Shown: positions 1 through 64,000 of the stretch, one piece after another
How positions within the stretch are numbered: position 1 is the stretch's first letter
How the letters are laid out: each line of letters begins with the position of its first letter
Source of the DNA: Elusimicrobiota bacterium
GTDB lineage: Bacteria; Elusimicrobiota; Elusimicrobia; UBA1565; UBA9628
Assembly: GCA_016218575.1 (NCBI GenBank)
Contig: JACRDN010000006.1
Location: 1 to 64,000, forward strand
Direction: 5' to 3'
Length of the DNA: 64,000 nt
Program-made: the position numbers and the translations under genes
The notes under the pieces: model-generated
What the model saw: only the letters and a program-made list of their open reading frames with translations
Database searches by the model: none
Told to the model about the DNA's origin: nothing

Positions 1-243
1 AATATGACCAACTGGCAGGCCCAGATTCGAGTTGATTTCGAGGCGCGAGGAGGGAGCAATGCCGCAGCGCATTGTGACCGACGAGCAACGAAGAAATCGG
101 CCGAAGATGGGCCTGCCCGGAGGGCCGGGGCACTTTTGGGCTGCGACTTCGTCCCTCGTCACTCACATACCGCTGCGGGTATGCTCGCTCCTCGATCCTC
201 GTCTCGCTCCAAAATTGCCCCCGCCAGTTGGTCATATTATTCC
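1..243 (-). repeat. palindromic repeat element, copy 1 (left end lies outside the window)
   Basis: The outer inverted repeat AATATGACCAACTGGC (1-16) pairs perfectly with 223-238. Inside it are two further stems: 14-23 with 108-117 (10 of 10) and 123-139 with 209-225 (15 of 17). Each encloses a conserved core carrying a 6-bp hairpin, at 57-74 (CAATGC/GCATTG) and at 166-183 (CATACC/GGTATG). It is the reverse complement of the element at 37003-37273. The potA frame stays open through it, but this is not believable as protein. Confidence 0.85.
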
Positions 244-301
244 ATTGCGAGCCCTTACCGCCGTGATTTTGTATGATTTGCCTCTAATGCAAGAAGTTGC
301 G

Positions 302-1450
302 ATGGGAAACCACTCGCCCCCTTCGAAAGATAGAGATCGCCCCTCCCCTCCCGAAGGACTTCTGGAACTCAAGGGCATCAAGAAATCCTTCGGGGGCGCG
401 CCCATCCTGAGAGGGATTTCCCTTTCAGTGCGCAAAGGGGAGTTCCTCACTTTCCTGGGACCCTCCGGCTGCGGAAAAACCACGACCTTGCGCATCATCG
501 CGGGCTTCGAGCGGCCCGACGCCGGGGAAATTATCCTCTCCGGGGAGGAAGTGAGCGCCCTCCCTCCCTATCGCAGGGACGTGCACACGGTTTTCCAGCA
601 TTATGCCCTCTTCCCCCATTACAGCGTCTACGAGAACATCGCCTTTGGCCTGCGGATCAAGAATCTTGCCGAGGACGATATCCGGCGCAGATGCTCCGAG
701 GCCCTGGCCTTGGTCAAGCTCTCCGGTTTCGAGAAGCGCCGAACCACCGAGCTTTCGGGGGGTCAAATGCAGAGAATCGCCCTCGCCCGTGCCTTGGTGG
801 GCAGACCCTCCCTCCTCCTACTGGACGAGCCGCTCGGAGCTTTGGATCTGAAGCTCAGGAAGGAAATGCAGCTCGAGCTCAAGAGCCTCCAAAGAAAGCT
901 TGGCCTGGCCTTCGTCTACGTTACCCACGACCAGGAGGAGGCGATGACGATCTCCGACCGCATCGCCGTCTTCAATCAAGGTCTCGTGGAGCAGGTGGGG
1001 ACTCCCAGGGAGATCTATGAGCGGCCCCTCACCAGCTTCGCGGCGGATTTCATCGGCTCGGCCAACGTGATGTCCGCCGAAATCCTCTCGTCCTGCCAGG
1101 CAAGCCTGCGCCTGCGCTTGGAGGGGGAGCTCGACTTGAACCTGCCCTGCCTGGGCCCGTCCCCGGCTCCCGCGGGAGCCGGGGTCAAGATCGCCCTGCG
1201 CCCCGAGAGGATCACGATTCATTACCAAGACGACGTTCCCCTGGCCTTCGACAGAATTCGCATCAAGGGACTTCTCCGCGAAAAAGTCTACCTTGGATCC
1301 GCAAGCCAAATTTTCTTCTCGCCCTTCAGCGTCTCCGGCAAGAGTCTGCTGGCCCTTTCCATGGAAACCCGCCACCATCAAAAGCACGAGCCGGGCTCGC
1401 CGGTCTGGGCGGATGTCAGTGCCGCGGACTTCCTCTTGCTCGATGCCTGA
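302..1450 (+). CDS. potA: spermidine/putrescine ABC transporter ATP-binding protein PotA
   Basis: This is the cytoplasmic ATPase that powers polyamine import through the PotB/PotC channel. The 382-residue protein shows Walker A GPSGCGKTT at about residues 53-61, a Q-loop (VFQHYALFP), the signature LSGGQ, Walker B LLLLDEP followed by the D-loop, and the switch histidine in THDQEEA. A TOBE-like tail (IALRPERITI) follows. The start at 302 has AAGAAG 5 nt upstream. An in-frame ATG at 287 lies 9 nt after a TATGAT hexamer and would be near-leaderless, so the start is uncertain. The frame continues back to 32 through the repeat element, which I treat as accidental. It overlaps potD by 8 nt. General sugar or iron importers share the ATPase type; the neighbours decide for polyamines. 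Confidence 0.93.
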   Translation: MGNHSPPSKDRDRPSPPEGLLELKGIKKSFGGAPILRGISLSVRKGEFLTFLGPSGCGKTTTLRIIAGFERPDAGEIILSGEEVSALPPYRRDVHTVFQHYALFPHYSVYENIAFGLRIKNLAEDDIRRRCSEALALVKLSGFEKRRTTELSGGQMQRIALARALVGRPSLLLLDEPLGALDLKLRKEMQLELKSLQRKLGLAFVYVTHDQEEAMTISDRIAVFNQGLVEQVGTPREIYERPLTSFAADFIGSANVMSAEILSSCQASLRLRLEGELDLNLPCLGPSPAPAGAGVKIALRPERITIHYQDDVPLAFDRIRIKGLLREKVYLGSASQIFFSPFSVSGKSLLALSMETRHHQKHEPGSPVWADVSAADFLLLDA

Positions 1451-2504
1451 AAAAGTCACGCGCCGGGAGTTCCTGAGAACAAGTCTCCTCGCCCTGGCTG
1501 CGCCAGGGCTCCTTGTCTCCTGCGCCAAAGAAGCCGAGAAGCGTGTCGTCAATTTCTTCAATTGGTCCAAGTACATCGGCAAGGACACTTTACCGCGCTT
1601 CCTGCGCGAGTCGGGGGTCTCGGTCAATTACGAGGAATTCGCCGACGAGGAGGAGATGACGGCCAAGCTCCGCTCCGGGGCGCGCGGCTACGATTTGATC
1701 GTGGCGGCCGACTACCAGATCCCGCGCCTCAAGGCATCCAATCTCATCGATCCCATCCCGCAGGGAGTCTTGTTCAACCAAGGAAATATCGATCCTCAAT
1801 TTCGCAATACCCCTTACGATCCCGACAACGCCTACAGCGTTCCCTATCTTTGGGGCACCACCGGGATCGCCTACAACAAGAACAAGGTGCCCCAGACGCC
1901 CTCCTCATGGGAGGCGCTCTGGGATGAGAAGCAGAGCGGCAAGATCTCCATGCTCGACAACGCCAGGGACTGCATCAGCATGGCCCTCCTCCTCAAGGGC
2001 TACCCCGAGGACACGACCGACGAGAGACAACTCGAGCAGGCCAAACAGCTCCTTCTGGCGCAGAAGCCCCTCGTGCGCCAGTACAGCAGCGCCACCTACA
2101 TCGACGGCTTGGTGGCGGGGGAGCTCACTCTCGCCATGGCGTGGTCTGGGGACGCCCTCCAGGCGCGCCGGGAGAATCCCCAGATCGACTACGTGATTCC
2201 AAGGGAAGGAAGCTTCATGTGGGCGGACAACCTGTGCCTGGTCCGGGGATCCCGCCACCGCGAGGACGCCCTCAAGCTCGTGGACTACCTCATCCGCAAG
2301 GACGTGGCCGCGGAGATCGCCAATACCGTGCGCTACGCCAGCCCTAACGCGGCCGCGCGACCGCTCCTGGACCCCGCCCTTCTCAAGGACCCCCGGGTGT
2401 TCCCGCTGGCCGCGGTGAAGACCCGCCTCAGGTTCCACGCCCTTCTCGATCCCGACACGACCCAGCTCTGGAACGAACTGTGGTCGGACGTCAAGGTCTC
2501 CTGA
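1443..2504 (+). CDS. potD: polyamine ABC transporter substrate-binding lipoprotein PotD
   Basis: This 353-residue protein is the extracytoplasmic spermidine/putrescine receptor of the adjacent transporter. The N-terminus reads TRREFLR, a twin-arginine motif, followed by a hydrophobic stretch and the lipobox LVSC, which predicts a Tat-exported lipoprotein. The mature part begins VVNFFNWSKYIGKDTLPRF, typical of PotD/PotF, and continues with the family patterns YDLIVAADYQIPRL, VPYLWGTTGIAYN and MAWSGDA. The ATG at 1443 lies inside the end of potA and gives the full signal sequence. Its place directly after potA, ahead of the permeases, differs from the potABCD order of E. coli. Confidence 0.93.
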   Translation: MPEKVTRREFLRTSLLALAAPGLLVSCAKEAEKRVVNFFNWSKYIGKDTLPRFLRESGVSVNYEEFADEEEMTAKLRSGARGYDLIVAADYQIPRLKASNLIDPIPQGVLFNQGNIDPQFRNTPYDPDNAYSVPYLWGTTGIAYNKNKVPQTPSSWEALWDEKQSGKISMLDNARDCISMALLLKGYPEDTTDERQLEQAKQLLLAQKPLVRQYSSATYIDGLVAGELTLAMAWSGDALQARRENPQIDYVIPREGSFMWADNLCLVRGSRHREDALKLVDYLIRKDVAAEIANTVRYASPNAAARPLLDPALLKDPRVFPLAAVKTRLRFHALLDPDTTQLWNELWSDVKVS

Positions 2505-3379
2505 TGCGGTTTCTCTCCTGGCTCATCCGCGGGAAATCCCCCAAGGCCAGCCACCTGATGCTAGCACCGGCCGCCCTTTGGCTCCTGATCTTCTTGATCC
2601 TCCCGATTATCGGGCTTCTGGCGCTGAGCTTTATCCAGCGCGGGCCCTACGGGACCTTGCTCTGGTCCTTCACCTGGGGCAATTTCTCCCGCGCCCTCAA
2701 CCCCAAATACCTCCCGGTCCTCTTGAGAACCTTGGGCTACGCCTCGAGCGCGACTTTTCTCTGTCTGCTCCTGGGGTTCCCCTTGGCCTATTATCTGAGC
2801 TTCGGGGCGGGCAGGAGCCGGGGAACGCTTCTCGTCCTTCTCATGGTCCCCTTTTGGACCTCCTGTTTGGTATCGCTTTACTCCTGGATGATCATCCTGG
2901 GCCGCCAGGGTCTTCTGAATCATCTGCTCTTGAAGCTCGGGCTGGCCGAGAATCCCCTGGCGCTTCTCAACACCCCTTTCTCGGTGCTGCTGGGGCTGGT
3001 CTATTTCTATCTGCCCTTCATGGTGCTGCCCCTTTTCGGCTCGCTCGAGAAGATTCCCCGCTCCTACATCGAGGCCTCCTACGACCTCGGGGCCGGGACC
3101 TGGGCGACCTTCCGCAAGGTTACCTGGCCCCTTTGCCTGCCCGGAGTGTTCGCGGGCTGCCTCCTGACCTTCGTGCCCTGCCTGGGGGATTTCCTGACCG
3201 CGGACTTCCTGGGGGGGTCTGGCACCTATCTTCTCGGCAACCTCATCCAGAACCAATTCCTGATGGCACAGGACTGGCCCTTCGGGGCGGCCCTGACCAC
3301 GGTCCTGACCTTCTGCCTCACCTGGGCCATTTTCCTTCATCAGAGGTTCGAGGGTCGCGAATTGGAGATGAGGGGATGA
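2504..3379 (+). CDS. potB: polyamine ABC transporter permease PotB
   Basis: One of two inner-membrane permease subunits, 291 residues, with about six hydrophobic segments. The cytoplasmic coupling loop that docks on the ATPase is visible as EASYDLGAGTWATFRKVTWPL-type sequence around residues 190-210 (the EAA loop). The start ATG overlaps the potD stop by one base (TGATG). I preferred it to the TTG or GTG-type codons further upstream because it fits translational coupling and matches the usual start of the family just before the first membrane segment. The end overlaps potC by 4 nt (ATGA). Confidence 0.93.
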   Translation: MRFLSWLIRGKSPKASHLMLAPAALWLLIFLILPIIGLLALSFIQRGPYGTLLWSFTWGNFSRALNPKYLPVLLRTLGYASSATFLCLLLGFPLAYYLSFGAGRSRGTLLVLLMVPFWTSCLVSLYSWMIILGRQGLLNHLLLKLGLAENPLALLNTPFSVLLGLVYFYLPFMVLPLFGSLEKIPRSYIEASYDLGAGTWATFRKVTWPLCLPGVFAGCLLTFVPCLGDFLTADFLGGSGTYLLGNLIQNQFLMAQDWPFGAALTTVLTFCLTWAIFLHQRFEGRELEMRG

Positions 3380-4167
3380 GGGGCAAGGCCCTCTCCGTCT
3401 ACTGCGCCGCTCTCTACGGCTTGCTCTACCTGCCCTTGGCCGTGATGTTCGCCTTCTCCTTCAACAACGCGCGCCGCAACGTCGCCTGGAGGGGCTTCAC
3501 CCTGAAATGGTATTCGAGCCTGTTCCAGGACGCGGAGCTCTTGACGGCGCTGGCCACCTCCCTCAAGCTGGCCCTTGCCGCAAGCCTCATCGCCTGCCTC
3601 TTGGGCCTCTTGGCCAGCTACGCGATGGCCCGCCACGCCCCCTTCAAGGGCCGGGGGCTTTACTCTTGCCTGGTGAGCGTCCCCCTCATGATGCCCGAAA
3701 TAGTGATGGGAGTGGGGCTGCTCAGTTTTTTCGCGCGCCTGGGGATCGCCCTTAATTTCTGGAGCCTGGCCTGCGCCCACGCCCTCATAGCCCTGCCCTA
3801 CACCACAAGCTCCATCCGGGCGCGGCTTCTCTCCCTCAAGGACTGCCGCCTAGAGGAGGCGGCCATGGACCTGGGCGCCTCGGAATGGCAAGCCTTCCTC
3901 AAGGTGACCTTGCCCCTGGCCGGGCCGGCGCTTCTCTCCGGGAGCCTGCTCGCCTTCACCGTCAGCTTCGAGGATTTCGTTACGAGCTTCTTCATCGCCG
4001 GGATCGGCATCGTGACCATGCCGGTCAAAATCTACACGATGATGAAATTCGGGGTCACCCCCGAGATCAACGCCATGGCCTCCTGCCTGGTAGGCCTGAC
4101 TATCGTCCTCTTGGCCGGGAACGCAGCACTTCGGGCCTATGACAATGGACGCAGGCGGGAGATATGA
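3376..4167 (+). CDS. potC: polyamine ABC transporter permease PotC
   Basis: The second permease subunit, 263 residues. It has the PotC-type start (YLPLAVMFAFSFNNAR) with several membrane segments and an EAA loop (EEAAMDLGASEWQAFLKVTLP). The motif SFEDFVTSFFIAG near the end is typical of polyamine permeases. GGAGATGAGGGG precedes the ATG as ribosome binding site, and the start is coupled to the potB stop (ATGA). Its last 68 bp overlap the end of the riboflavin kinase gene on the other strand, with no terminator hairpin visible between the two. Confidence 0.93.
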   Translation: MRGKALSVYCAALYGLLYLPLAVMFAFSFNNARRNVAWRGFTLKWYSSLFQDAELLTALATSLKLALAASLIACLLGLLASYAMARHAPFKGRGLYSCLVSVPLMMPEIVMGVGLLSFFARLGIALNFWSLACAHALIALPYTTSSIRARLLSLKDCRLEEAAMDLGASEWQAFLKVTLPLAGPALLSGSLLAFTVSFEDFVTSFFIAGIGIVTMPVKIYTMMKFGVTPEINAMASCLVGLTIVLLAGNAALRAYDNGRRREI

Positions 4168-4612
4168 GGCACTTAAGCCAAAGCCCCAGCGCGGCCAGGG
4201 CCAGGAGCGCCCCGGCGCGGCCCAAGAGATTGCCGTCCTGATTGAACTTGCTTCCCATGATGCCTCCGACGTCGCGGCGGATCTGCTCCCTCAATGCCCC
4301 GAGGGAGGGAAACTTCTTCTCATCGCGAATTTTGCGCACGAAAGACACCGTCAACTCCCGGCCGTAGAGGTCGCCCTTAAAGCCCGGGATGTGGACCTCC
4401 ACCAGGATCGTGGCGCCCGACTTCACGGTAGGGCGCGCGCCCACGTTGCAGAGCGCGGCCCGGCCGCAGAGGCCCGGGCCCGAGACTCGAACTTCATAGA
4501 CTCCGAGGGGAGCAAGCGCATCCTGGGTTTCAATGTTGGCCGTGGGAAATCCCAGTTTCCGCCCCAAGCCGTCGCCTGAGACCACGGTGCCGCAAAGCGG
4601 GGAAGGGATCAA
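4100..4612 (-). CDS. ribF: riboflavin kinase domain protein, lacking the FAD synthetase half of RibF
   Basis: It phosphorylates riboflavin to FMN. Only the kinase domain of the usual bifunctional RibF is present: GTVVSGDGLGRKLGFPTAN near the start, carrying the PTAN motif, then NVGARPTV and VEVHIPGFKGDLYG. The 170-residue protein is about half the normal length; the N-terminal nucleotidyltransferase domain that would make FAD is missing. The best start is a TTG overlapping the truB stop (TTGA); a GTG at 4585 is the alternative. The last 50 or so residues, with a hydrophobic run LLGRAGALLALAALG, do not look like RibF. It follows truB directly, the usual place for ribF. Confidence 0.8.
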   Translation of the reverse strand: MIPSPLCGTVVSGDGLGRKLGFPTANIETQDALAPLGVYEVRVSGPGLCGRAALCNVGARPTVKSGATILVEVHIPGFKGDLYGRELTVSFVRKIRDEKKFPSLGALREQIRRDVGGIMGSKFNQDGNLLGRAGALLALAALGLWLKCLISPACVHCHRPEVLRSRPRGR

Positions 4613-5340
4613 ACGCGGGAAGGGCGGCCCAGGGCCGCCTGAAGGCGGGGAAGGGACTTGGCCAGCATCGCCGAAAGCTCGGTGGAGCTCATGGCCTTGA
4701 GCCTCTCCAAGCCCAGGGAATCCTTGACGTCGAAGCCAGCGATGCTCTCCCGGCGCAGGCATTCAACGGTAGCCCCGCAGCCCACCTTACGGCCCAAGAC
4801 CTCCGCCAATGAGCGCACGTAGGTGCCGCTCGAGCAGGACAGGCGGTGCCCGAGGAGGGGAGCCTCGTAGGAAAGAGCCTGCCAGTCATAGATACGGCTC
4901 ACCCGGAGCTTGGCCGGAACGGCGACGCCCTGACGGGCGTATTTATACAAGGCCTTCCCCTTATGCTTGACCGCGGAGTAGGCCGGCGCCGGCATCTCGA
5001 CCTTGCCGCAATAACCGCGCAGGAGCTCCCGCAGAGACTCAAGATCTAGATCGGGCACCGGGCGCTCCCCCACGACATGGCCCAGGCGGTCTCCTGTGTC
5101 TGTCATGATCCCGAAGCGGATGGCGCCAGAGTAAACCTTGTCCAAGCCCTGCATAGCCCCTTGGAGGCGCGTGCAGGAGCCGACGAGCAGTATGAGGAGG
5201 CCGGTCGCCAAGGGGTCCAAGGTGCCGCAATGGCCGACCTTGGTGTTGGGAGGGAGCATCCTCCGGAGAACCGCCACCGCGTCATGGGAAGTCCAATCCT
5301 GGGGCTTGTCGAAAAGGATCATTCCAGCCGGCCCCGTCAT
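4609..5340 (-). CDS. truB: tRNA pseudouridine(55) synthase TruB
   Basis: It makes pseudouridine 55 in the T-arm of tRNAs. The 243-residue protein begins MTGPAGMILFDKPQDWTSHD, a standard TruB start, and carries the catalytic aspartate in GTLDPLATGLLILL. Later family motifs are YSAVKHKGKALYKYAR and SSGTYVRSLAEVLG. The ATG overlaps the rbfA stop (TGATG), so I rejected the much longer open frame that runs upstream through rbfA. It is part of the rimP-nusA-infB-rbfA-truB operon, which is conserved across many bacteria. Confidence 0.95.
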   Translation of the reverse strand: MTGPAGMILFDKPQDWTSHDAVAVLRRMLPPNTKVGHCGTLDPLATGLLILLVGSCTRLQGAMQGLDKVYSGAIRFGIMTDTGDRLGHVVGERPVPDLDLESLRELLRGYCGKVEMPAPAYSAVKHKGKALYKYARQGVAVPAKLRVSRIYDWQALSYEAPLLGHRLSCSSGTYVRSLAEVLGRKVGCGATVECLRRESIAGFDVKDSLGLERLKAMSSTELSAMLAKSLPRLQAALGRPSRV

Positions 5341-5693
5341 CAGCCGCCCTCCTGCTCGCCCTCGATGCGCATCAGGAGCTGGTCGATGCGCGAGGCCTTG
5401 CGGGGAGTGTCGTCGTAGAGGAACACGAAGTGGGGGATGAATTTGAGGCTGAGCCTCTTGCGTAAAACCTGCCGCAGATACGGAGCGGCCCGTTCCAAGG
5501 CGCCGGCCGTGCCGGCGCGCTGGCGCGCGCTGCCCAATACGGAATAGTAGACCGTGGCCGTCTTCATGTCGGGGCTCAGGGCGAGGTCGGTGACCGTCAT
5601 GAGGCCAGAAACGCCAGGATCCTTGACGCCGCGCAAGGCCTGTATGATCTCGATCTTGAAAAGTTCCTTTAAACGCTCGCTGCGCGCAAACAC
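5340..5693 (-). CDS. rbfA: 30S ribosome-binding factor RbfA
   Basis: A small (117-residue) KH-type protein that helps mature the 5' end of 16S rRNA in the 30S subunit. Family features are the start RSERLKELFKIEIIQALRGVKDP, the strand pattern TVTDLALSPDMKTATVYYSVLG, and FIPHFVFLYDDTPRKASRIDQLL near the end. The start is GTG at 5693, six bases after the infB stop with an AAGG in between. The end is coupled to truB. Confidence 0.93.
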   Translation of the reverse strand: MFARSERLKELFKIEIIQALRGVKDPGVSGLMTVTDLALSPDMKTATVYYSVLGSARQRAGTAGALERAAPYLRQVLRKRLSLKFIPHFVFLYDDTPRKASRIDQLLMRIEGEQEGG

Positions 5694-5699
5694 AGGGCC

Positions 5700-8108
<2,409 letters not shown>

Positions 8109-8126
8109 TTATATTATAATAGCATT

Positions 8127-9380
8127 TTAGCCTGACCTGCGTGCTTTGGCGCTGGCGATGATCTTGGCGGCCGTTTTCTCGCCGATGCCCTGCAAGGTCA
8201 TGAGTTCCTCAGGCTTGCATTGGGCGAGCTTCGAGATGTCGGTAAACCCTGCCTTGACGAGGATCTCTATGGTCTTGGGCCCGACGCCCTCAAGCTCGGC
8301 CAGGACCTTGGCCGCCTCATCTTGGCCGGCCTTGGCCTCGGCGCTTCTTTGGCCCTCTGACTTGATCTCCAGTTCCCACCCGGTGAGCCGCGCCGCCAGG
8401 CGTATGTTCTGCCCATCCTTGCCGATGGCCAAGGAAAGCTGCTCATCAGAGACCAGAATCTCCGCCTTCTTGTTCTCGCCGTCGATGACGCGCACCGAGG
8501 AGACCTTGGCCGGAGCCAAGGAGTTGCTCAGGTACGTGGGCAGATCCGGGCTGTAGGCGATGAGGTCAATGCGCTCCCCGGAAAGCTCATTCATGATGCT
8601 TCTGATGCGAGACCCCCGTATCCCGACGCAGGACCCGACGGCATCCACCTTGGGATCATTGGACTTCACGGCCACCTTGGCCCGGAACCCCGGATCTCTG
8701 GCGACCTCCACGATCTCCACGATCCTATCCCCGATCTCTGGGACCTCGAGCTCGAAAAGTCTTCTTAAGAAGAGGGGGGCCGCCCGCGACAGGACGACCT
8801 GGGGGCCTCTCTGGGCCTTGTCCACGCGAAGAATCGCGGCGCGCACCCGATTGCCCACGGCGTAACGCTCGCGGCGGATCTGCTCGCGGATGGGAAGTAT
8901 GGCCTCTGTCTTGCCCAAGTCCACGATGATGTTGCGCTCGAGGAAGCGGTGGACAGAACCCGTCACGATCTCTCCCTCCTTGGGTTTGAATTCCTCATAG
9001 AGATTATCCCGCTCCACTTCCCGAATCTTCTGCGTCAGGACCTGTTTCGCGGTTTGGGCGGCGATGCGGGCAAAATCCGCGGCGGGCGCCGGCAGCCTCA
9101 CGTCCTCGCCCACGGCCGCGTCGCGCTTGTAGAGCTTCGCCTCGCCCAGGGAAATCTCCAGCTCGGGGTTCGCCACGGTCTCTGCCACCTTCTTGACGAC
9201 GGCCGCGCGGAACTCCGCGGTCTCTGGATCGATGGAAGCCTCGACCACCGCGTCCTTACCCACGTGCTTCCTGAGGGAGCTCACCACCGCACCCTCGATC
9301 ATCTTGAGGACATCGTCCTTCTTGATGCCCTTCTCGCGTTCGATCTGCTCCAAAGCCAGTATCAATTCCGATTTTGCCAT
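8127..9380 (-). CDS. nusA: transcription termination/antitermination protein NusA
   Basis: An RNA polymerase accessory factor that promotes pausing and intrinsic termination. The 417-residue protein has the N-terminal polymerase-binding domain, an S1 domain (EGEIVTGSVHRFLERNIIVDLG), two KH domains (VGIRGSRIRSIMNEL and AIGKDGQNIRLAARLTGWE), and a C-terminal helix-hairpin-helix repeat (LEGVGPKTIEILVKAGFTD and LQGIGEKTAAKIIASAKAR). I chose the ATG giving MAKSEL, but AGGAG lies 13 nt upstream of it, and an in-frame TTG three codons earlier sits closer to that site. Because NusA strengthens intrinsic terminators, the hairpin ahead of rimP suggests autoregulation. Confidence 0.95.
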   Translation of the reverse strand: MAKSELILALEQIEREKGIKKDDVLKMIEGAVVSSLRKHVGKDAVVEASIDPETAEFRAAVVKKVAETVANPELEISLGEAKLYKRDAAVGEDVRLPAPAADFARIAAQTAKQVLTQKIREVERDNLYEEFKPKEGEIVTGSVHRFLERNIIVDLGKTEAILPIREQIRRERYAVGNRVRAAILRVDKAQRGPQVVLSRAAPLFLRRLFELEVPEIGDRIVEIVEVARDPGFRAKVAVKSNDPKVDAVGSCVGIRGSRIRSIMNELSGERIDLIAYSPDLPTYLSNSLAPAKVSSVRVIDGENKKAEILVSDEQLSLAIGKDGQNIRLAARLTGWELEIKSEGQRSAEAKAGQDEAAKVLAELEGVGPKTIEILVKAGFTDISKLAQCKPEELMTLQGIGEKTAAKIIASAKARRSG

Positions 9381-9396
9381 AGCGTTCAACACGCTC

Positions 9397-9858
9397 CTAC
9401 CATGAGATGTCCGCCGCATAATCGAGCCGGGTCTCCTCGATCTGGGAGAGCTCGAACTCCCGGGCCTGGCCGCCCTCCTCCATCAGGACCTTGCCTTCCT
9501 TAAAGCCCAGGAGCCGGCCCTTGAAGTTGCGCTGGCCCTTGAGGGGGGCCTTGAGCCTCAACCGTATGGTCTTTCCCAAGAAACGCTCGAAATCGCGCTC
9601 CTTCTTAAGGACGCGATCGAGCCCGGGAGAGGAGACCTCCAAGGTATAGGAGTGGCTGATGATATCGCTCGTGTCAAGGAGGCTGCCGATGCGCTCCGAA
9701 AGGTAGGCGCAATCGTCCATGGTGATGCCTCCCTCCTTGTCGAGGAAGAAGCGCAGGACCCAGCCGGAGCCTTCCTTGGCGAATTTCAAATCCACCAGCT
9801 CCACGGACTCCTGCTCCAGGAGGGGGGCGATTAATTGCTCGATTTGGCCTATTCCCAT
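9397..9858 (-). CDS. rimP: ribosome maturation factor RimP
   Basis: It assists late 30S subunit assembly. The 153-residue protein shows the family patterns ESVELVDLKFAKEG, TMDDCAYLSERIGSLLD and YTLEVSSPGLDRVLKKERDFERFLGK. The ATG at 9858 gives MGIGQIEQLI, the usual start. It has no Shine-Dalgarno: the bases just before it are the T-run of a terminator-like hairpin. It is the first gene of the rimP-nusA-infB operon, and a good sigma-70 type promoter lies about 60 nt upstream. Confidence 0.93.
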   Translation of the reverse strand: MGIGQIEQLIAPLLEQESVELVDLKFAKEGSGWVLRFFLDKEGGITMDDCAYLSERIGSLLDTSDIISHSYTLEVSSPGLDRVLKKERDFERFLGKTIRLRLKAPLKGQRNFKGRLLGFKEGKVLMEEGGQAREFELSQIEETRLDYAADISW

Positions 9859-9865
9859 GGTTAAT

Positions 9866-9893
9866 AAAAAAAGTGGCCCGACGGCTGCCACTT
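9866..9893 (-). terminator. terminator-like hairpin in the leader of rimP-nusA (candidate attenuator)
   Basis: Read on the minus strand, AAGTGGC (9893-9887) pairs perfectly with GCCACTT (9877-9871), and seven T residues (9872-9866) overlap and follow the 3' arm. The run ends 8 nt before the rimP ATG and lies downstream of the operon promoter, so most transcripts would meet it before the first gene. The structure is seen in the sequence; its role in NusA feedback control is inferred. Confidence 0.7.
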
Positions 9894-9917
9894 GTCATGA
9901 ACAAAAATACCCAGTTA

Positions 9918-9947
9918 ATTGTAGCAAGATTAAAGAGAGTTTGTCAA
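9918..9947 (-). promoter_or_regulatory. sigma-70 type promoter of the rimP-nusA-infB operon
   Basis: On the minus strand TTGACA (9947-9942) is followed after 18 nt by TACAAT (9923-9918). The predicted transcription start is near 9911, giving a leader of about 53 nt that contains the hairpin at 9866-9893. The promoter begins directly after the terminator of the preceding gene. Confidence 0.8.
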
Positions 9948-9986
9948 AAGAAAACCGGGTCCCGCGTGATAAAGCGGGACCCGGTT
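9946..9986 (-). terminator. intrinsic terminator downstream of the Cys-repeat protein gene
   Basis: A perfect 13-bp stem, AACCGGGTCCCGC (9953-9965) with GCGGGACCCGGTT (9974-9986), has an 8-nt loop and on the minus strand runs into TTTTCTTTTG. It ends transcription of the gene at 10003-10500 and separates it from the rimP promoter. Confidence 0.88.
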
Positions 9987-10002
9987 GACGGGCTCTCCCC
10001 TT

Positions 10003-10500
10003 TTAATTTGTTTGGATATCTCCGCTGCAGCGGTCCCGGCCATAGCGGGCGCAGGAACCGTCGGAATAGCGGCTCTCGCAATAGGGCACGCAGCGGACGT
10101 GGCGGCCGCAAATGTCCGGGCCGTAGCCGGCGCAATCGCCGTCGGAGTAGCGAGAGAGGCATTGGGGAACGCATTCCACGCCCCGTCCGCAGAAGTCCGC
10201 CCCGTAGCGCGCGCAGGAGCCGTCGGAGTATCGGTTCAAGCAACGCTTGACGCAGTTATCCTGGCCGTCGCCGTACTCGTCCAAGGTGCACAGGTAGCGC
10301 CGTCCGTCTCGGTAGTACGGGAACGAGTCGGGAACCCCGCCACGGCGGTCCCGCGACTGAAAAACCACCTTGCCCTCGACCTTGCCCAGCTCGGTCTCGA
10401 AGCCCGCGGGCTTGACCTCCGCCCTCGCCAAGCCCAGCCCGCCCCACGACGACGCACCAGCGGCCACGGCCACGACCATCGCCACTTTCCCCAGTCTCAT
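10003..10500 (-). CDS. small exported protein with three Cys-rich tandem repeats
   Basis: I do not recognise the family. The 165-residue protein has a signal peptide (MRLGKVAMVVAVAAGASSW... ending ARAEV). After a linker it has three consecutive repeats of about 27 residues with the pattern C-V-x2-C-x2-R-Y-S-D-G-x-C-A-x-Y-G-x-D-x-C-G-R. Each repeat carries four cysteines, so disulfide-bonded folding outside the cytoplasm is likely. AGGAGG lies 6 nt before the ATG. Upstream, between it and proS, is a cluster of GGCC-type palindromes; downstream is a strong terminator. A surface or periplasmic role is inferred only. Confidence 0.8.
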   Translation of the reverse strand: MRLGKVAMVVAVAAGASSWGGLGLARAEVKPAGFETELGKVEGKVVFQSRDRRGGVPDSFPYYRDGRRYLCTLDEYGDGQDNCVKRCLNRYSDGSCARYGADFCGRGVECVPQCLSRYSDGDCAGYGPDICGRHVRCVPYCESRYSDGSCARYGRDRCSGDIQTN

Positions 10501-10552
10501 CGCTAGCCTCCTGTGCCCGGAATGCGCTGCACTGATGTGCGGATTCTAGCGA

Positions 10553-10640
10553 TTAGGCCCAATCCCAATATAGGCCATAAGACCTATGCACGGGAGGTCT
10601 TTAGACCTATGGTCAAATAGGCCTTTAGGCCTATTTGACC
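10553..10640. promoter_or_regulatory. cluster of GGNCC palindromes upstream of the Cys-repeat protein gene
   Basis: Three interrupted palindromes lie in a row: ATAGGCCATAAGACCTAT (10570-10587, imperfect), AGGTCTTTAGACCT (10595-10608), and a perfect 13-bp inverted repeat with a TTTA loop at 10611-10640 (arms GGTCAAATAGGCC). A single TTAGGCCCAA half-type site sits at 10553-10562. The largest one overlaps the last codons of proS. No T-run follows, so a plain terminator is less likely than an operator or RNA leader. Similar clusters occur at 20068, 22176 and 59890. Confidence 0.65.
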
Positions 10641-12334
10641 GCTCGCAGGCGGGACACAGCCTCGGCGATGGGCCAGCGCAGGGTCTCGGGAGAATTGCGC
10701 CTCTTGAACTCGACCTGGCCCTGGTCGAGGGTTTTTCGGCTCACCACCAGGCGAAAAGGGATGCCGACGAGGTCGGCGTCCTTGAACTTGACGCCGGGCT
10801 TGACGTCGCGGTCGTCCTCGAGAACCTCCAGGCCCGCGCGCTCGAGCTCGGCGACCAGGGCGTCCACGGCGGGCCGGACCCGGGCGTCGTCGGACTCGTC
10901 GATGGCGATGACGCAGGCTTGGAAAGGGGCCAAGGCTAGAGGCCATATGATCCCATCGCCGTCGTGGCCCTGCTCGATGGCGGCGGCGACCACGCGGGAA
11001 ACCCCGATTCCATAGCAGCCCATGATCATGGGGTGGGGCTTCTGCTCCTTGTCGAGGTAGCAAGCCTCCAGGGCCTGGGAATACTTGGTCCCGAGCTTGA
11101 AGGTGTGCCCGACCTCTATGCCGCGGAAAAATTCCGTTGGGCCGCCGCAGCGCGGACAGGGGTCCTCGGGGCGTGCTTGGCGCAGGTCGAAAAATCCTCG
11201 CGGCTCGAAGTCCCTGCCGAGGTTGACGTTCCGAGCGTGGGTCTCCGGCTTATTGGCTCCAGTGACCCCGTTCTTGACGGACTTGACCGCGAAATCCGCG
11301 TAGATCGGCACTTGGGCGTGGCCCTGGGGGCCGGCGAAGCCCACGGGACAGCCCAAATGCTCCGCGTATTGCTCGGGAGTGGCGCGGAAAACGAGGGGCG
11401 TACCCAAGGCCGCCGCGAGTTTGGCCTCGTGGAGCTCGTGATCGCCGCGCAAGAGGGCGAGCACTGGCTTCTTGTCGGCGACGTAAAGCTGTATTTTCAG
11501 GAAGCGGGATGAGGGCTCTCCGGTGAATTTGGAAACGTCCTCCACGCTGTAAAGGCCCGGGGTCGGGAATTCCTCGATGGGCTTCAAGTCCGACCCGTCC
11601 GGCCGGGCAAACGAGTCCTTCACCTCGGCCCTCTCGAGGTTGGCGCCGTAGGAGCAGCGCGCGCACGAGACCACGGTCTCCTCGCCGGTCTCGGCCAGGA
11701 CCATGAACTCATGCGAAAACGAGCCCCCGATCGCCCCGGACTGGGCCTCCACCGGCTTGAACTTGAGGCCGCAGCGGGAGAATACCCGCTGGTAGGCCTC
11801 ATAAATCTTCTGGTAGTAGGCCGAGGCCTCTGCCTCGTCGGCATGGAAGGAGTATGCGTCCTTCATCAGGAACTCCCGAGCGCGCATCACTCCGAAGCGC
11901 GGCCGGATCTCGTCGCGGAACTTGAGGCCGATCTGGTAGAGCATGACCGGGAGCTGGCGCCAGGAGCGGACCTCCCGGCGCGCAAGGTCCGTGATCACCT
12001 CCTCTGCCGTGGGCGCAAAGCAAAAATCCCCATCCTTGCGGTCCTTGATCCTCAAAAGCTCCTTTCCGTAGACTCCCCAGCGCCCGGTCTCCTCCCAGAG
12101 AGACTTGGGCTGGATCACGGGAAGAGAGACCTCAAGCCCCCCGATGCCGTCCATCTCCGAGCGCACGATGGCCTCGACCTTGCGCAGAACCCGCAGGCCC
12201 AAGGGAAGCCACTCGTAAATCCCCGAGGAGAGTTTGCGGATCATTCCTGCCCGCTGCATGAGTTTGGCGGAGGCGTTGTCCGCGTCTGCCGGAGCCTCGC
12301 GCAGGGTGGCAAGGAAGTAGCGGCTGAGCTTCAT
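10631..12334 (-). CDS. proS: prolyl-tRNA synthetase (bacterial type)
   Basis: A class II aminoacyl-tRNA synthetase charging tRNA-Pro; 567 residues, the length expected for the bacterial form with the inserted editing domain. Visible features are the start SRYFLATLREAPADADNASAKLMQRAGMIRK, motif 1/2 regions (LPVIQPKSLWEETGRW, FRDEIRPRFGVMRAREFLMKDAYSFH), the editing insertion in the middle (APTAEEVITDL precedes it), GIEVGHTFKLGTKYS, and motif 3 GCYGIGVSRVVAAAIEQ. The ATG overlaps the rseP stop (ATGA). It closes the rpsB-to-rseP gene string, an order also seen in Firmicutes. Confidence 0.96.
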   Translation of the reverse strand: MKLSRYFLATLREAPADADNASAKLMQRAGMIRKLSSGIYEWLPLGLRVLRKVEAIVRSEMDGIGGLEVSLPVIQPKSLWEETGRWGVYGKELLRIKDRKDGDFCFAPTAEEVITDLARREVRSWRQLPVMLYQIGLKFRDEIRPRFGVMRAREFLMKDAYSFHADEAEASAYYQKIYEAYQRVFSRCGLKFKPVEAQSGAIGGSFSHEFMVLAETGEETVVSCARCSYGANLERAEVKDSFARPDGSDLKPIEEFPTPGLYSVEDVSKFTGEPSSRFLKIQLYVADKKPVLALLRGDHELHEAKLAAALGTPLVFRATPEQYAEHLGCPVGFAGPQGHAQVPIYADFAVKSVKNGVTGANKPETHARNVNLGRDFEPRGFFDLRQARPEDPCPRCGGPTEFFRGIEVGHTFKLGTKYSQALEACYLDKEQKPHPMIMGCYGIGVSRVVAAAIEQGHDGDGIIWPLALAPFQACVIAIDESDDARVRPAVDALVAELERAGLEVLEDDRDVKPGVKFKDADLVGIPFRLVVSRKTLDQGQVEFKRRNSPETLRWPIAEAVSRLRAVK

Positions 12335-13422
12335 CGCGCTTGGGAGGCCGGGGGCCTACCGACGGAGCGCTCGCCGCGGATGCGCAGGAAATCGTTGTAG
12401 GTGGCGAAGAGAAGAAGCGAGACCAGGAATGCGATCCCGACGCTGTTGGCTAGGTTCATGGCGTCCCTGGTGAGCTTGCGCCCGGAAAGGCCCTCCCAGA
12501 GGTACATGGCGCCGTGCCCGCCGTCGAGCAAGGGCACCGGGAGGATGTTGAAGAAGCCGATGGCCACGGAGATAAGGCCGATGAGCGATATTAAATCCTC
12601 GAGGCTCGAATGCGCGGCTTGGCTCACCATCTGGACGATGCCGACCGGACCGGCTAGGTCCGGCCTTTCCCGGCGCATGATCTTGGAGGCGATGGTCTTG
12701 ACCGTGAAGAGGGTCAGAACCCAGCACTGCCGGGCGCCCTGGCGCCCCGCCTCGAAGAAGCCCACGGGACGGTACACCGGCTTCGGAGTGATGCCGATGA
12801 GGCCCTGGCCGCTGGCCTCGTCCTTCCTGGGGACGACCTTGAGCAAGCCCTCCTGCCCGCCCCGGCGGTAGCGCAGCTCAATCTCCTGATTGGGGTACTT
12901 GTGGATCGCGCCGGCCAGCTCTTCCCAACTCGAGACCGGCTGGCCGCCCACGGCCGTGACGACGTCGTCCACCTTGAGCCCGGCTCGGTCCGCGGGAAAC
13001 CCTATCATCATATTCCCGATGACGGCCTGCCGACCCGGCTCTGGGACGCCGTTGACGAAGATGACCCCGGTAAACAAGACGAAGGCAAGCGCGTAATTCA
13101 TGGCCGGGCCCGCCGCGACTATGGCCAGGCGCCGGTTCCACGACTGCGCGAAATACTCGTCGGGCTTACCCGAGCATGATTCCAGCTCCTCGCCGGCGGG
13201 CTTGACGAAGCCCCCCAGGGGGAACGCGCAGACGGAGAACCTCGTGCCGTTGCTGGTAATCCCCAGCAGCTCCGGCCCGAAGCCGAAGGCGAACCGCTCC
13301 ACTTTCACCCCGAGCCAGCGGCAGACGAAGAAATGCCCCGACTCATGGAGGAAGATGACCACCCCGAAAGTCAGTATCACGGCCAAGGCCGATTGCAGGT
13401 GATGAATAAGGTAATGGATCAT
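12331..13422 (-). CDS. rseP: site-2 zinc metalloprotease RseP (M50 family)
   Basis: An intramembrane protease that cuts anti-sigma factors and signal peptides. The 363-residue protein has the zinc-binding HESGH in the first membrane segment (VIFLHESGHFFVCRWLGV), one PDZ domain (GFPADRAGLKVDDVVTAVGGQPVSSWEEL) and the second active-site motif NILPVPLLDGGH in a late membrane segment. E. coli RseP has two PDZ domains; this has one, as in many non-proteobacteria. The ATG at 13422 overlaps the dxr stop (ATGA). Confidence 0.94.
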   Translation of the reverse strand: MIHYLIHHLQSALAVILTFGVVIFLHESGHFFVCRWLGVKVERFAFGFGPELLGITSNGTRFSVCAFPLGGFVKPAGEELESCSGKPDEYFAQSWNRRLAIVAAGPAMNYALAFVLFTGVIFVNGVPEPGRQAVIGNMMIGFPADRAGLKVDDVVTAVGGQPVSSWEELAGAIHKYPNQEIELRYRRGGQEGLLKVVPRKDEASGQGLIGITPKPVYRPVGFFEAGRQGARQCWVLTLFTVKTIASKIMRRERPDLAGPVGIVQMVSQAAHSSLEDLISLIGLISVAIGFFNILPVPLLDGGHGAMYLWEGLSGRKLTRDAMNLANSVGIAFLVSLLLFATYNDFLRIRGERSVGRPPASQAR

Positions 13423-14594
13423 AAAGAGCGGCAAGCCTCCTGGGCCTTATGCCTGGCCCATTGATCGACCTCGACCACCTCCCCAAAGCCGGGGAGGCGC
13501 GATGTCGGAGAGTGACGAGACATCACGGTCTCGATGACGCGCGGGATGTCGGTAAATCCAATGGCCCCGGAAAGGAATGCCTCCACCGCGACCTCGTCGG
13601 CGGCATTGAGCACCGCGGGCATGGCCCCGCCGGCATTCGCCGCTTCGCGCGCCAATCCCAGACATGGGAAGCGGCGAAAATCAGGTTTGTGAAAGGACAA
13701 TTTCTTGATTGCGAAGAGATTTAATGGCTCTATGACGCGCTCACCCCTCTCCGGATAGCTCATGGCGTATTGAATGGGGAGCCTCATGTCGGGAGGGGAC
13801 ATCTGGACCATGGTCGAGCCGTCCAAGAATTCCACGCCCGAATGGATGATGGATTGAGGGTGGATAACGATCTCGATGCGGTCCTGGGACAGGGAGAAGA
13901 GGCCCATGATCTCGATGGACTCGAAACCCTTGTTCATGAGGGTGGCGCAGTCGACAGTGATCTTCTTGCCCATTTTCCAGGTCGGGTGCCTCAAAGCCTC
14001 GGCCGGAGTCACGCGAGAGAGACCGCCCTTGCGCCGGTAGAAAGCCCCGCCGGAGGCGGTCAGGAACACGCGCCGTATCTCGTCCGTCAAAGGGCCTGCC
14101 TTGCGGGCCGAGGCATGGCCTTGCACGCACTGGAAGATGGCCGAGGGCTCGGAATCGACGGGGATGATGCGGGCCTGCCAGCGCTCTGCCTCGCGCATGA
14201 ACTGCGCGCCGGCCATCACCATGGGCTCCTTGTTGGCCAAGGCCACGGTCTTGCCCGCGCGAATGGCGGAAAGAAGCGGGGCAAACCCCACTCCGCCCAC
14301 CAGGCTCGTGAGCACGAGGTCTACGTCGGGATGGGCCGCCATCTCGGCCAAGCCCTCCACTCCGGGCGCAAGGCACTTGCAGGAGCCATCGAGGCCCGTC
14401 AGGGACTGGCCGGCCTTGGTGTCGAACAGGGCGACCATCTTAGGCTTGAATTTACGGGCCTGGCGGGCCAGGAGCCGGGAGTTGCTGTGCGCCGCCAGGG
14501 CCACGACCTGAAAACGCTCCGGCATGCGCTCGACGACTCTCAATGCATTGACTCCGATGGATCCCGTGGAGCCCAATATCGCTATTCTCTTCAT
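13419..14594 (-). CDS. dxr: 1-deoxy-D-xylulose 5-phosphate reductoisomerase
   Basis: Second step of the MEP isoprenoid pathway: NADPH-dependent conversion of DXP to 2-C-methylerythritol 4-phosphate. The 391-residue protein has the NADPH site ILGSTGSIG at the start, ALANKEPMVMAGA, the metal and substrate region VDSEPSAIFQC, and MNKGFESIEIMGLF. An in-frame TTG lies four codons upstream of the ATG I chose. It indicates that the organism makes isoprenoids by the MEP route, feeding uppS nearby. Confidence 0.95.
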   Translation of the reverse strand: MKRIAILGSTGSIGVNALRVVERMPERFQVVALAAHSNSRLLARQARKFKPKMVALFDTKAGQSLTGLDGSCKCLAPGVEGLAEMAAHPDVDLVLTSLVGGVGFAPLLSAIRAGKTVALANKEPMVMAGAQFMREAERWQARIIPVDSEPSAIFQCVQGHASARKAGPLTDEIRRVFLTASGGAFYRRKGGLSRVTPAEALRHPTWKMGKKITVDCATLMNKGFESIEIMGLFSLSQDRIEIVIHPQSIIHSGVEFLDGSTMVQMSPPDMRLPIQYAMSYPERGERVIEPLNLFAIKKLSFHKPDFRRFPCLGLAREAANAGGAMPAVLNAADEVAVEAFLSGAIGFTDIPRVIETVMSRHSPTSRLPGFGEVVEVDQWARHKAQEACRSL

Positions 14595-14610
14595 CTGATT
14601 GCGCAACGGG

Positions 14611-15396
14611 TTAGTATATAAAAGCCTGCAGGCAGTAGTATACGGCCGGGGCCGTGAGCAGGAAGGAATCGAAGCGATCCATGACGCCCCCGTGTCCGGG
14701 CAGGAGGTTGCCGGAATCCTTGGCGCCCACGGCGCGCTTGATCATGGACTCGGCCAGATCCGAAAGCTGGCCTCCCGCGCCTATGATCAGGGCCAGGGCC
14801 GCGGCTTGGCCCCTGGAAAGGAGCAGGGGTTCGGCCGCCCGAAAGCAAAACACGAGAAGCGCGGCCGCGGAAAAACCCGCCGCGGCTCCGGCCCAGGTCT
14901 TCTTGGGGCTGATGCCCTCCGCGAGCTTGCGGCCGCCCCATTTCCTGCCCACGAAGTAGGCGGCGCTGTCCATAGCCCAAACGACAAGGAAAAAGAGGAA
15001 GGTGAACTTCTCCCCGTGCGGCCTCAAATCCCGAATCAAGGCGAGATGAGCCGGCATCCAGCCTAGAAGCACCGCGCCGAATATGGTCAAGGCCATCCGC
15101 TCGAGCGAACGGTCGCTGCTGAACATCTCCCGGAGGACTATCGCGGCCATGAGCCCCGAAACGGTCAGGTTGAGCGGGCCAGAGAGGATGAGGCACAAAG
15201 CCAAGGCGAGGCCCGCCAGGATCACGAAAAGCCTCTGCACGGGCTTGCGGCCGATACGCAGGATCATTCCGTACTCGTACAAGGACAGGCAGCAAACCGC
15301 CAGGACCAAGAAGGAGAAGCTCCAGCCGCCCCAATGGATCACGAAGAGGAGGAGGGGAACTCCCGCCAAGGCCGTCAAGACGCGGGGAAGAAGCAT
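14611..15396 (-). CDS. cdsA: phosphatidate cytidylyltransferase CdsA
   Basis: An integral membrane enzyme making CDP-diacylglycerol, the branch point of phospholipid synthesis. The 261-residue protein has about eight hydrophobic segments and the complete family signature near the end: SMIKRAVGAKDSGNLLPGHG followed by GVMDRFD, with the conserved K-D, H-G-G and D-R residues. It lies 6 nt after uppS, and dxr begins 16 nt further on. Confidence 0.94.
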   Translation of the reverse strand: MLLPRVLTALAGVPLLLFVIHWGGWSFSFLVLAVCCLSLYEYGMILRIGRKPVQRLFVILAGLALALCLILSGPLNLTVSGLMAAIVLREMFSSDRSLERMALTIFGAVLLGWMPAHLALIRDLRPHGEKFTFLFFLVVWAMDSAAYFVGRKWGGRKLAEGISPKKTWAGAAAGFSAAALLVFCFRAAEPLLLSRGQAAALALIIGAGGQLSDLAESMIKRAVGAKDSGNLLPGHGGVMDRFDSFLLTAPAVYYCLQAFIY

Positions 15397-15402
15397 GCCC
15401 TA

Positions 15403-16095
15403 CTACAGGCCTCCGAAGCGCCTTCGCCGGCCCTGGAAGTCGAGCAGGGCCTCGACCAGGTTCTGGCGCCGGAAATCCGGCCAAAACACCGGAGTCACGT
15501 ACAGCTCCGCGTAGGCGATCTGCCAGAGGAGGAAGTTGGAAACCCGCATTTCACCGGAGGTGCGGATGAGGAGATCCGGTTCCGGCAGGTCCCCGGTGTA
15601 GAGAGCCGCCGAAATATCCTCCTCTCGGACCTTTTTGGCCCCAGATTCCCAGAGGCGGTTGACCGCGTCCACGATCTCCTGCCGGCCGCCGTAATTCAAG
15701 GCTATGTTCAAGCGCAGGCCGGAATTCTTTGACAGGCGCTCTGTAGAGCGCTCAAGCTCCTCCCGGACCGCGACGGGCAGTCTCTCGAGTCTGCCGATCG
15801 CCCTCAATCGGATATTGTTCTTCTCGAGCTCCAAAGTCTCATGGCGTAGCGCGTGGGAAAGAAGCTTCATGAGCTCCGACACTTCTTGGGCGGGCCTCAG
15901 CCAATTTTCCGTCGAGAAGGCGTAAAGAGTGAGGGCCTCTATGCCGAATTCGGCGCAGGCCCGCACGATTTCGCGCACGGAGTCGACTCCTTTCTTATGT
16001 CCGGCCAATCGAGGCAACCCCCGAGATTTGGCCCAGCGCCCGTTGCCGTCCATGATGATAGCGATATGGCGGGGGAGCTTCTTGGGATCCAGCAC
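15403..16095 (-). CDS. uppS: undecaprenyl diphosphate synthase UppS
   Basis: A cis-prenyltransferase that makes the C55 lipid carrier used by MraY and MurG elsewhere in this window. The 230-residue protein has the signature start HIAIIMDGNGRWAKSRGLPR with the catalytic Asp, the pattern YAFSTENWLRP, and the C-terminal signature DLLIRTSGEMRVSNFLLWQ. The frr gene precedes it by 19 nt and cdsA follows. Confidence 0.96.
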   Translation of the reverse strand: MLDPKKLPRHIAIIMDGNGRWAKSRGLPRLAGHKKGVDSVREIVRACAEFGIEALTLYAFSTENWLRPAQEVSELMKLLSHALRHETLELEKNNIRLRAIGRLERLPVAVREELERSTERLSKNSGLRLNIALNYGGRQEIVDAVNRLWESGAKKVREEDISAALYTGDLPEPDLLIRTSGEMRVSNFLLWQIAYAELYVTPVFWPDFRRQNLVEALLDFQGRRRRFGGL

Positions 16096-16114
16096 TTATT
16101 TGGTGGCGAGGGCC

Positions 16115-16687
16115 TTAGATGGTGGTGATCTCTTTCTCTTTCTGGACGACCTGCTCGTCGATCTGATTCACGTAGCCGTCAGTGATCTTCTGGATGCGAG
16201 TTTCCAAGCCCTTGACGTCGTCCTGGGTGAGCTCCTTGGCCTTCTCGGCCTGCTTGATCTTGGAAAGGGCGTCATGGCGCTCGTTGCGCACGGCCACACG
16301 GAATTCCTCGCCCATGCGCTTGACCACCTTGACCATGTCCTTGCGGCGCTCCTCGGTCATGGCGGGCAGGCTTAGGCGGATGAGCTTGCCGTCGTTCTGG
16401 GGCTGGGCCCCCAGGTCGGCCTTCTGGAGGGCCTTTTCCAAATCAGGAAGGACCGCGGGGTCCCAGGGTCGGATCTCTAGAACGCGCGCCTCAGGCACGG
16501 AAACCGCGGCCACTTGCTTTAAGGGCACCACCTGACCGTAATATTCGATCTTGACGGACTCCAAAATGAGGGGATTGGCGCGGCCCGTGCGGAGCACGGA
16601 ATACTCCTTGGCGAGCTTGGACACTTTTTCCTGCATCTGGCTTTCCATCCGGCTCAAGACCGCGTTGACGCCTTCAGTGATCGGCAT
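16115..16687 (-). CDS. frr: ribosome recycling factor
   Basis: It splits post-termination ribosomes together with EF-G. The 190-residue protein has the family patterns LRTGRANPLILESVKIEYYG, VPLKQVAAVSVPEARVLEI and RLSLPAMTEERRKDMVKVVK. I chose the ATG at 16687 because GGAG lies 8 nt upstream. A GTG three codons earlier would overlap the pyrH stop. Confidence 0.96.
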   Translation of the reverse strand: MPITEGVNAVLSRMESQMQEKVSKLAKEYSVLRTGRANPLILESVKIEYYGQVVPLKQVAAVSVPEARVLEIRPWDPAVLPDLEKALQKADLGAQPQNDGKLIRLSLPAMTEERRKDMVKVVKRMGEEFRVAVRNERHDALSKIKQAEKAKELTQDDVKGLETRIQKITDGYVNQIDEQVVQKEKEITTI

Positions 16688-16692
16688 AAGGT

Positions 16693-18233
<1,541 letters not shown>

Positions 18234-18234
18234 C

Positions 18235-19029
18235 TCAAGCTCCCGGAGCAGGTTCCACGGGAGCGGCATCCTCGGAAACCACAGCCTCCTGTGACGCGAG
18301 CATGGCCTGCTCCGCCTGCTGCACTCCAGCACTCTTCTGCGCCTCGTGCGCGGCCTTGCCCTCGGCCACGGCGCTGGCGATGATGCCGCAGAAGAGCTTG
18401 ATGGACCTGGCGGCATCGTCATTGCCGGGGATGGGATGATCGATGAGATCCGGGTCGCAGTCCGTGTCGCAGACGGCCACGATGGGGATCTTGAGGCGCC
18501 GGGCCTCTGCCACGGCCAGATCCTCTTCCACGGGGTCGATGACGAAAAGGATCTGGGGCAGTTTGTCCATGTGCCGGATGCCGGCAAGAACCTTCTTGAG
18601 CCTAGCCATCTCCTTGCTCAAGCGAGCCACTTCCTTCTTCGAGAGAATATTGAACACGCCCTCGTTCTGCCATTTCTCGAGCTCCTCGAGCCTGGCCACC
18701 GACTTGCGCAGGGTGGAGAAATTGGTGAGAGTCCCTCCCAGCCATTTGTCGCAGACGTAGGAGGCGCCGCAGCGCTCCGCCTCGGCCCTGAGTATTTCCT
18801 GGGCCTGCTTCTTGGTTCCCACAAACAGGAAAGCCTTGCCCAGCGCCGCCTGATCCTTGACGAAAGCGTAAACTTTCTTGATCTCCTTGACCGTCTTTTG
18901 GAGGTCAATGATGTGTATGCTGTTGCGCTCGCCAAAAATGAATTTTCCCATCTTCGGGTTCCAGCGGCGGGTCTGATGCCCGAAATGGACCCCGGCTTCC
19001 AGCATGGCCTTCATGGATACGTTGATCAT
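18235..19029 (-). CDS. rpsB: 30S ribosomal protein S2
   Basis: A 264-residue ribosomal protein with the family patterns [51 protein letters not shown] and [20 protein letters not shown]. The C-terminal 35 residues are an Ala/Glu-rich tail not found in all bacteria. AAGGAGAAG precedes the ATG. No clear promoter lies in the 31 nt between it and the RmlD-like gene, so both are probably read from the promoter at 19994-20021. Confidence 0.96.
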
Positions 19030-19060
19030 TCGATGCGCTTCTCCTTCCTTTTATAGGATA

Positions 19061-19978
19061 TTACTTTATCTTTTTATTGTACCAAATTCGCCATTGAGAT
19101 TCAAAGGAGGCCATGGCGCGCAGTCCCTCGCCGGCGCCCAAGGGTGAAACTCCCAAGGCCCTCTGCAGCTTGTCCGTCTTCAGGGAGGAAAACGGGGGAC
19201 GCCTGGCCGCGAGCGACAAGGACCGGCTCGGGACGGGGCGCACAAGGCCGGCCTCGAGGCCGAAGGTCCGCGCCGCCGCCACGGCAAAATCGTAGCGCGA
19301 CAGGCATTCACTCCCGACCAAGTGGAAAAGCCCGCTCTCGCCCTTGAGCACCAGATCCACGGCCAGCTCGGCCAGATTCTCCGCGTAGGTGGGGTTGGAG
19401 CGGATATCCGCGGCCACTGGCAGGCTCTGCCCCGCTCCCAGCTTCTCCCTTATTTGGAGCACGAAATTCTTGGGCAGCCAATGCCAGCCGTAAGCGGCCG
19501 AAATCCGCAGCACAAGATGACCGCCGGCCTCCTTGAGCATCTCCTCCTCGACCGCGGCCTTCTGCCGGCCGTACTCGTTGATGGGGCTGACGGAATCCTT
19601 CTCGGCGTAAGGTCCCCGGAGACCGTCGAAGACGTAGTCTGAGGAAAAAAAGACCATTTTGCATCCATGCCGGCGGCAGCACCGGAGGACATTAAGACTT
19701 CCATCTATATTCACCCTGCGAGTCTCCTCCGGGTGAGACTCGCAATAATCCACGTGGGGATTGGCCGCGGGAAGGAAAACGGCGTCGGGTCGGAGCTCGG
19801 CCAGGATTCTCTCCACCGAGGACGCGTCCGTGATGTCCAAAGGAAGGCAGTTCTCGAACGACTGAGCAAGCGAGGTGCCGGCCGCGCCGGGAACGGCGCG
19901 CTTCTCCCAGGCCCGGAGCAACGCCTGGCCGACGAGGCCGGTGGCGCCTATAACGAGGATGCGGGGCTTTTTTTTCAT
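19061..19978 (-). CDS. RmlD-like NAD(P)-dependent sugar nucleotide reductase
   Basis: A short-chain dehydrogenase of the RmlD family (dTDP-4-dehydrorhamnose reductase type), 305 residues. It has the Rossmann motif VIGATGLVG at the start, SSDYVFDG, and the catalytic YGRQK (Y-x3-K) near residue 140. The true substrate is uncertain; RmlD relatives also act as methionine adenosyltransferase regulatory-like or other sugar reductases, and no rmlABC neighbours are present. Together with gmd across the divergent gap it may serve surface-sugar synthesis. It starts the transcript leading to rpsB. Confidence 0.8.
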   Translation of the reverse strand: MKKKPRILVIGATGLVGQALLRAWEKRAVPGAAGTSLAQSFENCLPLDITDASSVERILAELRPDAVFLPAANPHVDYCESHPEETRRVNIDGSLNVLRCCRRHGCKMVFFSSDYVFDGLRGPYAEKDSVSPINEYGRQKAAVEEEMLKEAGGHLVLRISAAYGWHWLPKNFVLQIREKLGAGQSLPVAADIRSNPTYAENLAELAVDLVLKGESGLFHLVGSECLSRYDFAVAAARTFGLEAGLVRPVPSRSLSLAARRPPFSSLKTDKLQRALGVSPLGAGEGLRAMASFESQWRIWYNKKIK

Positions 19979-19993
19979 TCGGGAAGGAGCGCT

Positions 19994-20021
19994 ATTATAA
20001 CAAATACTCTCCTGCGCTCAA
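19994..20021 (-). promoter_or_regulatory. promoter of the RmlD-like gene and rpsB operon
   Basis: On the minus strand TTGAGC (20021-20016) is followed after 16 nt by a perfect TATAAT (19999-19994). The start codon at 19978 follows after a short leader containing AAGGAG-like sequence. Confidence 0.7.
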
Positions 20022-20067
20022 GGCCCTCGAAATATTTTCTTGACAATGAGGATGCATTTTCCTAACC

Positions 20068-20107
20068 TTAGGTCCTTTGGGACCCATGGCGTGGGCCTTA
20101 TGGCCCA
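20068..20107. promoter_or_regulatory. pair of GGNCC palindromes upstream of the lytic transglycosylase gene
   Basis: TTAGGTCCTTTGGGACCCAT (20068-20087) contains GGTCC-TTTG-GGACC. TGGGCCTTATGGCCCA (20092-20107) is a perfect 6-bp inverted repeat with a TTAT centre. They lie 22 nt upstream of the -10 box, the normal place for an activator or repressor site, and resemble the clusters at 10553, 22176 and 59890. A TTGACA at 20040-20045 just upstream has no good partner -10 box. Confidence 0.6.
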
Positions 20108-20125
20108 TGCGAGCGTTGCAGGAGG

Positions 20126-20134
20126 TGTTATAAT
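20126..20134 (+). promoter_or_regulatory. extended -10 promoter of the lytic transglycosylase gene
   Basis: TGTTATAAT is a perfect extended -10 element ending 10 nt before the ATG at 20145. Transcription would begin only a few bases ahead of the start codon. A GGAGGTG lies at 20121-20127, upstream of the predicted transcription start, so it cannot serve as ribosome binding site for that transcript. Confidence 0.65.
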
Positions 20135-20144
20135 TACGAGGCCT

Positions 20145-21026
20145 ATGGCAAAACGAACCGTCTGCAAACTCCTTACCTTCGCGGCCCTGGCGTTTCTCTG
20201 CCGAGCGGCGGACGCTCAAGCTCCTCTGGAATCCGCCTCCTTGGGCGCCAAGGAACGTTCTCCTCTGATTTTGGCCGCGGCGCAAACCGTGGGCCTCGAC
20301 TACATGCAGCTGCGCCATTACTACGACGCGGCGGCCGTGCGCCACCAGCAGGCCGCTCCCGCTCCCGCTCCACGGGCATTCGCGGCCCCCGCGGGCTTCG
20401 ACCCCGCGAAGCTTCCCAGCCAGCCCAGGAAGCGCTGGGCGCCCATCGTGGTGCCGCCGCCTCCGCACCAGGACAAGGCCTACCGGCGCACTTTCATGCG
20501 CCTTCTGGGCCATCCGGAAAAAACCGACCGTTTTGACGCGATCATCCTCAAGCACGCCCAAGCCTACCACCTGGATCCCCGGCTCCTCAAGGCCATCATC
20601 GCCGCCGAGTCCGAGTTCTTCTTCGGCGCGCGATCCCCGCGAGGCGCGCGCGGCCTCATGCAGGTGATGCCTAGAACGGCCAAGGAAATGGGCGTGTCCC
20701 AGGACAGATTGACCGACCCGGAATTCAACATCAAGGCCGGTGCCCGCTATCTGGCCCACCTCTTCCAACGCGCCTGGCGCCGCTACAAGCTCAAGGGCGT
20801 GCGCTTTCAGAACGCGCCTGTGTGGCTCAAGGCCCGGATCGTTGCCGCCTACAACGCTGGCCCGAAGTTCCTCTATAGGGATCGCTGGTACCGCCAGACC
20901 CGGGATTACGTGCGCAAGGTGCAGATGTTCTACCGCTCCAGGGTCACGGACTTCCTGCGCTCGACCCGGTCCATGCAGCAATACGCGGCCATCCCGGTCA
21001 GTTCCTCCACCGGCACTTTGCAATAG
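20145..21026 (+). CDS. exported lytic transglycosylase (SLT domain)
   Basis: It cleaves peptidoglycan glycan strands. The 293-residue protein has a signal peptide (KLLTFAALAFLCRAADA), a proline/alanine-rich linker, and a Slt/MltC-type catalytic domain from about residue 125: LLKAIIAAESEFFFGARSP with catalytic Glu155, GLMQVMPRTAKEMGV, and AAYNAGPKFLY. The ATG at 20145 gives the signal peptide cleanly. Upstream lies an extended -10 box and palindromes. The gene ends 15 nt before gmd, so the two may be cotranscribed. Confidence 0.9.
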   Translation: MAKRTVCKLLTFAALAFLCRAADAQAPLESASLGAKERSPLILAAAQTVGLDYMQLRHYYDAAAVRHQQAAPAPAPRAFAAPAGFDPAKLPSQPRKRWAPIVVPPPPHQDKAYRRTFMRLLGHPEKTDRFDAIILKHAQAYHLDPRLLKAIIAAESEFFFGARSPRGARGLMQVMPRTAKEMGVSQDRLTDPEFNIKAGARYLAHLFQRAWRRYKLKGVRFQNAPVWLKARIVAAYNAGPKFLYRDRWYRQTRDYVRKVQMFYRSRVTDFLRSTRSMQQYAAIPVSSSTGTLQ

Positions 21027-21041
21027 ACGACGGCCTTGCCG

Positions 21042-22130
21042 ATGAAGCGGGCCCTCATCACCGGAGTCACGGGCCAGGATGGCGCCTATCTTGCCGAGCT
21101 CCTGCTCGGCAAGGGCTATGAGGTCCACGGCATCAAGCGCCGCGCCTCCCTTTTTAACACCGACCGCATCGACCATTTCTTCCAGGACCCCCACGAGAGG
21201 CCCCTGCGCTTCATCCTCCACTATGGAGACATGACCGACTCCACGAGCCTCATCCGAGTCATCCAGCAGGTCCAACCAGATGAGATCTATAATTTGGCCG
21301 CCCAAAGCCACGTGGCGGTGAGCTTCGAGGAGCCGGAATACACGGCCAACGCCGACGCCCTGGGGGCCTTGCGCGTGCTCGAGGCCATCCGCATCCTGGG
21401 CCTCAAGCATAAGACCCGCTTCTACCAGGCGTCGACCTCGGAACTCTTCGGCAACGCCCCCGGGCCCCAAAGCGAGCGCACCCCCTTCCATCCCCGATCG
21501 CCCTACGGGGTCGCCAAGCTCTACGCCTACTGGATCACCGTCAACTACCGGGAGGCCTACGGGCTATACGCCTGCAACGGCATCCTCTTCAACCACGAGT
21601 CCCCGGTGCGGGGGGAAACCTTCGTCACGAGAAAAATCACCCGGGGCCTGGCCCGCATCAAACTCGGCCTGCAGGAGAAGCTCTATCTTGGAAATCTCGA
21701 CGCCAAGCGCGACTGGGGCCACGCCCGGGATTACGTGGAGATGCAGTTCCTGATGCTCCAGCAGAAGGAGCCCCAGGACTTCGTCATCGCCACGGGTCTG
21801 CAGCACTCGGTGCGTCAATTCGTCGAGGCCGCAGCCAAGGAATTGGGCTTGTCCCTCTCCTGGAGGGGCAAGGGGCTCAAGGAGCGCGGGGTTCTCTCGG
21901 GCTCTGGAAAGGAAATCGTTTCGATCGACCCCCGCTACTTCCGCCCGACCGAGGTCAACGCTCTGTGGGGCGACGCCGCCAAGGCCCGCCGGCTCCTGGG
22001 CTGGAAGCCGCGCGCGACCTTCAAGGAGCTGGTCGCGGAAATGGTCCGCACCGACCTCTCCCTGGCCCGCTTCGACGCCCTGCGCCGCAAGCGGGGCCTT
22101 TCCTCCCTCCGCCAGGAAGATTACCACTAG
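21042..22130 (+). CDS. gmd: GDP-mannose 4,6-dehydratase
   Basis: It converts GDP-mannose to GDP-4-keto-6-deoxymannose, the precursor of GDP-fucose, GDP-rhamnose or perosamine. The 362-residue protein shows [15 protein letters not shown] (NADP site), [12 protein letters not shown] with the catalytic Ser/Thr-Glu, [19 protein letters not shown] with the Y-x3-K pair, and [19 protein letters not shown], all characteristic of Gmd. The ATG is preferred over a TTG two codons upstream. No GDP-fucose synthase follows, so the end product cannot be read from the context. Confidence 0.95.
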
Positions 22131-22133
22131 AAG

Positions 22134-22171
22134 TTATCCACAGAAACTTCCCGCGAAGTTTTGGTGGATAA
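22134..22171. repeat. inverted repeat carrying two DnaA-box-like 9-mers
   Basis: TTATCCACA (22134-22142) matches the E. coli DnaA-box consensus exactly. The opposite arm gives TTATCCACC on the minus strand (22171-22163), one base different. The 17-bp arms (22134-22150 and 22155-22171) match at 15 positions around a CCGC centre. It begins 3 bases after the gmd stop and could act as a terminator stem, a DnaA titration site, or both. There is no T-run. Confidence 0.5.
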
Positions 22172-22175
22172 GTCT

Positions 22176-22212
22176 AGGTCTTATGGGCTATGCGCCCTTG
22201 GGCCCAAAGACC
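22176..22212. promoter_or_regulatory. GGNCC palindrome cluster upstream of the Trp-rich protein gene
   Basis: An outer GGTCTT/AAGACC pair (22177-22182 with 22207-22212) encloses GGGC-TATGC-GCCC (22185-22197) and the perfect 10-mer TTGGGCCCAA (22198-22207). Its composition matches the clusters at 10553, 20068 and 59890. It lies 37 nt before the ATG at 22249. An ATG inside it (22183) is in frame but is not a likely start. Confidence 0.5.
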
Positions 22213-22248
22213 CTGCCCCTGTCGAACCTCCGGGGAATATGCTGTTTC

Positions 22249-23586
22249 ATGGGAGCAAAAAAGAGAACTCGAGTTCTCGCAGGCGTTCTTCTCATAGCGG
22301 TGACCCTGGCCCTGCGCGATCGGCAGGATCGCGAAAGCTTCTTTCGCTTCATCCAGAACCCGCCGCTTGCGACCGGCTCCGCGGCGATCTCGCCACTCCA
22401 AGGAAAACCCGAAACGGGCGGGCACCCGGAGACTTCGAGCCAACAGAGGAGAATCGGAGAGGCCGTGGCCTCCCTGCCCCGCTGGCCTCCGGCTGCGAGG
22501 GTTGGAGAAGAATCTCTCGTTTCTATGCGCACCCCCGAGCCGCCGTACGCATCGCGGCCAAAGGCGCCGGCAGGCGCCAAGCGCCAAACCGCATCGCCCG
22601 CGCTAAGCAGTGGCTCCAAATACAGGCAGCCCAAAGCGCGAGAAAATCCGCCCGCTCGAGGCTTCTCGGGAGAACCCCGGTTCTCCGGCTCCGCGGCGCC
22701 CTCCATCCGCGGCGCGGCAAATCCGCGCGAAGGCGTTCATGGGCGCGCTCCTGATCCCGCCGCCGCGGAGGAAGCTGTCGGCAAGGCACGGCCGCGGCCC
22801 TCTCCCGCAACCGGTGCCCCATCCCACGGACCGGCCCCGGAAAGCGCCGCCTGGCGGATTTTCTTCAATCCCTCTCCGGAGAAAAACAGCGGGATGCGCC
22901 GGGGCCAGCTCCCGGCCGCCGGAGCCTACGAGCGGCTCCGGCGGTTGAAGCCTCCTTCATTCTCGCGCTCCCTGGGAGCCAAGCCCTTGAGGCCGCCGGA
23001 GGCGTCTCTGGCGCCGCCATCGGGCAATCCCTGGGCCGGGCCCTTGCCCAGGCATTTGGAGGATGGAACCCCGATCTTTCCGTACGGCCTATCCCTCGAC
23101 GAGGCGGAGGCCGTCGAGCCTCCCCAACTCAAAAAACTGGGCGCCCACCATGGGAAAGTCCACTGGCACCGCAACGACTCGGGCCACTACCTGCATCATG
23201 GAGACCTGTGGGGCAGTTGGAGCCGAGGGCACTGGTCCTGGCTCGAGCGGCAAGACTCCCGCTGGTGGCTCTGGGCCAATGCCTCGGCAGGCGCCCTGGC
23301 TTGGCAGCAGGGGCATTGGTGGCTCAGGGAGGGGGAGCGCTGGTTTCTTCTCCATCAAGGAACGCCCTGGGGCTATCAAGCCCTCATCAACCGTTGGGGC
23401 CAAGGCGGCTACGAGCGGCCAGATGGCAGCCAGCTCCTCTACAGCGCCGACGGCCGCCGCGTGGCCGTGATCGTCTCCGGGGAAGGCGCGGCCCTGTACG
23501 ACGCTCTCTCGGGAGAGGCTTTGGGCTATTGGCCCGACAGCGAACTTCCCGCCCGCTTCAAGATGCCTCTTGGTATAATAAAATAA
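22249..23586 (+). CDS. membrane-anchored Pro-rich protein with a C-terminal Trp-rich domain
   Basis: I do not recognise it. The 445-residue protein begins MGAKKRTRVLAGVLLIAVTL, an uncleaved signal anchor, followed by a long low-complexity Pro/Arg/Ala-rich region (about residues 30-280). The C-terminal part (about 290-430) is compact and very rich in Trp, His and Gly, for example HWHRNDSGHYLHHGDLWGSW and GHWWLREGERWFLLHQG. This suggests a small extracytoplasmic beta domain on a disordered stalk. The composition changes sharply at the boundary. Its last codons carry the promoter of the next gene. Function unknown; an envelope role is inferred from anchor and neighbours. Confidence 0.7.
   Translation: MGAKKRTRVLAGVLLIAVTLALRDRQDRESFFRFIQNPPLATGSAAISPLQGKPETGGHPETSSQQRRIGEAVASLPRWPPAARVGEESLVSMRTPEPPYASRPKAPAGAKRQTASPALSSGSKYRQPKARENPPARGFSGEPRFSGSAAPSIRGAANPREGVHGRAPDPAAAEEAVGKARPRPSPATGAPSHGPAPESAAWRIFFNPSPEKNSGMRRGQLPAAGAYERLRRLKPPSFSRSLGAKPLRPPEASLAPPSGNPWAGPLPRHLEDGTPIFPYGLSLDEAEAVEPPQLKKLGAHHGKVHWHRNDSGHYLHHGDLWGSWSRGHWSWLERQDSRWWLWANASAGALAWQQGHWWLREGERWFLLHQGTPWGYQALINRWGQGGYERPDGSQLLYSADGRRVAVIVSGEGAALYDALSGEALGYWPDSELPARFKMPLGIIK
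23571..23579 (+). promoter_or_regulatory. extended -10 promoter just before the gene at 23586
   Basis: TGGTATAAT is a perfect extended -10 element inside the last codons of the Trp-rich protein gene, and only 6 nt separate it from the ATG at 23586. A transcript from it would begin at or next to the start codon. Confidence 0.6.
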
Positions 23587-24005
23587 TGGATGGCCAAATC
23601 CGAGAAAAGCTGCTGACCCGCTTCAAGTCAAAACCAGCCGACCCCGAGAGCCTGGCCCAGGCCGGGTGGGAAATCCTGCGCGAGGCTCTCTCTCAGGGGG
23701 GCTCCGGAGAAACGGCGGCCTTGGTTTGCGAAATCTGCCGAGAGGTCATCAACGCGGCCTTGGTGCTGGAGAAGAGTCCGCCCGACACGGCGGTACAGCT
23801 CTTGAAACAGACCTCTTCCATAGCCGATGAAAACGGCCTTGACCCGACCACCCTCGTGAATTGGGTCTTGGAGGGTGTCGCTTGCGCGACCCTACGGCTG
23901 GGAGTCGCCGCGCGCAACCAGATGATCGACTCGATCGAGGAAAACTTCCTGGGGGGAGGCGCGGCCTTCAAGGAAATCTGCCGGAAGCTCCCCGAGAACC
24001 CGTGA
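23586..24005 (+). CDS. small cytoplasmic protein of unknown function upstream of nadE
   Basis: The 139-residue protein has no signal peptide or membrane segment and looks all-helical. It has no motif I recognise (conserved-looking stretch LVCEICREVINAALVLEKSP). The ATG overlaps the preceding stop (TAATG) and the gene end overlaps nadE (GTGA), so it is translated with nadE. No Shine-Dalgarno is visible, which fits the promoter lying 6 nt upstream. A link to NAD synthesis is possible from the coupling but not shown. Confidence 0.75.
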   Translation: MDGQIREKLLTRFKSKPADPESLAQAGWEILREALSQGGSGETAALVCEICREVINAALVLEKSPPDTAVQLLKQTSSIADENGLDPTTLVNWVLEGVACATLRLGVAARNQMIDSIEENFLGGGAAFKEICRKLPENP

Positions 24006-25645
24006 AAATAGCCCTCGCCCAGATCAACACAACTGTCAGCGACATCCGCGGCAACGTCGCCCGCATCCGCGCTTTCGCCGCCAGGGCCGCGGCCCTCGGC
24101 GCGGACCTGACGGTATTCCCCGAGCAGAGCCTGGGAGGCTACCCGGCGCTCGACCTCTGGGAGGAGCGGGGCTTCATCGAGGCCAACGAGCGGGCCCTGC
24201 GCCGCTTGGCCAAGGAGACCGAGGCCTCGGAGATGGGCCTCTTGGTCGGTCTCTCGGCCGGAAATCCCAGGAAAACCGGCAAGCCCGTCCGCAACGCGGC
24301 GGCTCTTCTCCATAAAGGCAAGATATCCGTGCGCTCGAAAACCTTGCTTCCCACCTACGACGTCTTCGACGAGGCCCGTTATTTCGAACCCGCGCTCTCG
24401 AACCCGCCCCTCAAATTCAAGGGCGTTCAACTCGGCGTCACCATATGCGAGGACGCTTGGAGCCGCGGACCCGGCGGCAAGCGCCTTTACAGGCGCGACC
24501 CGGTGCAAGCCCAGGCCAAGGCCGGAGCCGAAGTCCTCGTCAACATCTCCGCCTCGCCCTTTGAACGGGGAAAGGCCCACGCCAGGCTCAGGCTTCTCTC
24601 CGAGCACGCCAGGACCGCCCGCAGGCCCCTTCTTTACTGCAACCTGATCGGAGGCAACGACGAAATCATATTCGACGGCAGGAGCCTGGCCTTGGACTCT
24701 CGCGGTCGCCTCGTGGCCGCGGCCAAGGCTTTCGCGGAGGACCTGCTCCTGGTGGATCTGGCCAACGTCCCCAAGCCCTTGGCCGCCCCATCGCCAGAGA
24801 GCGATATCTCTGAGGCGGGGGAAGCCCTTTGCCTCGGCATACGGGACTATGCCGGCAAGTGCGGCTTCGAGCGGGTGCTGGTGGGCTTAAGCGGAGGCAT
24901 CGACTCGGCCGTCGTCTGCGCCCTGGCCGCGCGCGCCTTGGGGCCGGACAAGGTCCTGGGGGTCTCCATGCCTTCCATGTACTCCTCGAAAGGCAGCCTC
25001 GCCGATGCCCGGGCCTTGGCCCAAAACCTCGGCATCCGCCACCTCACCTTGCCCATCTCCGGCATCTACCGCCGCTACATGGGCGTCCTGCGCGAGGCTT
25101 TCGCGGGCAAGCCGGAGAACCTGGCCGAGCAGAACCTCCAGGCCCGCATCCGGGGGACCTTGCTGATGGCCTTGAGCAACAAGCATGCATGCATGCTTCT
25201 TTCCACAGGAAACAAGTCGGAGCTTTCGGTGGGCTATTGCACGCTCTATGGCGACATGAGCGGCGGGCTGGCGGTCCTGGCCGACGTGCCCAAGCGCACG
25301 GTCTATGAGCTGGCCCAATGGCTCAACAGGAAGGCGGGGGTCATTCCCAGGAGTTCCATCGAAAAGGCCCCATCCGCCGAGCTGCGCCCCAACCAGAAGG
25401 ACCAGGACGACCTGCCGGCCTACGAGACCCTCGACAGAATCCTGGAAGCCTACATCGAGGCCCGTCTGGGCCCCGAGGAGCTCGCCAGGACCGGGCTCGA
25501 CCCGCTACTGGTGGAAGACATGCTCAACCGCATCGACAAGAGCGAATACAAGCGGCGCCAAGCCCCGCCCAGCCTCAAGATTTCCTCGAAGGCCTTCGGC
25601 GTGGGCCGCCGCATGCCTCTGGCCCGAGGCTCCTACCGGGCATGA
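24002..25645 (+). CDS. nadE: glutamine-dependent NAD+ synthetase
   Basis: The last step of NAD synthesis: amidation of deamido-NAD using ammonia from glutamine. The 547-residue protein has an N-terminal nitrilase-type glutaminase domain (about 1-250) with the triad Glu in FPEQSL, Lys in SKTLLP and Cys in TICEDAW. The C-terminal synthetase domain has the ATP loop LVGLSGGIDSAVV and STGNKSELSVGYCTLYGDM. The start is GTG overlapping the previous stop. Confidence 0.96.
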   Translation: MKIALAQINTTVSDIRGNVARIRAFAARAAALGADLTVFPEQSLGGYPALDLWEERGFIEANERALRRLAKETEASEMGLLVGLSAGNPRKTGKPVRNAAALLHKGKISVRSKTLLPTYDVFDEARYFEPALSNPPLKFKGVQLGVTICEDAWSRGPGGKRLYRRDPVQAQAKAGAEVLVNISASPFERGKAHARLRLLSEHARTARRPLLYCNLIGGNDEIIFDGRSLALDSRGRLVAAAKAFAEDLLLVDLANVPKPLAAPSPESDISEAGEALCLGIRDYAGKCGFERVLVGLSGGIDSAVVCALAARALGPDKVLGVSMPSMYSSKGSLADARALAQNLGIRHLTLPISGIYRRYMGVLREAFAGKPENLAEQNLQARIRGTLLMALSNKHACMLLSTGNKSELSVGYCTLYGDMSGGLAVLADVPKRTVYELAQWLNRKAGVIPRSSIEKAPSAELRPNQKDQDDLPAYETLDRILEAYIEARLGPEELARTGLDPLLVEDMLNRIDKSEYKRRQAPPSLKISSKAFGVGRRMPLARGSYRA

Positions 25646-26022
25646 CCAGAGCCCCCCGGGCGAAATTCATCCTCTCTGCCTGCGCCCTGCTCGGCTTTTA
25701 CCTGGGGGGGCTTGCCGGGGCCTTCGCTTCGGCCCGGGCGGGAGTTGAATCCCCTGTCCTCCTCTTGGCCTGGCTCTCGGCCTTCGCATTGGGCGGGCTG
25801 GCCCTGGCCTTCCTGCTGGGCCGCAGCCTCCTCGGCGAATCGGCGCGGCACGCCAGCCTCGCCAGCGTCTTGATTTTTCTGGTTCCCGCGGCCGCCGGAC
25901 TTTTCATGGTCCAGCGTATTCTTGAGGCGCTGTTGCGCTGGCGGCTTCCCGCCTTCATCGAAAACCTGGCTCTTTGGCTAGCCGCGCTAGCGGCCATCTG
26001 GGCCGACGAGCCCGATCTCTGA
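25642..26022 (+). CDS. small integral membrane protein of unknown function
   Basis: 126 residues with three or four hydrophobic segments (FILSACALLGFYLGGLAGAF, LLLAWLSAFALGGLALAFLL, SVLIFLVPAAAGLFMV, and a last one near the end). No recognised motif. The ATG overlaps the nadE stop (ATGA), so it is the last gene of that operon. Its end overlaps the end of glyS on the other strand by 36 bp. Confidence 0.7.
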   Translation: MTRAPRAKFILSACALLGFYLGGLAGAFASARAGVESPVLLLAWLSAFALGGLALAFLLGRSLLGESARHASLASVLIFLVPAAAGLFMVQRILEALLRWRLPAFIENLALWLAALAAIWADEPDL

Positions 26023-28095
26023 GAGGTCGGCGACACTGTTGAACAACCGAGCGATCCTGCCCAAGAGGCCGAGCCTCGCCGTCTTCAAGCCCGGGTCCTC
26101 GGCCATGACCATCACATGCTCGAAGAATTCGTCGAGGTCGGGCTTCAGAGCAGCCAAGGCCTTGAGCCCGCCATCGAAGCTGTCCCGGCTAAGCTTCTCG
26201 CGCACCTGTCCCTCGATCTGGGCCAGACGGTCGTAAAGGGCCAGCTCCGCCTCTTCGCGCAGTTGAGCCCGATCGAGCTGGGGTGGATTCTCGCCGGGAA
26301 TCCGAGCCTGCCTCAGGATGTTGGAAACCCGCTTGAAGGCCCCTGAAAGAGCTTCAAATTCCGGGTCCTGGCGCACGCCGTGAACAGCCGAGAGCCGTTT
26401 CAGGGTGCGCGGGAAATTCTTGAGGCCTTCCGCTCGGACCGAACGGATCTCGTCGGCCTTGTATCCCATCTCCTCGAGGAAGGATTGCGCGCGGGCCCAA
26501 GTAAAGTCGCGAAATTGAGCGCCCAGCTCCTTGGACCGAGCCGCGGCCATGGGCATGGGCTGCAGGGAAAGGGCGAACTCGAAGGCCTTCTCCAAATCCA
26601 CGGGAAATTGCTTCTCGAGAAGGATGCGGATCGACCCCAAGGCCTGGCGCCGCAGGGCCAGAGGATCGGCGCTGCCCGTGGGCACGGCTCCGGCCGCGAA
26701 GGAGCCGGCTAAAGTGTCTATTTTCCCGGCCAAGGAGGCCAGCGCGCCCTCGCGCGTGGCCGGGACATTGGAACGGGGGCCCAGGGGCAGGTAGAACTCC
26801 TCGATCCCCAGCGCCACGCGCTCCGCCAAGCCCTCGGAGCGGGCGTAGATCCCGCCCATGATTCCCTGCAACTCCGGGAACTCCTTGACCACCTCGCAAA
26901 CCAGGTCCGCGTAGCAGAGTCGCGAGATGAGGGCGACGTCCGCCTCCTCCAGCGCCTGGTCCTGGCGCAGGGTCTCGCAAAGCCAAGCTGAGACTTTCCC
27001 GACGCGGACGGCCTTATCGGCCATGCTTCCGAGCCCCTTCTGGTAAGTCACCCGCGACAGGAGGCCCAGCCTGCCCTCAAGACCCGCCTGCCTGTCGCGA
27101 GCGATGAAGAAGGCGGCGTCGCTCAAGCGCGCCTCCAAGACGCGCTCGTAGCCCTCTCTGACCAACTTCTGGCCCTCGGAGACGCCGTCGCGCACCGCGA
27201 TGAAATAGGGAGTCAGGGCTCCGCCCTCGCGGATGGGGAAAAACTTGAGCTGCTTCTTGAGGACCAAAACGATGAGCGGCGCGGGCAGCGCCAAGAATTC
27301 CTTGCGGAAGCTTCCCGCCACCGGCACGGGATGTTCAGTCATGAACACCGTCTCGGCCACGAGTTCCTCATCGGCCTCCAAGCGGCCCCCGAGCTTGCGC
27401 GCGCAGGCTTCAAGGCCCTTCTCCAGGGCCTCCCGGCGCTCCCGGGGATCGGCGATGACCAACAGGCTCTTGAGGACGGCCTGGTAGCGCCCGGGCTCCG
27501 TGATGGGCTGAGGCCGCTTTCCCTGGCCGGCCAGCCCATCGACGCGCCGGCCGCTTTTGGCGCCCGCGACCTGGAGAGGGAGGACCCGCGAGCCGTGCAG
27601 GACCAAGAGGCTCCGGATCGGCCGGCCGAAACGGAAGCGGCTTTCTTCCCATTCCATCGACTTCGGAAATTCCAGGGCAGCCACGGCCGCGGCGGCCACG
27701 CGGGACAGGATCGCCGCCGCGGATTCGCCGGGAATGGTCACGCTCGCCTGCAGGAACTCACCCTTGGGCGTGGAGACGATCCGCAACTCGGCCGGGGAGA
27801 GTCCGTACTTCCTGGCGAAACCCTCGGCCTGGGGAGTGAAACTGCCTTGCGCGTCCCTCAAGAGGCGGGCGGGCGGCCCCTGGACTTCCTGCAGCAAGGG
27901 CCGGGATTTATCCTCGACGCCCTGGCAGACCACGGCCAGGCGCCGAAGGGTTCCCAGGGCCCTGACCGCGGAATACCCGAGGCGTGATTCCTTGAGCCCG
28001 GCCTCGACGCGCGCCAAAAGGTCTTGAAGGGCGGGCTCGACAAAGCGCGCGGGCAAAGGCTCTACCCCGATCTCCAGCAGGAAATCCTTAGCCAT
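25987..28095 (-). CDS. glyS: glycyl-tRNA synthetase beta subunit
   Basis: The larger subunit of the bacterial alpha2beta2 GlyRS, needed for tRNA binding; 702 residues. The start [20 protein letters not shown] and the patterns [49 protein letters not shown] and [19 protein letters not shown] are family hallmarks. The ATG overlaps the end of glyQ by 8 nt. The coordinates show convergent overlap with the membrane protein gene at 25642. Confidence 0.96.
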
Positions 28096-28969
28096 GGCTC
28101 GGCTCCGGCGCGGCCGGGGCATTCATCTCCAGGTACAGGGTCATGACCTTGCGCGCGAGATTCCTCACCCGCGCGATGTATTGAGCCCTTTCGGTCACGG
28201 AAATGGCCCCGCGCGCCTCAAGCATATTGAAGAGATGCGAGACCCTCATCACGCAATCGTAGGCCGGCAGGGGCAGGCGCGCCGCGGCCAGCCGCTCGCC
28301 CTCCCGCTCCCAGTCGCAAAAGTGCCGGCCCAGCATCTCGGGGTCGGACTCCTCGAAATGGTAGCGGGAAAACTGCCGTTCGTTCTCCTGATGCAAGTCC
28401 CCGTAAAGGAGGCGGTCGTTAAAGTCGAGCGCGTAAACGTTGCTTTTCTTCTGCAGATAAAGCGCGATGCGCTCAAGGCCATAGGTGATCTCGACGCTCA
28501 CGGGGAAAAGCGGCATGGAGCCCATCTGTTGGAAGTAGGTGAATTGAGTGATTTCCATTCCGTCGAGCCACACCTCCCAGCCCAGGCCAGAGGCCCCCAA
28601 GGTGGGGGATTCCCAGTCGTCCTCGATCCAGCGCAGGTCGTGCTTCTTAGGATCGAGCCCCACGGCCTTCAAGGAGCGCAGGTAGATGTCAGTGACCTTG
28701 GGAGGCACTGGCTTCAAGAGAACCTGGAACTGATAGTATTTCCCGAGGCGGTTGGGGTTGTCCCCGTAACGCCCGTCCGCGGGCCTGCGGCAGGGCTCCG
28801 GGTAGGCAACGGCCGTGGGAGCCGGGCCCAGGGCCCCGAAGAAAGTCGCCGGGTTGAAAGTCGCGGCACCCTTCTCCATGTCGTAAGGCTGTATCAAAAG
28901 GCAGCCCTCCCGCGCCCAGAAGCGCTGGAGCTCGACGATCAGGTCTTGGAAGGTCAATGCCGCCGACAT
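28088..28969 (-). CDS. glyQ: glycyl-tRNA synthetase alpha subunit
   Basis: The catalytic subunit of GlyRS, 293 residues. It has [59 protein letters not shown], and [20 protein letters not shown]. The chosen ATG matches the family start. The frame is open for 51 more codons upstream within recO, which I reject. It overlaps the recO end by 16 nt. Confidence 0.97.
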
Positions 28970-29604
28970 GGCAGGGCCTCGAGAAAATCCTGGCAATTCA
29001 GGGGCCGCCCAAGCTGGGCCCGCACCGCCTCGTGGAGGCGGCTCGTCCATTTCGCGCGGAGCCCAGGATGGTCGGGACAAGTCTCCAACTCCCGCCAAGG
29101 GGCCTCGTGCAGGGCCCTCCAAAGCGGGGCGCGCTCCGGACCGTCCGGGCAGCGGCTCATCCCGTACCCCAAAAGACGCATGAGGCGCAGGCCGTAGGCA
29201 AGCTCGTGCCAGGGCGATGCCTCTGCTTCTTCCATGCTGGCCACGACGGAGCTCAAGAGCTCGTATTTCTCCTCGTTAGGGGAGCGTTCCGGCGCGAGTC
29301 CCGAAAGCCACTCGCAAAATGAGAGAGCCAGGGCCGTGCGTCGCAGATCGCGGCGAATGGACGGGAACGTGGAGATGATGCGCCCGCCGATCACCTTGCC
29401 CATGTCCAGGCGCGGGCTCAAATAAAGGCGGTACTCTCCCCAGACCAGGGGCTCCGACAAGGCCTTAAGCTTGCGCCCGGGCTTATCTACTCCCACGAAG
29501 CGCACGGTGAGTTTGCCCCAGGAGTCCGTGTAAAGGGTGGCCAGGCGGTCTGCCTCGCGGTAGGGGCGGCGCCCCAGCACCATGGCGCAGGCGTTGACGA
29601 TCAT
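28954..29604 (-). CDS. recO: DNA repair protein RecO
   Basis: It helps load RecA on SSB-coated single-strand DNA in the RecFOR pathway. The 216-residue protein has the N-terminal OB-fold pattern [42 protein letters not shown] and a helical C-terminal part ([30 protein letters not shown]). The usual four-cysteine zinc site is not evident. The ATG overlaps the stop of the upstream gene (ATGA); recO upstream of glyQ-glyS is a common arrangement. Confidence 0.9.
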
Positions 29605-29939
29605 GGCAGAAGGGCGGACGCCATCCGTCTCTCGAAATCTTGAGGGAGCTGGACGAAAAGGCGCCTCTCGGCGGGAAGAAGCCGCTCCAGCACCGGAGCG
29701 ATGGCGGCCAGGGGCAAGCCGCAAAATAAAAAGTATCTTTCCGAAAAATCCAGCCCCAAGTACAACTGCGCTGCCCGCGGGGCTTCCAGCAGCTTAAAAA
29801 GCACGAGCTTGCCGAGGGGCTCGAATTTCGGCCAGGACTCCCGCAACCCGTCCAAATCCGCTCCGAGCAGGAGCGCCTTCAATTCCCCGTAGGCCCCGGC
29901 CTTGAGCATCCCCGCGGCCATCTTGAAAAATAAGGACAC
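29601..29939 (-). CDS. small helical protein of unknown function upstream of recO
   Basis: 112 residues from a GTG start (or 106 from the ATG at 29921). It looks all-helical with repeating Leu/Ala patterns (GELKALLLGADLDGLRESWP, LAAIAPVLERLLPAERRLFVQLP). This faintly recalls the superhelical MgtE N-domain, but I would not assign it. The end is coupled to recO (ATGA). It starts divergently from the exported protein at 29963 across only 23 nt, so their promoters overlap. Confidence 0.65.
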   Translation of the reverse strand: MSLFFKMAAGMLKAGAYGELKALLLGADLDGLRESWPKFEPLGKLVLFKLLEAPRAAQLYLGLDFSERYFLFCGLPLAAIAPVLERLLPAERRLFVQLPQDFERRMASALLP

Positions 29940-29956
29940 GCTAAATTATATATGAT
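29923..29956. promoter_or_regulatory. overlapping divergent promoters
   Basis: On the plus strand TTGAAA (29923-29928), 18 nt, then TATATA (29947-29952) or TATGAT (29951-29956) precedes the ATG at 29963. On the minus strand TATAAT (29950-29945) lies 5 nt before the GTG at 29939. The two -10 regions share bases, so only one direction can be opened at a time. Confidence 0.5.
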
Positions 29957-29962
29957 ACCCGC

Positions 29963-30595
29963 ATGGCAATGAAGAGAATTTTCGCCCTGCTCGCCCTTCT
30001 TTGCGCCTGCCTCGGGCCGGCCCGGGCCGCCGGCGACTGGGACGGCGCCATGGGGAAGTCCTTTTCAGCCCTCTTGGCCTTAAAAGATTCACGCCCGCGG
30101 CTTTCCCCAGAACTCAACCGCTACCTGGACCAGGCCCGGGTCCTAGAGCTCCTCATGAAGGCCTATCTCGGGCCCGAGGAGGACAGGCAGGGCGTGAGGG
30201 CCCACGCGGTGAGGTCGGAAACTCTTTTCGTGGCGATACCAGAGGGGAAATTGACCGAGGCCTACGGGCGCCTGCGCGCGCTGCGCGAGCTCAAATACAT
30301 ACTGCCTCAGCTCCAAGGGGGAACCGCCGTGATCCAAGGCGATGCGGCCGGAAAGACCGAGCATCTGGTCCGGTGGTTCAAGCCCGCGTTCCTGGGAAGC
30401 CTCAGGGCCTTGGCGCGCGCCGAGGAGGGCAGAAGGGCCATCCGGGGCCTGGTGGATTGGGGCTCGCGCGCCAAGATATTCACGAGCCCCTTCATGAACG
30501 AGGATTTCCCGTTCCTCACCGAGGATGAGCGCCGAGAGCTCAGCGAGCCCGGATCCGAATCGGAGTCAAGCGCAGTACGGGAAACCTCTCGCTAA
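29963..30595 (+). CDS. exported protein of unknown function
   Basis: The 210-residue protein has a signal peptide (MKRIFALLALLCACLGPARA, cut before AGDWDG) and a mostly helical mature part with no motif I recognise. The C-terminus is Ser/Glu-rich. Two ATG codons six bases apart are possible starts; neither has a Shine-Dalgarno, and the -10 box ends about 10 nt upstream. Its last 56 bp overlap the end of the membrane protein gene on the other strand. Confidence 0.7.
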   Translation: MAMKRIFALLALLCACLGPARAAGDWDGAMGKSFSALLALKDSRPRLSPELNRYLDQARVLELLMKAYLGPEEDRQGVRAHAVRSETLFVAIPEGKLTEAYGRLRALRELKYILPQLQGGTAVIQGDAAGKTEHLVRWFKPAFLGSLRALARAEEGRRAIRGLVDWGSRAKIFTSPFMNEDFPFLTEDERRELSEPGSESESSAVRETSR

Positions 30596-32000
30596 GAGAG
30601 AAATAGCCGGGGCTGTTGATGATCTTGCCGCGCAGTCTCTTGGGCGGGCCCATAAGGCCCAAATAGTAGAGCCCCGCCCCCAGATCCTCGAACTCAAAGC
30701 GGCCTGATGAGTCCAGGGAGGCGCTGGCACTCAAGACCCCGGTGCCCGGCGCGGCAGAGGTGCCAGCAGCGACGTAGAAGAGCCCCACCTTCATGGAATC
30801 GGCGGGCGCCAAGTCCGACAATACCGAGCCGCTCACCCGACCTCGCCGGAAATTCTCGACCGGAGAGGCCTCCACCTTCTTCTCGTAGATGGGCCAGAGG
30901 TTGTCGATCTTGTACAGCCAGGCCCGGGCGCGTGCCTCGTCGCCGAAGCGCGCGTAGGCGGCCGAGAACGCCTCGAAAATGTATTGAGACTGCGTCACGT
31001 CCTCGAAGCCCTCCGCGCGAGTCCTGGCCAGCTCCGCCAAGGCCTCCAGGCTCTCGTAGCGCTCCCGGGTCAAGGGTCCGGCCCGGATCAGGGCCAAGGC
31101 CTTGCGATAATCGGGATAAGCCTGGGAGGAGCAGCAGAGGGAAGCGCTCTCCAAGGCGGGATCCGGCTCCCACCAGAAAAGCCAGCCTCGGCGCAGGGCT
31201 TCGAGCCCATCCCGGGTGAAAATGCTCCGGAAGTCCCTCTCCCTGAGGTACCAAAAGATCTTGCGCAGATTATCGGGGGCGATGCTCAAGCCATTCCACC
31301 GCGCCTTCAGCATCTCGACGGCGTAAGGCTTTCCCGCTCTCGGGTAGAGCCAGGCCAAGCTCATCGCGGCATCCGGCTCGGAGGAAAGCCCGGCGGCCTG
31401 CGAGAGGCTTTGAGGCCCGTAGCCCCAGGTCCTGCGCAAGCGCAGGTCCATGGCCGCGGTGCAAACAACAGAGACCGCGAAAACCGCGGCGATCATCCTC
31501 CAAGCCACCGGACGGAAATCATCCTGCAGAAGGGTCATCATGACGAGGACCATGGCGCTTCCCAAAATCCATGGGGAAAGACTCGTCAGGAACAAGCCCC
31601 AAAAGCTTCCCCGCAGATTCAGGGCCGCGGCGTAGGAGAGCCAAAGCCGGCCAAGAAGTCCGAACCCCGAGAAGGCCAGGCCCGCGCCAGAGCCCAGGAA
31701 AGCTCCAGAAAATTTACGTTCCGGGGGGCGCAGAAAAGCGAAGACGAGGCCTCCCAGGGCAGTCACCTCGATCGTCCGGAAAAGGACCTCCGCGCATTCC
31801 AAGGAGACGAACTCTCCAGAGGGAATGTAGTGGCGCAGGCTCACCCAGGAAAGGCCGCGCCACGACCACAGGGCCAGCAGGAAATAAGCCGCGGCGCGGC
31901 GGTAGCAGCCGTGCGCGGGATCGCGCTTATGCTGGACCAGGAAATGGAACAAACCGGCCAAGGCCAAGCCCAGAAACAAATCCAAGAGTTGCGCTGGCAC
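30540..32000 (-). CDS. multi-pass membrane protein with a C-terminal carboxypeptidase-regulatory-like domain
   Basis: I do not recognise the family. The 486-residue protein has six or seven hydrophobic segments in the first 200 residues, a soluble helical middle (about 210-390, tetratricopeptide-like in spacing, e.g. IFEAFSAAYARFGDEARARAWL), and a beta-sandwich-like end (GSVLSDLAPADSMKVGLFYV, SLDSSGRFEFEDLGAGLYYL) of the kind used as carrier domains outside the cell. The start is GTG at 32000. It lies 17 nt after acs and may be cotranscribed with it. Confidence 0.65.
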   Translation of the reverse strand: MPAQLLDLFLGLALAGLFHFLVQHKRDPAHGCYRRAAAYFLLALWSWRGLSWVSLRHYIPSGEFVSLECAEVLFRTIEVTALGGLVFAFLRPPERKFSGAFLGSGAGLAFSGFGLLGRLWLSYAAALNLRGSFWGLFLTSLSPWILGSAMVLVMMTLLQDDFRPVAWRMIAAVFAVSVVCTAAMDLRLRRTWGYGPQSLSQAAGLSSEPDAAMSLAWLYPRAGKPYAVEMLKARWNGLSIAPDNLRKIFWYLRERDFRSIFTRDGLEALRRGWLFWWEPDPALESASLCCSSQAYPDYRKALALIRAGPLTRERYESLEALAELARTRAEGFEDVTQSQYIFEAFSAAYARFGDEARARAWLYKIDNLWPIYEKKVEASPVENFRRGRVSGSVLSDLAPADSMKVGLFYVAAGTSAAPGTGVLSASASLDSSGRFEFEDLGAGLYYLGLMGPPKRLRGKIINSPGYFSLSERFPVLRLTPIRIRAR

Positions 32001-32017
32001 AAATGGAGATTCTACCT

Positions 32018-33976
32018 CTATTCAGAGTCCTCGGCGCTCTGGAGCTTGGAGAGAATCGAGAGGTCCTCTAGCGTCGTCACGTCTCCCAGAACGCCCTGTC
32101 CGGCCGCGATTTCCCGCAGGAGACGGCGCATGATCTTGCCGGAGCGGGTCTTGGGAAGAGTCTCGGTGAAGCGGATCTCAGAGGGCTTGGCTATGGACCC
32201 GATCACCTTGCCCACGTGTTGGCGCAGCTCCTCCTTGAAATCATCGCTGGGGGCGCGCTTTCCGGCCAAGGTAACGAAAGCAGTGATCGCCTGCCCCTGG
32301 ATTTCGTCCGGCCGGCCGACCACCGCCGCCTCGGCCACGCCCGGGTGACTCACCAGGGCCGACTCGATCTCCATGGTGGACAACCGGTGCCCAGAGACGT
32401 TGAGGACGTCGTCGATTCGGCCCAAAATCCAAAAATAGCCGCTCGAATCCTTGCGCGCGCCGTCCCCAGTGAAGTAAATTCCGGGAATCTGAGAAAAGTA
32501 CTGGCTGCGGTAGCGCTCCGGATCTGCATGAATGGTGCGCAGCATCGCGGGCCAAGGCCTTTTGATGACGAGGTAGCCGCCCACCTTTGCCGGCACGGGA
32601 CGGCCCTCCTTGTCCACGACCTCAGCCTCGATTCCGGGAAAGGGCAAGGTTGCAGAGCCAGGCTTGGTCGCCGTGGCTCCGGGGAGGGGGGAAATCATGA
32701 TGGCCCCGGTCTCGGTCTGCCACCAGGTGTCCACGATCGGGCAGCATCCCCGGCCGATCGCGCGTTGATACCAAAGCCAAGCCTGCGGATTGATGGGCTC
32801 TCCGACCGTGCCCAAGAGGCGCAGGGAGGAAAGGTCGTGCTTGGCGGGCCATTCCTCGCCTAGGCGCATGAAGGTCCTGATGGCCGTGGGCGCGGTGTAA
32901 AAAATATTGACCCGATGCCTCTCGATCATGGACCAGAAGCGGTCCGGCCGGGGATGCAGAGGCGCCCCTTCATAAATGAAGACGGTAGCGCCGTTGGCCA
33001 GCGGCCCGTAAACCACGTAGGAATGCCCCGTGATCCAGCCCACGTCGGCCGTGCACCAAAAAACGTCCTCTTCGCGCAGGTCGAAGATCCATTTGCAGCT
33101 GAGCGCCACCTGCGTGAGGTAGCCGCCGGTGGTGTGCAGGACTCCCTTGGGCTTGCCCGTGCTCCCGGAGGTATAGAGGATGAAGAGGGGGTGCTCGCTG
33201 TTGAGGGGCGTTGGCGGACAATCGACCGACGCCTTGGCCAAGAGCTCGTGCCACCAGTCGTCTCGCCCCTCCTGCCAGGAAACCTCGACGCCCGCACGGC
33301 GCAGGACGATGACGGTCGACACACCCGGGCACGACCTCAACGCCTCATCGATGGAATCCTTGAGCCTTAGGACCGCGCCGCGCCGATAAGAGCCATCCGC
33401 GGTGACCACGACCTTGGCCTGGGCATCGTTGATGCGGTCTCGCAGCGCTTCGGCCGAGAAGCCGGCGAAAATCACGCTGTGCACGGCCCCGATGCGCGCG
33501 CAGCCCAGCATCGCCACCACGGCCTCCGGCACCATGGGCATGTAAAGGGCCACGCGGTCGCCGGGCTCCACGCCCAAGGATTTCAACGCGTTGGCGAAGC
33601 GGCAAACCTCGTCATGGAGCTGCTGGTAGGTCAAAGTACGGATTTCTCCGGGCTCTCCCTCCCAGACGAGGGCGGCTTTGTTGCGGCGAGGCCCGGCCAG
33701 GTGGCGGTCCAAGCAATTGGCCGAGGCGTTGAGCCTTCCTCCCAGGAACCACTGCGCCAAGGGAGGGCTCCACTTCAGCACCTTCTTGAAAGGCCTCATC
33801 CAATCCAGCTCCAGCGCGGCCGCGGTCCAGAAGGCATCGGGGTCGCGGCGGGCCTTGAGCCGCAAGGACTGGAGGGCCGAAAAACTTCCGATATGCGCCT
33901 TGCGCCGGAAAGAGGAGCTCGGCTTATACAGGCGCTTTTCCCTTAATAAAACCCTGATTCCTTGTTCCGTGGACAT
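32018..33976 (-). CDS. acs: acetyl-CoA synthetase (AMP-forming)
   Basis: It activates acetate to acetyl-CoA by way of acetyl-AMP. The 652-residue length is typical. Motifs are [20 protein letters not shown] (AMP-binding), [59 protein letters not shown], and the regulatory lysine in [13 protein letters not shown] that is acetylated in known homologues. GGGAGGTGATTC gives a strong ribosome binding site, and an extended -10 box (TGTTAGAAT) lies 19 nt before the ATG. A propionyl-CoA synthetase role cannot be excluded from sequence. Confidence 0.93.
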
Positions 33977-33995
33977 GAATCACCTCCCGAGCCGC

Positions 33996-34017
33996 ATTCT
34001 AACATTTTTTGTATAAT
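33996..34017. promoter_or_regulatory. divergent promoters for acs and rpmH
   Basis: On the minus strand TGTTAGAAT (34004-33996) is an extended -10 for acs. On the plus strand TATAAT (34012-34017) lies 6 nt before the rpmH ATG, so the rpmH message would start at its initiation codon. No convincing -35 is seen for either. Confidence 0.6.
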
Positions 34018-34023
34018 AGCTTT

Positions 34024-34161
34024 ATGTTACCCACATATAGGCCGCATAACCGCAAACGTCGCAAGAAAATCGGATTTCGAGCCAGGATGTCCACCACGGG
34101 CGGACGGAAAGTTCTCAAGCGCAGGCGCCAGAAAGGTCGGCATATCTTGATTGCCGCTTAA
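34024..34161 (+). CDS. rpmH: 50S ribosomal protein L34
   Basis: 45 residues, reading [20 protein letters not shown], then the hallmark [20 protein letters not shown]. The first residues replace the usual MKRTYQP with MLPTYRP but the rest is canonical. No Shine-Dalgarno; a TATAAT sits 6 nt upstream. It overlaps the rnpA start by 11 nt. Confidence 0.96.
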
Positions 34162-34531
34162 ACGGCAGGGCTTGGGGCCCGACGCCCGCTTGAGCGGGCG
34201 CAAGCGCTTCGGGCGGCTGTTCTCGGAGGGCCGCAGAATAGCGGGCCGCAACATCGTCCTTTGGTTTCGCAGCCCCATCCGAGACGCCGCCGCCCCCCAA
34301 CCGCCGGAACCAGCGAGGCTGGGCCTGGCGGTCAGCGCGAAACTGGGAAATGCGGTTCTGCGAAACCGCCTCAAAAGGCTGGCTCGGGAGGCTTTCCGCC
34401 TCAACCGAGCCAGCTTGAAGCTTGGCTGCGACATGGTCGTTTATTTGCGCCCCGGATGCCGCTGGACCGGGCTGCCGGAGGCCGAGAAGGATCTCTTGGC
34501 CATCTGCAGGAAAGCGGACATTCTCGAATGA
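34151..34531 (+). CDS. rnpA: ribonuclease P protein component
   Basis: The protein subunit that assists RNase P RNA in trimming tRNA 5' ends; 126 residues. It has [23 protein letters not shown] at the start, [20 protein letters not shown], and [24 protein letters not shown]. The signature is [13 protein letters not shown]. The start is probably TTG at 34151, inside the end of rpmH; a second TTG at about 34172 is possible. The end is coupled to yidD. Confidence 0.92.
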
Positions 34532-34755
34532 TAACATCACCGCGATGGATTCTGCGCCGGGCCGTCGGCCTCTATCGGAAAGTCTCGAGATTTCTGATGC
34601 CGCCTTCCTGCCGCTTCCATCCCAGCTGCTCGGAATACGCCGCCCTGGCCCTCGACCGGCATTCTCTGTGCCGGGCATTGCGTCTCATTTCCGGCCGCCT
34701 CCTGCGCTGCCATCCCTGGCATGCCGGGGGATGCGACCCCGTTCCCAACGCCTAG
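34528..34755 (+). CDS. yidD: membrane protein insertion efficiency factor YidD
   Basis: 75 residues containing the whole family core: [36 protein letters not shown] and [16 protein letters not shown], with the conserved Cys residues. The start overlaps the rnpA stop (ATGA). The position between rnpA and yidC is the standard one. Confidence 0.94.
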
Positions 34756-34766
34756 GAAAAATAAAA

Positions 34767-36266
34767 ATGGAAAAAAATCTATTGCTCGCCGTCACACTTT
34801 CCGTGGGAGTCTACGCGTTATGGTTCGGCCTGGTTGAGAAACGCCTGGCTCCTCCCAGGCCGGCACCGTCGATGCCGGCGGCGCTCTCCCCTAGAAGTCC
34901 CTCCTCTTCCCAGAATTCTCCCGCCAAGCCAGAGCGGGCCGGCCTCGAAGCTGAAGCGGAAATTCTGGCCTTGGGCAAAACCCAGGCCCGAGTGCATCCC
35001 CTGGGCGCCTCCTTGGTCAGTTACCGCTACGAGGAGCCCTTGGGAACGGTAGAGCTGATCGAGGACCCCCAGCCCGGCTTCTTGGCCGCATGGCCCGAGT
35101 TACGATTCAAAAGGAACCGCTCCGCTCCCGGGGTCGTTTACCAGGCGGCCAGGCCGGACGGGGTCAAAATCATCAAGGAATTCATCCCAGAGAGCGAGGG
35201 ACGCCTGCCCCGCCTGCGGCTGACTTTGCTCAACCAGACGCGCAAGCCTCAGCAGACCCAAGCCTGGAGCCTCAGCCTGGGCCCGGGCCTGGGCACCATC
35301 GCCAGCGAAAGCGCCGAGAACCACAAGGTATGGCGGGCCTTGGCATTGAAGGACCCCGGCGCGGGACTCAAGGGCAAGATCGAGGTTTTAAAGCCCGGAA
35401 ATTACCAGGGCCCCTACCGCTGGGTTGGAATCGACAACCGCTATTTCCTGGCCGCAGTGATCCCCGACTTCAAGGACTTCGAGCTGGTCGAGAGCCGCTG
35501 GCCCCCGCAAATCATCCTCACGGCCAAAAGCATGGCTCTGGAGCCCGGCCAGTCGCGCTCATGGGAGCTTCCCTTCTATGTGGGAGCCAAGGGGCATACC
35601 TGGCTTTCCCGCTACGGAGCCGGGCTCGAACGATCCATCGACTTCGGATTCTTCGCGCAGCTCGGCCGGATGGTCCTGCAGATCCTCAACTTCCTGCATT
35701 CCAAGATCGGGAACTGGGGCTGGTCCATCATACTTCTGACCGCGCTTCTTCAACTGGCATTATTCCCCTTGACCTACAAGAGCCTCAAAGCCATGTCCGC
35801 CATGAAGCGTCTGCAGCCGGATATCTCCCGCATCCAGCAGAAGTACGGCAAGGACCCCCAGCGCCTGAACGCGGAGATGCTGGAGCTTTACAAGAAGCAC
35901 GGGGCCAATCCCTTGGGCGGCTGCCTCCCGATGCTCCTGCAGATGCCGGTGTTCATCGCGCTCTACAACGCCTTGCGAAACGCCTGGGAGCTCCATGGCG
36001 CCCCCTGGATATTTTGGATCAAGGATCTCTCCGCCAAGGATCCCTACTACATACTGCCGCTGGTCATGGGAGGGCTGATGTTCGCGCAAAACAAGCTCAA
36101 CCCCCCGTCCACCGACCCTAGCCAGGCGGCGATGATGACATGGATGCCCGTAATCTTCACCTTCATGTTCCTCAGATTCCCATCGGGGCTGGTGCTCTAC
36201 TGGATGACGAACAGCCTTCTCAGCGCCACCCAGCAGCTACTGCTCAAGAAACGCTTTAATTCCTAA
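34767..36266 (+). CDS. yidC: membrane protein insertase YidC
   Basis: It inserts and folds inner-membrane proteins, with or without SecYEG. The 499-residue protein is the Gram-negative form: an N-terminal membrane anchor (LLLAVTLSVGVYALWFGLVE), a large periplasmic beta domain (about 60-295, e.g. LGTVELIEDPQPGFLAAWP), then the conserved insertase core with WGWSIILLTALLQLALFPLT, MKRLQPDISRIQQKYGKDPQ, KHGANPLGGCLPMLLQMPVF and LYWMTNSLLSATQQ. The large periplasmic domain argues for a two-membrane envelope. AGGA lies 9 nt or so before the ATG. Confidence 0.96.
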   Translation: MEKNLLLAVTLSVGVYALWFGLVEKRLAPPRPAPSMPAALSPRSPSSSQNSPAKPERAGLEAEAEILALGKTQARVHPLGASLVSYRYEEPLGTVELIEDPQPGFLAAWPELRFKRNRSAPGVVYQAARPDGVKIIKEFIPESEGRLPRLRLTLLNQTRKPQQTQAWSLSLGPGLGTIASESAENHKVWRALALKDPGAGLKGKIEVLKPGNYQGPYRWVGIDNRYFLAAVIPDFKDFELVESRWPPQIILTAKSMALEPGQSRSWELPFYVGAKGHTWLSRYGAGLERSIDFGFFAQLGRMVLQILNFLHSKIGNWGWSIILLTALLQLALFPLTYKSLKAMSAMKRLQPDISRIQQKYGKDPQRLNAEMLELYKKHGANPLGGCLPMLLQMPVFIALYNALRNAWELHGAPWIFWIKDLSAKDPYYILPLVMGGLMFAQNKLNPPSTDPSQAAMMTWMPVIFTFMFLRFPSGLVLYWMTNSLLSATQQLLLKKRFNS

Positions 36267-36288
36267 GGCCCTAATAACCGGAGGAAGG

Positions 36289-37002
36289 ATGGAAGGCATC
36301 GAAAGCGAAGGAAAAACAGTCGCCCAAGCCGTAGAGAACGCATTGAAAAAGACAGGGCTGCGCCGGGATCAAGTCGAGGTCCTGATTCTCCAAGAGGCCG
36401 CGGCCGGCTTCATGGGCCTCGGAGGCAGGAATGCGCGCGTGCGCATCGCGGAAAAGAGATGGGGAGCAGAAGCGCCGGCGCCTGCCCGTATGGAAGGCGG
36501 TCAGGCACCGCGGAAACAGACTCCAGCGGCCGCGGCCGTGGATCCTCAAAAAGCTTGCCACGCCGCCAAGGCCCTTGCCGCCGAGATTCTCGGGCTCATG
36601 GGTTTCAAGGACGCGGTATTGAGCGCGGAGTGGGACGATATCCAAGAAAGGCTCCTGTTGAAAGTGGACTCCGCCGATGCCAAGAAACTCGCCTCCGGCG
36701 ACGGCCGGACTCTTGAGGCCATGCAGTTCCTTTTGTCCATCATGCTCAACCGCCGCCTTGGCGCCTCCGTGGCGATTCAACTCGACGCGCTCGGCTATTG
36801 GGCCAAAAAAGAGAATGAAATCATGGAGCAGGTTCAGCGCGGCATCGACCTGGTGAAAAGTTCGCACAAGCCCTACCGCCTGCCGCCCATGGAGCCCGCC
36901 ATGCGCCGGCTCGTTCACAGGAGACTGGCCGACCACCCCGACATAGTCACGGCCTCGGAGGGAGAGGGATCTTGGCGCAAAATCGTGATAAAACCGCGCT
37001 AA
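36289..37002 (+). CDS. khpB: RNA-binding protein KhpB (Jag/SpoIIIJ-associated)
   Basis: 237 residues with the three domains of the family: Jag-N (EGIESEGKTVAQAVENALKK and AAAGFMGLGGRNARVRI), a linker, a KH domain (DGRTLEAMQFLLSIMLNRRL), and a C-terminal R3H domain (PPMEPAMRRLVHRRLADHPD followed by TASEGEGSWRKIVI). GGAGGAAGG precedes the ATG. The stop codon lies immediately before the palindromic repeat element. Confidence 0.93.
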   Translation: MEGIESEGKTVAQAVENALKKTGLRRDQVEVLILQEAAAGFMGLGGRNARVRIAEKRWGAEAPAPARMEGGQAPRKQTPAAAAVDPQKACHAAKALAAEILGLMGFKDAVLSAEWDDIQERLLLKVDSADAKKLASGDGRTLEAMQFLLSIMLNRRLGASVAIQLDALGYWAKKENEIMEQVQRGIDLVKSSHKPYRLPPMEPAMRRLVHRRLADHPDIVTASEGEGSWRKIVIKPR

Positions 37003-37273
37003 GGGGTCGCTTCATAATAATATGAGCCCTTTGCCAGGGCGATATTGGAGCGAGACAAGGATCGAGGAGCGAGCATACCCGCAGCGGTATGTGAGCGAGG
37101 AGAGACGAAGTCGCAGCCCAATAGCGCCCTGGCCCCCCTCGGGGGAGGCTCGTCTTTGGCCAATTCCATCGTTGCTCGTCGGTCACATAGCTACCGCTAT
37201 GCTCCCTCCTCGCGCCTCGAACTTGTCTCAAAGCCGAACCTCCAAATGGCTCATATTATTATGACGCGACCCC
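37003..37273 (+). repeat. palindromic repeat element, copy 2 (complete, three-way-junction shape)
   Basis: Terminal inverted repeats of 26 bp (37003-37028 with 37248-37273) match at 25 positions. Two inner stems follow: 37033-37048 with 37118-37133 (15 of 16) and 37144-37159 with 37228-37243 (13 of 16). Each encloses a core with a small hairpin: CATACC/GGTATG at 37074-37091 and CATAGC/GCTATG at 37186-37201. A CCCCC-TC-GGGGG hairpin sits at the centre. The right terminal repeat contains the mnmE start codon. Same family as 1-243, opposite orientation. Confidence 0.88.
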
Positions 37274-38637
37274 TAACGGACACCATCGCGGCCGTGGCGA
37301 CTCCGGCCGGGTCAGGCGCCTTGGGCATCGTGCGCCTAAGCGGCCCCGCGGCCCTGCCGATCGGGCAGTCCCTGCTCCGCCTCAAGGCCGACAAAGCCCT
37401 GGCGGGCAGAAGAGCGGCCTGGGCCGAGATTTTCTGGATGGGGGAACTCTTGGACGAGTGCGTGGCCACCTATTTCCCGGCCTCGGCAAGCCCGACCGGA
37501 GAGGACTTGCTCGAGCTCTCCTGCCACGGCTCCCCGTACATTCTGGGCCGCGCCCTCCAGATCTGCCTCGAGGCCGGCGCCAGGCACGCCGCCCCGGGGG
37601 AATTTACTTTGCGCTCCTTCTTGAACGGCCGCATGGACCTGGCCCAGGCCGAGGCCGTCTGCGAGCTCATCGGGGCACGCAGCCGCAGAGCCCATCGCAA
37701 CGCCCTCTGCCACCTGAAGGGAGGCCTGTCCCGCCGGATAGCGGCCCTGCGCGAGCCGATATTGGAGCTACTGGTCCGGCTCGAGGCTTGCCTGGACCAT
37801 CCGGAGGAGGACCTGCCTTCTCTATCCCCCTTGGAGCTCGAGCGGAAAGCCGCCGAAGCCGAAAAAACCCTCGCGGAGTTGGGAAAGACCTTCCGCCAAG
37901 GCCGGTTTCTGCGGCAAGGAGCGCGGGTATGCCTGGCCGGAAGGCCCAACGCCGGCAAATCCAGCCTCTTGAACGCGCTATTGGGAATCGAGCGCGCCAT
38001 CGTCTGCCAGAGCCCGGGCACCACCCGCGACACGCTGGAGGAGTGCCTGGAAATCCAGGGGCTGCCCTGCCTCCTGATCGACACCGCGGGCCTGGGCCAA
38101 AACGCCTCGGATCCTGCGGAGAATATCGGCATGGAGCGGGCTCGAGAGGCTCTAAAATCATCGGATCTCGTGCTCCTGGTCGTGGACGGATCAAGCGCCT
38201 TGGACCCCAAGGATCTGGAAGTGCACGACTCTATCCTGGGCATGGCGCGGGAAGGGGGATGCCAGACTCTGGTCGTGCGCAGCAAATCCGACCTGCCTTC
38301 GCGGGTCAATGGCCTCTCCTGCGACGCCGCGGTCTCGGCCAAGACCGGAGAGGGCCTGGGCGGACTGTCCCGGCTCGTGGTCGAGCGCCTGGCCGCGCCC
38401 GAGGAGCAAGGAGAGACGCTGGTCGTGACCTCCCAGCGCCATATCCGCTCGCTCGATGACGCGGCCAGGGAGCTGGCCCTGGCCGGACACACTCCCGCGC
38501 GGCATCCCGGCCGCTGGGAGGACCGCGCCGCCTGCCATTTGCGCCAAGCCCTGCAAGCCTTGGACGAGATAACGGGGCAGGGCGCGCCGGACGAGGTCCT
38601 GCGCGAGGTATTCTCGCGCTTTTGCATCGGAAAATAA
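37261..38637 (+). CDS. mnmE: tRNA modification GTPase MnmE
   Basis: With MnmG it installs the cmnm5 group on wobble uridine. The 458-residue protein has the N-terminal TrmE domain (DTIAAVATPAGSGALGIVRL, ELSCHGSPYILGRALQICLE, GEFTLRSFLNGRMDLAQAEA), a G domain with GRPNAGKSSLLNALL, DTAGLGQNASDPAENIGMER and a weak NKxD equivalent, and the C-terminal FCIGK with the functional cysteine. The start codon and first four codons lie within the terminal repeat of the palindromic element, and no Shine-Dalgarno is present. Confidence 0.95.
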   Translation: MTRPLTDTIAAVATPAGSGALGIVRLSGPAALPIGQSLLRLKADKALAGRRAAWAEIFWMGELLDECVATYFPASASPTGEDLLELSCHGSPYILGRALQICLEAGARHAAPGEFTLRSFLNGRMDLAQAEAVCELIGARSRRAHRNALCHLKGGLSRRIAALREPILELLVRLEACLDHPEEDLPSLSPLELERKAAEAEKTLAELGKTFRQGRFLRQGARVCLAGRPNAGKSSLLNALLGIERAIVCQSPGTTRDTLEECLEIQGLPCLLIDTAGLGQNASDPAENIGMERAREALKSSDLVLLVVDGSSALDPKDLEVHDSILGMAREGGCQTLVVRSKSDLPSRVNGLSCDAAVSAKTGEGLGGLSRLVVERLAAPEEQGETLVVTSQRHIRSLDDAARELALAGHTPARHPGRWEDRAACHLRQALQALDEITGQGAPDEVLREVFSRFCIGK

Positions 38638-38662
38638 TTTGGAAGAATGGAAGAGGAAAGGA

Positions 38663-39001
38663 ATGGAAAAGAGAAACCCGGCGCATCGCGCAAAAAAAAT
38701 CCCTTCCGCGCCCAAGACCCCGGTATGGCGCATCACTCCCGAACAGCAGATCGTCGGGGCCGTGTTCCTGGGGAAAGTCCTCGACTACTACTCCAAGGCC
38801 CGCGTGATCACCTTGACCCTGGAGGCTCCCTTGGCGGTGGGCGACACCATCAGGATCAAGGGCCACACCACTGATCTTACCCAGAAAGTCGAGCACATGC
38901 AGCTCGACCACTCCAGCGTGCACAGCGCCTCTCCGGGGGAGGGGGTCGGGATACAAGTAGCCGACAAAGCCCGCAAAGGCGATGCTGTCTACAAGCTCTA
39001 A
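38663..39001 (+). CDS. EF-Tu domain-2-like beta-barrel protein
   Basis: A 112-residue protein with a basic N-terminal stretch of about 25 residues and a single beta-barrel like domain 2 of translation factors: IVGAVFLGKVLDYYSKARVI, then GDTIRIKGHTTDLTQKVEHM and a tail GVGIQVADKARKGDAVYKL. Such free-standing domains occur in many bacteria and also at the end of U32 peptidases; the role is unknown. AGGAAAGG precedes the ATG. It overlaps the MFS gene by 20 nt. Confidence 0.8.
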   Translation: MEKRNPAHRAKKIPSAPKTPVWRITPEQQIVGAVFLGKVLDYYSKARVITLTLEAPLAVGDTIRIKGHTTDLTQKVEHMQLDHSSVHSASPGEGVGIQVADKARKGDAVYKL

Positions 39002-40220
39002 GTTCCCCGCCGCGCGCGGAGTCCTCGCCCTGCTGCTCGGCGTCAACCTGTTGAATTATCTGGACAGGCAGATCCTCTACTCCCTCCTGCCCCTGATTCA
39101 GCGCGACTTAACGCTTTCCGACGCGCAAGCCGGCAGCCTGGCCTCGGCCTTCATGGTCGTCTACATGCTCGCGGCACCCCCCATAGGATACTGGGCGGAC
39201 CGACAGAGCCGCCCGCTCTGGCTGGCCCTGGGCGTTTTACTCTGGAGCCTGGCCACTGCCGCGGGAGCCTGGGCCAAGACCTTCTCCTCCCTTTTCGCAG
39301 CACGGGCCGCCGTGGGCATCGGAGAGTCCTGCTATGGAGCCATATCCCCTTCCTTCGTGGCCGAACATTTCCCGTCGGAAAAAAGGGGAAGGGTCTTGGC
39401 GCTTTTCTCGATGGCCATCCCCGTGGGGAGCGCCTTGGGCTACATCTGCGGAGGAATCCTGGGCCAGTCGTTCGGCTGGAGAAACGCTCTGCTCTGGGTC
39501 GCCGTCCCTGGCCTCATCTTGGCCGCGCTCTCGGCCCGTCTGCGAGATCCAAGACCCGACCACGCGCCGCGGCGGTCCCTCCATTATGCCACGGCGGTGC
39601 GGAGCTATGCGGATCTCTTCAAGGTCAAGAGCTTCGCCTTGGTCACTTTGGCGGGAGCGGCCATGACCTTCGCCTTGGGGGGCTTCGCGGTCTGGATGCC
39701 GACATTCTTCCACCGCCAATGGGGCCTTCAACTCGGCCGGGCTGGAGCCCTTTTCGGCGGGGTCACGGTGGTCTCCGGCATTCTGGGAAGCCTGGCCGGT
39801 GGGTGGCTCTCGGACTGGGGCCTTTCCTACACGAAGAAATCCCATTTTCTGGTATCTGGAGCCGGACTCCTGGCGGGCCTGCCCTTGGTGCTGTGCGCCG
39901 TTCTGTGCGAAAACTTCCATCTTTCGCTCGCCACGCTGCTGCTCGCCGAATTTTTCCTCTTCCTCAATATGGGGCCATTGAACGCCATCATCGTGGAGGT
40001 GTCCGACCCCGCCTCCCGATCCATGGCCTTCGCCGCCAATATACTGGTCATACACGCCTTGGGCGACGCCGTCTCCCCGACCGTGATAGGGCTCATGTCG
40101 GACCTATGGGGCCTGAATCTGGCTCTCATCCTGGCGAGCCTGACCCTGGGGCTGGGGGGGGCCTTCTGTCTTTGGGGAGCCCGATACTATGAAAACGACG
40201 CGAAACAACGCCATGGATAG
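38982..40220 (+). CDS. major facilitator superfamily transporter (spinster-like)
   Basis: A 412-residue, 12-helix transporter. The first helix reads LLLGVNLLNYLDRQILYSLL, the pattern of the spinster-like subfamily. The MFS loop motif is GYWADRQSRP between helices 2 and 3, and GIGESCYGAISPSFVAEHFP follows in helix 4-5. The substrate cannot be read; bacterial relatives are annotated for sugars, lipids or organic acids. The ATG is inside the end of the preceding gene. Confidence 0.85.
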   Translation: MLSTSSKFPAARGVLALLLGVNLLNYLDRQILYSLLPLIQRDLTLSDAQAGSLASAFMVVYMLAAPPIGYWADRQSRPLWLALGVLLWSLATAAGAWAKTFSSLFAARAAVGIGESCYGAISPSFVAEHFPSEKRGRVLALFSMAIPVGSALGYICGGILGQSFGWRNALLWVAVPGLILAALSARLRDPRPDHAPRRSLHYATAVRSYADLFKVKSFALVTLAGAAMTFALGGFAVWMPTFFHRQWGLQLGRAGALFGGVTVVSGILGSLAGGWLSDWGLSYTKKSHFLVSGAGLLAGLPLVLCAVLCENFHLSLATLLLAEFFLFLNMGPLNAIIVEVSDPASRSMAFAANILVIHALGDAVSPTVIGLMSDLWGLNLALILASLTLGLGGAFCLWGARYYENDAKQRHG

Positions 40221-40980
40221 CTCAAAAAGCTTCTCTCTTTATTTCCCGCTGTTCTTGAAATCTCCCAGGCGGGCGGCAGAGGCCTGCCGAAACGAAAGCG
40301 CGCTTGGCCCCAACATGAAGATATATATCGCTTTCGTGGCCTGTTCGACTATCTTTTATTGGCTCAAGCCCTGGGATTTCCCGGACCAGCTCTCTGCCGA
40401 GCCCGCAGCGAGCCACGACCTCCTCTTCTGGCTCAAGGTCATGCTATGGCAGCCGCCCTTGGAAGCGGCCTGGATCGCATTTCTTATCGGGTTCATCGCC
40501 TGGTTCAAGAACGGCTCATGGCCCCTGCGCTTCTCTTGCGCCGTGCTTTGGACCGGCGCGGTTTTCTGGCTCACCATCGCCTACGGGCAAGGCGCCATCG
40601 GCAAGTCCGCCTACGCCGCGGCCTCTCTCGCCTGCCTTTCTCCCTTCGCCTTCCTCCTGCGCAAGTTAAACGCGGCCGAGGCCAAGTCCCTGGCCGCGTT
40701 TCTCCTCGGCCTCAACGCCATAGGCATCGTCCTTCTTCTGCCCATGGAAGGGGCGGTTGGTCTGGACTGGCCGAACCTCTTCAAGGCCGCGCAAATCCTG
40801 GGAGGGCTCTGGATATTGGCGGCGGGCACGACAGGGGTCAAGACCCTCTCGGGCCTGCGCCTGCCGCGAGCCTTCATGGCAGTGCTGCTCTCCCTGTTCT
40901 TCCAGATGTCGCTGGCCATCACTCTTTACCTCTCCGGAGCCGTTCCCAAGGAAATCTTAAAAGCCCTCCTGTACGCCTGA
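40213..40980 (+). CDS. multi-pass membrane protein (Yip1-like topology), function unknown
   Basis: 255 residues with about five or six hydrophobic segments in the pattern of Yip1/YIP1-like proteins ([80 protein letters not shown]). The ATG at 40213 overlaps the MFS stop by 8 nt; an in-frame ATG 24 nt upstream is possible. The end is coupled to mnmG (TGATG). Confidence 0.7.
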
Positions 40981-42731
40981 TGACATACCCTAAGAGATAT
41001 GACGTGATCGTGGTGGGCGGGGGCCATGCCGGGATCGAGGCGTCCCTGGCCGCATCCCGCATGGGGCTCGAGGTCCTGCTCCTCACCCAGAATCTGGACT
41101 CCATAGGAGCCATGTCCTGCAACCCGTCCATCGGCGGAGTGGCCAAGGGCCAGCTGGTCCGGGAAGTGGACGCCCTGGGCGGGGAAATGGGAAAGGCCGC
41201 GGACCGGACCGGGCTCCACTTCAAGATCCTCAACACAAGCAAGGGCCAAGCAGTCCACTCACCCCGCGCCCAATGCGATAAGAAGCTCTATCAAGCGGCC
41301 ATGAAGGAGGCGGTGGAGGGCCAGGAGCGCCTCGAGGCACGGCAAGAGGAAGCCGCCGCGCTATGGGCGGAGGGAGGGCGCCTGCGGGGGCTCTTGAGCA
41401 AGAGGGGGATCCGCTACGAGACGCGAGCCGTGATCCTCACCACCGGCACGTTCTTGAACGGCCTGGCCCACGTGGGCCTGAGCTCCTTCCCCTCGGGCCG
41501 AGCCGGCGAGCCGCCCGCCGAGCGCTTGAGCGCGAGCCTGGCCCAGCTTGGCTTGGAGATCGGGCGGATGAAGACTGGGACTCCGATGCGTCTGCACGCC
41601 CGCTCCATCGATTTCGAGAAATGCGAGCTCCAAAAAAGCGACGACCCGCCCCGCCCTTTCTCGCATTTCACCCGAAACATTTCAAACAAGCTCCTCGACT
41701 GCCACATAACCTATACCAATGCTGCCACCCATGAAACCATACGGCAAGGGCTCGACCGCTCGCCTCTCTACAGCGGAGTGATCAAATCCATAGGCCCCCG
41801 CTACTGCCCCTCGGTCGAGGACAAGGTGGTCAAGTTCCCGCACAAGGAGAGGCACCAGATATTCCTCGAGCCGGAGGGCTATTCCACGCGAGAGATTTAC
41901 GTCAACGGCCTTTCCACGAGCCTGCCCGAGGACGTCCAGTTGGCCCTGGTTCGCAGCGTCCCGGGCCTTGAGAGAGCGCAGATCACCCGCTACGGCTACG
42001 CCATAGAGTACGACTACTGCCCTCCGACCCAGCTCACACCCGCTCTCGAATCCAAGGTCCTCCCCGGCCTTTACCTGGCCGGGCAAATCAATGGAACCAC
42101 CGGCTACGAGGAGGCCGCCGCCCAAGGCCTCATGGCCGGAATCAACGCCGGGCTTAAAATCATGGGAAGAGAGCCCTTCTGTCTCTCCCGCGACGAGGCC
42201 TACATCGGAGTCCTCATCGACGACCTAGTCACCAAGGGAGTCGACGAGCCCTACCGCATGTTCACCTCCCGGGCCGAGTTCCGCTTGAGCCTGAGAGCCG
42301 ACAACGCGGACCTGCGCCTCCTGGAAAAAGGGCGAAACCTGGGGCTCGTGAGCACGGAGGATTGCTCGCGCTTTCTTCTATATAAGGAAGCCGTGGAAAA
42401 CGGAATCTCCCGCCCGGACGCCGAATTGGCGCCATGGTCCATGGAAAAAGCCCAGGCCCAGAGGGAAATCCAATACAGCTACGCCGGCTACATCGCCAGG
42501 GAGAACGCCCTAGCCGACAAACTGCGCAAGCTCGAGCACGTTCCGATCCCGCAAGACCTAAGCTACGACGAGGTACCGGCGCTGCCCACCGAGTCCAGGC
42601 AAAAGCTCGGCAAGGTGCGTCCCCGCACCTTGGGCCAGGCGGGCCGCATCCCCGGGGTAAGCCCGGCCGACGTGCAGATTCTGTGGGTCTTCGCCGAGAA
42701 AAAGCGCCGTGAACGCTGCCCAACTTCTTGA
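40980..42731 (+). CDS. mnmG: tRNA uridine 5-carboxymethylaminomethyl modification enzyme MnmG
   Basis: The FAD partner of MnmE. The 583-residue protein starts [20 protein letters not shown] (FAD-binding Rossmann), then [20 protein letters not shown], the catalytic region [64 protein letters not shown], and [20 protein letters not shown]. It is somewhat shorter than the usual 620 or so residues, mainly in the N-terminal half. rsmG starts 23 nt before its end. Confidence 0.97.
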
Positions 42732-43329
42732 GCGGGCGGCCGGGGGCTGGGGGCTCTCCCTTTCCCCCGCCCAGCACGAACTCATCCTGCGCTATCGCGA
42801 GGACCTCATCGCCTACAATAAAAATGTCAATCTCACAGCCGACGCGAGCCCGGACACTCTTCTCCTGCGCCACGCGGCCGACGGCTTGGCCGCGGTCCCC
42901 ATCCTCAAGGAGCTCCTGACAGAGCCCGGATCCAAGCTTCTGGACCTGGGCTCGGGCGGAGGATTTATCGGCATCGCCGTAAAGATAGCCTGGCCGGAAC
43001 TCTCCGTGACCTTGATGGAGCCGCTCAAGCGCAAATATGACTTCCTAAACCTGGCCGCGGCGCGCTTGGGACTCAAAGGCCTCCAGATCGTCCGCGCAAG
43101 CGCGGGCCATGGGGCCGGAGGAAAGTTCCACGCCGTGATCGCGCGCGCCCTGGCGCCGCTTCCCCAAGCCCTGGAGCTGGCCCTTCCCTTGACGCTCCTG
43201 GGGGGATATTTCCTGTGCTATCAATCCCGCCCTCCAAGCCCCTTGCCCCGACTGCTGGCGATCCGGACTTACCGACTGCCCTTGGAAGACCGGGACCGCT
43301 GCATCGCGGTCTTTCAAAAAGAGCGCTAA
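42709..43329 (+). CDS. rsmG: 16S rRNA (guanine(527)-N7)-methyltransferase RsmG
   Basis: It methylates G527 in 16S rRNA. The 206-residue protein has [20 protein letters not shown], the SAM-binding [40 protein letters not shown] and [20 protein letters not shown]. The start is GTG at 42709 within the end of mnmG, the usual gidA-gidB pair. Confidence 0.94.
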
Positions 43330-43363
43330 TTTCATACAAATACCAGGATACCCTCGCTGATCG

Positions 43364-44431
43364 ATGGACATCATTCTTCGCATCCGGATATTGATTTGGC
43401 TCTCGATCCTGGGACTTTGGGGCATGATGCTTTACCAATTTCTGGGAGAGGACGAGAGGCAAATTCAACAACAGATGCAGTACGTGGCCAACCCCTACCG
43501 CGGCCGCCCGCTCCCCACGCCTGGCTCGATGGAAGAAAGCCAGGCGCCGCAGCCACGCCAGACCTCGCCGCAGCCCTCGTCCCTCGACTTCATCAAGCCC
43601 TTGGTTCAAACGCCGCCCAGAGCCCTGACGCCTCGTCCCCGCGCCGGGCGGGTTAGTCCCGCCCGGCGAGAGGCCAGGAACCGCATCCCCGATCAACCGG
43701 TCCCTACCGGCTTTGTCAAGACCGCCAGCCCCCATTTCAACGTCTATGCCGAGGCCGCTCCGGCGTCGGAGGATTTCGTCCGCATTCTTGAGAATCTGCA
43801 TGGGAACCTCATGCTCGACTTGGCCGCCTTCTCACCGTGGGCCAACGACCAGAAGGTCACGATCTTCCTTTTCAATGACCAGGAAACATACCATGACATC
43901 ACCGGGCGGCCGGCCTGGTCCGGGGGGGCCAGCTCCGTGGGCAGGCGCAAAGTCTACGTTTATGAAAGCGAGGAGCTCCCGGGAATACTGGCGCACGAGC
44001 TCTGCCACATCTATTACGACAGCTTCTTCTTGAAGGGCAAGCCGGATCCGCTGTGGCTGAGCGAAGGGATGGCCACCTTGGTCCAGGTGGAGCGCGGCTT
44101 GGCCGCGCCCGCCTGGCTGCGGGAAAACATGGCCATTCTCTCACGGGGAGGTGGATTCCCCATCGCCGATTTCATGAGTGTTACGACCACCGCTGGTTCG
44201 CCCGACGCGAAGGTTCGCCTCTGGTACGCCCAAGCCTACAGCCTCGTGCGCTTCCTCATCCGTGCTCAGTACCGCTCGAACTTCTATAAATTTTCCTCCT
44301 ACCTGCGCGAGGGCCGCGACCCCGCGCAATCGCTCTCACGCGCCTACGGCCTGCCCTTCAACAGGCTCAAGGCCCTCGAGTACGCCTGGCGCCACGAGCT
44401 CGCCAAGTCCGCGCCCCCCGCCGCGGAATAA
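43364..44431 (+). CDS. membrane-anchored gluzincin-type zinc peptidase (peptidase MA-like)
   Basis: 355 residues. The N-terminus carries one membrane segment (ILIWLSILGLWGMMLYQFLG) acting as signal anchor, a Pro-rich linker (about 45-120), then an extracytoplasmic peptidase domain. The zinc motif is HELCHIYYD with HExxH, and the third ligand is probably the Glu in WLSEGMATLVQ, the gluzincin arrangement. YAQAYSLVRFLI follows, as in Peptidase_MA families. No promoter or Shine-Dalgarno is obvious. The substrate is unknown. Confidence 0.82.
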   Translation: MDIILRIRILIWLSILGLWGMMLYQFLGEDERQIQQQMQYVANPYRGRPLPTPGSMEESQAPQPRQTSPQPSSLDFIKPLVQTPPRALTPRPRAGRVSPARREARNRIPDQPVPTGFVKTASPHFNVYAEAAPASEDFVRILENLHGNLMLDLAAFSPWANDQKVTIFLFNDQETYHDITGRPAWSGGASSVGRRKVYVYESEELPGILAHELCHIYYDSFFLKGKPDPLWLSEGMATLVQVERGLAAPAWLRENMAILSRGGGFPIADFMSVTTTAGSPDAKVRLWYAQAYSLVRFLIRAQYRSNFYKFSSYLREGRDPAQSLSRAYGLPFNRLKALEYAWRHELAKSAPPAAE

Positions 44432-44440
44432 CCCCTCCTC

Positions 44441-44469
44441 TTGACAAATCGCCGCGCATCCTTTACACT
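44441..44469 (+). promoter_or_regulatory. sigma-70 promoter of the mraZ division and cell-wall cluster
   Basis: TTGACA (44441-44446) and TACACT (44464-44469) are separated by exactly 17 nt. The transcription start would be near 44476, just ahead of the MraZ boxes. Confidence 0.85.
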
Positions 44470-44479
44470 CTTCTCCCGG

Positions 44480-44525
44480 TGGGGAAAAGTGGGACAAAAA
44501 AATATTAAAGTGGTTCAAAGTGGGA
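44480..44525 (+). promoter_or_regulatory. MraZ operator: four TGGNN boxes in two pairs
   Basis: TGGGG at 44480 and TGGGA at 44490 start 10 nt apart. TGGTT at 44511 and TGGGA at 44521 repeat that spacing, and the pairs are 21 nt apart, so all lie on about the same face of the helix. This is the known MraZ box pattern (TGGGN with 5-nt spacers). The last box contains the GGGAG that serves as the mraZ ribosome binding site. Autorepression is established for MraZ in other bacteria and inferred here. Confidence 0.85.
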
Positions 44526-44529
44526 GCTA

Positions 44530-44979
44530 ATGGTCCTACTCATCGGCCGCTACGAGCACTCGCTCGACTCCAAGAACAGGGTGAGCCTTCCGGCGAAATT
44601 CCGCGAGGCCCTGTCGCGGGAGAAGGGCCGCTCCTGCTATCTCACCAGCGGCCTCGAGGGCTGCCTCTATCTCTTCCTCCCCTCGCAATGGCAGCGCCTC
44701 TTGGAAACCGATTTGCAGTCCTTCACGCTGCCGAACAAGGAAGAGGAGCGCGCCTTCAAGCGGAAGTTCTTCTCCGAGGCGACCGAGGCCGAGCTCGACT
44801 CGGCGGGCCGCATCCTGATTCCGCAGTATCTCAAGGCCCACGCGGGGCTCAAGGGCCAGCTGCTGTTGCAGGGAGCGGGCAAGCGCGCCGAAATCTGGGA
44901 CAGCGGACGCTGGAAGTCCTACCACAGGTCGCGAGTGGAGCCGGCCTTGCGCAAGGTCAGCAAACAGATTGAAATCTAA
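44530..44979 (+). CDS. mraZ: transcriptional regulator MraZ
   Basis: A DNA-binding regulator of the division and cell-wall cluster, 149 residues, with two AbrB-like MraZ repeats: GRYEHSLDSKNRVSLPAKFR near the start and EAELDSAGRILIPQYLKAHA from about residue 88. Each carries the D-x-x-x-R-x-x-x-P pattern. It reads first in the operon and its operator lies directly upstream. The stop overlaps the rsmH start (TAATG). Confidence 0.96.
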   Translation: MVLLIGRYEHSLDSKNRVSLPAKFREALSREKGRSCYLTSGLEGCLYLFLPSQWQRLLETDLQSFTLPNKEEERAFKRKFFSEATEAELDSAGRILIPQYLKAHAGLKGQLLLQGAGKRAEIWDSGRWKSYHRSRVEPALRKVSKQIEI

Positions 44980-45890
44980 TGGGACGACTGGAGCTCATGG
45001 AACCATCGAGAAGCTATAAGCACGAGCCCGTCCTTGTTGCGGAGGCCCTGGAGGGCCTCGTCACCGATCCGGGCGGGCTGTACGTGGACGCCACCTTGGG
45101 CTTGGGCGGACACTCCGAGGCGATCCTCCGCCGTTTGGAGCCGCAGGGAAAGCTTCTCGGAGTCGACCTAGATCCCGAAGCGCTTCTCCATGCCGAGGGC
45201 CGGCTCAAGGCCATTGCTCCCGGGCAGTTCATGTCCGCTCGAGGCAACTTCCGGAACTTGGGAGACATCCTGCATGCCCAGAAGTTCTTTCCCGTCGCGG
45301 GAATCCTAATGGACCTGGGAGTAAGCTCCCTTCATTTCGACAAGCCAGAGAGGGGCTTCAGCTTTTCGTCCGAGGGGCCTCTCGACATGCGCCTGTCCCC
45401 CGACAATCCCCTGACCGCGGAGATGATCGTCAACCGCTGGCCCGAGGAGCAGCTGGCCCTGCTCCTGCGCGAATTCGGGGAGGAGCCGCGGGCCCTCAGG
45501 ATCGCCAGAGCCATCGTGGCGCGGCGCGAGAAGACTCCCTTCACGACCACGACCGACCTGGCCCTCCATCTGGAAAGACTGCTTCCCGGGGGACGTATTC
45601 ATCCGGCCACAAGGACGTTCATGGCCCTGCGCATCGCCGTCAACGCGGAGCTGGAGAACCTCACCCGCGGGCTCGAGGGCGTGGTGCCCCTTCTGCAGCA
45701 GGGAGGGCGCTTGGCCGTGATCAGCTTCCACTCCTTGGAGGACCGCATCGTCAAAACCCTGTTTTCGGAGTTCGTATCCAGAGGGCAGTGCCGCTTCATC
45801 GTCAAGGGCGCCGTAGCGCCCGCGAGCCAAGAGGTCGCGCGCAATCCGCGCGCCCGCAGCGCCAAGCTCAGGATCGTGGAAAAGGCATGA
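44979..45890 (+). CDS. rsmH: 16S rRNA (cytosine(1402)-N4)-methyltransferase RsmH
   Basis: 303 residues with the family patterns HEPVLVAEALEGL, VDATLGLGGHSEAILRRL (SAM site), GILMDLGVSSLHFDKPERGF, GPLDMRLSP, HPATRTFMALRIAVNAELEN and SFHSLEDRIVK. A second in-frame ATG seven codons in is possible, but the first overlaps the mraZ stop and fits coupling. Confidence 0.96.
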   Translation: MGRLELMEPSRSYKHEPVLVAEALEGLVTDPGGLYVDATLGLGGHSEAILRRLEPQGKLLGVDLDPEALLHAEGRLKAIAPGQFMSARGNFRNLGDILHAQKFFPVAGILMDLGVSSLHFDKPERGFSFSSEGPLDMRLSPDNPLTAEMIVNRWPEEQLALLLREFGEEPRALRIARAIVARREKTPFTTTTDLALHLERLLPGGRIHPATRTFMALRIAVNAELENLTRGLEGVVPLLQQGGRLAVISFHSLEDRIVKTLFSEFVSRGQCRFIVKGAVAPASQEVARNPRARSAKLRIVEKA

Positions 45891-45907
45891 ACGGGGAGGG
45901 CCATAAT

Positions 45908-46063
45908 ATGAAGCACAATCCCATGCTGAACTGCGGCACGGTCAATTTCCTGGCGGACCGCCGCCAAGCCATCGGCCTCACGGCCCTGCCCGCGGCCTGG
46001 TCGCGCGGCTACGTCTGGCACAGGATTTTTCTCAGAGGCAAGGGGCAGAAGCGGGATTTGTAG
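45908..46063 (+). CDS. possible small protein between rsmH and ftsL
   Basis: A 51-codon frame beginning MKHNPMLNCGTVNFLADRRQ, with GGAGG 8 nt before the ATG, one of the better ribosome binding sites in the cluster. The frame also extends upstream to 45887, overlapping the rsmH stop. No recognised domain; basic at the C-terminus. It may be a real small gene or a leftover sequence, and there is nothing else coding in 45891-46186. Confidence 0.4.
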   Translation: MKHNPMLNCGTVNFLADRRQAIGLTALPAAWSRGYVWHRIFLRGKGQKRDL

Positions 46064-46072
46064 CGGCTTTAG

Positions 46073-46134
46073 GTGAGCGCCCACTCGGCGGGGCGCTCAC
46101 CGTCGTTTGGCAGCGCGCCCACTCGGCGGGGCGC
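46073..46134 (+). repeat. two tandem hairpins with an identical 20-bp core
   Basis: The 20-mer GCGCCCACTCGGCGGGGCGC occurs at 46077-46096 and again at 46115-46134. The first is extended to a perfect 10-bp stem (46073-46082 with 46091-46100); the second has a 6-bp stem. Both have the loop ACTCGGCG. No T-run follows. They separate rsmH from the promoter of ftsL. Confidence 0.7.
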
Positions 46135-46144
46135 CTGCCTTGAT

Positions 46145-46175
46145 TTGAAAGAAGAAAATAATTAAGTGATATAAT
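46145..46175 (+). promoter_or_regulatory. internal promoter ahead of ftsL-ftsI-mur genes
   Basis: TGATATAAT (46167-46175) is a perfect extended -10; TTGAAA (46145-46150) lies 19 nt upstream of the TATAAT. The -10 ends 11 nt before the ftsL ATG, so the message would be nearly leaderless. Confidence 0.65.
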
Positions 46176-46186
46176 CGGACGCTCCA

Positions 46187-46534
46187 ATGACAGGGAAACC
46201 CGCGAAAAAGAGGACGGCCAAGATCGTGTCGGGCGGCTTTTTAATCCTAATCTTGGCGTGGCAGCACATTCAAGCCACTCGGCTGGGCTACCAAGTCGAG
46301 AAATCCAGGCAGGAGATACACAAGCTGCGGGGGAAAACAGGATTGCTTCAAATGGAGCTCGAGACAAGCCTCTCTCCGTCCCAGTTGGCGTCCAAGGCCA
46401 AAAACAGGCTCGGGATGTTCCCGGCCGCTCCAGAGTCCCTGCGCATCCTCGAGGCTCCGCTGTCTAGCACGCCGCAGGAGACGGTCCTCAAGCGCTGGAT
46501 ATCCCGGGCCTTGTTCATGGTCCGCCTGGCCTGA
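46187..46534 (+). CDS. ftsL: FtsL-like cell division protein
   Basis: 115 residues with a short basic cytoplasmic N-terminus, one membrane segment (IVSGGFLILILAWQHIQATR), and a periplasmic coiled coil (LGYQVEKSRQEIHKLRGKTG, LLQMELETSLSPSQLASKAK). The last part has the L-G-M pattern common in FtsL. Sequence similarity in this family is low, so the call rests mainly on topology and the position between rsmH and ftsI. Confidence 0.82.
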   Translation: MTGKPAKKRTAKIVSGGFLILILAWQHIQATRLGYQVEKSRQEIHKLRGKTGLLQMELETSLSPSQLASKAKNRLGMFPAAPESLRILEAPLSSTPQETVLKRWISRALFMVRLA

Positions 46535-46549
46535 CAAGACCCCGAATTC

Positions 46550-48160
46550 ATGGATACCAGGCTGCGCCTGAATATTGCGGCGTGCTTGGCTCTCCTGCCC
46601 CTCTTGCCCTTGAGCCTGCGCCTGGCGCATCTGCAAATCATGCAGCACCAGAGCCTCGAGAGCATGGCCAGGGGGGAATTCAATCGGAGCTCGGTGGAAA
46701 TCCTGCCGCGCAGCGATATCCTGGACCGAAACGGCAACATATTGGCCCAGTCCGTCCTGGTTTGGTCCTGCTTCCTCGATAAGAAGATGATCAAGAAGCC
46801 AGCGGCCTTGGCGGCCCGTCTGGCCCCTCTCATCGGCATGCCGGAAAGCGAGATATTGAATCAATACAAGCTCCAGGTTCGCTTCGTGCGCTTGAGCGAC
46901 CGACTAAGCTTCGACCAAGCCTCAGCCGTCACGGCGGCCCGCATCGAGGGAGTCGGGCTTTCCTCCAAACAGGAGCGTTTCTACCCCAACGGCGGCCTTG
47001 CCAGAAGCCTCTTGGGCCAGGTCAACAGCGAAGGATACGGGCTTTCGGGAATCGAGCTCTCTCTTAACGAGAAGCTCCTGGGAAAAGCCCGCAAGTTCAA
47101 GATCATCAGGGACGGCTCCGGGCGCACCATCCACAAGGAAACCGAGCAGGATCCAGCACCCCCGGAGCCCTTGAGCCTCACCATCGACCGCAACATCCAA
47201 TTCTACGCCGAGCAGGCCCTTCAGGAAGCCGCGGAACAGTTTTCCATCAAGAGCGGGGTGGTGGCGGTCCAGGACCCCAACAACGGGGAGATCCTGGCCA
47301 TGGCCGCCTACCCCGAGAATCCCCTCAGGAACTCCCTCGTCCAGGATTCCTATGAGCCGGGCTCCACCTTCAAAATCGTCGCGGCTGCCGCGGCTCTTGA
47401 GGAGGAGGTGGTCAACCTTGATGAGACTTTTTTCTGCGAAAACGGCTCCTATCAAATCGCTCCCGGGGTCGTGATCCATGACCACGAGCCCGCCGGAAGC
47501 CTGAGCCTGGCGCAAATCCTGGAGAAATCCTCCAACATAGGCATGGCCAAGGTCGCGGCCCGGCTGGGAGCGGTCCGTTTCTACCGCTACGTGAGGGCCT
47601 TCGGCTTCTCCAACAAGACCGGAGTTTCCCTTCCCGGGGAAACCGGGGGCATGATGAAGCCCCTGCCCTCCCTCGGCCACCCGGTCAATCTCGCCACCGC
47701 CTCCTACGGCTACGGGATCGGCGTGAGCCCACTTCAGATGCTCGACGCCTACAGCGCGGTGGCCAACGGCGGGACCCTATGGGAACCCCTCCTCGTTAAG
47801 AACTCCAAGCCCTCCCGCGTCAGACGCCTGGCCTCCCCCAAGACAATGGAAACCCTCTCGCGCATGCTCGAGACAATCGTGCGCCAAGGCACCGGCGTGA
47901 CCGCCCAGATTCCGGGATACCGCGTGGCCGGCAAGACGGGAACCGCGCGCAAACTCGACCCAGAAACGAAAAAATATTCCATGACCCAATACAACGCTTC
48001 CTTCGTCGGGTTTCTCCCGGCCGGGAAGCCCTCCTGGACCGTCCTCGTCGTCATCGAGGATCCCAAGGGGCTTTACTACGGCGCCCAGGTAGCGGCACCC
48101 GTGTTCGCCAAGCTGGGCAAACGCCTCCTCGCCCTCAAGGGAATCTCCAGGCAGATATGA
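46550..48160 (+). CDS. ftsI: penicillin-binding protein 3-type transpeptidase FtsI
   Basis: The septal peptidoglycan transpeptidase, 536 residues. An N-terminal anchor (LNIAACLALLPLLPLSLRLA) is followed by the dimerisation domain (SDILDRNGNILAQSV, YGLSGIELSLNEKLLGKAR) and the transpeptidase domain with the three active-site motifs STFK (Ser272 in YEPGSTFKIV), SSN (EKSSNIGMAK) and KTGT (VAGKTGTARK). No PASTA domain is present. The end is coupled to murE (ATGA). Confidence 0.96.
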   Translation: MDTRLRLNIAACLALLPLLPLSLRLAHLQIMQHQSLESMARGEFNRSSVEILPRSDILDRNGNILAQSVLVWSCFLDKKMIKKPAALAARLAPLIGMPESEILNQYKLQVRFVRLSDRLSFDQASAVTAARIEGVGLSSKQERFYPNGGLARSLLGQVNSEGYGLSGIELSLNEKLLGKARKFKIIRDGSGRTIHKETEQDPAPPEPLSLTIDRNIQFYAEQALQEAAEQFSIKSGVVAVQDPNNGEILAMAAYPENPLRNSLVQDSYEPGSTFKIVAAAAALEEEVVNLDETFFCENGSYQIAPGVVIHDHEPAGSLSLAQILEKSSNIGMAKVAARLGAVRFYRYVRAFGFSNKTGVSLPGETGGMMKPLPSLGHPVNLATASYGYGIGVSPLQMLDAYSAVANGGTLWEPLLVKNSKPSRVRRLASPKTMETLSRMLETIVRQGTGVTAQIPGYRVAGKTGTARKLDPETKKYSMTQYNASFVGFLPAGKPSWTVLVVIEDPKGLYYGAQVAAPVFAKLGKRLLALKGISRQI

Positions 48161-49659
48161 CGCGGCCCCTTAAGGAGCTCCTGCGCGGCGCCGAAGTCCT
48201 GGCTCTCAGCGGCCGGGAGGACGCCGCTATCTCGGGTCTGCGCCATGATTCCAGGCAGGTCCAGCGCGGAGAGCTTTTCTTCGCCCTGCCCGGAGTCAAG
48301 ACGGACGGGAACCGCCACCTCAAGGAGGCCATAGAGCGCGGCGCGGCCGCGATAGTAAGCGAACTGGCGGCTCCCCCGGCCCCGCTCCAAATCCCGGCCG
48401 CCTGGATCCAAGTCCGGGACATCGCCGCGGCCATGGGCAAGATCTCGGATCTCTTTTTCGGCCATCCCTCCGGGGCCATGTCCGTCTTCGGGGTCACGGG
48501 AACCAACGGAAAAACCACGACCACCTACTTCCTTGAGTCCATCGTGCGGGCCTGCGGCGGCGTTCCCGCCGTGGTTGGAACGGTGGACTACCGGATGGGG
48601 GGAAAAACCCTACAAAAAGCCCCCAACACGACTCCCGTTTCCTTGGAGCTCCTGCGCCTCCTCGCCGGCTTCCGCGAGGCCGGCGCCACCCACGCCGCCC
48701 TAGAGGTTTCCTCCCACGCCCTGGCCTTGAAGCGCGTCGAGGAGGTGGACTTCGACGCCGCGATCTTCACCAACCTCAAGCGCGACCATCTGGATTTCCA
48801 CAAGTCCATCGAGGAATACTTCCGCGCCAAGGCGCGCCTCTTCGAGCTTCTGGTCAAAGCCTCCTCTTCCAAGCGCAGGCGCTTGGCCGTGCTCAACGCC
48901 GACGATCCCCGCGGCACTCCCTTGAAGGACCTCTGCCGGGGAGCGGAAATCATTCTCTACGGATTGAAAAATTCAGCTGAAGTGCGTGCCGAGAATCTGG
49001 CCCTCTCCATGGAAGGATCTTCCTTTGATCTCGTGTTTCGCGGCAGGAAGCTCCGCGCCCGGGTTTCCCTTTTAGGCGAGCACAATCTGCGCAACGCACT
49101 GGCCGCGGCGGCGGCCGCCCTGGGGCTCGGCCTGCCCGAGGAAGGGGTGCTCGAGGGCCTGCGCGCGCTCAAGCGGGTGCCGGGGCGGCTGGAGTCCGTC
49201 GCGGCCGGCCAAGACTTCCACGTCCTGGTCGATTACGCCCACACCGACAGCGCCATGGAAACGGTCCTCGACTGCCTGCGCCGGCTTCCCCACAGAAAGA
49301 TCATCTCCGTCTTCGGCTGCGGGGGGGACCGGGACCGCGGCAAGCGCGGACCCACCGGAGCCGCGGCTTGCCGCTTGAGCGATCTGGCCGTCATCACCAG
49401 CGACAACCCCCGCGGCGAGGACCCCTTGCGCATCATCGCCGACATTGTCGAGGGCATCAAGACAGCGGGCCTTAAAAATTATAAGATTCTCCCGGAGCGA
49501 GAAAAGGCCATCGAGGAAGCCATCGCCGAGGCCGGGCCGGGAGACATAGTCCTCCTCGCCGGCAAGGGTCATGAGGAGTGCCAAATCCTCAAGGATCGAA
49601 CCATTTTCTTCGACGACCGAGTAGCGGCCCGCGAGGCTCTAGAGAAAAAGCTGCGATGA
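48157..49659 (+). CDS. murE: UDP-MurNAc-L-Ala-D-Glu meso-diaminopimelate ligase MurE
   Basis: It adds the third amino acid to the peptidoglycan stem peptide. The 500-residue Mur ligase has the ATP loop GVTGTNGKTTTTYFLES, HAALEVSSHALALKRV, FTNLKRDHLDFHKSIEEYF with the carbamylated-lysine region before it, and VDYAHTDSAMETVL. The specificity motif is DNPRGEDP; DNPR marks meso-diaminopimelate rather than lysine. This defines the wall chemistry of the organism. Confidence 0.96.
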   Translation: MTRPLKELLRGAEVLALSGREDAAISGLRHDSRQVQRGELFFALPGVKTDGNRHLKEAIERGAAAIVSELAAPPAPLQIPAAWIQVRDIAAAMGKISDLFFGHPSGAMSVFGVTGTNGKTTTTYFLESIVRACGGVPAVVGTVDYRMGGKTLQKAPNTTPVSLELLRLLAGFREAGATHAALEVSSHALALKRVEEVDFDAAIFTNLKRDHLDFHKSIEEYFRAKARLFELLVKASSSKRRRLAVLNADDPRGTPLKDLCRGAEIILYGLKNSAEVRAENLALSMEGSSFDLVFRGRKLRARVSLLGEHNLRNALAAAAAALGLGLPEEGVLEGLRALKRVPGRLESVAAGQDFHVLVDYAHTDSAMETVLDCLRRLPHRKIISVFGCGGDRDRGKRGPTGAAACRLSDLAVITSDNPRGEDPLRIIADIVEGIKTAGLKNYKILPEREKAIEEAIAEAGPGDIVLLAGKGHEECQILKDRTIFFDDRVAAREALEKKLR

Positions 49660-51023
49660 ATTTGAACATGACGTGGGCGGAGCTGGCCAGGGGGGCGGGA
49701 GGGCTGCTCACCCACGGCGGCGCGCAGGATCTGGTGGACTGCCTTTCCACGGACACCCGATCCCTCAAGACCGGCCAAGCCTTTTGGGCCTTGAAAGGCC
49801 CGCGCTTCGACGCCCACGACCTCCTGAGCCCGGAGCTGGCGCGGGTCTGCCCGGGGTGGGTGATCGAGAAAGACAGGCTCCCGGACAGCGCCCCGCGCCC
49901 CGCCCACGTGGTGGAGGTTCCCAACACCCTCAAGGCCTTGGCCGCCCTGGCGGCCCAACACCGGCGCCGCTTCGACATCCCGGTCGTGGGCATCACCGGC
50001 TCCAACGGAAAGACCACGACCAAGGAAATGCTCAAGAGCATCTGCCTCCAAGTGGGTCCCTCCTGCGCCAATCCGGGGAATTGGAACAACCAGGTGGGGG
50101 TTCCCCTGTCCGTGCTCGAGCTCGGCTGCGAGCATCGCTACGGCATCTTCGAGCTGGCCGACTCGCGCCCGGGAGACATCGCGGAGGTCGCGCGGGTGGC
50201 CCAGCCGAGCCTGGCCGTTCTCACCAACATCGGCCCGGACCACCTCGAATTCTACGGAAGCCTCGACCAGAATTTCAAGACGAAATCGGAGCTCGTCGAA
50301 AGCCTTCCCGAGGAGGGCAGGGCCGTCATCAACATCGACGACCGCTGGCTGGCGGGCTTGGAGCCGCGGCTCGGGGCCAGGGCCATCACTTTCGGGATGA
50401 GCCCGCGGGCCAGGATCTATTTCGCTGGCCCCGATGAACTCGTGGTCGACCGCCACAAGACCCGTGTTCGGCTCAGGGCCTTCGGAACCCTTAGCCGCTA
50501 CAACGCGGCCGCGGCCGCGGCCGCGGCCTGGGCTTTAGGCATAGACGCGGAGAAAATCCGCTTGGGTCTCGAGAGCTATGTCCCCTCCGCCATGCGACTG
50601 GAGCGCCTGAGCCACCCCTCTGGCAGCGAGATAGTCCTCGACGCCTACAACGCCAACCCGGCCTCGATGCGCGCGGCCGTCGAAGCCTTCTGCGACGAGT
50701 TCAAATCCCGCGATAAAATCCTGGTTTTGGGCGACATGAAAGAGCTGGGCCCCCAGTCAGGCGCCTTCCACGCGGAGTTGGGGGAGTGGCTCGCCGAGCT
50801 CCCGCTGGCCGGAGTCTACCTGGCGGGTCCGGAGATGGCGGCCGCGCGGATCGCCCTGGAGCGCAAGGCGCCGGGATTCGCGTTCCGCTACGCCCTGGAT
50901 CCCCTGGCTTGGACCGATGACCTGCGCCGGCGGCTCGACGCCCGGACCGCGGTGTTTTTCAAAGCCTCCCGAGTCATGAAATTCGAATCCATCCTGGACT
51001 CCCTCTCATGCTCTATTACCTAG
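49656..51023 (+). CDS. murF: UDP-MurNAc-tripeptide D-Ala-D-Ala ligase MurF
   Basis: It completes the pentapeptide. The 455-residue protein has STDTRSLKTGQAFWALKGPR near the start, the ATP loop VVGITGSNGKTTTKEMLKSI, NPGNWNNQVGVPLSVLEL, LTNIGPDHLEFYGSL and LDAYNANPASMRAAVEAFCD. The last is the MurF hallmark. The ATG overlaps the murE stop; the end overlaps mraY by 16 nt. Confidence 0.96.
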   Translation: MNLNMTWAELARGAGGLLTHGGAQDLVDCLSTDTRSLKTGQAFWALKGPRFDAHDLLSPELARVCPGWVIEKDRLPDSAPRPAHVVEVPNTLKALAALAAQHRRRFDIPVVGITGSNGKTTTKEMLKSICLQVGPSCANPGNWNNQVGVPLSVLELGCEHRYGIFELADSRPGDIAEVARVAQPSLAVLTNIGPDHLEFYGSLDQNFKTKSELVESLPEEGRAVINIDDRWLAGLEPRLGARAITFGMSPRARIYFAGPDELVVDRHKTRVRLRAFGTLSRYNAAAAAAAAWALGIDAEKIRLGLESYVPSAMRLERLSHPSGSEIVLDAYNANPASMRAAVEAFCDEFKSRDKILVLGDMKELGPQSGAFHAELGEWLAELPLAGVYLAGPEMAAARIALERKAPGFAFRYALDPLAWTDDLRRRLDARTAVFFKASRVMKFESILDSLSCSIT

Positions 51024-52093
51024 CCCGCTACAAGGAGCTCGGCGGCGCCTTCAACATCTTCCAGTACATCACCTTCCGCGCCGGAGGCGCCGCCTTGACC
51101 GCTCTCTTGGCCTCCCTCCTGATAGGGCCTTCCCTCATCGAAAGCCTGCGCCGGCACAAAATCGGACAGATTCAGCGCCGGGACGGGCCCAAGAGCCACC
51201 TGGGCAAGCAGGGCACCCCCACCATGGGCGGGCTTCTCATTTTCTTCACCTTGGTTTCGAGCGCGCTCCTCTGGATGCGCTGGGACAACCGCTTCCTGTG
51301 GCTGCTCATGGGCGTGGTCTTCCTGCTCACTGCCGTGGGTTTTTGGGACGACTACCAGAAGCTGGTCCTGAAAAACTCGGCCGGCATCTCATCCCGGACC
51401 AAGTTCGCGGTTCAGATCGCCGTGGCCCTGGGCGTGGTCCTGTACCTGGCCGTGCGGCCTCCCAACGGCATGTTCCCGTCTCATTTGAACCTTCCCTACA
51501 CCAAGGAGCTGTTCTGGGACCTGGGGCCCGCCTACTTCGTGTTCGCGGCCCTGATGATCGTGGGAGCTTCCAACGCGGTCAACCTGACCGACGGCCTCGA
51601 TGGGCTGGCCTGCGGAAGCCTCATCTTCTGCGCCATAGCCTACGGGGTCTTCGCCTACGCGGCGGGCAACGCGAAGTTCGCCTCTTACCTCAGGATCATC
51701 CCGGTGGAGGGAGCGGGGGAGATCACCGTGTTCCTGGCGGCCCTGGTGGGCTCCTGCCTGGGGTTCCTGTGGTACAACGCCTACCCCGCCGAGATGTTCA
51801 TGGGCGACACCGGCTCCCTGTTCCTGGGAGGAATCATCGCCACCGTGGCCCTTTGCGTCAAGGCCGAGCTCATGCTGCCCATCATCGGCGGGATTTTCGT
51901 CCTCGAAACATTGTCCGTCATCCTGCAAATGTCCTCCTATAAGCTGCGCAAGGGAAAACGGATTTTTCGCATGGCGCCCCTGCACCATCACTTCGAGCTC
52001 TCCGGGATCTCCGAGCCCAAGGTCACCGTAAGATTCTGGATCGGCGGCATCGTCTTGATGCTTCTGGCCCTAGCCTCCTTGAAAATCCGCTGA
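51008..52093 (+). CDS. mraY: phospho-N-acetylmuramoyl-pentapeptide transferase MraY
   Basis: It transfers phospho-MurNAc-pentapeptide to undecaprenyl phosphate, forming lipid I. The 361-residue membrane enzyme has about ten hydrophobic segments, KSHLGKQGTPTMGGLLIFF, VGFWDDYQKL (Asp-Asp), NAVNLTDGLDGLACG, AEMFMGDTGSLFLGG and RMAPLHHHFELSGISEPKV. All catalytic Asp and His residues expected for the family are visible. Confidence 0.97.
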   Translation: MLYYLARYKELGGAFNIFQYITFRAGGAALTALLASLLIGPSLIESLRRHKIGQIQRRDGPKSHLGKQGTPTMGGLLIFFTLVSSALLWMRWDNRFLWLLMGVVFLLTAVGFWDDYQKLVLKNSAGISSRTKFAVQIAVALGVVLYLAVRPPNGMFPSHLNLPYTKELFWDLGPAYFVFAALMIVGASNAVNLTDGLDGLACGSLIFCAIAYGVFAYAAGNAKFASYLRIIPVEGAGEITVFLAALVGSCLGFLWYNAYPAEMFMGDTGSLFLGGIIATVALCVKAELMLPIIGGIFVLETLSVILQMSSYKLRKGKRIFRMAPLHHHFELSGISEPKVTVRFWIGGIVLMLLALASLKIR

Positions 52094-53499
52094 TGGAGCG
52101 CTTCGAGCCCGGGGCCTTCAAGGGCCGCAAGGCCGGGGTTCTGGGCTTGGGACGCTCTGGCACCGCCTGCGCCAAGCTACTGCTCTCAAAAGGCTTCTCG
52201 GTTTTCGCCAGCGACTCGCGCCCAGCCCCCGAGCTAAAAGCCATGCTAGGGCGCGCCCCCAAAAGACTAGATTGGGAAGGGGGCCGGCACAGCCGCAAGC
52301 TGCTCCAATGCGCCTTCGTGGTAAAGAGCCCCGGCTTGAGTCCGGACCTTCCCATCCTGAGCCGCCTGCGCGATGCTCGCGTCCCGGTCTACAGCGAACT
52401 GGAGGTAGCGTTGGCCTTCTGCAAGGCTCGGGACATCGTGGCCGTCACTGGCACCAACGGCAAAACGACCACGACGACCCTCACCGGGGAAGTATTCCGC
52501 CAGGCCCTGCCGCGCGGGCGCCGGGCCGCGGTGTGCGGCAACATCGGCATCCCCTTTTCCGAGGCCGCCCCAAAACTGGGCGCAAAGGACTGCCTCGTCG
52601 CGGAAGTCTCGAGCTACCAGTTGGAGGACAGCCGCCATTTTCGGCCGCGCGCCGCTGCCATCCTCAACATCACCCCCGACCACCTCGACCACCACGGAGG
52701 GATGGACCGGTATCTCTCGGCCAAGGCCAGGATTTTCCAGGAGCAGTCCGCCTCCGATCTATGCGTTTTCAACGCCGAGGATCCCCTCTGCCTCAAGATG
52801 TCCCGGGACTGCCCGGCAAAAAAACTCTACTTCGGCTTGACTCCCCAGCCCTTCATCCACGCCTGGATGAGCCGGGGCAAGATAAGGATCCGGCTTCCGG
52901 GAAGCCGGAGGGAACTCTCGCTCTCGCCCCCGGCTTTGCCCGGGCGGCACAATCTCGAAAACGCCATGGCCTCGGCCCTCCTGGCCTTGGGCCTGGATCT
53001 TGAGCTACCCAAGATACAGAAGGCCTTCACAGCCTTCCGCGGCGTGGAGCACCGCCTGGAGGACTTGGGGCTCCTGGGGGGCCTGCGCTGCCTCAACGAT
53101 TCCAAGGCCACGAACGTGGACTCCACCATGGTGGCGCTCAAGTCCCTCGAGTCAGTGGGAAATCGCGTCTTCCTGATCCTGGGCGGCCTGCACAAGGGCA
53201 GTTCCTACAAGCCCTTGGCCCCTTTCATCGCCAAGAGCGCCAAGGCGATTCTCACCATCGGCAGCGCCGCGGCGAAAATCGAGGAGGATCTGCGGGGAAC
53301 CAAGCCCCTACTGCCCTGCTCCGACCTGGAAACCGCCGTGGAGACCGCCTTCCAGGTGGCCTCCCCTGGGGACGTCCTGCTGCTCTCCCCGGCCTGCGCC
53401 TCCTTTGATCAGTTCAAGAATTTCGAGGAGAGGGGAAGTCGCTTCAAGGCCCTGGTCCGGGCCAGAGCCAAAACCCATGGTGTTCAGAAAAAGAAATAG
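52093..53499 (+). CDS. murD: UDP-MurNAc-L-Ala D-glutamate ligase MurD
   Basis: It adds D-glutamate to UDP-MurNAc-L-Ala. The 468-residue protein has VLGLGRSGTACAKLLLSKG at the start, the ATP loop AVTGTNGKTTTTTLTGEVF, GNIGIPFSEAA, VAEVSSYQLEDSRHFRPRAA, LNITPDHLDHHGGMDRYLSA, and NDSKATNVDSTMVALKS in the C-terminal domain. Its ATG overlaps the mraY stop by one base and ftsW starts within its end. Confidence 0.96.
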   Translation: MERFEPGAFKGRKAGVLGLGRSGTACAKLLLSKGFSVFASDSRPAPELKAMLGRAPKRLDWEGGRHSRKLLQCAFVVKSPGLSPDLPILSRLRDARVPVYSELEVALAFCKARDIVAVTGTNGKTTTTTLTGEVFRQALPRGRRAAVCGNIGIPFSEAAPKLGAKDCLVAEVSSYQLEDSRHFRPRAAAILNITPDHLDHHGGMDRYLSAKARIFQEQSASDLCVFNAEDPLCLKMSRDCPAKKLYFGLTPQPFIHAWMSRGKIRIRLPGSRRELSLSPPALPGRHNLENAMASALLALGLDLELPKIQKAFTAFRGVEHRLEDLGLLGGLRCLNDSKATNVDSTMVALKSLESVGNRVFLILGGLHKGSSYKPLAPFIAKSAKAILTIGSAAAKIEEDLRGTKPLLPCSDLETAVETAFQVASPGDVLLLSPACASFDQFKNFEERGSRFKALVRARAKTHGVQKKK

Positions 53500-54592
53500 C
53501 CTCGATTACACCTTGCTCGCGGCCACCATGGCCCTGGTCTGCTGGGGCCTGGTCATGGTGTATTCCGCCAGCGCCATTTGGGCCGAGCAGAATATGGGAA
53601 ATCCCCTCTATTTCTTCAAGCGCCAAATGATCTCTGCCGCGGCGGGACTGGCGCTGATGGCGGCCGTAAGCCGCTTCAATTACAACCGCCTCATGGACTG
53701 GGTTTTTCCCTTGATGGCCGCGACGACCCTGGCTCTCGTGGTCGTGCTCTTTTGCCCCGCCGTAGCCGGGGTCAAGCGCTGGATCAGGATCGGCCCTCTG
53801 GGCCTCCAGCCGGCGGAGTTCGCCAAGCTCACGGCCGCGATTTACCTGGCCAGCTACCTGGACCGCAAGAAAAGCAAGATCGGATCGCCGGTTTGGGGCC
53901 TCGCGGTTCCCATAGGAGCGGTCTCAGCTTTGTGGTTCCTCATATCGCGCGAGCCCGACCTCGGCACTCCCGTGCTCATGTTCTCGGTAACGATCCTCGT
54001 CCTCTTCATCGGGGGAAGCCGCGTCCAATATCTGTTGGCGGCCATTCTGGCCGCGCTCCCGATCGTGGCCTACGAGCTCATCAAATACCCCTACCGACGT
54101 GCCCGCCTCTTCAATTTCCTAACGCCGTTCAAGGACGCGCGCGGCGCGGGCTATCAGCTCGCCCAATCCATCCTGGCCGTGGGCTCCGGAGGCTGGTTCG
54201 GCAAGGGCTTGGGCGCCTCCAAGCTCAAGCTCATGTACTTGCCCACGCCCCACACGGACTTCATTTTCCCGGTCATATGCGAGGAGTTGGGGCTCTTGGG
54301 AGCGCTCACGATGCTGGGGTTTTTCGCCATGATCCTCGTGCGCGGAGCGCGCATCGCGCGCTCGGCACCCAACCTGTTCGGAACCCTGCTCGCCTGCGGC
54401 ATCACCTTCACGCTCTGCCTCCAGGCCTTCTTCAACGTGGGCATGTCGATCGGCCTTCTGCCCACCAAGGGCATTCCCCTGCCCTTTATTTCCTACGGCC
54501 GCTCCTCTCTCTTGACCAGCCTCATCGGCATCGGCATACTCCTCAATATCTCGCGGCAGTCCGCCCCATGGGAACCCCCTCAACGCCATTAG
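53477..54592 (+). CDS. ftsW: septal peptidoglycan glycosyltransferase FtsW
   Basis: A SEDS-family polymerase partnered with FtsI. The 371-residue protein has about ten membrane segments, the early VMVYSASAIWAEQNMGNPLY, GVKRWIRIGPLGLQPAEFAK, REPDLGTPVLM with the catalytic Asp region, AVGSGGWFGKGLGASKLKLM, PTPHTDFIFPVICEELGLLG and LPFISYGRSSLLTSLIGIGI. The ATG at 53477 lies inside murD; RodA is the alternative, but the position in the cluster supports FtsW. Confidence 0.93.
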   Translation: MVFRKRNSLDYTLLAATMALVCWGLVMVYSASAIWAEQNMGNPLYFFKRQMISAAAGLALMAAVSRFNYNRLMDWVFPLMAATTLALVVVLFCPAVAGVKRWIRIGPLGLQPAEFAKLTAAIYLASYLDRKKSKIGSPVWGLAVPIGAVSALWFLISREPDLGTPVLMFSVTILVLFIGGSRVQYLLAAILAALPIVAYELIKYPYRRARLFNFLTPFKDARGAGYQLAQSILAVGSGGWFGKGLGASKLKLMYLPTPHTDFIFPVICEELGLLGALTMLGFFAMILVRGARIARSAPNLFGTLLACGITFTLCLQAFFNVGMSIGLLPTKGIPLPFISYGRSSLLTSLIGIGILLNISRQSAPWEPPQRH

Positions 54593-55692
54593 CGGAGCGG
54601 CGCAAGCGAGCCCTGATCGCGGCGGGGGGCACCGGGGGGCATTTTTATCCGGGTCTCGTCCTGGCCAAGACCCTGCGAGGGCGCGGCTGGGAGCCGTTGC
54701 TTTGCGTGAGACGGGGCGACCCCGCCTTGGCCGTATTGGAGAAAGAGGGCCTCGCCTCGGTGGAAATGGATCTTTCCGGCCTGCCAAGGTCGCTCGGCCC
54801 CGGGCTCATCGTTTTCGCGTGGAAGCTGTGGAAAGGCTTCCTTCTTGCGCGCCAAATCGCCAAGGATTTCAAGCCGGACATCACTATCGGCATGGGAGGC
54901 TATCTTACTTTTCCCTGCTTGCTGGCCTCAAGGCTCCAAGGCATCCCGGGCGTTCTCCATGATTCCAACGCGGTCCTGGGCCTGGCCAACCGGGCCGCCC
55001 GTCTCCTAGGCGCCAAGCTGTTTTGGGGCCTGCCCACGGTCCATGGAGGAGGCATGCTCACGGGCACGCCGATACGCCCATCCCTATGGGAAATAAAGCC
55101 CAAGGAGGAGGCAAGAAAACGCCTGGGGCTGGCCTGCGGCCAGCCCCTACTTCTAGTCTTCGGCGGCAGCCAGGGCGCAAGATCTGTGAATCGCAGCGTG
55201 CCGGCAGCTCTCAAAAAGCTGCCGGTTGGATGCGCGCTTCAAGTTCTCCACCTGACTGGCGTCAATAACTTCGAGGAAACCCGCCGCGCTTACGAAGGTT
55301 CGGCGTTTGCGGTGAAGCTCCTGCCTTTTCTCGAGGAGATGCAATGGGCTTACGCGGCATGCGACCTCGTCCTGTGCCGGTCCGGGGCGAGCACCTTGGC
55401 AGAGCTCGCCTCCCAGGAAAAACCCGCCGTCCTCGTGCCCTATCCCCTGGCCGCGGCCAATCACCAGGAGGCCAACGCCAAAATCCTGGCCCGGGCCGGA
55501 GCCGCGCGCCTTCTTTTGGACCGGGACATCGCGGAAGGGCTCGCGCCGATCCTCGAGGATTTGCTATGGTCGCAGGACAGCCCCGCCAAGCGCCGCTCCA
55601 TGGCCGAGGCTTACGCGCGCCTGGGCCTGCCGCCGGCGCATGAAACGGCCGAGCGCCTGGCGGACGCGGTGGAAAAAACCTCGAGACAATGA
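54568..55692 (+). CDS. murG: UDP-GlcNAc undecaprenyl-pyrophosphoryl-MurNAc-pentapeptide transferase MurG
   Basis: It makes lipid II from lipid I. The 374-residue GT-B protein has LIAAGGTGGHFYPGLVLAKT at the start, ITIGMGGYLTFPCLLASRLQ, VLHDSNAVLGLANR in place of the usual HEQN, LVFGGSQGARSVNRSVPAAL and LCRSGASTLAELASQEKPAV, the nucleotide-sugar binding region. It overlaps ftsW by 25 nt. No murC, murB or ddl follows. Confidence 0.94.
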   Translation: MGTPSTPLAERRKRALIAAGGTGGHFYPGLVLAKTLRGRGWEPLLCVRRGDPALAVLEKEGLASVEMDLSGLPRSLGPGLIVFAWKLWKGFLLARQIAKDFKPDITIGMGGYLTFPCLLASRLQGIPGVLHDSNAVLGLANRAARLLGAKLFWGLPTVHGGGMLTGTPIRPSLWEIKPKEEARKRLGLACGQPLLLVFGGSQGARSVNRSVPAALKKLPVGCALQVLHLTGVNNFEETRRAYEGSAFAVKLLPFLEEMQWAYAACDLVLCRSGASTLAELASQEKPAVLVPYPLAAANHQEANAKILARAGAARLLLDRDIAEGLAPILEDLLWSQDSPAKRRSMAEAYARLGLPPAHETAERLADAVEKTSRQ

Positions 55693-56432
55693 AAACCAGA
55701 ATACTCGTGGTCAACGACGACGGGATCAATGGCCGAGGCCTGGCCCCCCTGATCGAAGCCGTCCGCCCTCTGGGGGAAGTCGTGGTCGTAGTGCCGGACC
55801 AGGAGCGCTCCGCCGACAGCCATTCGCTCACCTTGCACAAACCCATCCGGATCCACCGCGTGGCTCCCATGATTTTCACCTTGAACGGCAGCCCGGCCGA
55901 TTGCGCCAGGCTAGGAATCCTGGAGATCATGAATTCCAAGGTAAGCCTCGTGGTCTCCGGCATCAACCGGGGCTACAATCTCGGGGAGGACGTGGTCTAT
56001 TCCGGAACCGTCGCCGGCGCCCGGGAAGCGACTTTGCTGGAGGTGCCGGCCATCGCCTTCTCGCAGGACCCGAGTTCCCTCGGCTACGCGGCCGCTGTCG
56101 TCTGGGCCCGGAAGTTGGCGCGGCTCGTGCTGAAATTCGACCTCCCTCCCGGCATCTGCCTCAACGTCAATTTCCCAAAGCCCCGGCACGGGAATATCTT
56201 GAAACCCCTGCCCATGAGGCTCGGCCGGCGCATCTACAGCAAGGAAGTGACCAAGAGGGCCGACCCTCGGGGAGGCCATTATTATTGGCTGGCGGGAAGC
56301 TCGGTCAAGAGCGTCAACCTCAAGGGCACCGACGTCAGCGCGGTGGCCTCTGGCCACGCCTCGGTGACTCCTCTGCACGTAGACAACACCGATTTCCCCA
56401 CGCTCGACATCCTGCGCTCCTGGGAACTGTAG
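55689..56432 (+). CDS. surE: 5'/3'-nucleotidase SurE
   Basis: A metal-dependent nucleoside monophosphatase. The 247-residue protein has the classic start RILVVNDDGINGRGLAPLIE with the metal-binding Asp-Asp, PDQERSADSHSLTL, LNGSPADCARLGI and VSGINRGYNLGEDVVYSGTV with the metal-binding Asn. It is translationally coupled to murG (ATGA), an unusual neighbour for the cell-wall cluster. Confidence 0.95.
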   Translation: MKTRILVVNDDGINGRGLAPLIEAVRPLGEVVVVVPDQERSADSHSLTLHKPIRIHRVAPMIFTLNGSPADCARLGILEIMNSKVSLVVSGINRGYNLGEDVVYSGTVAGAREATLLEVPAIAFSQDPSSLGYAAAVVWARKLARLVLKFDLPPGICLNVNFPKPRHGNILKPLPMRLGRRIYSKEVTKRADPRGGHYYWLAGSSVKSVNLKGTDVSAVASGHASVTPLHVDNTDFPTLDILRSWEL

Positions 56433-56441
56433 GGAACTCTA

Positions 56442-57389
56442 GTGCCGGTCCTCCTTCTGCTGGCGCAGGTGAGCCTATCCGCGGTGGGGGACATCCGCCT
56501 CGACGGACCCGTAGGGGAGCTCATCGGGCGCCACGGCCCCGAACATCCCACGGCCGCCGTCAGGGAGGCACTCAAGGCCGACATCGTGTTCGGCAACCTC
56601 GAGTGCAGCGTCACGACCCGCGGCACCAAACAGGCCAAGACTTGGAATTTCAGGGCCCCGTCCGAGAACCTCGCCAGCCTCAAGGAGGGGGGCTTCGACG
56701 TCCTGAACCTGGCCAACAACCACAGCATGGACTACGGGACCGAGGGCTTCCTGGACACTTTGGCGGCGGTCAAGAAGCGGGGCTTCATCGCGGTGGGCGG
56801 CGGAAAAAATATCGAGCAGGCGGAGAAGCTGCGGATCATTGAGCGCAACGGGCTTCGCGTGGGCTTTCTAGGCCTGACCAGCACCTTCCCCCCAGAAGCC
56901 TGGGCCCGCCGCAAAAAGCCCGGCGTGGCCTACAGCAACTTCAAGCGTTTTCCGGAACTCATCCGAAGGGCGAAAAAAGACTGCGACATTCTGGTCGTTT
57001 CTTTTCATGGAGGAACCGAGCTCGCCCTCGAGCCCAACCAAATCCAGAAGGCCTTCGCCCACATGGCCGTGGACGCGGGGGCCGACCTCATCCTGGGGCA
57101 TCACCCCCATGTCCTGCAGGCCGTGGAACTATATAAAGGAAAGACCATCCTCTACAGCCTCGGCAATTTCCTTTTCGTGTCTCCCGCCCCGGAGACGCGG
57201 ACCACGGTCATCGCCAAGGCCGCGCTGGGCCGAGGAGGGGTCGAGTCCATCGAATTCGTCCCGCTGGACACCCATTGGGGCCAGCCCATCTTGGCGCCGG
57301 AGGAGGGCCGGAAGGCCGCCTACGAGGCCTTAAACCGCCTGGGAGCCCTGTCCCAGCACCCGGAGATCTTCCGCCTCGCCTCGCCTTGA
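56442..57389 (+). CDS. CapA family protein (PGA_cap metallophosphatase-like)
   Basis: 315 residues of the CapA/PgsA family, whose members relate to calcineurin-type phosphatases and include the poly-gamma-glutamate capsule protein. Motifs are SAVGDIRLDGPVGELIGRHG at the start, VFGNLECSVTTRG, NLANNHSMDYGTEGFLDTLA, VVSFHGGTELALEPN and LILGHHPHVLQAVELYKGKT. The start is GTG at 56442 with AGGGAA upstream. The N-terminal hydrophobic stretch (VLLLLAQVSLSAV) is short, so export is uncertain. No pgsB or pgsC is nearby, so a capsule role is not supported. Confidence 0.85.
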   Translation: MPVLLLLAQVSLSAVGDIRLDGPVGELIGRHGPEHPTAAVREALKADIVFGNLECSVTTRGTKQAKTWNFRAPSENLASLKEGGFDVLNLANNHSMDYGTEGFLDTLAAVKKRGFIAVGGGKNIEQAEKLRIIERNGLRVGFLGLTSTFPPEAWARRKKPGVAYSNFKRFPELIRRAKKDCDILVVSFHGGTELALEPNQIQKAFAHMAVDAGADLILGHHPHVLQAVELYKGKTILYSLGNFLFVSPAPETRTTVIAKAALGRGGVESIEFVPLDTHWGQPILAPEEGRKAAYEALNRLGALSQHPEIFRLASP

Positions 57390-57415
57390 TGGAATGTCGG
57401 CGGATAAGCTAACAT
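57386..57415 (+). promoter_or_regulatory. possible promoter of the Crp/Fnr gene
   Basis: TTGATG (57386-57391), 18 nt, TAACAT (57410-57415). The -10 ends 8 nt before the ATG, giving a nearly leaderless message; no Shine-Dalgarno is present. Both hexamers match the consensus at four of six positions. Confidence 0.4.
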
Positions 57416-57423
57416 AGCTTGTC

Positions 57424-58098
57424 ATGCTCAAGCTTTTGCGCAAAATTCCCTTCCTCAGCGTCCTCAGCCCCAAGGAGCTCAAGAAAGTCCGGCAAATCGG
57501 GAATATCCATGAGTACGCCCCTGGGGAAAGGGTCTTCTCGCAGACGGAGTCGGCAGACCAGATGTTCGTGGTGCTTTCGGGCCAGGTCAAGATTTTCGCG
57601 GCCTCCAATGGGAAGAAGCGGAAGACCTTCACCTATCTCCAGGCGGGGGATTTCTTCGGGGAGATGGCCCTGCTCGAGGGAAAGACCCGCTCCGCCTCTG
57701 CCGAGGCCGTCCAAGCCTCCAAGCTCCTGACCATCAAGAAAGGCGATTTCCACAGGCTCCTATGCTCGGACCACCAGCTGACCATCTACCTTTTGCGCGC
57801 CTTCTCCGAGCGCCTGCGCAAGGCCGATGAGGAGATCGAGGGCCTTCTTTTCCGCAACGTCCTGGGACGGGTCTCGAAAACCCTCTGCGACCTGTCGCAA
57901 AAAGGGGAAAGCTTCAAATCCGGCAGGCTTTTGAGGCAGCACTACACCCAGCAGGAGCTGGCCGATCTGGTGGGCACCACAAGGGAGCCCTTGACACGCG
58001 CCCTGTCCGCCTTGCGCCGCGCGGACCTCGTGGAGGTCCATGCAGGCCGGTATTTCATCAAAAACCCGCAAAAGCTCTCGGCCCTTTGCCTCACCTGA
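57424..58098 (+). CDS. Crp/Fnr family transcriptional regulator
   Basis: 224 residues: an N-terminal cyclic-nucleotide-binding fold (about 10-125; GDFFGEMALLEGKTRSASAE has the G-E-x-A-L and R-S-A pattern of the phosphate-binding cassette), a long dimer helix, and a C-terminal winged helix (YTQQELADLVGTTREPLTRA, then LRRADLVEVHAGRYFI). The recognition helix has T-T-R-E-P-L-T-R, close to Crp-type T-R-E-x-x-x-R. No Cys cluster for an Fnr-type iron-sulfur centre at the N-terminus. Ligand and targets unknown. aspS begins one base after the stop. Confidence 0.9.
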   Translation: MLKLLRKIPFLSVLSPKELKKVRQIGNIHEYAPGERVFSQTESADQMFVVLSGQVKIFAASNGKKRKTFTYLQAGDFFGEMALLEGKTRSASAEAVQASKLLTIKKGDFHRLLCSDHQLTIYLLRAFSERLRKADEEIEGLLFRNVLGRVSKTLCDLSQKGESFKSGRLLRQHYTQQELADLVGTTREPLTRALSALRRADLVEVHAGRYFIKNPQKLSALCLT

Positions 58099-58099
58099 C

Positions 58100-59875
58100 A
58101 TGACGGCCAATCCGTATCGCAGCCATTCCTGCGGCGCGCTCGGCGTCTGCGACTTGGGCCAGGAAATCCTCCTGGCCGGCTGGGTTCATTCCCGCCGGGA
58201 CCACGGAGGAGTGTACTTTTTTGATATGCGCGACCGCTCGGGCCTGGTGCAGGTGGTGGCGCACCCGGACGAGGCCGAGGCGTTCCTCGCCGCGGGCAGG
58301 CTCGGGGCCGAGCATGTGGTAAGCCTGCGCGGGATCGTCGAGAGAAGGCCCCGGGGCACGGAGAACCCCAAGATGCCCACCGGAGAGATCGAGGTGCGCG
58401 CTAAGGAGATCCGGGTGCTCAACGCCTCCAAGCCTCTGCCCTTCCCGGTGGACGAGCACGCCTCGGTTTCCGAGGAAATCCGGCTCAAGTACCGCTTCCT
58501 CGACCTGCGCCGGGCCAAGATGCTGGGAAATCTCACTCTCCGCCACAAGATCGCCATGATCGTGCGTCGCGAGCTCGATGCCGAGGGGTTTCTCGAGGTC
58601 GAGACTCCCATGCTCACCAAGGCCACGCCGGAGGGAGCCCGGGACTTCCTGGTGCCCGCCAGGCTCAGCCCCGGCAGCTTCTACGCCCTCCCCCAGTCCC
58701 CGCAAATCTTCAAGCAAATCCTCATGGCCTCCGGGGTCGAGCGCTACTTCCAGCTGGCGCGCGCCTTCCGAGACGAGGACCTGCGCTCGGACCGCCAGCC
58801 AGAACATACCCAGATAGATATAGAGATGTCCTTCGCGACGGAGGAGATCGTTCACTCGACCGTCGAAAGATTTCTGAAAAGCATCTTCCGGGAAGCCCTG
58901 GGAACAGAGCTCGAAACTCCTTTTCCGCGCTTTGAGTACGAGGATATCATGTGCCGCTACGGCTCGGACAAGCCGGACCTGCGCTACGGCTTTGAGATCG
59001 AAGACGCCACGGCGCTATTCAAGGAAAGCCAATTCAAGGTTTTCGGGGAAGCCGCCCGCGGCGGCGGGGTGGTCCGAGTCCTCAAGGCCAAGGCCGAGTT
59101 TTCCCGCGCCGAGATCGACAAATTCACGGACATGGTCAAGGCCTTGGGCGCCAAGGGCCTGGCCTGGATCAAATGGGAAGCGGCGGGCCCCAATTCTCCC
59201 ATCGTTAAGTTCCTGGGGCCCGCGGAAATATCCGGCCTTCGAGAGTTGTGCCGGGCAGAACCCGGAGATTATCTCTTCTTCGCCGCCGACAAGCCCGAGG
59301 TCGCCGCCCCCTGTCTCGGAGCGCTCCGAAAGGAGCTCATCCTCAAGCTCAAGCCCGCTCCCACCCGCCCCTGGAGCTTTCTCTGGGTGGTGCATTTTCC
59401 CCTCCTAGAGTGGGCTCCCGAGGAGAAGCGCTGGACCTTCACCCACAACCCCTTCACGGCCCCCTTGGAAAGCGAGATCCCAAAGCTCGACTCCGACCCA
59501 GGCCACATCGCCTCCCATCAGTACGACCTCGTCTTAAACGGCGTCGAGCTTGCCTCCGGTTCCATCCGCAACCACCGGGCCGAGCTCCAGCGCAAAATCC
59601 TCTCCCTCATGGGGTTTTCCCCGGAGGAGCAGGAGGAGCAGTTCGGCCTCCTCCTCAACGCCCTCGAGTACGGGGCCCCGCCCCACGGCGGGATCGCGCT
59701 TGGCTTTGACCGCCTGGTCGCCATCCTGCGGGGAGAGGACTCCATCCGAGAGGTCATTGCATTCCCCAAGACCCAGAAGGGCGCCTGCCCCTTAAGCGAG
59801 GCCCCGTCCCCCGTCGACCCCAAGCAGCTCAAGGAGCTGCACATCAAGCTCGATCTCCCGGCTCGGCTTCCCTAA
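58100..59875 (+). CDS. aspS: aspartyl-tRNA synthetase
   Basis: Class IIb synthetase, 591 residues of the bacterial type with the GAD insertion. It has an OB-fold anticodon domain (LAGWVHSRRDHGGVYFFDMR), motif 1 and 2 regions (LDAEGFLEVETPMLTKATPE, ARDFLVPARLSPGSFYALPQ, RAFRDEDLRSDRQPEHTQID) and motif 3 GIALGFDRLVAILRGEDSIR. The end reads AFPKTQKGACPLSEAPSPVD, where discriminating enzymes usually have AFPKTQ-x-A-x-C. Whether it also charges tRNA-Asn cannot be decided here. Confidence 0.95.
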   Translation: MTANPYRSHSCGALGVCDLGQEILLAGWVHSRRDHGGVYFFDMRDRSGLVQVVAHPDEAEAFLAAGRLGAEHVVSLRGIVERRPRGTENPKMPTGEIEVRAKEIRVLNASKPLPFPVDEHASVSEEIRLKYRFLDLRRAKMLGNLTLRHKIAMIVRRELDAEGFLEVETPMLTKATPEGARDFLVPARLSPGSFYALPQSPQIFKQILMASGVERYFQLARAFRDEDLRSDRQPEHTQIDIEMSFATEEIVHSTVERFLKSIFREALGTELETPFPRFEYEDIMCRYGSDKPDLRYGFEIEDATALFKESQFKVFGEAARGGGVVRVLKAKAEFSRAEIDKFTDMVKALGAKGLAWIKWEAAGPNSPIVKFLGPAEISGLRELCRAEPGDYLFFAADKPEVAAPCLGALRKELILKLKPAPTRPWSFLWVVHFPLLEWAPEEKRWTFTHNPFTAPLESEIPKLDSDPGHIASHQYDLVLNGVELASGSIRNHRAELQRKILSLMGFSPEEQEEQFGLLLNALEYGAPPHGGIALGFDRLVAILRGEDSIREVIAFPKTQKGACPLSEAPSPVDPKQLKELHIKLDLPARLP

Positions 59876-59889
59876 TCCCAGCCGTTTGC

Positions 59890-59968
59890 TCGTAGGCCCT
59901 ACGACCCACGTTGGGATGGGCCTATAGGCCCTCGCGCGATCGCGGTTTCCCGGCTATTTTCATAGAAT
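59890..59968 (+). promoter_or_regulatory. palindrome cluster and -10 box upstream of the exported protein at 59987
   Basis: TCGTAGGCCCTACGA (59890-59904) is a perfect 7-bp inverted repeat around one C. CCCACGTTGGG follows at 59905-59915. GGGCCTATAGGCCC (59918-59931) and CGCGATCGCG (59935-59944) are perfect palindromes. TAGAAT (59963-59968) is a possible -10 box. The GGCC-type members resemble the clusters at 10553, 20068 and 22176. The region also ends the aspS operon. Confidence 0.6.
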
Positions 59969-59986
59969 CTGATTATGGGAGGAAGA

Positions 59987-60625
59987 ATGAACAAGATAAT
60001 GGCCGGAATTATGGCTCTTCTGCTTTGCAGCACCTTGAGCCCGGCTTGGGCGGACGGCCGGGACGGCAACGGCTCGGACGCTAGAACAGGCGGCTATCGC
60101 AGCCCGAGAAATAGCGATTCTGCCCTTAACCAGGAACCGCAATCTGAACCGACGCCGGAACAGAAAGATGAGAATAACCAAATCCTGCGTCTGGCCGCGG
60201 CCATGAAAATAGCTCTCGAAACCAATATTGATAAATATCCGGAAGTAAGAGACGCGACATTAAAAATGGCAAAAATGCGGTCGCTCCAGGTGGATTTCGG
60301 CAGTACATACATTGCCTTCCATGGTAAAATCCACATGGGAACGTACTCGGACCCGTACCTCTCGGTTGAGTGGGAACCATTTGAAGCGAAGGGTTTCCGC
60401 TACGTAAAAAGCGAAAACAAAGTGGTCGATGTCCCACTATGGCGCAAGCTCACGCATATCATCGCGGACAAGCACGCGCTCTTGCAACGTGCCACCTTGG
60501 AGAGTTTGTCCGACAAACGAGCCAACCGCGCCCTCAATATAGCTCTGAAATATATCCTGGCCGAATCGCGCAACAAAAAAGTGAACGCCACGGTTAAAAA
60601 AATTAATGATGAACTCACCTTCTGA
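59987..60625 (+). CDS. exported protein of unknown function, AT-richer than its neighbours
   Basis: 212 residues with a signal peptide (MNKIMAGIMALLLCSTLSPAWA, cut before DGRDG), a short low-complexity linker rich in Asn, Gln, Pro and Glu, and a soluble domain with no motif I recognise (VDFGSTYIAFHGKIHMGTYS and SVEWEPFEAKGFRYVKSENK look beta-rich; the end is helical and lysine-rich). GGGAGGAAG lies directly before the ATG. An ATG four codons earlier is less likely. Codon use is clearly more AT-rich than in aspS. Together with the adjacent duplicated tRNA end this hints at acquisition. Confidence 0.75.
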   Translation: MNKIMAGIMALLLCSTLSPAWADGRDGNGSDARTGGYRSPRNSDSALNQEPQSEPTPEQKDENNQILRLAAAMKIALETNIDKYPEVRDATLKMAKMRSLQVDFGSTYIAFHGKIHMGTYSDPYLSVEWEPFEAKGFRYVKSENKVVDVPLWRKLTHIIADKHALLQRATLESLSDKRANRALNIALKYILAESRNKKVNATVKKINDELTF

Positions 60626-60690
60626 ATATGTTTGGTAATCGCATGACCGATCGGACCTGGGCGAGAGAGCATCCCAAGCACGCCCAAAAA

Positions 60691-60699
60691 TGTTAAAAT
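60691..60699 (+). promoter_or_regulatory. extended -10 of the tRNA-Ala gene
   Basis: TGTTAAAAT matches the extended -10 pattern with one change in the hexamer. It lies 19 nt before the first base of the tRNA. Confidence 0.5.
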
Positions 60700-60718
60700 T
60701 ACTCGCCTTCCGATTTTC

Positions 60719-60791
60719 GGGCGTGTAGCTCAGCTGGGAGAGCGCCTCGTTCGCAACGAGGAGGTCAGCGGTTCGATCCCGCTCACGTCCA
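60719..60791 (+). tRNA. tRNA-Ala (anticodon CGC)
   Basis: The 73-nt sequence folds into a standard cloverleaf. The acceptor stem GGGCGTG/CACGTCC contains the G3-U70 pair that identifies alanine tRNAs. The D-stem is GCTC/GAGC. The anticodon stem CCTCG/CGAGG has loop TTCGCAA, giving anticodon CGC for codon GCG. The T-stem AGCGG/CCGCT has loop TTCGATC. The discriminator is A and CCA is not encoded. Confidence 0.96.
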
Positions 60792-60894
60792 TAGTTTTAA
60801 CGCGGACCGCTGACCGGCTATAAAGAAAAGGGCCAGTGCCCATCGCGTGTCCGCAGGACGCACTGGCCCTGCGGTTCGATCCCGCTCACGTCCA
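60768..60894 (+). repeat. direct duplication of the tRNA-Ala 3' end (attachment-site-like)
   Basis: The last 24 bases of the tRNA (60768-60791, starting GCGGTTCGATCCCG) are repeated exactly at 60871-60894. The 79 bp between hold a 9-mer CCGCTGACC (60807-60815) complementary to GGTCAGCGG in the tRNA, and the hairpin at 60829-60870. Tyrosine-type integrases commonly leave such duplications at tRNA 3' ends; no integrase gene is in the window. Confidence 0.8.
60829..60870. terminator. hairpin between tRNA-Ala and mltG
   Basis: AGGGCCAGTGC (60829-60839) pairs perfectly with GCACTGGCCCT (60860-60870) around a 20-nt loop. It lies between two convergent transcripts (tRNA on plus, mltG on minus) and could stop both, although no T-run follows on the plus strand. 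On the minus strand TTTTCTTTA follows directly, which suits termination of mltG. Confidence 0.6.
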
Positions 60895-60909
60895 ACTTCA
60901 CGCCCACCA

Positions 60910-61890
60910 CTACTGTCCACCGCCGTAGCCGCGCTTCAGGCGCTCCCTGAGGGCACGCAAGCCCCTTTTGAAGGACTGCTTGGCCTTGATGTGCTCCTCA
61001 TGGGTAGCAGAGAAGACATGCCCCCCGGTGTTGTCGGCCACGAAGTAGACGGCGTCGGTCTCGGCGGGCCGCATGGCGGCCTTGAAAGAGTCGAGACCCG
61101 GGCTGCAGATGGGGCCGGGGGGCAAGCCGTAATGCATGTAGGTGTTGTAGGGCGACGGTGTGCGCAAGTCCTCCGTGGTGAGACCCTTCTTCCAATGCCT
61201 CAAGGCGTACTGAACGGTGGGGTCGGCCTCTAGCCTCATGCGCCTCTGCATGCGGTTCAAGTACACCGCCGCGATCATGGGCTTTTCCCGGGGCAGCACC
61301 GCCTCTCGCTCGACGATGGAGGCCAAGGTGACGAGCTGGTGGAGATTAAGCGCGGGCTTCGGCTCCGCGGCCTCGAAATGCCTCAAGATCTGGCTCTTGA
61401 ACTCCTGGTGCATCCTTTGCGCCGCGGCGGCCGCGGCGGTCCCGGGCTCGAAGGAGTAGGTGGCCGGGAATAGGTAGCCTTCCAGGCGGTGGACTTGGGC
61501 TTCCTTCAAAAAGGCCTGAGCCGGGCAAACCCCTTCCGCCTCAAGCCGCTCGGCGATCTGCCGCGCCGAGAAGCCCTCTGGAATGACGACCTTGAGCTCC
61601 TTGCGGGCCGCTCCCGACGCCAGAATCCGCAAGACTTTCGTTGCCGGCATGCTGCGCCTGAGCTCATAGGTCCCTGGCTTGAGCCTGCGGTCGGTCTTGG
61701 TGAGGGCCGCCGCGAGCTTGAATAGGCGCGCCGATCTGAGGACCCCTTTCTCCTTCAAAAGCTGGGCGGTTTGCCAGGCGGAAAGCCCGGGGGGAACGGT
61801 GACCTCGACCGGGCCGCCGGGCGAGGGATAAAGCAGCCATGCCCCGAAAACCAGGAGGCCGAGAAGGGCCGCCGCGATTAGTTTGCGCAC
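60910..61890 (-). CDS. mltG: endolytic transglycosylase MltG
   Basis: A membrane-anchored YceG-family enzyme that cuts nascent glycan strands and sets their length. The 326-residue protein has one N-terminal membrane segment (LIAAALLGLLVFGAWLLYPS), a LysM-like region (VTVPPGLSAWQTAQLLKEKG), and the catalytic domain: LEGYLFPATYSFEPG, LASIVEREAV with the catalytic Glu, DPTVQYAL and SPYNTYMHYGLPPGPICSPG. It overlaps the mutase gene by 13 nt. Confidence 0.94.
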   Translation of the reverse strand: MRKLIAAALLGLLVFGAWLLYPSPGGPVEVTVPPGLSAWQTAQLLKEKGVLRSARLFKLAAALTKTDRRLKPGTYELRRSMPATKVLRILASGAARKELKVVIPEGFSARQIAERLEAEGVCPAQAFLKEAQVHRLEGYLFPATYSFEPGTAAAAAAQRMHQEFKSQILRHFEAAEPKPALNLHQLVTLASIVEREAVLPREKPMIAAVYLNRMQRRMRLEADPTVQYALRHWKKGLTTEDLRTPSPYNTYMHYGLPPGPICSPGLDSFKAAMRPAETDAVYFVADNTGGHVFSATHEEHIKAKQSFKRGLRALRERLKRGYGGGQ

Positions 61891-63476
61891 TGATACTCGC
61901 CGAATATTTCCTTGAGGCTCTGTGTGACCTCGCCCACGGTGGCGTAGACCTCGACCGCCTCCAGGATGGCGGGCATGAGGTTCTCCCGGGATCTGGCCGT
62001 TTCCCTGACGGCCTTGAGGGCGGCCGAGACCTTCGCGTTGTCTCGCCCGCGGCGCAGGCGCTTCAAAGCCCTGACCTGCCCCGACTCGACGGAGCTTGCG
62101 ATCTTCAAAATAGGCGGGATCCGCCCCTCTGTCGCATGCAGGTTGACCCCGACGATGCGCCGCCGGCCGGCGTCCAGCTCAAGCTCGTGGCGGTAGGCGG
62201 TCTCAGCGATCTCCTTGTGAAAAAACCCCTTTTCGAGAGCCGGAACCACGCCGCCCAGCTCCCGGATGCGGCTCATGAGTTCCAGGGCCTGGTCCTGCAC
62301 CTGGCGCGTGAGGGCTTCCAGATAATAGGAGCCCCCGAACGGGTCGGGAGTATCGGTGAGGCCGGTCTCCAGGGCCAGGATCTGCTGGGTGCGCAAAGCC
62401 GTCATCACGGCCTGGTCGCTGGGCAAGGCCAGGGCCTCGTCGTAGGAGTTGGTGTGGAGGCTTTGCGTGCCCCCCAGAACCCCGGCCAAAGCTTGGTAGG
62501 CCACGCGGACGATATTGTTCAAGGGCTGCTGGGCCGTCAGGCTCACCCCGGCCGTTTGGCAGTGCATGGGCATCATCCACGAAATTTCCCTCTTGGCCCC
62601 GAACTCCTCCTTCATGATTTTGGCCCAGATGCCGCGCGCCGCCCGAAGCTTGGCGATCTCCTCGAAGAAGCAGTTGTGCACGTCGAAGAAGAAGGAGAGC
62701 TGAGAAGCGAAATCGTCGATGTTCAGGCCCCGTTTCACCAGGCGCAGGACGTAATCGCGGCCGTCGGCCAAGGTGAAGGCCAACTCCTGGACCGCGTCGG
62801 CTCCGGCCTCGCGTATGTGGTAGCCGGAGATGGAGATGGGGTAGAAGCGGGGCACCTCGCGCACGCAGTATTCTATGGCGTCGAGCACCAGGCGCATCGA
62901 GGGCTCGGGGGGATAAAGGTACTCGTTCTGCGCGATGTATTCCTTCAAGATGTCGTTCTGGAGTGTGCCGCGCAGGCGCTTGAAGGGCACGCCCTGCTTG
63001 CGGGCCACGGCCAAGTACATGGCCAGCAGCACCGGAGCCGGCAGATTGATGGTCATCGAGGTGGAGACCTTGGCAAGGTCTATGCCGGAGAACAGAACCT
63101 CGAAGTCCGCGAGGCTGTCCACGGCCACGCCTTCCCGGCCGACCTCGCCCAAGGAACGCGGGTCGTCGGAGTCCAGCCCCATCAAGGTCGGCAGGTCGAA
63201 GGCCGTGGAAAGCCCCGTCTCCCCGTGGGAAAGCAGGTACTTGAATCTCTCGTTGGTATCCTTCGCGGTCTTATGGCCCGCGAATTGGCGCATGGTCCAG
63301 GGGTGCAGGCGGTAGCCGCTACCCTTGAGGCCGCGAACGAAGGGGTACTGGCCGGGCCTGCCGACTTCTCCTAGGTAGTCTTGTCCCGCCAAGTCCTCCG
63401 GCCCGTACTCGAGCTTGACGGCAATTCCGGAAAGGGTCGCGGGCAAGATCTCTCCTTTCAGCACTTCCACGCTCAT
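61878..63476 (-). CDS. methylmalonyl-CoA mutase large subunit, catalytic domain only
   Basis: It interconverts methylmalonyl-CoA and succinyl-CoA using adenosylcobalamin. The 532-residue protein is the TIM-barrel substrate domain: GQYPFVRGLKGSGYRLHPWT, TNERFKYLLSHGETGLSTAF, MTINLPAPVLLAMYLAVARK, GTLQNDILKEYIAQNEYLYP, YPISISGYHIREAGADAVQE. It stops before any cobalamin-binding DxHxxG domain, so a separate small subunit must be encoded elsewhere. Isobutyryl-CoA or ethylmalonyl-CoA mutases are related; the substrate is not certain. GGAGGAGG precedes the ATG; the start overlaps the fecR-like stop (ATGA). Confidence 0.9.
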   Translation of the reverse strand: MSVEVLKGEILPATLSGIAVKLEYGPEDLAGQDYLGEVGRPGQYPFVRGLKGSGYRLHPWTMRQFAGHKTAKDTNERFKYLLSHGETGLSTAFDLPTLMGLDSDDPRSLGEVGREGVAVDSLADFEVLFSGIDLAKVSTSMTINLPAPVLLAMYLAVARKQGVPFKRLRGTLQNDILKEYIAQNEYLYPPEPSMRLVLDAIEYCVREVPRFYPISISGYHIREAGADAVQELAFTLADGRDYVLRLVKRGLNIDDFASQLSFFFDVHNCFFEEIAKLRAARGIWAKIMKEEFGAKREISWMMPMHCQTAGVSLTAQQPLNNIVRVAYQALAGVLGGTQSLHTNSYDEALALPSDQAVMTALRTQQILALETGLTDTPDPFGGSYYLEALTRQVQDQALELMSRIRELGGVVPALEKGFFHKEIAETAYRHELELDAGRRRIVGVNLHATEGRIPPILKIASSVESGQVRALKRLRRGRDNAKVSAALKAVRETARSRENLMPAILEAVEVYATVGEVTQSLKEIFGEYQCAN

Positions 63477-64000
63477 GGCGTCCTCCTCCGGCGCCGGATC
63501 TCCTCGCGCCGGCGTTCCATGCGCTCCTGGTCCGGCCTGGGCCTCTTCTGCGCGGGTCCGCGCCGGTCGCGCAAGCGCTGCCTTTGCAGCCGATCCTCCT
63601 TCCTGCGGCGCATCTCCTCGAAGGCGCGCCGGCGCAGGGCCCGCCTTTGGGCGGGAGGCAGGGCCTTCCACTCCTTGGCCATGCGGCGAAGGCGCTTGGG
63701 AATGGCTCTCATGAACGCGCGCTGGCGGGCAAGCCTTCTCAGAACGTAGGGCTGAAGCGGGGGCTTCCCCTCGGAGATAGAGGTCTCCTGGTTGGCTTGA
63801 AGCGTCTCCATAGCACCCGAACCGCCGCTCACCTCGACGCGCCCCTCGTCGAACACTCCCACCAGCGTCTCCTTCTCCTCGGCCGAGAACTCGACGCCGA
63901 ATTCGGTTCCGCGGACCGCAGCCACGGCCGTGGGGGTGCGCACCCTCAGGCTCTGCCCAGGCAGAAGCGGCTCAAGCTTGGCAAGCAGGCTCCCGAGCCC
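63473..64000 (-). CDS. FecR-domain protein, partial (5' end beyond the window)
   Basis: The visible part begins, in frame from the window edge, with LLPGQSLRVRTPTAVAAVRG, then TEFGVEFSAEEKETLVGVFD and GRVEVSGG, the FecR/LPS-assembly-like beta domain with its T-P-x-A-x-x-x-R-G-T-E-F hallmark. A very basic, Arg-rich helical tail of about 85 residues follows. FecR domains are usually exported; the N-terminal signal is not in view. It is coupled to the mutase (ATGA), a combination without an obvious functional reason. Confidence 0.82.
   Translation of the reverse strand, partial: GLGSLLAKLEPLLPGQSLRVRTPTAVAAVRGTEFGVEFSAEEKETLVGVFDEGRVEVSGGSGAMETLQANQETSISEGKPPLQPYVLRRLARQRAFMRAIPKRLRRMAKEWKALPPAQRRALRRRAFEEMRRRKEDRLQRQRLRDRRGPAQKRPRPDQERMERRREEIRRRRRTP

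Follow-up and report, generated by a model that had tools for sequence, protein, structure and literature searches.

The window, a stretch of 64,000 nucleotides whose first base is also the first base of contig C6 in a 2.82-Mb Elusimicrobiota genome of 23 contigs, contains two copies of a repeat that are about 80% identical and inverted relative to each other. Copy 1 (positions 1-254, subfamily A, no strand) lies at the very edge of the contig. Complete copies elsewhere in the genome, 98-99% identical to it, begin 13 nt further to the left, and these left 13 nt are absent here together with the left target-site duplication (TSD). What remains of its left terminal inverted repeat (TIR; GGGCTCGCAATGRAATAATATGACCAACTGGC in full in other copies) is the inner part only (1-18, plus strand), which pairs with the right TIR at 225-254 (minus strand). 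Enclosed by the TIRs are two modules of ∼100 nt each that are inverted relative to each other: module Y (16-116, plus strand, 93.7 bits against our covariance model), which comprises an outer stem, a ladder of tandem G.A mismatches and a hairpin, and module X (124-224, minus strand, 91.3 bits). The ladder core of module Y (37-95, plus strand; core columns 24-82 of alignment A1, with pairs that covary) consists of TTCGAGGCGCGAGGAGGGAG, a hairpin with arms CAATGC (57-62) and GCATTG (69-74), and TGACCGACGAGCAACGAAGAA. The TSD on the right side is TTA (255-257, no strand), which follows the same TNA rule as in complete copies, and its left partner lies beyond the contig end.

Copy 2 (37003-37273, subfamily B, no strand) is complete, has the opposite orientation to copy 1, and sits between two genes. 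Upstream of it is jag (36289-37002), the product of which carries Jag_N and R3H domains and the stop codon of which is also the left TSD of the element (TAA, 37000-37002, plus strand). The left TIR (GGGGTCGCTTCATAATAATATGAGCCCTTTGC, 37003-37034, plus strand) is 94% complementary to 37243-37274 and is followed by module X (37033-37133, plus strand, 94 bits) and module Y (37144-37242, minus strand, 100.4 bits), the latter with the hairpin arms CATAGC/GCTATG. The right TIR (37243-37273, minus strand) is followed by the right TSD (TAA, 37274-37276, no strand) and provides the beginning of the mnmE frame, from its ATG (37261-37263) through the first codons, MnmE domains being found in the ORF from 37261; copy 2 has apparently taken the place of this gene's start region. 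The original prediction of two copies built to one plan thus describes both elements, with the amendments that copy 1 ends at 254 rather than 243 and is cut by the contig edge on its left. The two pairs of hairpin arms are as predicted, and what had been taken for outer arms is the inner part of the TIRs.

Applied to the whole genome, a covariance model built on half an element (∼100 nt) defines a family of 60 modules, and a DNA search with the repeat itself matched 55 stretches. Once pairs and contig-end fragments are reckoned in, the genome holds ∼30-40 elements, which are non-coding and present as dispersed, near-identical copies. Complete copies measure 268-271 bp, with TIRs of ∼30 bp in all. 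Many contig ends lie within element copies, which explains why copy 1 is without its left 13 nt. Another multicopy repeat breaks the assembly at the ends of contigs C5, C18, C19, C20, C21, C22 and C23 of this genome, G000 (L300-L316), with a gene start (MKNSKEVVTQGN) and inner repeats (GCGTAACCT); considered as a member of the same family, it proved unrelated, its ends being unlike those of the element described here.

The subfamilies differ at their ends (A, GGGCTCGCAATGRAATAATATGACC; B, GGGGTCGCGTCATAATAATATGAGCC; C, GGCCCTGTCAAGTAATAATATGATCAA), and rarer copies start with GTGT. The target-site duplications that the original prediction proposed to look for are present: in this genome, the intact copies of subfamilies A-C have a 3-bp TNA duplication (TAA, TTA or TCA) at their borders, the left and right triplets agreeing in 15 of 16 copies, and about half of the sites coincide with the stop codon of a neighbouring gene. 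Copies with GTGT ends are placed within CTAG. Being non-coding and recently dispersed, with long TIRs and 3-bp TNA duplications, the repeat is by structure a MITE (a non-autonomous DNA transposon), the miniature mobile element that had been named as one candidate. Several variants accompany the complete copies. A TIR-only deletion derivative (L032, C22:40090-40135) forms a perfect 46-bp TIR-TIR palindrome with the TSD TTA, a 38-bp TIR-only remnant (L031, C14:133603-133645) fits slippage at GGGC, and four loci (L025, L027, L029 and L090) carry extra hairpins, placed either between modules or within one, which are repeated in several copies.

The fold of each module runs from an outer stem through a helix, where up to five tandem G.A mismatches are interleaved with Watson-Crick pairs, to a hairpin. 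This fold was derived with RNAalifold from a MAFFT alignment of 16 diverse modules, structure being unused in the aligning. The consensus has 20 pairs, 14 of them changed on both sides, with the Watson-Crick pairs parted by 2x2 internal loops; these loops are tandem G.A/A.G steps, five per full module, in contexts such as CGAG. In the 16 modules the consensus pairs were formed in 97.8% of cells, a share that fell to 40% or less on a shift of 1-3 columns, and the covariation score was reached by none of 500 shuffles, which bears out the earlier observation that the stems differ between copies and still pair. The ladder is equally evident in a larger set of 156 unique cores from several phyla, where its nine pairs are Watson-Crick in 83% of cases in register vs 19-26% out of register; pair 40-65 is GC 62 times and CG 58 times, and pair 32-73 is GC 89, TA 27 and AT 14 times. 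In 104 unique cores, pair 36-69 has an intact tandem G.A step to either side, and even there it varies (GC 54, AT 21, CG 20, TA 1). Isolated paired changes of this kind point to selection on the folded form, as had been proposed, because arm-to-arm copying would also have repaired the adjacent mismatches. In some modules the ladder is partly or wholly an ordinary helix (L077, L079 and the outer parts of Bacteroidales modules), and since these modules swap the one for the other, what has been conserved is the helix rather than just the G.A letters.

The three-way junction of the original prediction fares less well as a description of the whole element. Covariation upholds the local fold of each module, whereas the minimum-energy fold of the entire two-module element is one long hairpin, so that the junction is one possible state among others and the conserved unit is the single module.

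Beyond this genome, the module occurs in 60 of 147 relatives, distributed patchily over many families of the class. The search for further copies by covariance model, which the original prediction had suggested, has therefore turned up a family that extends well past the two copies in the window; its stems pair, and it is not confined to one duplicated region. Listed matches to a strict DNA pattern of the core include Elusimicrobia, Muribaculaceae, Prevotellaceae, other Bacteroidales, Thermodesulfobacteriota, Desulfocapsaceae, Myxococcales, Gemmatimonadetes and Verrucomicrobiota; the same pattern had no match in viral contigs, and BLAST gave none in plasmid collections. In Bacteroidales, Desulfobacterota, Myxococcota, Gemmatimonadota and Verrucomicrobiota the module is found singly or doubled behind unrelated ends. 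Elements of these other phyla mostly have one module (∼160-200 bp in total) and quite different TIRs, and many again show TTA/TAA duplications. Among the cultured hosts, Paramuribaculum intestinale DSM 100749 (Muribaculaceae) carries a module (L196). Their single modules have the same local fold, with 93.4% of cells paired compared with at most 42% when slid. No Rfam family matched the module at gathering or relaxed thresholds (weak miRNA matches fell far below the cut-offs), nor did we find in the accessible literature any description of such a conserved, covarying, tandem-G.A module common to several phyla and end types.

Two groups of these elements deserve mention for their ends. In a cultured Muribaculaceae isolate, ∼24 of 25 TIR pairs (counted by eye from the TIR listing, with a sign test applied) have the direct repeats TTA or TAA. 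Derivatives of 139 bp, recognized by TIR spacing, recur in the Muribaculaceae isolate G147 (L289, C1:43170, C2:58862 and C17:23442), and L289, the only one of them that was read, is without a module core between ATGAG repeats; such derivatives may have been transposed as they are or may have arisen repeatedly, both being possible. Four module-bearing elements of Gemmatimonadetes (L127, L129, L188 and L205) have ends of the form CAGTCCGTGGCAAAACCC and no clear TNA duplication, and perhaps represent a third mobilizer class.

The most plausible mobilizers of the TNA-flanked copies were found among insertion sequences (IS) of the ISAzo13 family (PF07592), which are present in 8 of the 147 relatives. 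One complete element (G078:C181) has the ends GGAGCCGTTACGAAATAAGTTGAACAAC and GGAGCCGTTACGAAATAACCTGGACAAG and is flanked by TTA on one side and TAA on the other, which is not a direct repeat, and that of G002 has ends GGCCTCGTTAAAGAATAACTGATTCATC, adjoining TTA or TAA. Identity to IS ends, in register, extends over 15 nt (AAATAAGTTGAACAA) at a MITE end from a deltaproteobacterium and over 16 nt (CGTTAAAGAATAACTG) at one from a relative, while the longest in-register match in 300 rounds with shuffled ends was 12. Judged by this likeness of sequence, the in-register ends support ISAzo13-type mobilization of the TWA class. The CTAG class presumably uses another transposase, for which IS630 would be our guess from its known CTAG/TA target. 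A module search of 15 ISAzo13-family IS loci found none, so the module is an addition to these ends, not an IS remnant.

A direct pairing of MITE and IS was not encountered in the genomes searched. The PF07592 transposase was not found in this genome, nor in 16 element-bearing genomes of other phyla, where the search controls were also unmatched though the same model had matched in the relatives; and no genome was found in which an IS and a MITE share the same full end, the G078 IS end having been sought in five genomes. TIR searches for an autonomous partner gave only MITEs and remnants, both in this genome and in the Muribaculaceae genome, and a lone TIR pair ∼1.2 kb apart in the latter encloses pyrH, not a transposase. 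Two other transposase families were considered and set aside. IS4/IS5 (DDE_Tnp_1, PF01609) is absent from this genome, G001 and G038 and present in the element-bearing genomes G016, G051, G054 and G147, and Harbinger-type transposases (DDE_Tnp_4, PF13359) are absent from this genome and from all nine element-rich genomes examined. A match to a Y1 transposase in G073 (L265, ∼1195-1902) is enclosed by inverted repeats of 18 bp (GTGTCTGTCCCTATTTAT), themselves flanked by TA, and looks like an element of its own.

The original prediction had also raised a REP-like tyrosine transposase as the agent of spread. REP, BIME and REPIN sequences are hairpins with a GTAG foot and have no TSD. Like the elements described here, those associated with RAYTs are imperfect palindromes, often paired and inverted, and intergenic, and genes of the REP-type Y1 (RAYT) transposase (PF01797) are common in the class and somewhat more frequent where the element occurs (about 44 of 60 element-bearing vs 42 of 87 other genomes). 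Our elements, however, have long TIRs and TSDs and no GTAG foot, and the element-rich genomes G004 and G038 gave no Y1 match, which means that Y1 is common but not required; we regard a REP/REPIN-like element moved by Y1 as very improbable. Somewhat less remote, though still improbable, is an element without function, which would spread through its ends only and owe its paired changes to the copying of one palindrome arm from the other, through gene conversion or template switching. Palindromes are known to mutate by template switching, and a perfect helix does replace the ladder in L077 and L079. Such copying, however, sits poorly with the covariation of single pairs isolated by G.A mismatches that were left uncorrected, and with the conservation of the mismatched G.A positions themselves across phyla. 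Nor have the modules been homogenized, X and Y of one element being hardly more alike (0.60) than X and Y of different elements (0.58).

A more serious alternative is a role as RNA: transcribed through adjacent genes or from a promoter of its own, the module would form a G.A-laddered hairpin to which a protein binds, or which shields transcripts or ends them, insertions being tolerated or even useful. Tandem G.A steps are stable in RNA too, but the structured RNA of the original prediction is the less favoured reading. Copies are mostly intergenic (7 of 108 inside ORFs), which would suit a transcribed hairpin, and the G.A strand agrees in sense with the flanking genes somewhat more often than it opposes them (23 vs 12), but this orientation bias is not significant (p=0.09) and there is no enrichment between convergent genes. 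Two-module elements, moreover, have one module per strand, Rfam has no match, and among the exceptions to pairing G.T (58) was no more favoured than A.C (49), where an RNA might have shown G-U. Bacteroidales are an exception, with T-G frequent at two pairs, and this counts against a DNA-level reading because RNA would also tolerate T-G. On balance we consider a role as RNA possible but unlikely.

The strandedness of the fold points in another direction. The fold calls for G.A mismatches, in place of which the complementary strand would have C.T; only one strand of a module can therefore adopt it, and this suits a structure of single-stranded DNA rather than a symmetric cruciform. Of 49 loci of single-module copies where the GC skew is clear, 38 have the G.A-capable strand on the C-rich strand (p about 1e-4, in a post hoc comparison), the bias having the same direction in four groups and being tied in a fifth (Myxococcales, 2 loci); without a skew threshold the count is 56 of 84 (p 0.003). 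Given this GC-skew strand bias, the lack of preference for G.T over A.C and the non-significant gene orientation, we favour a module that acts at the DNA level, most likely through end pairing or replication-linked mobility.

The explanation that we propose, and to which we assign a probability of roughly 0.55, is that the repeat is a MITE whose internal module works as folded DNA, with the GG/GA ends mobilized in trans by the ISAzo13 family and the GTGT ends by another enzyme. According to this model, ISAzo13-family DDE transposases would cut GG/GA-ended copies at TWA, and a different enzyme would insert the GTGT-ended copies at CTAG. The module on one strand would fold, when single-stranded, into a stable G.A-laddered hairpin. 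In an element whose length is below or near the persistence length of DNA, the folded module could draw the two ends together for synapsis; alternatively, it may mark a replication-linked single-stranded state. A folded module would help any of several transposases to mobilize the element and would for this reason be kept while ends and transposases change. This role in transposition is putative, and the recurrence of the core-less 139-bp derivatives in Muribaculaceae warns against a strict need for the core. More tentatively, and at somewhat less than even odds, the ladder hairpin may be a single-strand-folding DNA module that is a passenger among MITEs of at least two transposase classes in several phyla, kept because it promotes mobility whichever transposase is at work.

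Bacterial MITEs include Chunjie of Geobacter uraniireducens and QMITE2 of Coxiella (PMC10969869). The elements studied here resemble such MITEs in being shorter than 350 bp, non-coding and mostly intergenic, in having TIRs and TSDs, and in occurring in dozens of copies with deletion derivatives. They differ (Chunjie being compared by description) in that the internal module has retained both its sequence and its fold in several phyla and behind different kinds of end, and does not come from the interior of an IS. With the ISAzo13-family IS they share the layout of the ends (a G-rich 12 bp, then AAATAA and a TGAAC-like motif), the TWA flanks and, for two of them, the in-register identity of 15-16 nt given above, but these IS are ∼1.2 kb long, encode a transposase and are without the module. 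The attC sites of integrons may offer an analogy in working only: they too are imperfect hairpins in which mismatches favour the folding of one strand, and act as single-stranded DNA. The elements here have neither integrase nor attC boxes, and we claim no homology.

MITEs are usually held to be decayed insertion sequences with an unimportant interior, whereas here the interior, with its unusual fold, is the conserved part, across several phyla and with differing ends and target sites. That the same shape is kept in several phyla while the ends and the likely enzymes differ suggests that the folded piece itself is what selection preserves. The covariance model also provides a strong means of annotating a common and hitherto unannotated repeat of Elusimicrobiota, Bacteroidales and Desulfobacterota. 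If mobility does benefit from the fold, this would reveal how elements of so small a size manage to pair their ends, and the fold would rank, in kind with the attC sites of integrons, among the DNA structures that transposition or replication reads.
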